DNA of 39,083 nt from Anaerolineales bacterium (GTDB taxonomy: Bacteria; Chloroflexota; Anaerolineae; Anaerolineales; Villigracilaceae), in NCBI GenBank assembly GCA_030824405.1, contig JAVBXV010000237.1, forward strand, positions 1 to 39,083, written 5' to 3'. Below the pieces are notes generated by a model. It had not been told where the DNA came from. It searched no databases and worked only from the letters and a program-made list of their open reading frames with translations. Of the stretch, positions 1 to 39,083 are shown piece after piece (position 1 is the stretch's first letter; the number at the start of each line of letters is the position of its first letter). The translations under genes and the position numbers were made by a program.

Positions 1-271
1 GCGGGTCACTGTTACGGCGGTAATTGCCGAGGCGGGCGGGATAATTCAAAATTTCTTCGTCATCCATCCAGCGCGATTCTTCATCGGGATACCCTTCAGC
101 ATAAATATTCTGAAATGCGGAAGCCAACGCCTCACGCACTGCCATCGGCGCTGTGGATTCAGAAGCGATCAGGATCAACTTGCGATACTGCCGCTCTGCT
201 TCGAGCTGGGTCAGTTTATAAACATCAGGGTCAAGCTTTTCAAGCGAACCGCGGAACAAATAATCGGGCAT
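1..271 (-). CDS. glyA: Serine hydroxymethyltransferase, N-terminal part (cut by window edge)
   Basis: Cytosolic PLP enzyme converting serine plus tetrahydrofolate to glycine and 5,10-methylene-tetrahydrofolate. Only the first 90 codons are inside the window; the rest lies beyond the left edge. The ATG at 271-269 is preceded by AGGAGA (283-278), six bases away, which fixes the start. Visible family motifs are IASES (residues 35-39) and NIYAEGYP (55-62), the conserved N-terminal signature of SHMT. The stretch after YAEGYP (residues 63-90) is acidic and longer than in E. coli GlyA, matching a long SHMT variant I associate with Chloroflexota. The call rests on this N-terminus only; no active-site lysine is visible. 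Confidence 0.88.
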   Translation of the reverse strand, partial: MPDYLFRGSLEKLDPDVYKLTQLEAERQYRKLILIASESTAPMAVREALASAFQNIYAEGYPDEESRWMDDEEILNYPARLGNYRRNSDP

Positions 272-503
272 GGTAAATCTCCTAGGAAATAGAATCAGGT
301 TTGAGATTAAGTGTGAAGCGCATCGTCCCCAAAGGGAACCTATCGAATTGTAGGACGGGAGCGGAGGAAGGTCAAGTGAAAAATGGTATGTCCCTATAGT
401 ATTTGGTGCATATTCTTGCTATTATATGAAGGAGGGAAATTACTGTTAGCACAGTTCGAGCAGCCTGTTCATTTATAGGTAACGCAGTTACGGCAGAATT
501 TTT
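272..503. other. Intergenic region between glyA and the first leader element
   Basis: No convincing gene. It holds the glyA ribosome binding site and upstream region (minus strand) and, on the plus strand, AT-rich sequence around 408-428 that could carry a promoter for the downstream leader, but no clear -35/-10 pair. A Shine-Dalgarno-like AGGAGG (430-435) is followed by no ATG, GTG or TTG at a normal distance. Confidence 0.5.
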
Positions 504-593
504 GGCGGCAATGATCTGATACCCTAACTTGGACGCTTACAGGTTATCAGGGAGCAAATAGCGAAACCGGCCTTTCTGGCCGGTTATTTGTTT
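504..593 (+). promoter_or_regulatory. Duplicated structured leader, copy 1
   Basis: About 90 nt just upstream of the secreted PxKF protein, repeated at 3093-3182 with only four differences (507, 510, 541, 549), all A/G transitions. Hairpin A: CCCT 522-525 plus AACTTG 526-531 pair with CAGGTT 540-545 plus AGGG 549-552 around the loop GACGCTTA. Two of the four differences lie in this stem and keep pairing (U-A becomes U-G). Hairpin B follows at 555-590. I do not recognise a known riboswitch class in it. The layout (aptamer-like hairpin, terminator-like hairpin, then a hairpin around the ribosome binding site) suggests a cis-acting regulatory RNA; that role is inference. Confidence 0.6.
555..593 (+). 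terminator. Terminator-like hairpin inside leader copy 1
   Basis: CAAAT (555-559) and AACCGGCC (565-572) pair with GGCCGGTT (578-585) and ATTTG (586-590) around the loop TTTCT; the bases gcga and one A form a bulge. A short T-rich tail ends at 593. It sits 20 nt upstream of the start codon of the next gene, so it could act as an attenuator rather than as the end of an upstream unit. No upstream plus-strand gene needs it. Confidence 0.6.
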
Positions 594-595
594 AA

Positions 596-610
596 GTTCC
601 GGGAGGGAAC
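596..610 (+). promoter_or_regulatory. Ribosome binding site held in a small hairpin, copy 1
   Basis: GTTCC (596-600) pairs with GGAAC (606-610) around the loop GGGAG. The Shine-Dalgarno GGGAGG is therefore the loop plus part of the stem, two bases before the ATG at 613. The same 15 bases occur at 3196-3210 before the second PxKF gene, although the bases between the leader and this hairpin differ, so the hairpin itself appears conserved. Confidence 0.6.
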
Positions 611-612
611 TC

Positions 613-2889
613 ATGAACATAAAAAAGATTTTCAATCTGATAATGGCAATTGCTTTTGCCTTCTCACTTTTAGGGATACCTGCATCAGCATTGGCTCAAG
701 AATATAGCCCTAACATTCAGGTTACCACGAGTAGACTCCAAATCATTGGTAGTGGGTGGCCTGTAGGTTCAGAAATCACCCTCTCAATTGATGGGGTTGC
801 AAATGGCGCAGGGGTTGATTACACAGAAAAAACCACAATGCAGCCATCCTCTTGGGACCCGTATACTATTGTGGCGAACTTTGACCTAAATGGGAATTTC
901 ACTTTTTATCCAGGCGATGTAATTACCATGACAGACGGCAGTATACCAATGACTTATACAGTGCAAGTGGTGACTTTGACGAATATTGATACACAGGCTG
1001 ACACTGCCTCAGGAACCGGCACACCTGGAGATCAATTGCTAATTTGTGTTAGCTGGATTGACTTCTGTGCCTTTAGGCGATATGTTATTGTAGATAGTTC
1101 AGGAGATTGGGTCGTAGATTTCAGTCAACCAGGACCAGATGGACAAGAAACTATTGACATATTACCGGGCTATAACGTCAGGGTCATTGATCAAGATGAA
1201 TACGGTAACCATACATGTGAGTTTTGGGATGTGCAATTTCCTGACATGGAAGTTACCACGAACACCCCTCAACATATTATTGGAAGCGGGTGGCTTATCG
1301 GCTCAGAGATCATTCTCTCGATTGACAGTGCCTCGAATGGCGTCGGGATTGATTACACAGAAAAAACTACAATGCAGCCAACTCAATGGGACGCAAATTC
1401 TATAAAGGCAATCTTTCAATTAGATCAGAAATTTACTCTTCACCCCGGCGATATCATAACTATGACAGATGGAGTTACCCCAATAAACTACACAGTGCAG
1501 GAGTTGGAACTGACGAATATCAATGTGCAGACTGGAGTGGTCTCAGGCACCGGCACGCCTGGAGATCAATTGCTAATTTGTGTTAGTCGGACCAATTTCT
1601 GTACGGTTAGGCGATATGTTACTGTAGACAGCTCAGAAGATTGGATCGCCGATTTCGGTCAACCGGGACCAGAGGGGCAAGAGACTATCATCCTACAACC
1701 TGGCGATGAAGTCAGACCTATTGACCAAGATGAAAACGGGAATCGCACAGTTCAACTCTGGACTGTGCCCATCCCTCCCTACTTCACTGTAAGGGCAAAT
1801 TATGATCATCAAGTTGAGGCTTATCTATGGGACATGGGCGATACACTCACATTAACCATTGATAACCCCGCCACAGCAAACAACCCTGATTACACGGCCA
1901 CACAAACCACCGGCACTGCTCCGTGGGATCCGAGTCAGACTTATGTGTTATTCAACTTCTCTGATGCCTATGACATCCAATTAGGAGATGTGGTAGACAT
2001 TAGCAATGGTTCGATCACGAAAACAACTGTTGTAAGTAACCTGACAATTACCAATGTTCATCTCGACACCGACATAGTTGAGGGGACGGCAGAACCAAGT
2101 CAAATTATAAACGTCAGGACTTGCTGGCAGGATATATGTGCCAACCGTGACGAGACTGCCGCTCAGGATGGTCACTGGCTGGCAAACTTCGCCATCCCAG
2201 GCGAACAGGATTGGGAGCAGGATACGCTTAATATCCAACCTGGATCGTGGATAGATTCTTCAGTGAGTGATGAAGATTACGATAGCACCATGTTCGGGTG
2301 GTACGTGCCGACTGATATGACTCCACCAACCATCACATGGGTTGGCAATATCAGCATTGGCTACAATTACTACTTTGATTTTGTTCCATCTGAACCAACT
2401 TGCATAGCGAACGATCTCTCTGGCGTGGATGGTCCCTGCATTGTAATGGGGTACTCTACTACAATTGGAGCACACACATTAACAGCCACAGCAAGAGACA
2501 TGGCAGGCAACATAGCTACTGAAAAAAGAAGTTATACCGTTTTGCCCTGGACGCTGAAAGGCTTCTACCAGCCCGTTGACATGAACGATGTTTACAATAT
2601 TGTCAAAGGCGACAGTACCGTGCCATTGAAATTTGAGATCTTTGCAAGTTCCACCGAGCTGACTGATATTGCTTACATCAAGAGTCTCACATACGTTCAA
2701 ACATCCTGTGACGTGAATGCAACTACAGATGAAATTGAGACGATAGCAACGGGCAACACCAGTCTACGCTACTTGGATGGTCAATTCATCTACAATTGGA
2801 AGACACCCAACACCGCTGGAAGATGCTATCGGGTGACGATGACGACAATCGATAACTCGACATTGGTGGCTTATTTCAAACTCAAGTAA
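613..2889 (+). CDS. Secreted repeat protein with C-terminal PxKF domain
   Basis: Predicted exported protein of 758 residues; function unknown. A Sec signal peptide (residues 1-29) ends at ASALA. Residues about 36-211 and 212-389 are two close copies of a ~177-residue beta-rich unit (each with IIGSGW, DYTEKTTMQP, GTGTPGDQLLICVS and RRYV); residues about 390-568 are a third, diverged copy. An Ig-like segment (about 570-642, ending TATARDMAGNIA) leads into the PxKF domain (643-758), with GFYQPVD, VPLKFEI, YNWKTP, CYRVTMTT and a final FKLK. The PxKF name comes from the P-L-K-F signature and is how such C-terminal domains are annotated in secreted Chloroflexota and Actinomycetota proteins. Paired cysteines in each repeat (LLICVS...FC) suggest disulfides. 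The start is ATG 613 after GGGAGG. It is probably an adhesive or matrix protein, but nothing in the sequence proves this. Confidence 0.8.
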   Translation: MNIKKIFNLIMAIAFAFSLLGIPASALAQEYSPNIQVTTSRLQIIGSGWPVGSEITLSIDGVANGAGVDYTEKTTMQPSSWDPYTIVANFDLNGNFTFYPGDVITMTDGSIPMTYTVQVVTLTNIDTQADTASGTGTPGDQLLICVSWIDFCAFRRYVIVDSSGDWVVDFSQPGPDGQETIDILPGYNVRVIDQDEYGNHTCEFWDVQFPDMEVTTNTPQHIIGSGWLIGSEIILSIDSASNGVGIDYTEKTTMQPTQWDANSIKAIFQLDQKFTLHPGDIITMTDGVTPINYTVQELELTNINVQTGVVSGTGTPGDQLLICVSRTNFCTVRRYVTVDSSEDWIADFGQPGPEGQETIILQPGDEVRPIDQDENGNRTVQLWTVPIPPYFTVRANYDHQVEAYLWDMGDTLTLTIDNPATANNPDYTATQTTGTAPWDPSQTYVLFNFSDAYDIQLGDVVDISNGSITKTTVVSNLTITNVHLDTDIVEGTAEPSQIINVRTCWQDICANRDETAAQDGHWLANFAIPGEQDWEQDTLNIQPGSWIDSSVSDEDYDSTMFGWYVPTDMTPPTITWVGNISIGYNYYFDFVPSEPTCIANDLSGVDGPCIVMGYSTTIGAHTLTATARDMAGNIATEKRSYTVLPWTLKGFYQPVDMNDVYNIVKGDSTVPLKFEIFASSTELTDIAYIKSLTYVQTSCDVNATTDEIETIATGNTSLRYLDGQFIYNWKTPNTAGRCYRVTMTTIDNSTLVAYFKLK
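2543..2889 (+). repeat. PxKF-encoding direct repeat, copy 1
   Basis: The 347 bp encoding the end of this protein align without gaps to 4380-4726 at the end of the next gene. A central block, 2713-2771, is identical over 59 bp to 4550-4608, while the first half of the repeat is clearly more diverged, at third codon positions and elsewhere. This mosaic pattern points to duplication followed by local gene conversion. Confidence 0.75.
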
Positions 2890-3092
2890 TTCATACCAAT
2901 TGAAAGAGGCTAGGATCATCAGTTATTAAAAGTAAAGAACGACAGGTTGTATGGCCTATAAAAGGCAGCCTCGCAAAACTGGAAATTTCTCTTTCAATTT
3001 TGACATGATCTTTTTTATGGAGAAATCTGACATGAAAATTCATTATGGAGGCGCAAGGGGATAAACAATTTCTTACACATGTACGAAATTCT
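2890..3092 (+). other. Intergenic region before the second leader element
   Basis: No gene supported. TTGACA at 3000-3005 could be a -35 box, but the matching -10 (around 3023) is poor. Nothing else organised is visible until the leader starts at 3093. Confidence 0.45.
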
Positions 3093-3182
3093 GGCAGCGA
3101 TGATCTGATACCCTAACTTGGACGCTTACGGGTTATCGGGGAGCAAATAGCGAAACCGGCCTTTCTGGCCGGTTATTTGTTT
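3093..3182 (+). promoter_or_regulatory. Duplicated structured leader, copy 2
   Basis: Second copy of the element at 504-593, offset by 2,589 bp. Hairpin A: CCCT 3111-3114 plus AACTTG 3115-3120 with CGGGTT 3129-3134 plus GGGG 3138-3141. Hairpin B spans 3144-3179. Sequence upstream of 3082 is not shared with copy 1, so the conserved unit is sharply bounded. It precedes the second secreted PxKF protein. Confidence 0.6.
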
Positions 3183-3183
3183 T
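3144..3183 (+). terminator. Terminator-like hairpin inside leader copy 2
   Basis: CAAAT (3144-3148) and AACCGGCC (3154-3161) pair with GGCCGGTT (3167-3174) and ATTTG (3175-3179), followed by TTTT. Sequence is identical to copy 1. It lies 29 nt before the start codon, fitting an attenuator. Confidence 0.6.
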
Positions 3184-3195
3184 AAGCCAACTTTT

Positions 3196-3210
3196 GTTCC
3201 GGGAGGGAAC
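3196..3210 (+). promoter_or_regulatory. Ribosome binding site held in a small hairpin, copy 2
   Basis: GTTCC (3196-3200) and GGAAC (3206-3210) enclose GGGAG, as at 596-610. The Shine-Dalgarno GGGAGG (3201-3206) places the true start at ATG 3212, not at the in-frame TTG 3194. Confidence 0.6.
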
Positions 3211-3211
3211 A

Positions 3212-4726
3212 ATGAACACAAAATTTGCAGGTAAAGTACTTCGTATGTTCTTTGTACTTACCTTTTTGCTAGGAACTGTTTCTACATCTAGGGTTCATGT
3301 GAAGGCTCTTAATGATGCTGTATTTACTCCACACACAATCGCTGTCTGGCAGGATAGCAGTGATCGTTGGTGGGTTGAAAATGACTATTATAGAATCGAA
3401 TTAACTGAATTTTCATCCCTCGTAGTTAAGTCGGGTGATTCTGATAGTGAGTGGAAAATTTTCAGCAATTGGCCTTGGCTGAGCAGTCATGCAGTGACAT
3501 TTTCAGGGCAATTTTATCGCCTGTTATATGGGAATGGGACACCTATTACTGTTGATGTTTTGGAACAAACTGTTGATTATGTCATTATTAGAGTTATGAG
3601 TGTGGCAAGCGCTGACGAAAATGTGGTGTTGCAGAATATGTTCACATTTAATGTTTCCACCCCAGAAATTAAAGTGGACTCTGAACTTATAGGAGCTGCT
3701 GATTCGTCCCTTTTCGAGGCTATAACCTATAACCTTTTCCTGTCACCTGGTGGCGATATATCAAATGATTGGTATGACTGGCCCGGTGGCGAACCAAATG
3801 TATTCCCATATAACGGCTGGGACACAATTTATACTTCTGAATTTACTCCTATCAACAATCACATATATATTGCTACTTATGATCTTAACAAGAAGCAAGG
3901 GATTGCTCTCATCAGCAACCTTAATGATACCTCTGAATTTACAACAGACATTCGATATGGCCGAGCTTCTGTCGAAGGTACTTATGGAGCGTATGATCCA
4001 GACAGCCTGTTGTCCATGGCCGGTGATCGTAAAACTTCATTTTATATCTACCTATTTGATGTCGAAGATTCTGATCCGGTTGCTAAAATAGAGTCTTTTC
4101 TTCAAGACCTTCACTCCAACCAATCCCCAGTTGCTGATGCTGGTGAACCTTACACAGTATTTGCGGGAGACATAATTACCCTTGATGCGTCTACCTCGTC
4201 CGATCCCGATGGCGATGTACTGACCTACGAATGGGATTTGGATAACGATGGCCAGTACGATGAAGCAAGCGGGGTAATCATCACAACATCATTCAACCAA
4301 GTCGGAGATCATATCATCGGCTTGCGCGTTACAGACTCAGGTGGATCCAGCGATACAGATACTGCCATAATAACCATACTGCCCTGGACGCTGAAGGGTT
4401 TCTACCAGCCCGTTGACATGAACGGCACGTACAACATTGTTAAAAGCGGAAGCACCATCCCCTTGAAGTTTGAGATATTTGCTGACTCCACGGAGCTGAT
4501 CGATATTACTTATATCAAGAGCCTTACATACGTTCAAACATCCTGTGATGTGAATGCAACTACAGATGAAATTGAGACGATAGCAACGGGCAACACCAGT
4601 CTACGCTATGCCGATGGTCAATTCATCTACAACTGGAAGACACCCAACACCGCTGGAAGATGCTACCGAGTGACGATGACTACTATTGATGGTTCGTCCT
4701 TGGCGGCATATTTCAAGCTCAAATAA
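3212..4726 (+). CDS. Secreted protein with PKD and PxKF domains
   Basis: Predicted exported protein of 504 residues, role unknown. Residues 1-31 form a signal peptide. Residues about 34-300 are a beta-rich region (AVWQDSSDRWWVENDYYRIEL onward, split here: AVWQDSSDRWW then VENDYYRIEL) that I do not recognise; its layout is vaguely like carbohydrate-binding or mutarotase-like folds. A PKD domain follows at about 302-388, with SPVADAG, DASTSSDPDGD and YEWDLDNDG. The C-terminal PxKF domain (389-504) nearly duplicates that of the upstream gene. The start at ATG 3212 is fixed by GGGAGG six bases upstream and by analogy with the first gene. Both genes share leader, ribosome-site hairpin and C-terminal domain but not the central part, so they look like one regulated pair of surface or matrix proteins with exchanged cores. 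Confidence 0.8.
   Translation: MNTKFAGKVLRMFFVLTFLLGTVSTSRVHVKALNDAVFTPHTIAVWQDSSDRWWVENDYYRIELTEFSSLVVKSGDSDSEWKIFSNWPWLSSHAVTFSGQFYRLLYGNGTPITVDVLEQTVDYVIIRVMSVASADENVVLQNMFTFNVSTPEIKVDSELIGAADSSLFEAITYNLFLSPGGDISNDWYDWPGGEPNVFPYNGWDTIYTSEFTPINNHIYIATYDLNKKQGIALISNLNDTSEFTTDIRYGRASVEGTYGAYDPDSLLSMAGDRKTSFYIYLFDVEDSDPVAKIESFLQDLHSNQSPVADAGEPYTVFAGDIITLDASTSSDPDGDVLTYEWDLDNDGQYDEASGVIITTSFNQVGDHIIGLRVTDSGGSSDTDTAIITILPWTLKGFYQPVDMNGTYNIVKSGSTIPLKFEIFADSTELIDITYIKSLTYVQTSCDVNATTDEIETIATGNTSLRYADGQFIYNWKTPNTAGRCYRVTMTTIDGSSLAAYFKLK
4380..4726 (+). repeat. PxKF-encoding direct repeat, copy 2
   Basis: Partner of 2543-2889, same length of 347 bp. The 59-bp identical block is 4550-4608; flanking parts are diverged. 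Confidence 0.75.
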
Positions 4727-4792
4727 TTACTCTAAGAAAATTAAGGAGGCTTGATACCATCCATAAAACGAAGCAACTCACATTTTGAGAAT

Positions 4793-4830
4793 ACAAAAAC
4801 TGACTGGCACTTTGTCCTGTCAGTTTTTGT
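4793..4830 (+). terminator. Rho-independent terminator after the PxKF genes
   Basis: ACAAAAACTGAC (4793-4804) pairs perfectly with GTCAGTTTTTGT (4819-4830) around a 14-nt loop; the T run is inside the 3' arm. It ends the second secreted-protein unit before the MerR promoter. Confidence 0.8.
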
Positions 4831-4861
4831 GCGTACATTTCAACAGGTAACAAATTCCCTC

Positions 4862-4892
4862 TTGACTCTCCTGTTGCTGGAAGGTGTATAAG
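4862..4892 (+). promoter_or_regulatory. MerR-type promoter/operator with long spacer
   Basis: TTGACT (4862-4867) and TATAAG (4887-4892) are separated by 19 bp, the over-long spacing typical of MerR-regulated promoters. Between them lies an imperfect dyad, ACTCTCC (4865-4871) and GGAAGGT (4879-4885), centred on TGTTGC. The layout closely resembles the CueR/ZntR operator class. The predicted transcription start falls at about 4898-4900, on the ATG of the regulator itself, so the gene is probably autoregulated and leaderless. Confidence 0.7.
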
Positions 4893-4898
4893 AACATC

Positions 4899-5714
4899 AT
4901 GATTCGAATCGGTGACTTTTCAAAACTCAGTCGTGTCTCGGTTAAGGCGTTGCGGTATTACGATGAAATGGGATTGCTCAAGCCCGTTTCCGTGGATCGC
5001 TTTACGGGCTATCGTCTCTACGAGTACAGCCAGTTGGCAGTGTTGAACCGCATTCTGGCGCTCAAGGAGTTGGGCTTTTCGCTCGAGGAGATCGGCCGTC
5101 TTCTCGACGATGGGTTGTCGCTGGAGCAGATGCGCGGAATGCTCAAACTGCGCCAAACAGAAGCCCACCAAAGGGTGCGCGAGGAAACCGAACGTCTGGA
5201 GCGCATCGAGTCCCGACTGAGGCAAATCGAACAGGAGAATAACATGTCTAAATATGATGTTGTCATTAAGAATGTGGAAGCGATTAAGTTCGCCTCCGTC
5301 CGCGATGTAGTACAGACTCCGCCCGAACAAGGTCCATTGTGGGGCGAGTTGGAAGACTACCTGGCAATGCGCCACGTCCGACCGAGCGGGGTTTGCTTCA
5401 CGCTCTACCATGACGAAGGTTTCAAGGAACGCGATTGTGATGTGGAGGTCTGCGAGCCGCTTGATGGGGATCTGACCGAGTCGACACGCATCAAGGTGCA
5501 GACGCTTCCTGCAGCGACCGTAGCCTGCACCATCCACAACGGGCCTTTTGTCACGATCGGCGAGGCTTACAATGCCATCGGCAAATGGCTGGATGCGAAT
5601 GGTTATCGCATCGTCGGTCCGAGCCGTGAGGTCTATCTCAACCCCGCAAAGGACGGCATCCAGAACGACCCGAACACCGTGACCGAACTCCAGTTCCCGA
5701 TCGAGAAGGCATAG
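4899..5714 (+). CDS. MerR-family regulator with GyrI-like effector domain
   Basis: DNA-binding regulator of 271 residues resembling BmrR-type regulators. Residues 1-70 are a MerR winged helix-turn-helix (MIRIGDFSKL start, KALRYYDEMGLLKP, YRLYEYSQLAVL). Residues about 75-117 form the dimerising coiled coil rich in E/R/L (RQTEAHQRVREETERLERIE). Residues about 122-271 are a GyrI-like/effector-binding domain (YDVVIKNVEAIKFAS; TIHNGPFVTIGEAYNAIGKWL; REVYLNP), which in relatives binds cationic or hydrophobic drugs. I start it at ATG 4899 because it gives the canonical MerR N-terminus and coincides with the predicted transcript start; the in-frame GTG 4884 lies inside the promoter. The neighbouring transporter-free context leaves its targets unknown; besides itself it might control the exported protein downstream. 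Confidence 0.88.
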   Translation: MIRIGDFSKLSRVSVKALRYYDEMGLLKPVSVDRFTGYRLYEYSQLAVLNRILALKELGFSLEEIGRLLDDGLSLEQMRGMLKLRQTEAHQRVREETERLERIESRLRQIEQENNMSKYDVVIKNVEAIKFASVRDVVQTPPEQGPLWGELEDYLAMRHVRPSGVCFTLYHDEGFKERDCDVEVCEPLDGDLTESTRIKVQTLPAATVACTIHNGPFVTIGEAYNAIGKWLDANGYRIVGPSREVYLNPAKDGIQNDPNTVTELQFPIEKA

Positions 5715-5733
5715 CACAGGAAATGCCAAAAGT

Positions 5734-5769
5734 TCAAATGTGCCCCGCATGAATGCGGGGCACATTTGA
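5734..5769 (+). terminator. Strong terminator hairpin after the MerR gene
   Basis: A perfect 17-bp inverted repeat (5734-5750 and 5753-5769, core TGCCCCGCAT/ATGCGGGGCA) with a two-base centre. It has only a short T stretch (ATTTGATTT) after it, but its position 20 nt beyond the stop suits a terminator. Confidence 0.75.
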
Positions 5770-5881
5770 TTTCCATCCACACAATTTCTATATAAGTTGA
5801 TAACAGCCAGATTACACGGGTCAAATATCATAGGAGAAGGTTGAAGGCGCTTCAGCCACAATATATAAAAAGAGGTAAAAA

Positions 5882-6355
5882 ATGAAAAAGAAAATTTTGA
5901 TCCTGATCGGCAGTTTGCTGGCGGTTGCGATGCTGTTCGGCGCAGTGAGTGTAACCACTGCCTATGCACAGGAAGGGACGCCCACCACTCCCACAACAGG
6001 CCTGCCTGGTGATGGGCGCGGTCACGGCGGCGGAGGCGGCATGGGCGAAACAGAACTGGCCGCTGCGGCGGGTGTCCTTGATATGACCAGCGATGAACTG
6101 TCCACTGCATTGGCAGCAGGCAAGACACTCGAAGAACTGGCCACCGCCGCAGGCGTGGACATTCAAGACGTGCAGGACGCGATCAGTGCCGCGCATGCTG
6201 TTGAGACGCGCACACGCATCGAAGCTGGCGTCGCCGATGGAACGATCTCACAGGAAAAAGCCGACTGGCTTTTGGAAGGTCTCGATAAGGGCTTCCTTGA
6301 TGGCGGCCACGGCTTTGGCCTCGGCGGTTCGCGCGGTGATAAACCTGCAAAATAA
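5882..6355 (+). CDS. Small exported Gly-rich protein with DUF2680-like helical repeats
   Basis: 157-residue predicted secreted protein, function unknown. A signal peptide (1-29) ends at TAYAQ; next comes a Thr/Pro then Gly/His-rich linker (GRGHGGGGGMGE, about 45-56). Residues 60-145 are short helices with the pattern MTSDELSTALAAGKTLEELA...GVDIQDVQDAI...EAGVADGTISQEKADWL. These resemble the helical repeats of DUF2680/YckD-like exported proteins common in Chloroflexota and Firmicutes. A His/Gly-rich tail (GGHGFGLGGSRGDKPAK) could bind metal, but this is only suggestive. AGAGGT (5871-5876) precedes ATG 5882. It lies alone between two terminators. Confidence 0.75.
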   Translation: MKKKILILIGSLLAVAMLFGAVSVTTAYAQEGTPTTPTTGLPGDGRGHGGGGGMGETELAAAAGVLDMTSDELSTALAAGKTLEELATAAGVDIQDVQDAISAAHAVETRTRIEAGVADGTISQEKADWLLEGLDKGFLDGGHGFGLGGSRGDKPAK

Positions 6356-6377
6356 TTCCTTCATTGAAAACAAGATA

Positions 6378-6414
6378 AAAAATATCCCGCAGATATTCCC
6401 TGCGGGATATTTTT
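6378..6414. terminator. Bidirectional terminator between convergent genes
   Basis: AAAAATATCCCGCA (6378-6391) pairs with TGCGGGATATTTTT (6401-6414). The A and T runs in the arms give a T tail on both strands, so it can end both the small exported gene (plus) and the histidine-kinase operon (minus). Confidence 0.85.
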
Positions 6415-6433
6415 CACACAACTACTTTTTTGA

Positions 6434-7561
6434 TTATGGAGCCACATCCACCACTTCAATGGAGTCGATATCTGTACCATCGTTGAAATCATTGGGGGGA
6501 GCCAACGGCGCCTGTATGGCCAAATATCTATATTCACCAGGCGGCGGCTCACTGTCTGCATTGTCCACGTCAATCAACACACCAGATTGAAGCGGTGCAG
6601 TTCCATATAATTCTGATGATGGAATAACCTGATCATCCTCTTCTGTGCCCGTGCTGGCAGCCACATCACCAACATTGGAGTTGGTATCTGGCCCCCCAGC
6701 ACCCCAGTTGAATACCACGTAATAGGTGACGTTGTCTTTTGAAATGCTTAGAATGACAGCATCAAGGGCAATGTTACTGCCGCTTCCGTTGTCAATTTCA
6801 TAATAAGCGAGATCGTAATTCGTGTCGGATGGGCCATTTACGATCAACGGGCTTCCCGTCAAATATACAATCACATAACTTCCATCTTGCACATTTCCAA
6901 CTGGAGCGCCATCTGGGCCGCCCTCATTAAATTCAGCGGGAGGCGTTGCAGACACTCCCACCAGTACGGATGGATATCCTGTGGGGAATATGCAAGGCAA
7001 AGGATCACCAACATTACTAGCGGCTGGGTCTGTGCATAGCAATGGAGGAGGATCATACGTACAGGGTAAAGGATTACCAACATTATTGGCAGCTGGGTCT
7101 GTACACAGAGGCGCTGGCGTGGTTGCTGTTGGAGTATCGGTGGCCACAGGCGGTTTCTTTGTAGATGTAGCTGTAAAAGTTGGAGTACTGGCAGTAGATG
7201 TGGCACTTGGGGTTGCAGGTGTGTCAGTCACCACAAGGGTGAGAGTAGGCGTGGAAGTTGGTTCAAGCACAACCATGGATGGATACGAAATCCCCGAGTT
7301 CGCAGACTCTGGCCCCGGCGTCAGGAAAGTATATAACCATGCCATGGGCGTCAGAATATCCTGCGATACAGGGGGAAGCAGGCTGGGGTCCTGCCCTGCG
7401 GCAGTATCTGGGTCCAGACCTGAGCGCATATCACCAGTCACACTCCACAGAGGAATCATGCGAATGGCAAGCTGTCCAGCAAACAGCATAAGAAGGATCC
7501 CAATGGGCAGGACGAAAATGATCATCCGCCAGTCACGACGTTCGGGGTTTGTATACCTCAT
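6434..7561 (-). CDS. Membrane-anchored surface protein with Thr/Pro-rich stalk
   Basis: 375 residues, not assignable to a known function. One N-terminal membrane segment (about residues 12-33, IIFVLPIGILLMLFAGQLAI) with a positive Arg-rich start gives an N-in, C-out orientation. A Thr/Ser/Pro-rich stalk (about 95-150) follows. Then two near-identical units, LCTDPAANNVGNPLPC and LCTDPAASNVGDPLPC, each bring a cysteine pair. Residues about 195-375 form an acidic, beta-rich, probably ligand-binding domain. Its ATG overlaps the stop of the histidine kinase gene by four bases (ATGA), so it is translationally coupled to the kinase and may work with it, for example as an accessory sensor. Confidence 0.75.
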   Translation of the reverse strand: MRYTNPERRDWRMIIFVLPIGILLMLFAGQLAIRMIPLWSVTGDMRSGLDPDTAAGQDPSLLPPVSQDILTPMAWLYTFLTPGPESANSGISYPSMVVLEPTSTPTLTLVVTDTPATPSATSTASTPTFTATSTKKPPVATDTPTATTPAPLCTDPAANNVGNPLPCTYDPPPLLCTDPAASNVGDPLPCIFPTGYPSVLVGVSATPPAEFNEGGPDGAPVGNVQDGSYVIVYLTGSPLIVNGPSDTNYDLAYYEIDNGSGSNIALDAVILSISKDNVTYYVVFNWGAGGPDTNSNVGDVAASTGTEEDDQVIPSSELYGTAPLQSGVLIDVDNADSEPPPGEYRYLAIQAPLAPPNDFNDGTDIDSIEVVDVAP

Positions 7562-9447
7562 GACTCACCTTCCACTTTCTTCTCCACAGGCAATGAAATA
7601 AAGAATGTACTGCCTGGGTTTTTATCTTCATCATAGCCTGGGCTTTCTGCCCAGATATTGCCGCCATGCGCCTCAATAATACCGCGCGCGATCACCAGAC
7701 CAAGCCCCATGCCGCCGCCCTTGAATTTGGTCTTGCCTGAAGAATGCAGCATGATGTCACCAGTCTGGGAAAACTTGGAAAATACGGTGGGCAGCATCTC
7801 CGGAGAGATGCCAATACCGTTATCCTGAACAGAGATCTCCACATGCGGCTCTTCCACCCCGTTGACGTATCTTCCGCGCACAGTCACTGCGCCGCCATCG
7901 GGTGTGTACTTGATCGCATTCATAATGATCTGATGAAAGACCTTTTGAAGCAATTCAGGGTCTGCCGGCACAAGCGGCAGTCCTTTAACTCCATCCAGGT
8001 TGAATTCGATATTGCGTTCCTTTAATGCAGGCGCGAAAGACTTTTGGATCTTCTGTAAAACCAGGTCCATTTGCAGGCTGGTCTTGCGAAGGTTCAAGGT
8101 CTTGTTATCAATACGTGATACATCCAGCATACTGTTGACGATATCCGTCATACGCTCTGAACCTTCCACAATTCCGCGCGCCAGTTTCAGCGTCTCAGGG
8201 TCATCCTTCGCCTTATGCTCCAGCATTTGCGAATAGCCCATGATCAAGGTCAGCGGTGTACGTAATTCATGAGCCGAGATCTGAATAAAATTACTCTTCG
8301 TCCGATCCATCTTTTCGAGGATCTCATTGGTGCGTTCAAGTTCATGCGTGCGGTTCTGCAGGCTTTCGGTCATTGAGTCAAAGGTACTTGCCAGCGCGCC
8401 GATCTCATCATTTGAGCGAATCCCCGTACGCTCACTGAGGTTGCCACTTGCGATCGATTGCGAAGTACTCACCAACGAGTCCAGCGGATTGATGATCATC
8501 CGCGAAATTCCATATCCGATACCGATAACCACCAATGTCACCAGCGTGAACAGGATCACATAGGTGGTGCGGTTATCCACCGTGGACTGGATGACGAAGT
8601 TCAACGGAAGCGCCACAGCAAAGACACCGATACGGTCATTCGCGATCTGCAACGGTCCGCGCGCAAGGCGATACCAGCGGGTGTCGATCTCAAAATTCTG
8701 ACCCGTCACAATATCTTCTGAAGAGATCACCCGTCCATATTCATCACTGGTGATCGAAAGAAAATCGAGGGACGCCTGACTGCCATCACTACTAGCCACG
8801 AGCGTAGTCCCCACTGCCTGCCCATCCCCACTATAAATAATAACATCCGCCAGAACGGCGCTTTTCAAAAATGGCAAAATGGTATTCGTGGAAGTGCCGA
8901 TCACGATCACCCCTGCAAACTCACTACCAAACGGCACAGGAATGGACGTGTAATAATAATATTTTCCGTCCACCCGATTTTCCCCCAGCGAACGATGCGG
9001 CGCTTCCTGTTCATCCCTGCTTTGTAAATAAGGCGCCACAAGCGGCGAATTCGCCACCCCGGTATCCTTATCCACCACCTGCAAAACTCCGCCTGCATCA
9101 CGAATGAGATGCACCAACTCCTTCCCTTCAGGAGTGATCAGGATCAGGTTTTCAACTCCCAGCCCGGCAGCCGCAGGCTCCACAATGGCCAGAGCAGCTT
9201 CACGGTCCGCGTTTTGAAGCGCCTGGGCGAGTCCCGTTGTATAAGCGATCGTACGCGCCCGCTCCACGTGCGATACTTCCGTTCGCACAAATTGATCTGA
9301 AACAGCACGACCCGCCTCAAGCAATTGATTGGTCAACCGCTCGCTCAGCGTATTCGACACCAGACGCGTAACTACATACACCCCGATAATGGCAACCACC
9401 AGGGTCAAGAGAAGATAAGGCAAAATTACTTTTAGACGAATGCTCAT
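7558..9447 (-). CDS. Membrane sensor histidine kinase
   Basis: 629-residue hybrid-free histidine kinase. Membrane segment 1 (residues 7-27), a large extracellular sensor region (about 30-292, Cache/CHASE4-like by layout), membrane segment 2 (294-318), HAMP (about 315-368), a HisKA domain with the phospho-acceptor His393 in SAHELRTPLT, then HATPase_c with an N box around Asn510 (HQIIMNAIKYTP), a G1 box DNGIGI (542-547) and a G2 box GGGMGLGL (577-584). All catalytic motifs look intact. There is no response regulator in the window, so its partner is encoded elsewhere. It is the first gene of a two-gene operon with the surface protein at 6434-7561. The ATG at 9447 gives a typical short cytosolic N-terminus before the first membrane segment. 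Confidence 0.92.
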   Translation of the reverse strand: MSIRLKVILPYLLLTLVVAIIGVYVVTRLVSNTLSERLTNQLLEAGRAVSDQFVRTEVSHVERARTIAYTTGLAQALQNADREAALAIVEPAAAGLGVENLILITPEGKELVHLIRDAGGVLQVVDKDTGVANSPLVAPYLQSRDEQEAPHRSLGENRVDGKYYYYTSIPVPFGSEFAGVIVIGTSTNTILPFLKSAVLADVIIYSGDGQAVGTTLVASSDGSQASLDFLSITSDEYGRVISSEDIVTGQNFEIDTRWYRLARGPLQIANDRIGVFAVALPLNFVIQSTVDNRTTYVILFTLVTLVVIGIGYGISRMIINPLDSLVSTSQSIASGNLSERTGIRSNDEIGALASTFDSMTESLQNRTHELERTNEILEKMDRTKSNFIQISAHELRTPLTLIMGYSQMLEHKAKDDPETLKLARGIVEGSERMTDIVNSMLDVSRIDNKTLNLRKTSLQMDLVLQKIQKSFAPALKERNIEFNLDGVKGLPLVPADPELLQKVFHQIIMNAIKYTPDGGAVTVRGRYVNGVEEPHVEISVQDNGIGISPEMLPTVFSKFSQTGDIMLHSSGKTKFKGGGMGLGLVIARGIIEAHGGNIWAESPGYDEDKNPGSTFFISLPVEKKVEGES

Positions 9448-9472
9448 AGCAGGCGCAATGACCTATGGAACT

Positions 9473-9520
9473 ATTATAGAACCTGACTTCGCGCGCCGTA
9501 AAATTGTAAGACAATTACAA
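9473..9520 (-). promoter_or_regulatory. Likely promoter and dyad upstream of the histidine kinase
   Basis: On the minus strand a perfect TATAAT (9478-9473) lies 25 nt before the kinase start codon; the best -35 (TTACGG, 9501-9496, 17-bp spacer) is weak. An inverted repeat TTGTAA-GACAA-TTACAA (9504-9520) sits just upstream of that -35, a good place for an activator. Confidence 0.5.
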
Positions 9521-9635
9521 TAATTCATCGGAAAAAAATAAGCGGACGCAGCCCGATTCACCTCTATTTTACCTCTACAGCGCTTCTTTTCTGACTATAT
9601 CCTGCCGCAGTTTTCTGGGGCATTTTCCCCATCTT

Positions 9636-10076
9636 TTATATCCGCTTCACAAAATGGACGAGGCGCTCAACTTCCACATAGCCTAATTTGATATGCGCAC
9701 GAATACTCGGCTCATTATCCAGCCAGGTATCGGAGGCCATCTCTGTGCATCCCCTTTCACGCGCCCAATTTTCAGCGGTCTGGGCCAACACCCCCGCCGC
9801 ACCGCTGCCTCGAAATTCAGGATAGACAAACCAGCCTTCAATATATCCAACTGGACTGGTCTCACACGCCTCTGCATACTCGCGCAAACTCACTTCGATC
9901 ATTCCCACAACTCTTTCGCCGTCATACGCAAAGAAAACGACATCCCTATCGCTCTCCAGAATTTCATCCATATCAAAATTCAAATACCCATCTGGGGCTT
10001 CGGGCCAAATGCCCTTGCGCATATCAAACCACTGCTGCCTGTCTTTATTGGTAATGCGGCGAATTGAGATATCCAT
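9636..10076 (-). CDS. GNAT acetyltransferase, aminoglycoside 6'-N-acetyltransferase-like
   Basis: 146-residue GNAT-fold enzyme expected to move an acetyl group from acetyl-CoA to an amine. The arrangement is that of AAC(6')-I enzymes: IRRITNKDRQQWFDMR at the start, FFAYDGERVVGMIEVSLREY in the middle, YIEGWFVYPEFRGSG (the acetyl-CoA binding region), AENWARERGCTEMASDT, and the terminal NEPSIRAHIKLGYVEVERLV. Length also fits. Whether it confers aminoglycoside resistance or acetylates another substrate cannot be told from sequence. GGAGG lies just before ATG 10076. It is downstream of ferritin on the same strand, but a strong terminator (10094-10132) intervenes, so expression may depend on read-through or on a promoter I cannot see. 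Confidence 0.82.
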   Translation of the reverse strand: MDISIRRITNKDRQQWFDMRKGIWPEAPDGYLNFDMDEILESDRDVVFFAYDGERVVGMIEVSLREYAEACETSPVGYIEGWFVYPEFRGSGAAGVLAQTAENWARERGCTEMASDTWLDNEPSIRAHIKLGYVEVERLVHFVKRI

Positions 10077-10093
10077 ATTCCTCCAAAATAAAA

Positions 10094-10132
10094 TAAGACC
10101 CTAAAGACAATGTGATTGCCTTTAGGGTCTTA
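10094..10132 (-). terminator. Terminator after ferritin
   Basis: TAAGACCCTAAAG (10094-10106) pairs with CTTTAGGGTCTTA (10120-10132); the loop arms CAAT/ATTG extend the stem past one mismatch. It lies 10 nt beyond the ferritin stop and only 18 nt before the start of the acetyltransferase. Confidence 0.8.
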
Positions 10133-10141
10133 ACCATAAAT

Positions 10142-10636
10142 TTATTCTGCAGTACGTTTGCCAAGGCGGTGATCGAGCATCAACACTGCGGTGCCGCGAT
10201 CTTCAATAAGTTTCAAATTGCCAACGATCTCCGCCACATTCTTTTCTTCTTCAACCTGCTCGCTGATGAACCATTGCAGCATCACTTGAGCGGGATAGTC
10301 CTTCTCTTTTAGCGCAACTTCATACAACGCATAGATCGAAGCGGTGACACTGGCTTCATGGGCGGCCACTTCTTCAAAAAGTTCAAGGGAACTCTTCCAG
10401 TCGATCTTCGGTGCGTCAATGGCCTTGAGCTCCACCTTGCCGCCGCGCTCCAGAATGAAATCATAAAACTTCATTGCATGTTCGCGTTCCTCAGTAGACT
10501 GGTTACGCATCCAACTGGCAAAGCCTGCCAAGTTCTTGTCTTCAAAATAGGCGGCCATCGAGAGGTAAAGATAGGAGGAAAATAACTCCTTATTGATCTG
10601 GTCGTTCATTGCAGTAAGTACAGGTTTTCCGATCAT
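10142..10636 (-). CDS. ftnA: Ferritin (non-haem iron storage)
   Basis: 164-residue ferritin-like four-helix subunit that oxidises Fe(II) and stores iron in a 24-mer shell in the cytosol. The ferroxidase ligands fall at the E. coli FtnA positions: Glu17, Glu50, His53, Glu94 and Gln127, with the third-site residues Glu49, Glu126 and Glu130 also present. There is no haem-binding methionine typical of bacterioferritin, supporting FtnA. AAGGAGT precedes ATG 10636. A perfect TATAAT (10667-10662, minus) lies in the 53-bp gap after the PRPP synthetase gene, so it probably has its own promoter, although the -35 is poor. No Fur box was recognised. Confidence 0.95.
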   Translation of the reverse strand: MIGKPVLTAMNDQINKELFSSYLYLSMAAYFEDKNLAGFASWMRNQSTEEREHAMKFYDFILERGGKVELKAIDAPKIDWKSSLELFEEVAAHEASVTASIYALYEVALKEKDYPAQVMLQWFISEQVEEEKNVAEIVGNLKLIEDRGTAVLMLDHRLGKRTAE

Positions 10637-10689
10637 GATTACTCCTTTTCTATTGAATTTAATTATACGAGGTTTCGTGAAGAAAAATA

Positions 10690-11664
10690 CTACTCGCCGA
10701 AAACGAACAGATCGCTCAGTGACTCGCGATTGAAGTTGTGACGGATCGCCGCGGCAAAGATCGGCGCCACCGAAAGGACAGTCAGCTTCGGGTGTTTTTC
10801 TTCAGGCGGAAGATAAATGGTATCGGTTGTGATCACTTCACTGATCTCAGGGACAGCCGCCAACTTCCCCAACCCGCCATGGCTGAAAACACCATGCGTG
10901 CAAATGACAGTAATATCCTCCACGCCTTCATCTATAAGCACACGGCTCAACTCCAGAATGGAGCCGCCAGTGGCGATCTCATCATCGTAAATCAGCGCGC
11001 GCTTATGCCCGTGCACCTGGCTCCCCACCAAGCCGCTAATCACCACTTTTGTATCCGAAACACGTTCCTTGTTGCCTGCCGCAACGGGCAGACCCAGCAC
11101 CTTGGCGAAACGCGCCGCAGACTTGGCTTGCCCCATATCTGGCGAGACGATGATCGTGCCTGTCAGGTCACGTTTTGAAAGATACTCGTTGAAGACCGGG
11201 CGGCTGCTTAGCGGGTCTGTGGGCAGGCCAAAGAAGCCATGCACCTGCGGCGAGTGGAACATCATACTCATCACATGCGTGGCGCCTGCTGTCTTGAGCA
11301 GATCTGCCACCAAACGGGCGGTGATGGAAATACGGGGCGCATCCTTTTTGTCTGACCGTCCATAGGAATAATAAGGAATGATGGCATGCACTTCAGAAGC
11401 TGCCGCGCCGCGCGCAATATCGATCATCATCAGCAATTCCATCAAATGATCGTTCACAGGCTGTGACAGTGATTGCACAATATACACACGGCGATAGCGT
11501 ACGCTGGCGCCCAATTGAATATAAAGATTGTCATTGCTAAAGCGTGAGATGTGGGTGCTTTCCAACGGCACGCCCAGCTTGGTTGCAATATTCCCAGCCA
11601 ATTGCGGATTGGAACTTCCGCTAAAGAAACAAACTTCACCTGCGGGAATGGGGGGATTGGTCAT
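10690..11664 (-). CDS. prs: Ribose-phosphate pyrophosphokinase (PRPP synthetase)
   Basis: Makes 5-phosphoribosyl-1-pyrophosphate from ribose 5-phosphate and ATP for nucleotide, His and Trp synthesis; cytosolic. Family motifs: FFSGSSNPQLA near the N-terminus, RFSNDNLYIQL (41-51), IPYYSYGRSDKKDAPR (96-111, the ATP-binding region), the catalytic-loop Lys199-Arg201 (NKERVSD) and the PRPP loop IYDDEIATGGS (225-235). I start it at ATG 11664 (324 residues), preceded by GGAGA, rather than the in-frame start at 11712, which lies inside polX and adds a non-conserved extension. The loop sequences deviate from canonical Prs (GRSDKK instead of ARQDRK), as in divergent bacterial homologues. It is 26 bp downstream of polX and probably cotranscribed. 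Confidence 0.92.
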   Translation of the reverse strand: MTNPPIPAGEVCFFSGSSNPQLAGNIATKLGVPLESTHISRFSNDNLYIQLGASVRYRRVYIVQSLSQPVNDHLMELLMMIDIARGAAASEVHAIIPYYSYGRSDKKDAPRISITARLVADLLKTAGATHVMSMMFHSPQVHGFFGLPTDPLSSRPVFNEYLSKRDLTGTIIVSPDMGQAKSAARFAKVLGLPVAAGNKERVSDTKVVISGLVGSQVHGHKRALIYDDEIATGGSILELSRVLIDEGVEDITVICTHGVFSHGGLGKLAAVPEISEVITTDTIYLPPEEKHPKLTVLSVAPIFAAAIRHNFNRESLSDLFVFGE

Positions 11665-11690
11665 GTAGTCTCCGTCTTCAAAAAATTTGA

Positions 11691-13442
11691 TTACTTGCGG
11701 TTCTTCAACCACTTTAATAACTTATCAGTAGACCAGGTATTGATCACATCGTTCTTCGTCAAACCAGCACGGCGGGCGACAGCCACACCGTAAAATAAAT
11801 TATCGAAATCCTCTTCGGAATGTGAATCCGTGTTAATGCTGATCAGGATTCCCAACTCCTTCGCGCGGCGGACATACATATCGTCCAGATCGAGGCGTGA
11901 GGGATGCGCGTTGATCTCCAACGCAACACCAGTCTCTGCCGCGGCGTTGAGAATGGCATCCATATCGAGATCGGCCCCTTCCCTATCGGGGATCAAGCGT
12001 CCCGTAGGATGACCGATAATATCCACGTGCGGGTTGCGAATTGCATTCAGCAGACGCTGTGTCACCTTGTCCCGCGGCTGGCGCAGACTGGTATGAAGCG
12101 ACGCCACCACAAGATCGAGGCTGGCTAAAAATTCATCGGGATAATCCAACGTGCCATCGGCTTTGATCTCCACTTCACTGGCATGCAAAACAAGGATCTC
12201 ATCGCCAAGCTGCTTCTGAATCTTTTTTATTTCAACGGCCTGCTTTTTATGTTTCTCAATACTCAAACCGCCAGTGACACCCAAACTGACCGAATGATCG
12301 GTGAACGCGATCACCTGCATGCCGCGCTTCGCCGCTGCACGCGCCATCTCCAGCATGGTTAATTTCCCATCGCTGAATGTGGAATGGGTTTGTAAATCTG
12401 ATTTGATATCTTTGACTTCGATCAACTTCGGCAGGCTGTTGGTTTTGGCGAGCGCCACTTCATCGCGTCCCTCGCGCAGTTCGGGCGGCACCCATTGCAA
12501 GCCAAGTATCTTGTAAACTTCTTCTTCGGTGGCGCAAAAAATTTCATCTTTGGCCGCCTGCCCTGAACCTTTCGCGGGGTTGATCTTCGTCAGCGAATGT
12601 TCTGACAACGACAAGCCTTTCTCCAAGGCTAATTGACGAAGCGCAACATTATGATCCTTCGAACCCGTTGCATATTGCAAAGCCGTGCCGAACTTCTCAG
12701 GTGAATGCACCCACACTTGCGCGCGCACGCCATCTGAAAATTCAATGCTCGATTTCGTCTCGCCTTTGCCAAGCACACGGCTCACACGCGGCAAAGTAGT
12801 AAACGCGTCCATCACTGCAGACGAATCTTTTGCCGCCACCAAAATATCCAGATCGCCCACTGTGGAACGCATCCTTCTTAAACTGCCAGCGGGCTGCGCA
12901 TCGACAACGCCTTTCACTTTTTTGAGCGTTGCAATAATTTCATACGCAAGCGGGTAGGCATGTCCCAGCGGAATTCTGCCAGACCTTCTTGCCAGCGAAG
13001 CAATGCCTTCAAGGATCGCCGTCTCTGATTTTGCGCCCATGCCTGGAAGAGAACGAAGCTTGCCGTCTTTCGCAGCAGCTTCCAGATCGGCAAGAGCGGT
13101 GATGTTCAACGTCTTCGAGATCATCGCAATTTTCTTCGGTCCCAAACTTGGCACTTTCATCCATGCCGCCAGATCGGGATGAACTTCTTTTTTAAGATTT
13201 TCCAAAAATTCGAGTTTGCCTGTTGAAAGCAATTCGTCAATTTTTTCTGCAATGGCTTTGCCAACGCCAGGAATTTCGCGCAGGGCGCCTTCCTTCCAAT
13301 ATTCGCTAGCCTCACGCCCAAGCGCAATTAAACTCTCGGACGCTTTGCGATAGGCAAGGGTTACGTAAATGACCTCGCCTTTGATCTCGCAAAGATCGGC
13401 GATCAAGGTAAATGTATCTGCAAGTTGTTTGTTATTCATCAT
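11691..13442 (-). CDS. polX: Family X DNA polymerase with PHP domain (PolX)
   Basis: 583-residue bacterial PolX for gap-filling repair. Residues 1-150 contain the N-terminal 8-kDa-like domain and helix-hairpin-helix motifs (IPGVGKAIAEKIDEL, LPGMGAKSETAI). The nucleotidyltransferase palm is at about 160-320 with GSLRRMRSTVGDLDILV, giving metal ligands Asp197 and Asp199. The position expected to hold the third catalytic Asp (pol beta Asp256; usually VDLR or VDVW in PolX) reads AQVW, that is Gln242. Residues 345-583 are a PHP domain (DLQTHSTFSDG, FTDHS, HASEVEI, IIGHPTGR, EINAHP, NTDSH), which in relatives gives 3'-5' exonuclease or AP-endonuclease activity. The start is ATG 13442 or 13439 after AGGTGA. 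The missing third Asp may weaken polymerase activity. Confidence 0.93.
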   Translation of the reverse strand: MMNNKQLADTFTLIADLCEIKGEVIYVTLAYRKASESLIALGREASEYWKEGALREIPGVGKAIAEKIDELLSTGKLEFLENLKKEVHPDLAAWMKVPSLGPKKIAMISKTLNITALADLEAAAKDGKLRSLPGMGAKSETAILEGIASLARRSGRIPLGHAYPLAYEIIATLKKVKGVVDAQPAGSLRRMRSTVGDLDILVAAKDSSAVMDAFTTLPRVSRVLGKGETKSSIEFSDGVRAQVWVHSPEKFGTALQYATGSKDHNVALRQLALEKGLSLSEHSLTKINPAKGSGQAAKDEIFCATEEEVYKILGLQWVPPELREGRDEVALAKTNSLPKLIEVKDIKSDLQTHSTFSDGKLTMLEMARAAAKRGMQVIAFTDHSVSLGVTGGLSIEKHKKQAVEIKKIQKQLGDEILVLHASEVEIKADGTLDYPDEFLASLDLVVASLHTSLRQPRDKVTQRLLNAIRNPHVDIIGHPTGRLIPDREGADLDMDAILNAAAETGVALEINAHPSRLDLDDMYVRRAKELGILISINTDSHSEEDFDNLFYGVAVARRAGLTKNDVINTWSTDKLLKWLKNRK

Positions 13443-13514
13443 GGGTCACCTCTAATAAAACGATTATACCGCCCATGTTATACTCGTTTTATCACACACA
13501 AGGGACGACAAATC
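13443..13514. promoter_or_regulatory. Shared divergent promoter region, polX and exonuclease gene
   Basis: In the 72-bp gap the minus strand carries TATAAT (13468-13463) aimed at polX, and the plus strand carries TATACT (13479-13484) aimed at the exonuclease gene. Their -10 boxes are only ten bases apart, face outward, and the -35 boxes would overlap the opposite promoter, so the two genes may exclude or co-regulate each other. The -35 boxes are weak. Confidence 0.5.
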
Positions 13515-14327
13515 ATGCTTGATCTTTCCAATGCAAAGTTCGCTTTTCTGGATGTTGAAACCACTGGCCTTTCTCCCTGGTTTGGAGATCGAGTCTGCCA
13601 AATTGCAGTGGTGCTCACCGAGGGCAAACGCATCAAATCGACCGTTGACCTGCTCATCAATCCCGAGCGGGAGCTTTCGCCTTCAGCACTCCAGATCAAC
13701 GGCCTGACCGATGAGCGGCTCGCCAAGGCGCCAAAATTTGAAGAGCTTACCGACACACTGGATGTCATTTTTGAAGATGCGATCATTGTCTGCCACAACG
13801 CAAAATTTGACATTCAATTTTTAGATAGTGAATATCACCGCATTGGGCGTCAGGTTGAATTTCCCAACCTGATCGACACCATGATCATCGCGCAGCAATT
13901 CTATCAATTACCATCCTACAGTTTGAATCACCTCGCTGAAGCATTTCAGGTAGTCACAAAACTTCAAAGTTCGCGCGCACAAGCGGATGCGTTGACCGCC
14001 AAAAATGTCTTCTTCTCGATGATGGATTCGCTCAAGCAATTCAATAAACCACTCGATAATTATATTGGCATCTACAACTCCCCTGCATGGCCTGAAGATG
14101 GCGCATATCTGCCGATCGAATTAAGCGAAGCCATCAACAGCGGCAGGCGTCTCTTCATCAAATACATGGACAAGAACGGCGAAGTCTCAGAACGCTGGAT
14201 CTCACAGGTAAAAGTAATGGGACTGTCAGATTATTTATACCTGCAAGCCTACTGCCACACCCGCGAAGCCGAGCGAAACTTTCGCCTCGACCGTATCTTG
14301 AATGTGGCAGTTGAAGTGGAAAAATAA
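13515..14327 (+). CDS. DnaQ-like exonuclease domain fused to a WYL-like domain
   Basis: 270 residues. The N-terminal 170 are a DEDDh 3'-5' exonuclease fold: FLDVETTG (Asp13, Glu15), INGLTDERL, and VCHNAKFD (Asp99). The last motif reads SRAQADALTA: Asp158 is present, but the general-base histidine five residues before it is Ser153. Residues about 200-270 resemble a WYL domain (AINSGRRLFIKYMDKNGEVS, WISQVKVM, YLYLQAYCHTREAERNFRLD), which in relatives senses nucleic acids or regulates partner activity. ATG 13515 follows AGGGA; the upstream in-frame start at 13425 would overlap polX and the promoters. It is divergent from polX, suggesting a repair role. Activity is uncertain without the histidine. 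Confidence 0.8.
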   Translation: MLDLSNAKFAFLDVETTGLSPWFGDRVCQIAVVLTEGKRIKSTVDLLINPERELSPSALQINGLTDERLAKAPKFEELTDTLDVIFEDAIIVCHNAKFDIQFLDSEYHRIGRQVEFPNLIDTMIIAQQFYQLPSYSLNHLAEAFQVVTKLQSSRAQADALTAKNVFFSMMDSLKQFNKPLDNYIGIYNSPAWPEDGAYLPIELSEAINSGRRLFIKYMDKNGEVSERWISQVKVMGLSDYLYLQAYCHTREAERNFRLDRILNVAVEVEK

Positions 14328-14344
14328 TTTTTTTGATCTATATA

Positions 14345-14377
14345 AAAACTGGCGACAGCTTTGCTGTCGCCAGTTTT
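14345..14377. terminator. Bidirectional terminator
   Basis: AAAACTGGCGACAGC (14345-14359) pairs perfectly with GCTGTCGCCAGTTTT (14363-14377) around TTT. It lies between the convergent exonuclease and DUF4173 genes and can serve both. Confidence 0.88.
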
Positions 14378-14417
14378 CGTTTTATCGACACAAGTGCGCT
14401 TGTACTTCGCCAATATC

Positions 14418-16028
14418 CTAATCGTAATAAGTTGGTCCACACTGAAATTCTTCACCTGAGGGAGTGGTCACACTTGCAGACCACTCTTGCTGATCAATTT
14501 GATAATCATCCAATTTGGCATCAATGGGCGCGAGTGCCTTGTCTGCATTGAAGCGCGCAAAGTGGAAGGATTGCCAGGGAAACTCGTCGGGTCTTTCCTG
14601 TCCGCGGGAATAGCGAACACAGGCCAAGGCCGCGCCCACTTGCTCACGCAGGTCCTCAGAGATATCCTTACTTTTGAAAGCATCCACCAAAGCAGGGACG
14701 GCATCATCAGAAAGTTCAGCCAAATATTGTTCATCAAAATCACTTCTAGTGCTGGAGTTTGAACTCGTGACCGATTTGATCTCATGGGCAATATTTTGCT
14801 TCACAATGAACGCATCCACATTCACAATGGGCAGAGACATGGCAAACCCAAAGGACGCAACCAGCATGGCGAAGGTAAAGTATTGTTCCTTACGCATGAT
14901 CTCCAGCACAATGGTGACAACCAGCAGAAGACCGATCCAATACAAAACGATGTGGGTGTAGGTGCGCAGGCGTGAGAAGCCATAGACCGCTTCATATAAA
15001 CCGAGTCTCTGATATGCCGAAACCAACATCACCATCAACAAGGCAACCAGGGCAACTCCCAACCCTGAGTAGACTCTGCGCTGTGTTTCCGTCTCACGTT
15101 TGGTAATGGCGTTCAACCCCAGCAGCATGAACAGGGCAAGAAATGCGGCGGCCACCAGCTCGCTGAATCCGCGCACGGCGTATTCTGAATAGGTGAATCC
15201 CTCCACGTTGATATTTGCATGCCCGCCAAAGAAATACTGGAACTGGATCACGACAAAGGCAATAAACAAGGTCACCACACTGCCAAGCACGATCGTAGAT
15301 TCCACGAAACCTAAAAAGGCGGGGACCAACGGTTTGCCGTCAGAGGTCAATTTTTCATCTTTTGATTCTGTTGCCGCATGCAAGATCACACCTGCGAAAG
15401 CGTAGGCGAACACCAGAATGTAGATCGTGCGAAAGATATATTCTGGCAATTCCTCAAGGCTGAACATATCTACAAAATCAGCGAGGCGTTGGCCGAAGAC
15501 TGCATCTGCTGAAGAAAGCAGGGATGCGAAAATCGCCACTACAGGAACCGCAATGATAATTCCACGGATGATGGGCCATGCATTAAATTTCGATGGCTTC
15601 GCCTCTGTTTCTGTCTGCGCTTTTTTCGCATCCACGCTAAAGGTGAGCGGGCGGCCAATGACGCTGAAGACCAGCATGACAGTTTTTTTAACATAATCTA
15701 TGATCGTGTATTGAATCCAACGGCCGCCAACGTAGGTTATGGCGAGAAGCGTCAATGTCAGCAGGGTGAAGGTATACGCGAGAAACGCGGTCATCGGCTC
15801 GGCGCGGATAAATGTGACAGCGGCGAAAAAGCCGAATAACGGGAGCAGGAAAAGGGTAGTGCGATGCGGGCGTATGCCGTCGCTTATCAATATATAGAAA
15901 GCGACTGCCACGCATAAAATCCAAAATATGGCAAAATTTATGCCTGCTGGCTTATTCCAGAAAAGAAAGTCGAGTGCCCAGCCGAGGGCAAGAACAGCGA
16001 TCCAAAGTTTGTTGGGGTTTGTTTTCAT
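14418..16028 (-). CDS. DUF4173-family multi-pass membrane protein
   Basis: 536-residue integral membrane protein of unknown function. About twelve hydrophobic segments spread over residues 8-420, with a charged cytosolic loop near 133-147 (AKKAQTETEAKPSK) and a soluble C-terminal tail (about 425-536) that may fold as helical repeats. The segment EGFTYSEYAVRGFSEL (about 280-295), followed by a hydrophobic stretch, matches the conserved core of DUF4173 (formerly placed with DUF4153). A GGAGAG site precedes ATG 16028. Closest described relatives are uncharacterised; a link to cell-envelope sensing is only a guess. It is monocistronic, bounded by the terminator at 14345-14377. Confidence 0.75.
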   Translation of the reverse strand: MKTNPNKLWIAVLALGWALDFLFWNKPAGINFAIFWILCVAVAFYILISDGIRPHRTTLFLLPLFGFFAAVTFIRAEPMTAFLAYTFTLLTLTLLAITYVGGRWIQYTIIDYVKKTVMLVFSVIGRPLTFSVDAKKAQTETEAKPSKFNAWPIIRGIIIAVPVVAIFASLLSSADAVFGQRLADFVDMFSLEELPEYIFRTIYILVFAYAFAGVILHAATESKDEKLTSDGKPLVPAFLGFVESTIVLGSVVTLFIAFVVIQFQYFFGGHANINVEGFTYSEYAVRGFSELVAAAFLALFMLLGLNAITKRETETQRRVYSGLGVALVALLMVMLVSAYQRLGLYEAVYGFSRLRTYTHIVLYWIGLLLVVTIVLEIMRKEQYFTFAMLVASFGFAMSLPIVNVDAFIVKQNIAHEIKSVTSSNSSTRSDFDEQYLAELSDDAVPALVDAFKSKDISEDLREQVGAALACVRYSRGQERPDEFPWQSFHFARFNADKALAPIDAKLDDYQIDQQEWSASVTTPSGEEFQCGPTYYD

Positions 16029-16071
16029 GTATCTCTCCGTAAATCAATTTTCTACAGGATAGTCGGAATAG

Positions 16072-16102
16072 TCTCGCGGAGGCTCTCAAAAGGTCTCAAA
16101 AG
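16072..16102 (-). repeat. Helically phased direct repeats upstream of the DUF4173 gene
   Basis: TCTCAAAAG occurs twice (16084-16092, 16094-16102), exactly 10 bp apart, with a degenerate third copy starting TCTC at 16072. They lie 44-74 bp upstream of the DUF4173 start codon, the usual place for an activator that binds as a tandem dimer. Confidence 0.45.
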
Positions 16103-16148
16103 TTTTCAGGGGGAAGATTACAAAAATGTGAGAATCTAATTACACCTA

Positions 16149-16177
16149 TTGACATCCGATTTATTTTGTGACATACT
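16149..16177 (+). promoter_or_regulatory. Strong promoter of a small plus-strand unit
   Basis: TTGACA (16149-16154), 17-bp spacer, CATACT (16172-16177), with an extended -10 TG at 16169-16170. A consensus -35, ideal spacing and the extended -10 make this among the best promoters in the window. Predicted start about 16184. It reads into the small ORF at 16243, not into any long gene. Confidence 0.7.
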
Positions 16178-16242
16178 TTCAACACTGCTCGGGGGTACAC
16201 AATTAAATGCCATTCTATGAAATGGAGGAGGTGATGTCACTT

Positions 16243-16293
16243 ATGAAAAGTAGCAATAAACCCAGCGCTGTGGCATCCCTCTCCAAGATCTAA
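16243..16293 (+). CDS. Candidate 16-residue small protein
   Basis: MKSSNKPSAVASLSKI, unrecognised. Its case rests on signals, not on homology: a perfect ten-base anti-16S match AGGAGGTGAT (16226-16235) at good spacing from ATG 16243, the promoter at 16149-16177 and the terminator at 16318-16350. Two more in-frame ATGs (16222, 16234) overlap the Shine-Dalgarno and are less likely. The peptide is polar, Ser/Lys-rich, with no membrane segment. It may be a small protein, a peptide precursor, or the translated part of a regulatory RNA. The coding strand is opposite to both neighbours, and nothing lies downstream, so it is not a leader peptide of a longer gene. Confidence 0.5.
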   Translation: MKSSNKPSAVASLSKI

Positions 16294-16312
16294 CGAAGAA
16301 GTGCCACAGCGC
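16265..16312 (+). other. Hairpin overlapping the end of the small ORF
   Basis: GCGCTGTGGCA (16265-16275) pairs perfectly with TGCCACAGCGC (16302-16312) around a 26-nt loop that contains the stop codon. Together with the terminator hairpin it would fold the 3' half of the ~165-nt transcript into two tandem stems, as in many regulatory RNAs. Confidence 0.65.
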
Positions 16313-16317
16313 CCCAC

Positions 16318-16350
16318 GAATGCCATCCGCAAGGATGGCATTCTGGTTTT
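16318..16350 (+). terminator. Terminator of the small plus-strand unit
   Basis: GAATGCCATCC (16318-16328) pairs perfectly with GGATGGCATTC (16333-16343) around GCAA, a stable tetraloop, followed by TGGTTTT. The T tail is only on the plus strand, so it does not serve the phosphofructokinase gene, whose stop codon it touches. Confidence 0.85.
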
Positions 16351-17428
16351 AATCTCCAAAAGATATGCCGAGATTTCTGGCAGTGATCACAGAGTCGTCG
16401 GTGAGTTTGATTCGTTTGGGCGTAGCGGTTGCCTCTTCCAGCGGGATGTCTGTGATCGTGCCGCAGCGCAGGGCGACCATACGATCATACCCGCCTTTAG
16501 CTGCGAGGCGGACTGCGGCAGCTCCGTAGCGAGTGGCAAGCCAACGGTCAAAGGCTGTGGGCGTTCCACCGCGTTGCACATGCCCAAGAACAGTGACGCG
16601 CGACTCAAAGCCTTGCTTCTCCATGTATTCAGCTACTGCCTGTCCAATGCCGCCCAACCTTGGCACATAGATCTCATCACCTTTTCGGGAAAAGATTTGT
16701 GTGCCGTCTTGAGTTTTGGCGCCTTCAGAAACTGCAATCAAACTAAATTTACTTCCCGCTGCGGCACGGGCACGTACTTTGGCAATAATGCTCTCATAAT
16801 TAAATGGGATCTCAGGAATGAGAATAACATCTGCCCCGCCAGAGACGCCTGCATGCAGGGCAATGAACCCAGCATCGCGCCCCATTAATTCAATCACCAT
16901 CACGCGGTGGTGAGACTCAGCGGTGGTGTGCAATCTATCCAGGGCTTCGGTGGCAATATTGAGCGCGGTATCGAAACCAAAGGTGATCTCGGTGCCGCCA
17001 ATATCATTGTCAATGGTTTTGGGCACGCCAATAACAGGCACACCCTTTAAAAACAGTTCATGCGCGATATGCAAAGTACCGTCTCCACCTAAGACCAGCA
17101 ATGCTTCCAATTTCAGTTTTTTGATGCCCTTGACGATCTCGTCTGAAACATCGATCGTGATCTCCTTGCCATTGCGAATCACCTTGCGCGCATAGGGATT
17201 CCCACGATTCGCAGCGCCAAGAATGGTACCGCCGCGGGGAAGGATGCCGCGCACATCCCCCAAACCGAGAGGGATGATCCCATCCTTTGCGAGAAAGCCA
17301 TCATAGCCATCTTTGATCCCAAACACTTTGCAATCATATTCATTGATCGCCGTCTTCACCGCCGCACGAATGACTGCATTTAATCCAGGGGCATCCCCGC
17401 CGCCTGTGAGAATTCCAATTCTTTTCAT
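16349..17428 (-). CDS. pfkA: 6-phosphofructokinase
   Basis: 359-residue glycolytic enzyme phosphorylating fructose 6-phosphate at C1. Motifs: GILTGGGDAPGLNAVIR (5-21, phosphoryl donor site), LVLGGDGTL (111-119), VPKTIDNDIGGTE (135-147, catalytic Asp of TIDND), MGRDAGFIAL (about 179-188) and the fructose-6-P region HVQRGGTPTAFDR. At the two donor-specificity positions (E. coli 104 and 124) it has Gly117 and Lys137. Gly at the first favours ATP, while Lys at the second is shared with PPi enzymes; this mix is typical of the group III PFKs of Actinomycetota and Chloroflexota, mostly ATP-dependent. AAGGAGTGA precedes ATG 17428. It appears monocistronic. Confidence 0.95.
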   Translation of the reverse strand: MKRIGILTGGGDAPGLNAVIRAAVKTAINEYDCKVFGIKDGYDGFLAKDGIIPLGLGDVRGILPRGGTILGAANRGNPYARKVIRNGKEITIDVSDEIVKGIKKLKLEALLVLGGDGTLHIAHELFLKGVPVIGVPKTIDNDIGGTEITFGFDTALNIATEALDRLHTTAESHHRVMVIELMGRDAGFIALHAGVSGGADVILIPEIPFNYESIIAKVRARAAAGSKFSLIAVSEGAKTQDGTQIFSRKGDEIYVPRLGGIGQAVAEYMEKQGFESRVTVLGHVQRGGTPTAFDRWLATRYGAAAVRLAAKGGYDRMVALRCGTITDIPLEEATATPKRIKLTDDSVITARNLGISFGD

Positions 17429-17462
17429 TTTAAAATCACTCCTTTCCTACAACTCTATTTTC

Positions 17463-17506
17463 ATCATACTCCATTCATGGTTTGGATGGCTATAGCGCCA
17501 TCCAAA
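17463..17506 (-). promoter_or_regulatory. pfkA promoter overlapped by a perfect inverted repeat
   Basis: Minus strand TATGAT (17468-17463) is the likely -10 of pfkA. Its -35 region (around 17491-17486) is covered by TTTGGATGGC (17481-17490) and GCCATCCAAA (17497-17506), a perfect 10-bp inverted repeat with a six-base centre. Neither strand has a T tail after it, so it is more like an operator than a terminator. Confidence 0.5.
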
Positions 17507-17614
17507 AAATAATTGAAATCAAGACGGCGTTTGTCTGGTTTTCGGGAAATGAAGCCTGATAGTCTTTGAGAGTCCAGCGGGATAGAATTAGGCCAGAAGA
17601 AAGGAACAGTAATT

Positions 17615-18025
17615 ATGGAAATCCCAAGACATTGGCGTCTCAAAAAACAACGATACGGATTGGTCGGTGAGGTTTGCCCTCACTGTGATTATAAGATCTT
17701 CCCGCCCCGCGATGTATGTCCCAACTGTGGAGATGAAGCGAAGGAACAATTCGCATTCAGCGGCAAAGGTGAAGTCTATTCATATACAACAGTCTACGAA
17801 GCCCCAGCGGGCTATGAAGCAAATGCTCCCTACACCGTGGCCATCGTCAAGCTCAATGAAGGCCCGATGATCACCGCTCAACTAACAGATGTAGACAACT
17901 CTGCTGTTCAGATCGGCATGCCCGTGGAAATGGTCACTCGCAAGATGCGCAACGATGGCGATGAACGAGGTTTGATCGTTTACGGGTATAAGTTTCGACC
18001 TTCTCGGTTTATGCCCACCATATAG
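17615..18025 (+). CDS. Zn-ribbon/OB-fold protein, DUF35 family
   Basis: 136 residues. A rubredoxin-like zinc ribbon with Cys21, Cys24, Cys35 and Cys38 (CPHC and CPNC) is followed by an OB-fold (about 48-120: GEVYSYTTVYEAPAGYEANAP, split here as GEVYSYTTVYEAP and AGYEANAPYTVAIV; PMITAQLTDVD). Such proteins usually partner a thiolase, HMG-CoA synthase-like enzyme or acyl-CoA hydratase, often in the same operon. Here no thiolase gene is adjacent, so it is an orphan in this window. AAAGGA lies shortly before ATG 17615. It is divergent from pfkA and ended by the terminator at 18042-18079. Confidence 0.85.
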   Translation: MEIPRHWRLKKQRYGLVGEVCPHCDYKIFPPRDVCPNCGDEAKEQFAFSGKGEVYSYTTVYEAPAGYEANAPYTVAIVKLNEGPMITAQLTDVDNSAVQIGMPVEMVTRKMRNDGDERGLIVYGYKFRPSRFMPTI

Positions 18026-18041
18026 AGAATAAACTATCAAG

Positions 18042-18079
18042 AAACGAATACACCCCTACGTATAGGGGTGTATTCGTTT
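18042..18079 (+). terminator. Terminator after the DUF35 gene
   Basis: AAACGAATACACCCCTA (18042-18058) pairs perfectly with TAGGGGTGTATTCGTTT (18063-18079) around CGTA; T tail inside the 3' arm. Confidence 0.85.
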
Positions 18080-18410
18080 AAAATATTCCCGTAAACGATC
18101 AAGCCACTTCCTGATGTTTATAGAAGGTTTCTCCACCCCCAGAACCTGCTTGTTTTATACTGCTCATCAAATAGCTGGTTAATCATAATTAATTGTTCCA
18201 CCGTTCTTGCCCAAAACATTTGAGGCGTGCATCTCCATTTCGGGGGATACTTCGGTCCCCACACCAAGTTTTTCCACCTGACTTAATCCCCTTTGCTGCG
18301 AGAAAAGCAAAGTGTTATTTTGTATCAACATCATTAGTAAGGCTTACCTGCCTTAACTACACAACTCTCCACAGCCCCTTCTCATCCTCACGAATTTTGG
18401 CAGGGCGGTT
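18080..18410 (+). other. Non-coding stretch with three consecutive small hairpins
   Basis: No gene supported in about 330 bp. It contains the palindrome TTAAT-CATA-ATTAA (18179-18192) and three stem-loops in a row: GGGGA/TCCCC (18243-18260), CTTTGCT/AGCAAAG (18291-18312, followed by a T-rich stretch) and TAAGGC/GCCTTA (18338-18355). They could be a small structured RNA or spacer; no clear promoter precedes them. Confidence 0.4.
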
Positions 18411-18440
18411 TTGTTTTATACACACGTGTTGTGATATGAT
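18411..18440 (+). promoter_or_regulatory. Likely promoter of the ABC-permease-GT1 operon
   Basis: TTGTTT (18411-18416), 18-bp spacer, TATGAT (18435-18440). The spacer contains the near-palindrome CACACGTGTTGTG. Predicted start about 18447, giving a ~70-nt leader before ATG 18519. Confidence 0.5.
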
Positions 18441-18518
18441 ACGCCAAATTAAATAGGTTTTACTCTGTAAGCAAATTGTTATCTTTGTCCGATTAGAATC
18501 CTTTAGAAAAGAGCTTTT

Positions 18519-20105
18519 ATGGAAAACCCACAACCTATTGATAAGATAAATAATGCTCGTGTTCTCATTGAACTCAATCAGGTGGTTAAAACCTACCACA
18601 CACCAGCGGGGGCTTTTACAGCGCTCAAAAATGTCAACCTACAAGTTAAAGCAGGGGAATTCGCTGCAGTAATAGGTAAATCAGGCAGCGGAAAATCTAC
18701 ATTGATCAATATGGTAACTGGGATCGATCGTCCTTCGTTGGGTGAGATATTCATTGGCGGCACTCCGATTCACAACTTAAACGAAAACCAAATGGCCACC
18801 TGGCGTGGGCGTAACCTGGGAGTGATATTCCAATTTTTTCAATTGTTGCCAACTCTGACTGTGGTCGAAAACGTCATGCTGCCAATGGAACTGTGCAACG
18901 TCTATCCACGTTCCGAGCGTCTCGAACGAGCCATGCATCTTCTATCCCTCGTCGGGTTAAGCGACCAGGCGCGTAAATTTCCTTCGGCGGTTTCTGGCGG
19001 ACAGCAACAGCGCGCAGCCATTGCCAGGGCGCTTGCCAATGACCCGGAGATACTTGTAGCAGATGAGCCAACCGGTAGCTTAGATTCGAAAACTGCCGAT
19101 TCCATATTTATGCTGTTTGAAGATTTCGTCCGTCAGGGAAGGACAATCCTCATGGTCACCCATGACCGTGATCTTGCCAGCCGTGTATCGCGGGTCATTC
19201 TCATTGCCGATGGCGAGATCAGCGATGAGCATATTTCAAGTGCATTCCCATTGCTGAATAAAGCAGAACAAGTTCAATTGTTTTCGAAACTGGAACCGGT
19301 TAATTATCCCCCTGGGTCCACAATCATCAAAAAGGGCGATCCAGCAACCCATTTTTATATTTTGGTTAAGGGACATGCCGAGGTTGTACTCACCCACCCA
19401 ACCGGAGGGGAGATGGTGGTTGGGCATCTGGAAGCCGGACAGTTCTTTGGTGAAATGGGTATTCTCGAAGGCGGGCGACGCACAGCAACTGTACGCGCAG
19501 CATCGGACAGTGAAGTTGGCGTTATGCAACTTGATCGTGAAGCATTTGTCGGTATGGTTGAGAATTCACAACTTACCGGGAACCAGATTGCCGCCTTGAT
19601 CCGGCAGCGCACTATTGCATCTTCACTCAGTCAGTTCGTCCCACCCCAATCTAATATACAGGCCTCCATGAAGGAGGCATCATCCCCTGATCAAGGAGTG
19701 GAACGCCTTGATGGTTTGATGTCAGATTTGCAGGATAAATGGGAAATCAAGATTTATCAACCTGATGAAGTAATTTTAAAAAAGGATGAGCCCGCCCTTG
19801 GTATGTATATCATTTCCAAGGGAAGTGTCGAAGTACTAACTGTTACCGAAGACAATCGGGAGGTTAAGGCAGGAACACTTCGTGTGAGTGAATTTTTCGG
19901 GGCACGCAACTCCATTCTACAAACGCATAAGGGCTACCTTGTCCGGGCAGGGAACGAAAGCCAGGTTGAAGTGATCTTTATCAACCAGTCTCATTTGGAA
20001 AAAATAGCTACCACAGAACCCGGGATAGAGAAATCTATCGTCACGATGGCGACTACCATGCGTCTTAAGCGGTCTGATGTTCTCAAAGCAAAAAATGGGA
20101 CTTAA
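18519..20105 (+). CDS. ABC transporter ATPase fused to two cyclic-nucleotide-binding-like domains
   Basis: 528 residues. Residues 17-240 are a LolD/MacB-type ATPase with Walker [10 protein letters not shown] (53-61), Q loop around Gln105, signature SGGQQQR (159-165), Walker B ILVADEP (178-184) and His215. Residues about 252-350 are a cNMP-binding fold whose phosphate-binding cassette, [16 protein letters not shown] (310-325), keeps the ligand Glu312 and Arg321. A second such fold (about 405-505) has [17 protein letters not shown] in that place, without the Glu and Arg, so it probably does not bind nucleotide. Fusion of MacB-like ATPases to CNB domains is unusual and suggests transport gated by cAMP, c-di-GMP or another small ligand. 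The permease gene starts three bases after the stop. Confidence 0.88.
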
Positions 20106-20108
20106 AGC

Positions 20109-22517
20109 ATGCTCAAACTAAGCTCCATTAAGATCCTTCGCGATCTGAGCCTCAATAAAAATCGTACCATGCTGGTCATCCTGACCATTGGCATTGGGAT
20201 TTTTGCCGTTGGTTCTGTCTCACGCTCCTGGGTTATATTGTCAAATAACTTAAGCCGCAATTATTTGTCGGTCAGCCCATCAAGCGCAACGATCACCACG
20301 CAACAGATGTTCGACGAAACGTTTGTTGAGAGTGTACGACGAATGCCCGAGGTCGCGGTTGCTGAAGGACGCAACGATTCATTCGTACGTGTACAGGTCG
20401 GTCCTGATCGTTGGTATTTATTACGCCTTATTACCAGAGCAGATTATGAAGAAATAAACCTGGATAAGATCAAATTAGAAAATGGAACGTGGCCCCCGCC
20501 CAAAGATGGCATGCTTGTAGAACGCTCATCACTGGAGTTACTTGGCTTGAAAGTGGGAGATACCGCCGTTATTCGATTACCGAACGGCAAATTAAAAGAA
20601 ATCAAGATCGCCGGGGTTGTCCATGATGTCACACAAACCCCTACTAACTTCACGTACACAGTTTATGGCTACATTACAGATAAAACCCTGTATGAGATCA
20701 ATGGCACCAGAGGCTATAACAAACTCGATATCATTGTAGCCAATGACTCCATGAACAAAGCCCATATTCAAGATGTAGTCGAAGATGTAGTAGAGAAAAT
20801 GGAAGCCAGCGGTATTGTCGTGACAGATAAAGACATTCCTGAACCAGGGGTTCACCAACTTAATGACATCATTCAGTCAGTGTTACAGTTATTAATCATC
20901 TTGACCATACTTGCTGTGATATTAGGGACTTTTCTCGTCATCAATATTGTTTCTGCCCTTCTTGCACAACAGATTCAGCAGATCGGAGCCATGAAAGCGG
21001 TGGGAGCGCGCAGCGGCGGCATTATATCCATGTATCTCCAGGCAATGATTATTTTGGGTCTATCTGCGCTGGTGATATTTGTTCCCATGGCTATCTTAAT
21101 GTCGAGGGGTAGTTCAGTATTTGTTGCCAATTTTATTAATTTTGATATTACAGACTACTCCGTCCCTCCCAGAATCTATGCCCTAGAAATTGCCACAGGT
21201 CTGCTTCTACCCTGTATTGCTGCTTTGTATCCGATCATCGGTGGTGCTCGTATTACGGTTCGGGAAGCAATTCAGCAATCCGGCATCCAGTCCAACAATT
21301 TTGGAGCCAATGGTTTTGACGCATTGCTCAACAAAATGCGCGGGTTGCCACCCATTTTTCTCTATTCATTCCGCAATATTTTTCGGCGCAAAGTACGTCT
21401 GACCCTTGCCACTCTAACACTAAGCATTGCCGGAGCGATTTTCATCTCTGTCATCAGCGTCCGTGCTTCGTTGCTGACCACCATTAATGAAATCTCAACC
21501 TACTGGAATGAAGACATTATTTTAGGCTACATCCAACTTCAGGATAATGACAAAGTAGAGCGGTTCGCCCAAACCGTGCCAGGCATTGTGTCCATCGAAG
21601 GCAGGTTGGTCTACAACGGGTTTCGCGTCCGCCCCGATGGCAGGGAATCAACACAGCAGATCAGCTTTTTTGGATTATCCCCCGAATCCAGGTTTCTCGA
21701 CCCAGTTCTACTGGAAGGTCGCTGGCTGGAACCAGATGATAAAAATAATGTTGTCATCAACATCGATTTCCTTAATATTGAATCAGATGTTCACGTGGGT
21801 GACGAAATCACCATACGTATCGACGAGCAAGAAACCGAATGGACGGTTGTCGGTATCGTCACCAGTCAGGTCATTGGCGGGGGAGAATTATTAAAAGCGC
21901 CGATCGTTTACATCAACTACCCCGAACTTGCGAAGTCTGTAAACAGAAGAGATAAGGTTAATCGGTTATTGATCGAGATTGATCGTACCCAAACCACCGA
22001 AGATGCCGCCATCAAGGCGTTGGAGGCAGAGTTTAAACGAAACAAGATCGAACTATCATACAGCCTGATCAACTCTGAAGTACGGAAATCTCTTGCAAGT
22101 TCATTTGCCATTATCATCAACCTGGTCCAGCAGATGAGTTACTTGTTTGCAGCAGTCGGAGGGCTGGGGCTGATGAGTATGATGAGTCTGAATGTATTGG
22201 AGCGCACTCAAGAAATTGGTGTGATCCGTGTAGTGGGCGGTGTAAGCAAGAACATCAGACAGATCGTGATCATTGAAAGTTTGGTAGTAGGTTTGTTAAG
22301 TTGGATGGTCGGAGCGCTGTTGGCATATCCGGTCAGTTGGGGCATGTGTGTTATTCTGGGCGAAACCATGCTTCGGGTACCGCTTACGCTGATCTTTCCC
22401 TGGGAAGGACCCGCCCTCTGGTTGGGTATCATCTTTATACTAGCCATACTCGCAAGCATCATCCCTGCCCAAAACGCATCCCGGTTGGTGATCCGCGAAA
22501 CCCTTTCGTACGAATAA
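20109..22517 (+). CDS. FtsX/MacB-type ABC permease, two-module
   Basis: 802-residue permease with eight predicted membrane segments in a 1+3+1+3 layout: one near residues 19-40, three between about 258 and 385, one near 437-457 and three between about 675 and 795. Two large extracytoplasmic domains separate them. The core QIGAMKAVGA...II and EIGVIRVVGG..KNIRQIV motifs are the coupling helices of FtsX-like permeases, present in each half. Such systems extract or move lipids and secondary metabolites from the membrane outward rather than import nutrients. It is the partner of the preceding ATPase (3-bp gap) and is followed after 6 bp by a glycosyltransferase, fitting export of a glycosylated lipid. 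Confidence 0.88.
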   Translation: MLKLSSIKILRDLSLNKNRTMLVILTIGIGIFAVGSVSRSWVILSNNLSRNYLSVSPSSATITTQQMFDETFVESVRRMPEVAVAEGRNDSFVRVQVGPDRWYLLRLITRADYEEINLDKIKLENGTWPPPKDGMLVERSSLELLGLKVGDTAVIRLPNGKLKEIKIAGVVHDVTQTPTNFTYTVYGYITDKTLYEINGTRGYNKLDIIVANDSMNKAHIQDVVEDVVEKMEASGIVVTDKDIPEPGVHQLNDIIQSVLQLLIILTILAVILGTFLVINIVSALLAQQIQQIGAMKAVGARSGGIISMYLQAMIILGLSALVIFVPMAILMSRGSSVFVANFINFDITDYSVPPRIYALEIATGLLLPCIAALYPIIGGARITVREAIQQSGIQSNNFGANGFDALLNKMRGLPPIFLYSFRNIFRRKVRLTLATLTLSIAGAIFISVISVRASLLTTINEISTYWNEDIILGYIQLQDNDKVERFAQTVPGIVSIEGRLVYNGFRVRPDGRESTQQISFFGLSPESRFLDPVLLEGRWLEPDDKNNVVINIDFLNIESDVHVGDEITIRIDEQETEWTVVGIVTSQVIGGGELLKAPIVYINYPELAKSVNRRDKVNRLLIEIDRTQTTEDAAIKALEAEFKRNKIELSYSLINSEVRKSLASSFAIIINLVQQMSYLFAAVGGLGLMSMMSLNVLERTQEIGVIRVVGGVSKNIRQIVIIESLVVGLLSWMVGALLAYPVSWGMCVILGETMLRVPLTLIFPWEGPALWLGIIFILAILASIIPAQNASRLVIRETLSYE

Positions 22518-22523
22518 ATAGTA

Positions 22524-23795
22524 ATGCGCGTCACCATATTAGCCATTGGTTCTCGAGGGGATATCCAACCATGCATCGCCCTTGGTGCGGGTTTGCGTCA
22601 GGCTGGTTATGAAGTCCGTCTGGGTGCGCCAAAGAATTTCGAGTTAACAGCTGCTCATCATGGATTGGAGTTCTATTCGATCGGGCCTGATTCACAAGAA
22701 ATCATGGCGAGAGACATCGGTCGAAAGATGATGACAACGGGGAATAACGGATATGCCTTCCTCCAAGCATTGGCAAAATTGGTTTCTGACAATTCGCGTG
22801 ATACGCTTGCCGCTTCACTAACAGCCTGCGAAGATACAGATGTCATTCTATATAACTCATTTGCCTTGATGGGGGCACATATTGCTGAGGCATTAAATCT
22901 TCCGTCGGCTGGAGCGTGGATATATCCATTAAACCGCACAGTGGTGTACCCATCCATAGATACGCACCCCTTATTGCAACTAGGCAGAACGTTCAACTGG
23001 TTCACACATCTGGCAGGGGAGCAAATGATCCAATTTGCATTTCGAAATATTTTTCGAGAATGGCGCAAAATGCTGAACCTCCCCCCAATGCCTATCACCG
23101 GCTTTTACGAACATTTATATCGGCGGCAGTCACCACATCTTTATGGATACAGCCAACACATCGTACCCAAGCCACATGACTGGGCAGAGCGCTTCGCAGT
23201 GACCGGCTACTGGTTTCTCGACCAAAAAGACTTTATCCCGCCGAAAGAATTAACACATTTTATTGAATCAGGTCCTGCCCCGGTCTATATTGGATTTGGA
23301 AGTGTCGTTGGAGAGAACCCCGCAAAACTGACTGAGACCGTCTTTGGCGCTGCCATACAAAGCAAACAACGCATCATTCTTGCGAAAGGCTGGGGAGGTC
23401 TTAATCTGGCTGATACAAACCGACAGATGGACAAGAACATCTTCGTAGTAGACAGCATTCCACACGATTGGCTGTTCCCCAAAATGAAAGCCATCGTCCA
23501 TCACGGCGGTGCAGGGACAACCGCCGCCGCTCTGCGTGCAGGAGTACCCTCCGTAACCGTCCCCTTCTCTGGCGATCAACCTTTTTGGGGAGAACGCATA
23601 CGGAAATTAGGGCTTGGCACAGCACCGATCCATCATGCAAAGTTAAGTATAAATCGCCTTACAGCAGCCATCGATTCAGTCGCTAACGACTTGGAAATGC
23701 AAAAGCGGGCATATGCAATCGGCACAAGAATACGATCTGAAAATGGTGTTACCCGCGCTGTCGAAGCGTTTCAAAAATTTGTAATCAACGGTTGA
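22524..23795 (+). CDS. GT1 glycosyltransferase (UGT / sterol glucosyltransferase-like)
   Basis: 423 residues, GT-B fold. The N-terminal half begins with TILAIGSRGDIQPCIALG (4-21), the acceptor-side signature of the MGT/UGT and Glyco_transf_28 group. The C-terminal half has VYIGFGS (254-260), a VDSIPHDWLFP segment (309-319) and the donor-binding HHGGAGTTAAALRAGVPSV (326-344) with DQPFWGERI (351-359). Enzymes with this layout transfer a sugar from a UDP- or dTDP-sugar to sterols, lipids or polyketides. It is the last gene of the plus-strand operon; its 3' end overlaps the convergent methyltransferase gene by 11 bp. A lipid or polyketide acceptor is inferred from context only. Confidence 0.9.
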   Translation: MRVTILAIGSRGDIQPCIALGAGLRQAGYEVRLGAPKNFELTAAHHGLEFYSIGPDSQEIMARDIGRKMMTTGNNGYAFLQALAKLVSDNSRDTLAASLTACEDTDVILYNSFALMGAHIAEALNLPSAGAWIYPLNRTVVYPSIDTHPLLQLGRTFNWFTHLAGEQMIQFAFRNIFREWRKMLNLPPMPITGFYEHLYRRQSPHLYGYSQHIVPKPHDWAERFAVTGYWFLDQKDFIPPKELTHFIESGPAPVYIGFGSVVGENPAKLTETVFGAAIQSKQRIILAKGWGGLNLADTNRQMDKNIFVVDSIPHDWLFPKMKAIVHHGGAGTTAAALRAGVPSVTVPFSGDQPFWGERIRKLGLGTAPIHHAKLSINRLTAAIDSVANDLEMQKRAYAIGTRIRSENGVTRAVEAFQKFVING

Positions 23796-24453
23796 GAAGA
23801 CGGATAATGGGTCGCACCAGTATTTGAGTCAACAATCCGCGCAAGGTGTAAAACTCTTTAAGAGAGTCCCACGACGAAACATTCGCCCCCGATTTTTGGA
23901 AAAGGATCAAGTTCAAGCCTGCGCCGCGGATTTGCTTATAGTTCCTGCGGTTATTGCGTACAAACGAAGCGACCAACTGAGTGCTACGCATCCACGAATC
24001 ATGGAACAGGATATACCCCTTATCTGCCAAAAGCAGATCGGAAAAATAAAAATCCACGAAAATACTATCAAACCGATGGTCGCCGTCAATAAATATAAAA
24101 TCGAATTGTGCCTTTTCAGAATATAACCTAGGCAGGACATTACGTGAAAGGTCCTGATGGAGTCGAACACGATTCCCGTAACCCAATCGATCTAAATTCT
24201 CGATTCCGTCATTCAAATAGTTCTTCTCTTGATACGGATCGATACAGATATGTAGTCCCTGATGCGCTGAAAGAATGCTGGCAGCTGATGCTCCATAAGC
24301 CAGTCCAATTTCAAGCGTTGCCCTCAACTGGTGATCTTTGATCCAATCATGGATAAACATCCCTTCCGCAGCACTTATAGAATCAAGCCTTTTTCCGCTT
24401 GGAATTACAAGCTGCTGGAAGATATTCTCGATGGTTTCACGCGTATTAATCAC
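23785..24453 (-). CDS. Class I SAM-dependent methyltransferase (Methyltransf_24-like)
   Basis: 222 residues. The SAM motif I, LEIGLAYGASAASIL (47-61), follows an N-terminal helical cap; FDFIFIDGDHRFDSI (117-131) and GYILFHDSW (146-154) supply the DGDH and HD residues that bind metal or SAM in CmcI / rhamnosyl-O-methyltransferase-like enzymes. An O-methylation of a sugar or polyketide hydroxyl is therefore plausible. The C-terminus has a hydrophobic, positively charged helix (LLTQILVRPIIRLLNR) that may touch the membrane. It is the last gene of the PKS operon, overlapping the sulfotransferase gene by eight bases. Confidence 0.82.
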   Translation of the reverse strand: MINTRETIENIFQQLVIPSGKRLDSISAAEGMFIHDWIKDHQLRATLEIGLAYGASAASILSAHQGLHICIDPYQEKNYLNDGIENLDRLGYGNRVRLHQDLSRNVLPRLYSEKAQFDFIFIDGDHRFDSIFVDFYFSDLLLADKGYILFHDSWMRSTQLVASFVRNNRRNYKQIRGAGLNLILFQKSGANVSSWDSLKEFYTLRGLLTQILVRPIIRLLNR

Positions 24454-25345
24454 TGAACATATTCTCCCAAACAGTACCAGCGAAATGCCCTTTTAACTCA
24501 TCATAATTCTTGAGGACCTCGCGAATTGGGCGGATATTCTGCTTTAGCGTCCGTTCCCGGAGAGGTCTCTGCTTTACATCTAGAAACTCTAAAATGCGTT
24601 TTCCTTCTGATTGTGTATTCATATACAGATCTTCATAATAAATATTCAGCAATGGATGCCCGGCAAATAATTCCGCATAATGCTTTTCAAGCGCTGCAAT
24701 TTTTTCAAACTCAGCAGAACATTCTTCTGGGGTCAATTCGATCTGAATATCGCCAACTCGTTTTTTAGGGTTAAAGAGAATATATTTTTTTGTGACCTCA
24801 GCTATTCGAAGGGAAATCAGGTTCTCTAATCGATTACGCCTTTTGAGGTGAATCACTTTCATATCCAATGCACCGGATAAATATTTGCGCACTTCCTCCA
24901 GATCAGGGATGCTCCATCGTTTGGCATATTCAGGCTCAAATTGAAGATAAAGAAATTTGAACGCAATTACTTGTTCATTACTTTTCCGCTGAAAACCCTC
25001 TTTCAAATAATCGAGAGGACCAATCTCACGAATCCGTGAAATTATCCAGGAATGCACAAGTACGTTTGTGCCAAAGGGTTCACCATTATGGGCGATATAG
25101 GGATGTGACGACAGCAACCAAAGCAAAAAATTAGAACCCGTACGGGCATGACAAATCACCAGCAGGGGTTCAGGCGCAGTTTTGATCAACCTCCTATAAA
25201 CAGGTCCCAACACCCCGTTATTCATTCCTTTAAGGACTTCTCTCAAATAAGCTGGAAAATCCCTGGTCATTTGATCAATGTTATAGTCCCGCATCATCTT
25301 ATAGTTGAAGGAAATATATTGTTTCAAGTATTTGATTCGTTTCAT
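24446..25345 (-). CDS. PAPS-dependent sulfotransferase
   Basis: 299 residues. The PAPS 5'-phosphosulfate loop is CHARTGSNFLLWLLSSHP (65-82); the 3'-phosphate site is in LKRRNRLENLISLRIA (167-182). Both match the Stf0/Sulfotransfer_3 type, which sulfates carbohydrates or lipid-linked sugars. The start overlaps the upstream ABC gene by four bases (ATGA), so it is translationally coupled. In this cluster its acceptor is likely the polyketide or a sugar attached to it; this is inference. No PAPS-synthesis genes lie in the window. Confidence 0.87.
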   Translation of the reverse strand: MKRIKYLKQYISFNYKMMRDYNIDQMTRDFPAYLREVLKGMNNGVLGPVYRRLIKTAPEPLLVICHARTGSNFLLWLLSSHPYIAHNGEPFGTNVLVHSWIISRIREIGPLDYLKEGFQRKSNEQVIAFKFLYLQFEPEYAKRWSIPDLEEVRKYLSGALDMKVIHLKRRNRLENLISLRIAEVTKKYILFNPKKRVGDIQIELTPEECSAEFEKIAALEKHYAELFAGHPLLNIYYEDLYMNTQSEGKRILEFLDVKQRPLRERTLKQNIRPIREVLKNYDELKGHFAGTVWENMFSD

Positions 25346-27216
25346 CTGTAACCTTGTGCCTGTGTATTAAATAATTTCGAATAAATCCCATTGTGCAAAA
25401 GCAATTCTTCATGCCCGCCCATTTCAACAATGGAGCCGCCATCCAGGACAATGATACGATCCATCATGCGGACGCTGCTAAAGCGGTGGGAGATCAAAAT
25501 GGAGAGTTTGCCTTCTGTCAGACTACGAAAATGCTGAAAGATCAGGTACTCCTGTTCGGCGTCGAGTGAGGCGGTGGGTTCATCCATGATCAACATATCT
25601 GCATCACGCATGAAGATACGGCTTAACGCCACTTTCTGCCATTGTCCAATACTCAGTTCGCGACTATTCTTAAACCATGTTCCAAGAATTGTGTCGTACC
25701 CATCAGGGAGTTTATTTATGGTGTCGTGTATTCCACCTTTTTTTGCAGAATCAATAATTCGTTCTCGGTCGTCAATCGCTTCGATCTGTCCGATACCAAT
25801 ATTTTCTGCGGCTGTAAACTGATAATGAACAAAATCCTGAAAGATGACACCGATCCGCTTGCGCCATTCGGTCAGATCAACTTCGGTCAGATCAACACCA
25901 TCCAATAGAATTTGACCTTCTGTTGGGGAATACAACCCTGTTAATAGTTTAACAAACGTTGTTTTTCCAGCTCCATTCAAACCGACCACTGCGATTTTTT
26001 CTCCAGGATTCAGAGTCAGATTAATGTGGCGAAGCGCCCATTCATTCTTCTCCTTGTATCGAAAAGAGACGTCCCGAAACTCTATGCCCTTCGAAAGCGA
26101 AGCAGGCAAAGGTTTGTCCGGACGCGGTTTTTCATTCACAGGTTGAAGGGATAAAAATTCAAAGACATTCCTTGTAAACAGGGTGCTTTCATAAAGACGC
26201 AACAGTGTAAGCAAAAAAGTTTGACCCAGATAGTGACTCTGTTCAAACACTTCCAGATAGAGAACCGCATCGCCGAAGGTGATCGTGCGTGCAATGGCGC
26301 GATAAATGATCCAACTGATCGCGCTGAAATATCCGACCAACCCAAGGGACGCCCAACCAAGGCTCGCAATGCTGCGCTGTCTTGCCAGTGCAATATCTTC
26401 CTTGAATAATTTCCAAAAACGGGACGTATACCGCGCAAGCAGGCTGGGTCCAAAATTGAACAGCTTCACTTCTTTTGCATATCGATCCACGGATAGAAGT
26501 TCTTCAATATATTTCATCTCGCGGCGTTCGGGAGCCTGGCCGTTCAATAATCGAAAAGTAAGTTGACCATAGCGGCTTTGCATACCAAAACTGGGCAAGG
26601 TCGCGCCCAACAATATCAAAATGAGCAGCGGACTAAAGCGGATCAACAAGAGTGCAAAAGCGATGAAATTTACTGTCAGTTGAAAAAGCCTGAATGTTTG
26701 AACAACGATATCCAGCGTGCGTTGATCAGAATCCTGGCGCGCATTTTGAAGCTTGTTGTAATATTCAGCTTCTTCAAAGTAGCTCAGATCAAGGCTCATT
26801 GCCTTGCGCATGATGAGCGAATTGATATGATGCCCCAACTTGCTTCTCAAACTTTTTTCTGCAAGAGACTGTGCTTGTACGATCGCACTGTTTACAAGGA
26901 CGATCAGCAGGATCATGAATAACAAGGGCAGCATGGAAATTAATGCTATCCATGGATCCTGCTGTGCCGTGGCAAAATGGACCACTCCATCGATCATCAT
27001 TTTTTTGTTCCATGCCAGTGACGGGGGAACCAACCCGCCCAGGATCGCCAGCCCCGCCAAAATAGCCGTATCCATGGGGCTGGCTGCCCAAACCAAATTA
27101 AATATTTGGTGAAAGTGTTTTAAAAATTCTCCGGTGCCCTGAAATTTCTTTTGCCCTCCTTCAGAAGGCGGCGATTGGCGCGGAAGTCCGGTGGAAGGTG
27201 CGGAGTTAGGAAGCAT
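25342..27216 (-). CDS. ABC exporter half-transporter (membrane and ATPase domains fused)
   Basis: 624 residues. A charged N-terminal extension (1-45) leads to six membrane segments (about 50-345), then an ATPase: Walker A GLNGAGKTT (412-420), Q loop Gln460, signature LSIGQWQKVALSR (521-533), Walker B MLIMDEP (541-547), H-loop His577. The LSIGQWQ signature instead of LSGGQ is typical of the NovA-like exporter group found in antibiotic and lipid gene clusters. It should act as a homodimer in the cytoplasmic membrane. The start overlaps the GT2 stop by one base (TAATG) and its own stop overlaps the sulfotransferase start, so coupling is tight. Confidence 0.9.
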   Translation of the reverse strand: MLPNSAPSTGLPRQSPPSEGGQKKFQGTGEFLKHFHQIFNLVWAASPMDTAILAGLAILGGLVPPSLAWNKKMMIDGVVHFATAQQDPWIALISMLPLLFMILLIVLVNSAIVQAQSLAEKSLRSKLGHHINSLIMRKAMSLDLSYFEEAEYYNKLQNARQDSDQRTLDIVVQTFRLFQLTVNFIAFALLLIRFSPLLILILLGATLPSFGMQSRYGQLTFRLLNGQAPERREMKYIEELLSVDRYAKEVKLFNFGPSLLARYTSRFWKLFKEDIALARQRSIASLGWASLGLVGYFSAISWIIYRAIARTITFGDAVLYLEVFEQSHYLGQTFLLTLLRLYESTLFTRNVFEFLSLQPVNEKPRPDKPLPASLSKGIEFRDVSFRYKEKNEWALRHINLTLNPGEKIAVVGLNGAGKTTFVKLLTGLYSPTEGQILLDGVDLTEVDLTEWRKRIGVIFQDFVHYQFTAAENIGIGQIEAIDDRERIIDSAKKGGIHDTINKLPDGYDTILGTWFKNSRELSIGQWQKVALSRIFMRDADMLIMDEPTASLDAEQEYLIFQHFRSLTEGKLSILISHRFSSVRMMDRIIVLDGGSIVEMGGHEELLLHNGIYSKLFNTQAQGYR

Positions 27217-28649
27217 TATTCAGCGTTCGCGATCTGACGGCGAAAATGGGATTGAAAAAGTTCTGAGATGGATTGCACCCCGACCCATCCGTACCCCAGT
27301 GCATAATTGACCAGTAATATTATCAACCACCAGCGTCCCTGTTGAAATGCAACAAGACAGCCGAATAAACTCGATCCCATTAAGAGCAGTTCAATAATGG
27401 TGGTTTGGATCAAAGGGCTTGTACGGATGAAAAGTATGTTATCTGCATTTGCAGAACGCGGCGTAGTTGCGCGGGCTTCCGCACGAATGGGGCTGAATAT
27501 CCCTGAAAAAAGACCCGCTGTGACGTTTACAGAAATGCCCGTCATCAACAAAAGATGCAAGGGTGGTTGAGGCTTGCCTTGAAGCGCATCCAACATCGGG
27601 GGGATAACAGATGCTGAGACAACGCCCAAAGCAAAAAAATCGAACCATCCAGCATATGAAATAGGGGAAAATAAAGTTACGATCTGAACAACCGCCAACG
27701 ACAGCATCAACAAGTAGTTCACGGGCCAGGTCGCAAAGAGCAGGGCATCCATGCGTTGAACAATGGAAGCAGGCGCATTTTGCATACGCTCCCAAAGAAT
27801 CCGAACCACCTGAATATTCCCCTTTGACCAAAAGAATTGCTGTTGCTTGTATGCGAACATACTCGGCGGAAGTTCCGCCGCAGCGAAGACCCTGGCATCG
27901 TAACCGATCTTCCAACCGCATAGTTGTGCGCGGTATGCCATATCAAGGTCTTCTGAAAAAGTATCCGCAGACCATCCCCCTGCCTCGATAACACATGTTT
28001 TTCGCCACAGCCCTGCTGACCCGTAAAAAGATGACCACAAGTTAATACGAGAGCGGGTGGATTGAGCAATGGCAAATTGATCGACCGCCAGATTTTGCGC
28101 ATACGTGAGCGCTGAGTCGCCTGCATTGAGATGGCTCCAGCGGGTCTGGATAAGACCAAGACGCTCGCCGCCGGGTTGATAAAAGTGAGCAAGTGTATGA
28201 AGCAGCCATTCACGCTCAGGGATGAAATCCGCATCGAAAATGGCGATGAATTCACCCTTTGCCAGAGGCAGCGCATTGGAAAGGTTCCCAGCTTTATGAC
28301 CGCGACGATCTGAACGGCGGATATGCTCGATCATCACGCCCTGTTCCTTCCACTTCGCCGCACACTGAGCGATCAAACTGGTCGTGATATCGGTAGAGTC
28401 ATCCAGCACCTGAACCTGCAAACGGTCTCGCGGATAATCGAGCGAACATACTGCATTGATCAAACGCTCAACCACCTCTTTTTCATTATAGACAGGTAAT
28501 TGAACCGTGACGACTGGTAAGTTTTTAATAACCGGTGTCTCGACAATCTGTTCATCGTAAATCCGCGCGTGAATGGACAAAATGGTAATTCGGCATAGAT
28601 AAATACCGAGAAATAGAACGACGAGAGAGTACAGAATCTCAATTAGCAT
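27216..28649 (-). CDS. CESA-like family 2 glycosyltransferase, membrane bound
   Basis: 477 residues. A membrane segment (about 4-25) precedes a GT-A domain with VQLPVYNE (49-56), VLDDSTD (81-87), the metal-binding DAD (139-141), and the catalytic TFSEDLD (230-236). At the place where processive CESA-like enzymes carry QxxRW, this protein reads QQQFFW (269-274), with Phe273 in place of Arg. Three or four membrane segments follow (about 300-465). The cell-wall or exopolysaccharide synthases most like it make beta-glycans or mannans; loss of the Arg may mean single transfer or an unusual acceptor. It lies 12 bp after the PKS stop. Its likely role is attaching a sugar to the polyketide product, but a separate polysaccharide is possible. 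Confidence 0.87.
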   Translation of the reverse strand: MLIEILYSLVVLFLGIYLCRITILSIHARIYDEQIVETPVIKNLPVVTVQLPVYNEKEVVERLINAVCSLDYPRDRLQVQVLDDSTDITTSLIAQCAAKWKEQGVMIEHIRRSDRRGHKAGNLSNALPLAKGEFIAIFDADFIPEREWLLHTLAHFYQPGGERLGLIQTRWSHLNAGDSALTYAQNLAVDQFAIAQSTRSRINLWSSFYGSAGLWRKTCVIEAGGWSADTFSEDLDMAYRAQLCGWKIGYDARVFAAAELPPSMFAYKQQQFFWSKGNIQVVRILWERMQNAPASIVQRMDALLFATWPVNYLLMLSLAVVQIVTLFSPISYAGWFDFFALGVVSASVIPPMLDALQGKPQPPLHLLLMTGISVNVTAGLFSGIFSPIRAEARATTPRSANADNILFIRTSPLIQTTIIELLLMGSSLFGCLVAFQQGRWWLIILLVNYALGYGWVGVQSISELFQSHFRRQIANAE

Positions 28650-28661
28650 TTGGGGGCAGCT

Positions 28662-31600
28662 TTATACGGTCAAAAATCCTGTTTCACTGAGATATTTATA
28701 ATACGTGGCGGTCAGTTGTTCATCGAATGGCGGGCATTCGATCCCAGCGTTGGAAAGGACTTCTGCCGTACGTTTGCAATCTACTTGCTGGTCGATCAGT
28801 TCCGGACGCTCCGAAGGGAAGAGCGGCAGCAAAGGCAGAAGATCGTTATCAATATTCATTGCCGCTTGTTGTATCAGCATATCGCGCCATTCTTTGTAAG
28901 AAACTTCGCACAGATGACCGGCGGTGCCTGACCAATTCAACAAATTATTCAATGGCGTTGATTGCGGGTTGGTCAAATGGAATATCTGACCGGGCGCATC
29001 CTGCCACAGCGACAGATGCGCGATGCCACGACTTACATAATCCACCGGGACGACATTAATGCTCATATTCCGGTCTGGAACCATACCCAACTGATAACTG
29101 CCCTTCACAAGCCTGCTGGCGAGGTCTATCGTATTGGTTGCGCCTGTACGGCTATCGCCCGTAATAACTCCCGGTCTGTAAATTGAACAAGGAATGCCGC
29201 GCTCATGTGCCTGACGGATTAACTGCTCTGCGACCCATTTGGTTTGCATGTAACCGCCGCGAAGTTCGGCAGGATCCGGGTAATCCGTTTCAGACACCGG
29301 CTCAGGGCGCGCTCCGCCTGATGAGAAGAATACCGCAATGGTGGATACATAATGAACAGGCTTGATACGCGTATGACAGGCAAGCCGCAGCGTCTCTTCA
29401 ACACTGCTCACGTTGACCGGCTTAAGCGCAGAATATGGCTGGATCAAGTTCAATTCCGCGCCGTTGTGATAGATCACATCAATCTTCTCTGCCAACTCCT
29501 TGTATTTTTCATCGTTCAAGCCAAAGGCAGGCAGGGCAAGGTCACCCACCATCACACGGATGCGAGGTTCGTATTCCTTGCGCCATAATCCATAGGACAC
29601 CAAGCTGTCATGCAAACGGCGCTTCCCACTCTCTTCATCAGATGCGCGAACCAGGCAGTACACATCTGCATCCAGCGTTTGTAAAAACTCTGCCAACAGG
29701 TATGAACCGAGGAAGCCCGTTGCGCCAGTTAAGAAGATAGAGGCTGGGGATGTTGCAGCAGGTTTTAAATGGCTGCCAATTTGAATGTCCGAAGGAAGCG
29801 TTGCTTCAGCGATCAGATCAACATCAGAATCATATGCACCGATGCCGCCATCCTTTTCAGGTTTCACGGCATTGTTCATCACACGATCTACGATCACAGC
29901 GGCAACATCACGAATGGAGGCGTTGCTCGAAATATCGCCTGCCGTCAACGTAAGGTTCAACTGCGAACCAATGGAGATACTTAACTCAATGGTCATCAAA
30001 GAGTCGAGGCCAAAATTCTTAAGCGGCACCTCGCGGTTGATCTGATCGATGGAGGTATTCAATATCTTCGCCACCATCTTACTGAGGAAGGTTTCAACCA
30101 TAGCTTGTCTTTCCGCTGGTTTTGCGGCAGCGATCTGTGCGGCAAGATCGCCGTTGGAATTCTCGCCATCTTCCTTTTGTGTTAATGTTTCGAATACTCC
30201 AGAGTTGGCAACCCACAACAGGAAACGACTCAGTTTATCCCAATCGACAGCAGCGATGGCAAGTTGAGGCACATTCAGTTTTAGGCTGGTTTGAAGCGCC
30301 GCAAGAGCAGCGGAGGATGGAATGGGTTTCACACCGCCTCTCATCATAAAATTACCAGCAACAGCATCACGCGCCACGACTCCCGCATCACCGATCACAC
30401 CCCAATTGATGGTCAGAGCAGGCAGACCTTGAGCATGACGATGATTTGCAAGGGCATCGAGGAATGCGTTACCCGCACTGTAATTGGCTTGACCGCCCGT
30501 GCCGATAATGCTGGAGATCGACGAGAAGGAAATGAAATGCTCCAGCGGAATGGATAGGGTTGCTCTATGTAAATTCAATGCTCCGAGCATTTTGGGCAGG
30601 AAGGCATCCATAAAATCATCATCGGTCATATTCACGATCATCTTGTCACGCAGCACCATCGCACAATGAACAACCCCCGCCAGAGGCGCATCACTTTCCT
30701 GAATTTGACAGATGACTCGTTCCACATCTTCTTGTTTGGTGACATCACCGCGCAAGTCCATCACAGTTACCCCGCTCGTTTCCAACGCCGCAATGCTTGC
30801 AATGGCAATTTCACTCTGCGGTCCGCTCCGCGACATCAACGCCAGATGACGGACACCCTGACGCGCCATCCACTTTGCCACTTCCAGACCAAAACCACCA
30901 GCGCCGCCTGTGATGAGATAGTTTGCATCAGGCTTGAACAAATAGCCTTCCTCGGTGATCGTGCCTACAGGGAGGTTATCCACATCAAACGATAGAACAT
31001 TTTTACCGATATGCTTCCCCGATGCCATGTAGCGGAATGCCTGCTCCGCTTCGGTCACTGGAAAAACACGAACATGGATCGGGTTATAAATCCCTTTCTC
31101 GAACTTATCACACAGAACTTCCAGCATGTCAGCGAACTCATGCGGACGATGCTCCATCAACTGCGCAAGGTCTATGATATGAACCGAAATATTATTGCGC
31201 AGCGCTTCAAGCCCGACCTTGCTATTGTTATATACATCGATCTTGCCGATCTCCAAATAACGCCCAAACGGAGCAAGCACAGAAAAATTCTTCGGAATGA
31301 AATCGCCAGCCAGCGAATTCAGCACCGCATCCACACCGCGTCCATTTGTAACCTTCAAAATCTCTTCGGCAAAATCCAAACTACGCGAATCAAAGACATG
31401 CTCAATGCCCTGTTCCTTCAAGAACAAACGTTTTTCAGGTGAGCCTGCTGTGGCAAAAATCTCCAAGCCGATCTCTTTTGCAACTTGTATGGCAGCCTGC
31501 CCCACACCACCCGTTCCGGCATGGATCAAAATTTTCTCACCGGTGCGCATCTGCGCAAGATGCACGATCGCATAATATGCGGTTAAAAATATTGTCGGCA

Positions 31601-34600
31601 GCGAAGCCGCCTCTTCAAACGTCATACTCGCAGGCTTCTTGAACACAGCGCGATGATGCACACTTAAAGGAGAACGGAATGCGTACGGCGCCATCCCCAA
31701 CACCGCATCACCCGTCTTGAAATTCTGGACATCCGCGCCCACAGACAACACTGTCCCTGCAAAATCATCACCCAGCCAAGTCAGGTCACGCGGATTGCCA
31801 GGGTACATGCCAAGCGTTTTCATCACATCGCGGAAATTAATTCCGCCCGCCTTAACCTGCACCTCGATCTCATCCGCCGCAGGAATTTGACGCGGAGTTT
31901 GGTTGATGCTGAGATTCGCGAGCGACCCTGGCGTTTCAAACTGGAGACGGAAAGCAAACCCAGCGCCTCCCTTCGACGTTTCAGCCTGTTTCTGTTTAAT
32001 AGGCAGATTCTCAGCCCTAACATTTTGCAAACGATTGACGTACCGTCTTCCATTTCGATAGGCAATTTCCAACTCGCCATCAGGAGAAATGATCTCGCGT
32101 ACTATGTTCTGCACTTCGCCTGCTTCATGGTTTGCATCCAGATCGATCAAACGCCAGCCATTCGCAGGCATTTCATTATTGGCAACACGCATAACGCCCA
32201 TGATCGGCGAACTTGAAACAGCGCCCGCCGAATCACCATCAAGAACCAATTGCACATCCCGCGTCAGGATAAATACCTGCGGCGGGCGTGAAAGCCTGGC
32301 ATTGTCGAAAGCACGCGCCAAACGAAGGATATGCAAAGCGCCCTTTTGCTGTGCTTCAAGCATTTCTTCATTTGTTCCTGAGTCGGTCGGCACACATTCC
32401 ATGCCCCAACCATGCACAATCGCCACGAGCGGATTATCATCCGTATTCGCAATGGACAATAACATGCCCAAATCGTCAACCTGCTCAGGGTTGACCTCGC
32501 AGGTCTCTGCATCAATCGAATTGAAGGCTTCTCCTACAACTGCTTTGACAACTCGAAATCCGGCGTTGCGTAATGTTCTACGCAGGTCTTCCGAAAAACC
32601 GTTTTGATCGCCGAAGACCAAAACCGTCTCTGGTTCAGGGTGAGTATCAGATTCAGGTTCATTCTTTATGGGGGCAAGCGCAAGGCAAATAGCATTTCTA
32701 CCTGCACTGTCGAGCGGCACGGTCTGCACCTCACGAAAGCCTGCGTCAACAAACATTTGGTCAACTTGTCCGTTGTCGTGACTAAAGGCAGTACCAAGCA
32801 ATGAAAGCAATGTGGCGAGCAAAAGATTCGGAGAAGTATTTCGATATGAAACAAACAGACCATCTACTGCAAGACACTTCCCTACTTGTGAAAGGTTGGC
32901 AGGCATGGCATCGAAAATATTTGCATTCAGAACAAGGTCGTATCCATGCGTATCGATTCCCTGAGACAACGGATCATTCGCAGGGTCAAACTGCCGCCAC
33001 TTTATGAATGAATATGCCGAAAATTTCTGACGGCTATCCGCAACGATAGTTGAGTTTGTGTCTGTAGCGGTATATTCAGTCCGTTCGGCTGGAAGCACAC
33101 TCAACGCTAATGTGGTAAAAACTCCCCCACCAGCGCCGATCTCCAGAATACGCAATGGGCGGTCGGATGGGGTTTCATCCACGATGCGTTGTAAGAGTGC
33201 CAGCATGGTTTTATGGATGGCAGTAGATTCGGTGCCTTTCTGCTGGAAAGATGCAAGCACTCCCGAAGGAAAAGCATTCTTTGGATCAATGCGACCGCGG
33301 AATATTTTCGAAAATGTGCGCCCTGAAAGCGCATTGACTAGGCTGATTTCCGGGCTGTATTTTTCACCTGCAAGATGAAGCGCATCTGTGAGTGAATGCC
33401 CATCGGCAAATACAGGTTGTTGAATAACCTGCCAGTGATCTTCATCCGTTGCAACAAGGTTGCCATTGGCAGTCAGTGCATTAAGATGCTGTTTGAGCAA
33501 AAACTTCCAGCGTTGGATAATGCCAAGGTCGAGCATCAGTTCATCCAGAGAAAAGATGCGACCCGCAGGGTAATCCCAGCCAAAATCGACGAGATAATTC
33601 TGGATCAATTGCACGATGACCGAATCCACCAGCGGCGCTATCTTTTCAAAATAATCATCCAAGGCTTGATGATCGCTCTGCAATCCCGCGAAAGTTGTTT
33701 CAATAGTGCGGAAATTAGCGGGTGCAATCAACGTTGGGTCTTTCAATCTTTTTTGACGCCATTCGAATTGATAGAGGTGAGCATCCAGATCACTGGCTCC
33801 TGGCGCTCTTTGCTTTACCCTGTCAAAGCGGTAATCTGTGATCTCCACCAACAATTCACCCTGATCATTATATAAAAAGATATCTCCGACCATCGCTTGT
33901 TCAGTCTTTGAAGATAATTTCGTTTCCACCCAAAAATGCGCAGGTAGCTCTTCTGCATGGCGGCGGATACGCCCAAACTTGGCAGGAAGGTATGAAATGG
34001 AATGATTTGGTTTAAAAAAGTCCGTAATACCCCAGGCAACGGAAAATGTTTGCGCGCAGGCATCCAACACAGCAGGATGAAGAATGTAGTCATCAAACTG
34101 TTGGTGAACTGCGTCTCCAACCACCATCTCTGCCAGTGCGTTTCCTCCCATGTGTCCCCATATGTTATGAATATGTTGAAAATCTTTTCCCCATTGATAT
34201 CCTACAGAATGCGAGGTTTTATAAAAAAACTCGCCGTTCCCAATAAATGTATATGGCTTTTTCAATTCATCAAGATCCACAGCTGGACGAGACGAAGTTG
34301 GGAATTTTAACAAATATCCCTTGGCATTAATTTGCCAGTCTTCATCATCACCGTTTGAACTGTAAATGGAAACAGACCTATCATTCTCATCGAACACGAT
34401 CTGCAAGGTGGGAAGCTGCGACGTTGAAACGAATAATGCTTTTTTCATCTCCAACGCTTCAACAACATAGGACTCACCCGGGAAAAGTGCCCGCGCCACC
34501 GCAAGGGTCATCTCGGCATACCCGGTGGCAGGGAAGACAACTACATCCCATAATTTATGGTCATTCAACCAACCCAATGCGCCAGGGTCAACAACAGTCT

Positions 34601-37337
34601 GCCAGGTCGGGTGCGGAGACGCCATACGCATTCCCAAAAGCGGGTGCTCATGCGGCGTGAGATCGATCCTTCGCCGAATCTTCGAATCGAACCAATATGT
34701 CTGATGCTGCCAGGGATACATTGGAAGGCTTACAAAGTCATGACGCCCCTGGTTTACGGCACGCCAATCAACGGAAAGACCATAGATATGCAATGCCGCA
34801 AGATTACCCAGCAGATCCATCGACTCGTCATATTCGCGGCGCAAAGAATAGAACACTTTGCCTTGGGCATTATTCACAGCCAAACAATCATGCAGTGAGT
34901 TTTGCAGGGATGGATGCGCGCCAATCTCAAGGTATGTTGTTTCACCAGATTGAATGAGCCCATTGATGGCATCAGCAAAGCGCACAGGTTGGCGGACATT
35001 GCGCCACCAATATTCGGCATCCATGGTTTCGCCCGCAAGTTCTGCACCCGTTACCGTAGAAATGAAAGGAATAGTTGCCGATCTGGGTTGGATCTCCGCA
35101 AGCTCAGACAATAGGTCAGTTTGAATTGAATCCATTTGGTAGGAGTGAAACGCATAGTTAATGGGCAAACGCCGCACAAACTTGCCGTCCGCCTCAAAGT
35201 GAGCTGCCAATGCCTCAACGGCTGTCACTTCCCCGGCAAGCGTCACCATGGAGGGACTATTCACTGCGCCAACTTGCACAACATCATGATGGCTGTTGAT
35301 GCTGAATTCTGCCTCCGCAGCAGAGACGCCAACAGCGATCATGGCTCCATTCCCACGGGTTTGGTGCTGTAAACGACTGCGGTGATAAATGATCGTAACC
35401 GCATCGTCCAGCGAATAGATGCCTGCAATGTAAGCAGCCGCCACCTCACCCACTGAATGTCCGATCACCTTTTTGGGATGGATGCCCCAACTTTCCCACA
35501 ATGCAGTCAACCCTACTTGCAAAGCAAAAATGGCGGGCTGCGCCACATCGGTATCGTCTATTCGTGAGTCTTGCTCATCGCGAGACATTTCTTCGATCAA
35601 GGTCCAGCCTGTCAGCGGACTTAATAAGGCGTCAATTTCTTCGATCTTCTTTCGGAAAATCGGTTCACGTTCCAACAAATGCCTACCCATCCGCCACCAT
35701 TGTGATCCCTGCCCGGTAAATACAAACACAGGTGGAGCAGGGTTGGCAGAGGGCGAACCCGTGACAGAAGATGGAAACATATTTGAGCGATACAGATAAT
35801 CAAGCAGGTTTGAACGAAGCGCATTGACATCATCCCCAATCACAACCAAACGTTGCTGCAAATGTTCGCGGCGGGAACCTGCCGCAGTCGCGATCTGTTC
35901 GAGTGGAAGATTCGAAGTCCGCAGGAAATCCAGATACGCTTCCGCCTGAGTCTGAAGCGCATGTTCGTCATACGCTGAAATGGGTAAAACAAAGGGACAT
36001 GTCGCGTCGCGCCTTATCGGTTGCTTTGCTTTCGGCGTGGGAGCCTGTTCCAAAACGATGTGGGCATTGGTGCCGCCAAAGCCAAAGGAGTTGACGCCCA
36101 GAATTGCAGGAGCGTCGTTACGACGAGGTAAAGCACGCGCCTCACCGACAACCTCCAGACCGATCTTGTCCATCCCGATATTGGGATTGGCTTTTTCAAA
36201 ATTCAACTGCGGAGGAATGATCTGATGCTGCAAGATCAAACACGCCTTGATCAACCCTGCCATGCCAGACGCACATTCAAGATGCCCAATGTTCGTTTTG
36301 ACAGAGCCGATCAAACATGGGTCATCGGTTGGGCGGTCTTTGCCGAGAACATTGCCCAAAGCACGCGCTTCGATAGGGTCACCAACCGGGGTGCCTGTGC
36401 CATGCGCTTCGATGTATGCGACATCGCGCGTATCAATGCCCGCCTGCCGATACGCCTCACGAAGCATCTCCTCTTGCGCGTACATATTCGGGATGGTCAA
36501 AGAACTGGTGCGACCATCCTGATTAACCACCGCGGCACGGATCACGGCATGAATACGGTCGCCATCTTCCAAAGCCTGATCCAGGGGTTTGATCACAACT
36601 ACCCCTACGCCTTCACTACGAACATATCCATTTGCACGGTGGTCAAAAGCATAGCATGTGCCTGTCGGCGAAAGCATGGATGCCCTGCTGAAACTGATCG
36701 AGACCCCTGGGTTTAAGATGGCATTGACTCCGCCCGCCAAAGCAAGCGACGACTCGCCAGACCAAATGCTCTGACAGGCAAGCTGAACAGCCACCAATGA
36801 TGATGAACATGCCGTATCAATGGCAATGCTTGGTCCTTTTAGATCAAAATAATAAGAAATGCGATTCGCAGAAATACTTAAGGCACTGCCCGTACCGCTA
36901 TGAATATCAACCAGTGAGACATCTCCACGTTGCGCATCAAGCTGATCGTGAGAAGAGATGCCAATGAAGACCCCCACCTTGTTGCCTCTCAATGTACCAG
37001 GAGCGATCCCGGCATTCTCAAAAGCGTCCCAGGTTGTCTCCAACAGCCAACGCTGTTGAACATCCATTTGAATGGCTTCGCGCGGAGAAAGTCCAAAAAA
37101 AGATCCATCAAACTCGGTATGGTTATCAAGAAAACCACCCCACTTTGTCGTCATGCGACTCGGCGCATCACCATTGGGATGAAAATAATTTTTCCAATTC
37201 CAGCGATTCGCAGGAACTTCCGTTATTCCTGATACCCGATTCATCAACATCTGCCAATAAGTTTCAGTATCAGTAACGCCGCCCGGAAAACGACACCCTA
37301 CCCCAACAATTGCTAATACTTGATTGTTGATACCCAT
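28662..37337 (-). CDS. Highly reducing type I polyketide synthase with terminal thioester reductase
   Basis: 2,891 residues, one module. Order: KS (6-430; Cys177 in DTACSSSL, His312 in EAHGTGT, His352 in NIGH), AT (535-860; Ser628 in GHSVGE, YAFHS suggesting malonyl-CoA), DH (898-1175; His927, Asp1092), methyltransferase (about 1390-1560; EIGAGGG), pseudo-KR (about 1568-1770), ER (1795-2116; HAGTGGVGQAA 1939-1949), KR (2137-2370; LITGGAGGFG, Ser2273, Tyr2286), ACP (2412-2487; Ser2446 in FGLDSL) and a thioester reductase (2533-2885; TGATGFLG, Tyr2696, Lys2700). This is the layout of fungal-type iterative reducing PKSs and methyl-branched lipid synthases. The reductase should release the chain as an aldehyde or alcohol. 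The methyltransferase has NIFDA where NVLHA is expected and lacks the later Glu, so it may be inactive. DH motif HxxxGxxxxP has Asp for Gly. The start ATG 37337 has no Shine-Dalgarno. Confidence 0.95.
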   Translation of the reverse strand: MGINNQVLAIVGVGCRFPGGVTDTETYWQMLMNRVSGITEVPANRWNWKNYFHPNGDAPSRMTTKWGGFLDNHTEFDGSFFGLSPREAIQMDVQQRWLLETTWDAFENAGIAPGTLRGNKVGVFIGISSHDQLDAQRGDVSLVDIHSGTGSALSISANRISYYFDLKGPSIAIDTACSSSLVAVQLACQSIWSGESSLALAGGVNAILNPGVSISFSRASMLSPTGTCYAFDHRANGYVRSEGVGVVVIKPLDQALEDGDRIHAVIRAAVVNQDGRTSSLTIPNMYAQEEMLREAYRQAGIDTRDVAYIEAHGTGTPVGDPIEARALGNVLGKDRPTDDPCLIGSVKTNIGHLECASGMAGLIKACLILQHQIIPPQLNFEKANPNIGMDKIGLEVVGEARALPRRNDAPAILGVNSFGFGGTNAHIVLEQAPTPKAKQPIRRDATCPFVLPISAYDEHALQTQAEAYLDFLRTSNLPLEQIATAAGSRREHLQQRLVVIGDDVNALRSNLLDYLYRSNMFPSSVTGSPSANPAPPVFVFTGQGSQWWRMGRHLLEREPIFRKKIEEIDALLSPLTGWTLIEEMSRDEQDSRIDDTDVAQPAIFALQVGLTALWESWGIHPKKVIGHSVGEVAAAYIAGIYSLDDAVTIIYHRSRLQHQTRGNGAMIAVGVSAAEAEFSINSHHDVVQVGAVNSPSMVTLAGEVTAVEALAAHFEADGKFVRRLPINYAFHSYQMDSIQTDLLSELAEIQPRSATIPFISTVTGAELAGETMDAEYWWRNVRQPVRFADAINGLIQSGETTYLEIGAHPSLQNSLHDCLAVNNAQGKVFYSLRREYDESMDLLGNLAALHIYGLSVDWRAVNQGRHDFVSLPMYPWQHQTYWFDSKIRRRIDLTPHEHPLLGMRMASPHPTWQTVVDPGALGWLNDHKLWDVVVFPATGYAEMTLAVARALFPGESYVVEALEMKKALFVSTSQLPTLQIVFDENDRSVSIYSSNGDDEDWQINAKGYLLKFPTSSRPAVDLDELKKPYTFIGNGEFFYKTSHSVGYQWGKDFQHIHNIWGHMGGNALAEMVVGDAVHQQFDDYILHPAVLDACAQTFSVAWGITDFFKPNHSISYLPAKFGRIRRHAEELPAHFWVETKLSSKTEQAMVGDIFLYNDQGELLVEITDYRFDRVKQRAPGASDLDAHLYQFEWRQKRLKDPTLIAPANFRTIETTFAGLQSDHQALDDYFEKIAPLVDSVIVQLIQNYLVDFGWDYPAGRIFSLDELMLDLGIIQRWKFLLKQHLNALTANGNLVATDEDHWQVIQQPVFADGHSLTDALHLAGEKYSPEISLVNALSGRTFSKIFRGRIDPKNAFPSGVLASFQQKGTESTAIHKTMLALLQRIVDETPSDRPLRILEIGAGGGVFTTLALSVLPAERTEYTATDTNSTIVADSRQKFSAYSFIKWRQFDPANDPLSQGIDTHGYDLVLNANIFDAMPANLSQVGKCLAVDGLFVSYRNTSPNLLLATLLSLLGTAFSHDNGQVDQMFVDAGFREVQTVPLDSAGRNAICLALAPIKNEPESDTHPEPETVLVFGDQNGFSEDLRRTLRNAGFRVVKAVVGEAFNSIDAETCEVNPEQVDDLGMLLSIANTDDNPLVAIVHGWGMECVPTDSGTNEEMLEAQQKGALHILRLARAFDNARLSRPPQVFILTRDVQLVLDGDSAGAVSSSPIMGVMRVANNEMPANGWRLIDLDANHEAGEVQNIVREIISPDGELEIAYRNGRRYVNRLQNVRAENLPIKQKQAETSKGGAGFAFRLQFETPGSLANLSINQTPRQIPAADEIEVQVKAGGINFRDVMKTLGMYPGNPRDLTWLGDDFAGTVLSVGADVQNFKTGDAVLGMAPYAFRSPLSVHHRAVFKKPASMTFEEAASLPTIFLTAYYAIVHLAQMRTGEKILIHAGTGGVGQAAIQVAKEIGLEIFATAGSPEKRLFLKEQGIEHVFDSRSLDFAEEILKVTNGRGVDAVLNSLAGDFIPKNFSVLAPFGRYLEIGKIDVYNNSKVGLEALRNNISVHIIDLAQLMEHRPHEFADMLEVLCDKFEKGIYNPIHVRVFPVTEAEQAFRYMASGKHIGKNVLSFDVDNLPVGTITEEGYLFKPDANYLITGGAGGFGLEVAKWMARQGVRHLALMSRSGPQSEIAIASIAALETSGVTVMDLRGDVTKQEDVERVICQIQESDAPLAGVVHCAMVLRDKMIVNMTDDDFMDAFLPKMLGALNLHRATLSIPLEHFISFSSISSIIGTGGQANYSAGNAFLDALANHRHAQGLPALTINWGVIGDAGVVARDAVAGNFMMRGGVKPIPSSAALAALQTSLKLNVPQLAIAAVDWDKLSRFLLWVANSGVFETLTQKEDGENSNGDLAAQIAAAKPAERQAMVETFLSKMVAKILNTSIDQINREVPLKNFGLDSLMTIELSISIGSQLNLTLTAGDISSNASIRDVAAVIVDRVMNNAVKPEKDGGIGAYDSDVDLIAEATLPSDIQIGSHLKPAATSPASIFLTGATGFLGSYLLAEFLQTLDADVYCLVRASDEESGKRRLHDSLVSYGLWRKEYEPRIRVMVGDLALPAFGLNDEKYKELAEKIDVIYHNGAELNLIQPYSALKPVNVSSVEETLRLACHTRIKPVHYVSTIAVFFSSGGARPEPVSETDYPDPAELRGGYMQTKWVAEQLIRQAHERGIPCSIYRPGVITGDSRTGATNTIDLASRLVKGSYQLGMVPDRNMSINVVPVDYVSRGIAHLSLWQDAPGQIFHLTNPQSTPLNNLLNWSGTAGHLCEVSYKEWRDMLIQQAAMNIDNDLLPLLPLFPSERPELIDQQVDCKRTAEVLSNAGIECPPFDEQLTATYYKYLSETGFLTV

Positions 37338-37352
37338 TTATTTGAATTCTCT

Positions 37353-37380
37353 ATTCTATATTAAGGATAAATTTTGTCAG
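37353..37380 (-). promoter_or_regulatory. Likely PKS operon promoter
   Basis: Minus strand CTGACA (37380-37375), 16-bp spacer, TAGAAT (37358-37353). The predicted start is about 37346, leaving roughly eight bases before ATG 37337. With no Shine-Dalgarno, the mRNA would be nearly leaderless. Confidence 0.55.
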
Positions 37381-37440
37381 TTTAGAATAGTTTATCATAT
37401 AGGAGACAACAAAAACCCGGCTACTATTGTTCCAGTAAGT

Positions 37441-37476
37441 AAAAACAGGCGGAAGATATCTTCCGCCTGTTTTTTT
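37441..37476. terminator. Isolated terminator-like palindrome between divergent genes
   Basis: AAAAACAGGCGGAAGAT (37441-37457) pairs perfectly with ATCTTCCGCCTGTTTTT (37458-37474), followed by TT. T runs occur on both strands. It separates the divergent PKS and MalT-like genes, neither of which ends here, so it may insulate them or end a small RNA. Confidence 0.75.
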
Positions 37477-37531
37477 ATCAATCAACCATGACGGAACAAA
37501 TGATGAAACACTAGTGAATTAGGTGTTGTTA

Positions 37532-37537
37532 TATAAT
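37532..37537 (+). promoter_or_regulatory. -10 box of the MalT-like regulator
   Basis: TATAAT six bases before ATG 37544; the transcript would begin on or next to the start codon. There is no good -35, so an activator may be needed, in keeping with a regulatory gene. Confidence 0.55.
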
Positions 37538-37543
37538 CCATCT

Positions 37544-39083
37544 ATGACCGTCCCACTTCTGGCTACAAAGCTCTACATTCCGCCGCTTCCTTCCAAAGTA
37601 GTATCCCGTCCTCGTCTGATCAAGCAACTTACCGAGGGATTAACTACGGGTTGCAAATTGACCCTGATCTCTGCACCCGCGGGTTTTGGTAAAAGCACGT
37701 TGGTTAGCGAATGGCTTGTGAGTTGCGGTCGGCGGGCTGCCTGGTTATCACTGGATGAAAATGATAATAACGCTGCGCAGTTTTTGATCTATGTGATCAG
37801 CGCGTTACAGACTGTTTCGCCAAATCTGGGAACGGACATATTGGATGCCCTCCAATCTTCTCAAATACCACCTATAGATTTAATTTTAACAGCCTTACTC
37901 AATGAGATCTCCGTTATCCCAGACGATTTAATCCTCGTCCTTGATGACTACCATCTCACAGATTCTAAATCAGTCGATGATGTCCTCACTTTTTTGATCG
38001 AACATCTCCCTCCCCAAATGCACCTAGCCATCACTACTCGTGAAGATCCTTCTATACCAATTCCGCGCTTACGTGTCAGAAATCAATTGACCGAAATCCG
38101 TGCAGTAGATTTGCGCTTCACCCCATTTGAAGCCGCAGAATTTCTTAATCAGATGATGGGTCTTAACCTCACAGTAGAAGAAGTTAACGCACTGGAAACC
38201 CGTACCGAAGGCTGGATCGCTGGTCTGCAACTCGCCGCGCTTTCGATGAAAGGGAAAAAAGATGTCCACGGATTTATTCAGGCGTTCGCAGGAGATCATC
38301 GCTATATTGTGGATTATCTGGTTGAAGAGGTGCTGCAGCGTCAACCTGAATCCATTCGAAACTTTCTGCTACAGACGTCCATTCTGGATCGCTTGAATGG
38401 CTCGCTCTGTGACGCAGTTACCGCCCAATCGGGGAGCAAATCGAAATTGGAACAATTGCAGAGAGGCAATCTGTTTCTCATTCCGTTAGACGACAAGCGA
38501 GATTGGTATCGGTATCATCATCTTTTTGCCGATGTGCTCCATATGCATTTGATGGCAGAGCAGCTCGATCAAGTTCCTGCTTTGCATACGCGGGCAAGTG
38601 AATGGTACGAGCAAAATAATTTGACAGCTGAAGCAATTCGTCATGCGGTGGAGGCAAGGGATTTTGATCGGGCGGCAAACCTGATTGAACGAGCCGTACC
38701 GGAAGCGCGGCGAAACAGACAGGAAACCCAGCTACTAAGCTGGCTTAGGACGCTACCTGACGAAGTACTCCAGCATAGACCAGTGCTCAGCGCCCACTAT
38801 GCTGGTACGCTGCTGCAAACAGGTCAGCTTGACGGTGTTGAAGCCCGTCTGCGCGATGCCGAACGATGGCTGGATATGCCAGCAGATACTCAAGACCAAC
38901 CTATTTACATGGATAAAGAAGACTATCAACGTCTGCCCAGCTTGGTTTCAATGTATCATGCCGCAATTGCCCTGATTCACGCAGATGTAACCAATACAAT
39001 GAAATATGCCCAACAGGTGCTTGAACTGGTGCATGAGGATGATGATCTCCTGCGCGGGTCAGCATTATCCCTACTCGGGCTCG
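37544..39083 (+). CDS. MalT/LuxR-type ATP-dependent transcription regulator (cut by window edge)
   Basis: Open reading frame of 513 codons running off the right edge. It begins MTVPLLATKLYIPPLPSKVV with ATG 37544. The Walker A is ISAPAGFGKST (42-52), then WLSLDENDNN, the Walker B LILVLDDYH, and TRED...PRLRVRNQLTEIRA...LRF, all classic for the STAND-type MalT family. The later part (TEGWIAGLQLAALS; RYHHLFADVL; ASEWYEQNN...AIRHAVEARDFDRA) starts the TPR-like helical array. The LuxR helix-turn-helix expected at the C-terminus is outside the window. MalT-like proteins bind an inducer and ATP and activate nearby promoters, so control of the divergent PKS operon is a fair guess. The frame has no stop and so is easily missed by ORF callers. 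Confidence 0.9.
   Translation, partial: MTVPLLATKLYIPPLPSKVVSRPRLIKQLTEGLTTGCKLTLISAPAGFGKSTLVSEWLVSCGRRAAWLSLDENDNNAAQFLIYVISALQTVSPNLGTDILDALQSSQIPPIDLILTALLNEISVIPDDLILVLDDYHLTDSKSVDDVLTFLIEHLPPQMHLAITTREDPSIPIPRLRVRNQLTEIRAVDLRFTPFEAAEFLNQMMGLNLTVEEVNALETRTEGWIAGLQLAALSMKGKKDVHGFIQAFAGDHRYIVDYLVEEVLQRQPESIRNFLLQTSILDRLNGSLCDAVTAQSGSKSKLEQLQRGNLFLIPLDDKRDWYRYHHLFADVLHMHLMAEQLDQVPALHTRASEWYEQNNLTAEAIRHAVEARDFDRAANLIERAVPEARRNRQETQLLSWLRTLPDEVLQHRPVLSAHYAGTLLQTGQLDGVEARLRDAERWLDMPADTQDQPIYMDKEDYQRLPSLVSMYHAAIALIHADVTNTMKYAQQVLELVHEDDDLLRGSALSLLGL

Follow-up and report, generated by a model that had tools for sequence, protein, structure and literature searches.

The structure 3Q3Z represents the c-di-GMP-II riboswitch of C. 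acetobutylicum. Its ligand contacts are given in PMC7288161 as A13, A14, U37, G39, U60, A61, C68, A69, A70, C71, C72, G73 and A74. The class II riboswitches of C. difficile act as 'on' switches according to excerpts of two reports (PMC6200980, PMC11477304), and the first of these describes them as uniformly 'on', with three of four lying ahead of known or putative adhesins. For Paraclostridium, tandem c-di-GMP-II riboswitches have been described before surface anchor proteins (excerpt of PMC9481103). The c-di-GMP-I riboswitches (GEMM, RF01051) resemble the leaders analysed here in their predicted ligand and in similar target genes, but the two classes are not homologous (excerpt of PMC12452182). 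The same excerpt reports an overall enrichment of riboswitches in Chloroflexota and places c-di-GMP riboswitches mostly in other phyla. Among the literature matches listed, no title or abstract described class II riboswitches in Chloroflexota, and RF01786 members from this phylum may already be recorded in Rfam.

Here, we analysed a window of 39,083 nucleotides (the whole stretch of contig JAVBXV010000237.1 from an Anaerolineales bacterium), in which a first-pass annotation had noticed an element of about 90 nt occurring twice, each time upstream of a secreted PxKF protein. The duplication was recovered as described: the element is found at 504-593 and at 3093-3182, and the two copies differ at exactly four positions, all of which are A/G transitions (507 G/A, 510 A/G, 541 A/G and 549 A/G for copy 1/copy 2). 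Sequence comparison within the window extended the repeat pair to 98 nt (496-593 and 3085-3182, 94% identical). Both leaders folded better than shuffled sequences (z-values of -2.75 and -3.23), and the start codons of the two downstream genes are located at 613 and 3212. The element had been said to fit no riboswitch class, but we found that both leaders are sub-threshold matches to RF01786 (c-di-GMP-II). We consider it highly probable that each leader is a class II c-di-GMP riboswitch functioning as a transcriptional ON switch. Family homology, a conserved core pocket, a covarying structure with its pseudoknot and the overlap of terminator and aptamer support this assignment, and c-di-GMP binding, termination and the ON direction are predicted for the leaders.

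A default Rfam scan of the window was empty because both leaders score below the curated gathering score of RF01786 (42.8 and 40.2 bits vs. 53.5), which is an annotation cut-off and not a structural feature. In a permissive Rfam search, copy 1 matched RF01786 over the full length of the model (1-84) with 42.8 bits and an E-value of 1.8e-8. When the whole own genome was searched with this family, copy 1 was detected with 42.8 bits (E 7.7e-8) and copy 2 with 40.2 bits (E 4.4e-7). RF01786 was the best of its Rfam clan for copy 1; two weaker matches belonged to the same clan and the next family listed reached 16.8 bits. Since our lineage covariance model (R1) includes the window copies, a further model (R2) was built without copies from the window's genus and without copies of the A40 type described below. 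For this purpose, 32 of the 90 same-family copies were used (alignment A3); these, like the 58 of 90 in alignment A1, had been picked for spread and for a shorter P2. R2 detected copy 1 with 61.4 bits (E 2.5e-19, 495-581) and copy 2 with 58.3 bits (E 2.8e-18, 3084-3170), and it matched nothing else in the window at E-values up to 10. The class II-type aptamers extend from 495 to 577 and from 3084 to 3167 on the forward strand. With RF01786 itself, same-family copies reach 62.9 bits, and R2 ties these copies to those of the window. The family RF03170 (c-di-GMP-II-GCG) is also a class II variant and its name also contains GCG, but the window scores poorly with it: only copy 2 was listed (25.6 bits, E 0.05; cut-off 47.9), and we rejected this family as the proper home of the leaders. 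The sister family c-di-GMP-II-GAG was outscored by RF01786 in the within-clan comparison. Matches to c-di-GMP-I (RF01051) were absent from the window at the gathering threshold and from positions 440-640 at E-values up to 10.

Judged by its sequence, the leader adds a member to a class already described, placed within a Chloroflexota group that has its own pseudoknot sequence. It shares with RF01786 and 3Q3Z the order of elements, P2, the pseudoknot, the UUGG ... GAGC ... AACCGG core, the core pocket and the surface-protein targets. In contrast, the RF01786 consensus pseudoknot reads GCAC/GUGC, whereas the lineage copies mostly carry UCGC/GCGA and the window copies ACGC/GCGA; moreover, P1 of the window is short and most same-family copies fall below the gathering threshold. 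In copy 1, P2 is formed by about 516-525 with 541-550 (C522/U544 unpaired), and the pseudoknot strands lie at 533-536 (ACGC) and 561-564 (GCGA). The first-pass annotation had stated that its hairpin A keeps base pairing in both copies, and this is confirmed: positions 541 and 549 lie within P2, where copy 2 has U-G pairs in place of U525-A541 and U517-A549.

In the 58-copy alignment, the class II structure including the pseudoknot had 86.4% of the cells paired, compared with 68.1% after shuffling and 31.5-44.2% in slid controls, over which the tested structure has an advantage since its design relied on the family consensus and on the aligned copies themselves. Changes on both sides were seen at 18 of the 21 pairs. 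Not one of 500 shuffles reached any of the five measures, although related sequences can exceed shuffles in such a comparison. Thus, covariation, the lack of which had been named as evidence against a regulatory RNA, is present. For the pseudoknot, the pairs of which were absent from every structure supplied to the models here, 97.0% of the cells were paired over the 58 copies and two of the four pairs change on both sides. P1 was paired in 74.4% of the cells; in the window it consists of two G-C pairs, an unpaired stretch and then at best four weak outer pairs. The folding programs used have neither pseudoknot nor ligand in their model, and by energy alone, copy 1 shows just the outer P2 pairs, and the hairpin preferred by copy 2 is a different one, incompatible with P2. 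This favoured hairpin of copy 2 (CGAUGAUCUG/CGGGUUAUCG, 3098-3138, forward strand) appears by eye to be helped by the A-to-G change at 3099.

Three of the four pseudoknot pairs form in the window, and pair 40-68 (3Q3Z numbering) is A-A in both copies. We followed this position through 89 anchored copies, which are the 90 same-family places minus one without anchor (G028:C11) and still include the mis-anchored G005:C148, which accounts for the odd U-U and G-U entries. For pair 40-68, we counted U-A in 71 copies, G-C in 8 and A-U in 1, and 8 copies are unpaired (A-A 4, C-A 3, G-A 1); at pair 42-66, there are 87 G-C and 1 A-U. The A-A combination occurs in both window copies and in two relatives. 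The A40 type is also present in genomes G087, G048 and G024, but in G048 it forms an A-U pair. Two sister copies of the own genome (contigs C93 and C79) carry the normal U-A. The A-A mismatch might tune the affinity or the specificity of the aptamer.

The 3Q3Z numbering was placed provisionally on the leaders through the CAACCGA stretch of the contact list and the sequence of the RNA. On this basis, the ligand strand of copy 1 (A565, A566, C567, C568, G569; forward strand) corresponds to A69-G73. Among the 89 copies, A69, A70, C72, G38 and G39 are invariant (89/89), and C71 (88), G73 (86), U37 (85) and A61 (82) are nearly so. With this provisional numbering, the contacts U37, G39, A61, A69, A70, C71, C72 and G73 are kept in both window copies and A14 is kept in copy 2 only. 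The window differs from 3Q3Z at A13, U60, C68 and A74, all of which are variable across the 89 copies; in its type, A13 is replaced by C, and both U60 and C68 are replaced by A.

The first-pass annotation had also pointed to a terminator-like stem at the end of the element, and such hairpins are indeed present at 565-585 and 3154-3174. The two hairpins of the leader depend on each other: the 5' arm of the second one, the terminator, is the ligand strand of the aptamer. The putative intrinsic terminator of copy 1 spans 553-593 on the forward strand, with a core of 565-572/578-585 in the pattern scan and a T-rich end. In the fold it comprises 566-572/578-584 and a lower stem of 553-560/585-592, and the hairpin 552-592 has an energy of -18.6 kcal/mol. 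In copy 2, it spans 3142-3182 (forward strand; core 3154-3161/3167-3174) with a lower stem like that of copy 1. The pattern scan yielded 2 sites in total against a shuffle mean of 2.3, and since shuffles give as many sites, position and conservation support the terminators and not their count. Promoter-like sites numbered 7 in the window (shuffle mean 6.1).

Since the core terminator stem starts at A69, either the aptamer or the terminator can hold the ligand strand A69-G73 together with the 3' side of P1, and the two forms exclude each other. This corresponds to the layout of an ON switch. When pseudoknot and ligand are left out, the terminator form is the energy minimum, and leaving nt 65-76 unpaired costs 15.7 kcal/mol in copy 1 and 16.2 kcal/mol in copy 2. 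An exact-complement test detected terminators in 37 of the 90 leaders, where shuffling would give 8.1, and 30 of the 37 had a T-rich tail, but the test missed G-U pairs and was therefore replaced by folding. Here, we found at least five of nt 65-74 paired downstream in 79 of 88 leaders (G005:C148 and the too short G098:C25:12-121 left out) compared with 54.6 after single-base shuffling, which makes this statistic modest because the shuffled T-rich downstream sequence also pairs. Pairing of nt 65-74 together with a T-rich tail was observed in 73 of 88 leaders vs. 31.6 shuffled.

According to the proposed mechanism, at low c-di-GMP the 3' strand of the aptamer (A565 onwards) would pair with the following sequence and form the intrinsic terminator, and transcription would stop before the gene. 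At high c-di-GMP, ligand and pseudoknot would retain this strand in the aptamer; the terminator would be blocked and the polymerase could continue into the gene of the secreted PxKF protein. ON logic is expected for the window leaders by analogy with the C. difficile riboswitches Cdi-2-1 to Cdi-2-4, which in the excerpts of PMC6200980 and PMC11477304 precede adhesin and type IV pilus genes. In contrast to these, the window leaders belong to another phylum and their switching is predicted, whereas that of C. difficile was established by expression data.

The sequences around the element had been described as different between the two copies. This applies to the outer flanks, but an exact repeat close to each start codon had been overlooked. 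This repeat, GTTCCGGGAGGGAAC, lies at 596-610 and 3196-3210 (forward strand) and forms a hairpin with GTTCC and GGAAC as stems and GGGAG as loop (-5.5 kcal/mol for copy 1), which carries the Shine-Dalgarno sequence in its loop. In the own genome, it occurs exactly in the two window copies only, and one further place has two mismatches. Six of the 90 riboswitch leaders contain the exact hairpin (two in the window, one in G087, two in G048 and one in G042), and in G024 two leaders have it with changed stems. By a simple rule applied without a control, 14 of the 90 leaders have a Shine-Dalgarno sequence in a hairpin loop. That this hairpin acts as a translational effector is a guess. It appears unlikely to us that the type found in the window, with its A40-A68 mismatch, C in place of A13 and a short P1, constitutes a working class II branch with shifted ligand preference or affinity, supplemented by a translational gate through the Shine-Dalgarno hairpin.

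Further copies, which the first-pass annotation had wanted to see elsewhere, precede many different genes across other genomes. A DNA-only search retrieved just the two leaders and short pieces, so that a covariance model was needed. In the own genome, RF01786 also matched convincingly on C93 (35.5 bits) and on C79 (33.1 bits); a match on C393 (27.3 bits) lies inside 23S rRNA and was rejected as false. With R1, the two window copies and those on C93 and C79 scored 63.8 to 70.3 bits and the next candidate 15.9, and since the genome is 85% complete, it may hold additional copies. Among 100 genomes of the same family, 48 contained RF01786 matches (90 places at E-values up to 0.01), but just 5 places in 4 of these 48 genomes exceeded the cut-off. 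In the same class, 43 of 298 genomes had matches, 12 of them above the cut-off, and R1 was found in 94 of 400 genomes of the phylum (E up to 0.001). In 14 control genomes, RF01786 gave no match at the cut-offs of the same-family and same-class surveys; at a loose E-value of up to 10, weak matches appeared in 10 of the 14, none above the cut-off. An exact search of named genomes for the aptamer 3' strand yielded 107 stretches, and 76 of the 80 listed had titles of Chloroflexota; the other four came from Roseibium, a Bacillota MAG, Mycolicibacter and a Patescibacteria MAG. These data suggest that most class II riboswitches of the window's family escape notice at the current Rfam threshold and that a revised model would recover them. 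One IMG/VR viral contig holds the aptamer 3' strand exactly (L250, 161-181, reverse strand). In the genome G098, class II was matched 12 times; several of these matches are arranged in tandem (on C25, C79, C78 and C113) and some lie ahead of similar 74-aa proteins (L057, L058, L081, L095). The window copies resemble the Paraclostridium tandems in being several and in their surface-protein targets, and some relatives are also tandem, but in the window the copies are 2.6 kb apart and each has its own gene.

Over aptamer and terminator, the window copies are 90% identical to each other, and each is 86% identical to the copy of the same-genus genome G087 and 83% to one in G048, which belongs to another genus and likewise has two such leaders, 4.4 kb apart. 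The likeness to the G087 copy indicates that the duplication is not fresh; an old duplication or gene conversion would fit the leader pair. The first-pass annotation had left the choice between selection and recent copying, and it is selection that is borne out by the covariation over 58 copies, whereas recent copying is contradicted by the 86% likeness to G087. Taken together, the leader is a real and conserved element that looks functional.

Several features of the window copies would also suit other explanations. A derived class II aptamer, the pocket of which has drifted to another ligand such as cGAMP or pGpG while the same terminator is switched, could account for the A-A beside the ligand strand, shared by 4 of 89 copies, and for the exchanges at A13, U60 and C68. 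An altered class II family has been noted with RF03170, though it fits poorly, and a G20A mutant of class I can bind cGAMP according to the excerpt of PMC7288161. However, A69, A70, C71, C72, G73, U37, G39 and A61 are unchanged, the sister copies on C93 and C79 keep the normal U-A, GGDEF proteins are plentiful in the own genome and the genes that follow resemble typical class II targets; a drifted ligand is quite improbable in our opinion. Alternatively, a decayed aptamer might explain why P1 is short, why the mismatch is present, why copy 2 has a competing fold and why the scores stay below the threshold; the terminator would then have been left as a constitutive attenuator with a small c-di-GMP effect. 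Such decay is very doubtful, considering that the copies differ by four transitions over 90 nt, that the two in P2 keep pairing and that G087, G024 and G048 have retained the type, the last of them with an A-U pair.

We give practically no credence to an unrelated new leader class or to a mere recent duplication of a gene block whose terminator is ordinary. The empty default scan and the similarity of the gene ends (the 3' parts of genes 1 and 2 are 87% identical over 300 nt) would be compatible with it, but R2 matches the leaders at E-values below 1e-17, covarying copies stand before different genes in many genomes and the identities to the G087 copy speak against a fresh duplication. A gene-block duplication alone was rejected in view of the different downstream genes and the leader identities.

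The leaders precede two genes on the forward strand, both of which encode proteins with signal-peptide-like starts. Gene 1 (613-2889) encodes 758 aa with a C-terminal PxKF domain (residues 649-758), and gene 2 (3212-4726) encodes 504 aa with a PKD domain (PF18911, E 7.7e-15) and a C-terminal PxKF domain (residues 395-504). The PxKF domains noted before were confirmed with NCBIfam NF038114 (E 5e-31 and 8.9e-34). Gene 1 also contains an internal repeat, the copies of which (739-1038 and 1273-1572) are offset by 534 nt and share 72% identity over 300 nt. When a simple rule based on hydropathy was applied, 61 of 70 distinct first downstream genes (start within 320 nt, at least 100 aa or cut by the DNA end) had signal-peptide-like starts, compared with 13 of 103 other ORFs of at least 200 aa from the same loci and the window, some of which are perhaps not genes. 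The proposal of a cis-regulatory RNA with a terminator ahead of secreted proteins is thus supported by these starts, by family homology, by covariation and by the terminator overlap. Among 69 downstream proteins (both window proteins as a whole and 67 others, many of them truncated where the analysed DNA ends), we found DUF11 repeats in 20, an isopeptide-forming fimbrial domain in 16, PKD in 6 and beta-helices in 6; the two PxKF proteins are those of the window, for which a surface or matrix role is predicted. Targets that do not look secreted include a NusG-family protein, a response regulator, an ECF-type sigma factor and an asparagine-synthase-like protein. The NusG-family protein (L023, 918-1424, reverse strand) is nearest to RfaH, though below the cut-off of that model, and at L046 a riboswitch lies 436 nt off a NusG-family gene that looks RfaH-like by eye. 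With a riboswitch before an RfaH-like protein, c-di-GMP may govern a long operon, antitermination being the second step.

The own genome contains 18 GGDEF, 10 HD_5 (the HD-GYP group) and 1 PilZ domain matches, and no EAL domain was found in it. Because of these GGDEF, HD_5 and PilZ matches, c-di-GMP turnover is plausible. The copies on C93 and C79 both stand ahead of genes with signal-peptide-like starts, and the four own-genome copies are predicted to form a small regulon. Sludge granules and biofilms are known to harbour members of the Anaerolineae group. For poorly annotated secreted proteins of these bacteria, our data provide a likely signal (c-di-GMP) and a likely direction (ON), and c-di-GMP control of surface proteins, including PxKF proteins, becomes directly testable in this group. 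Elsewhere in the window (28662-37337, reverse strand), a polyketide synthase of 2891 aa, the end of which is of the reductase type, adjoins glycosyltransferase and ABC transporter genes.
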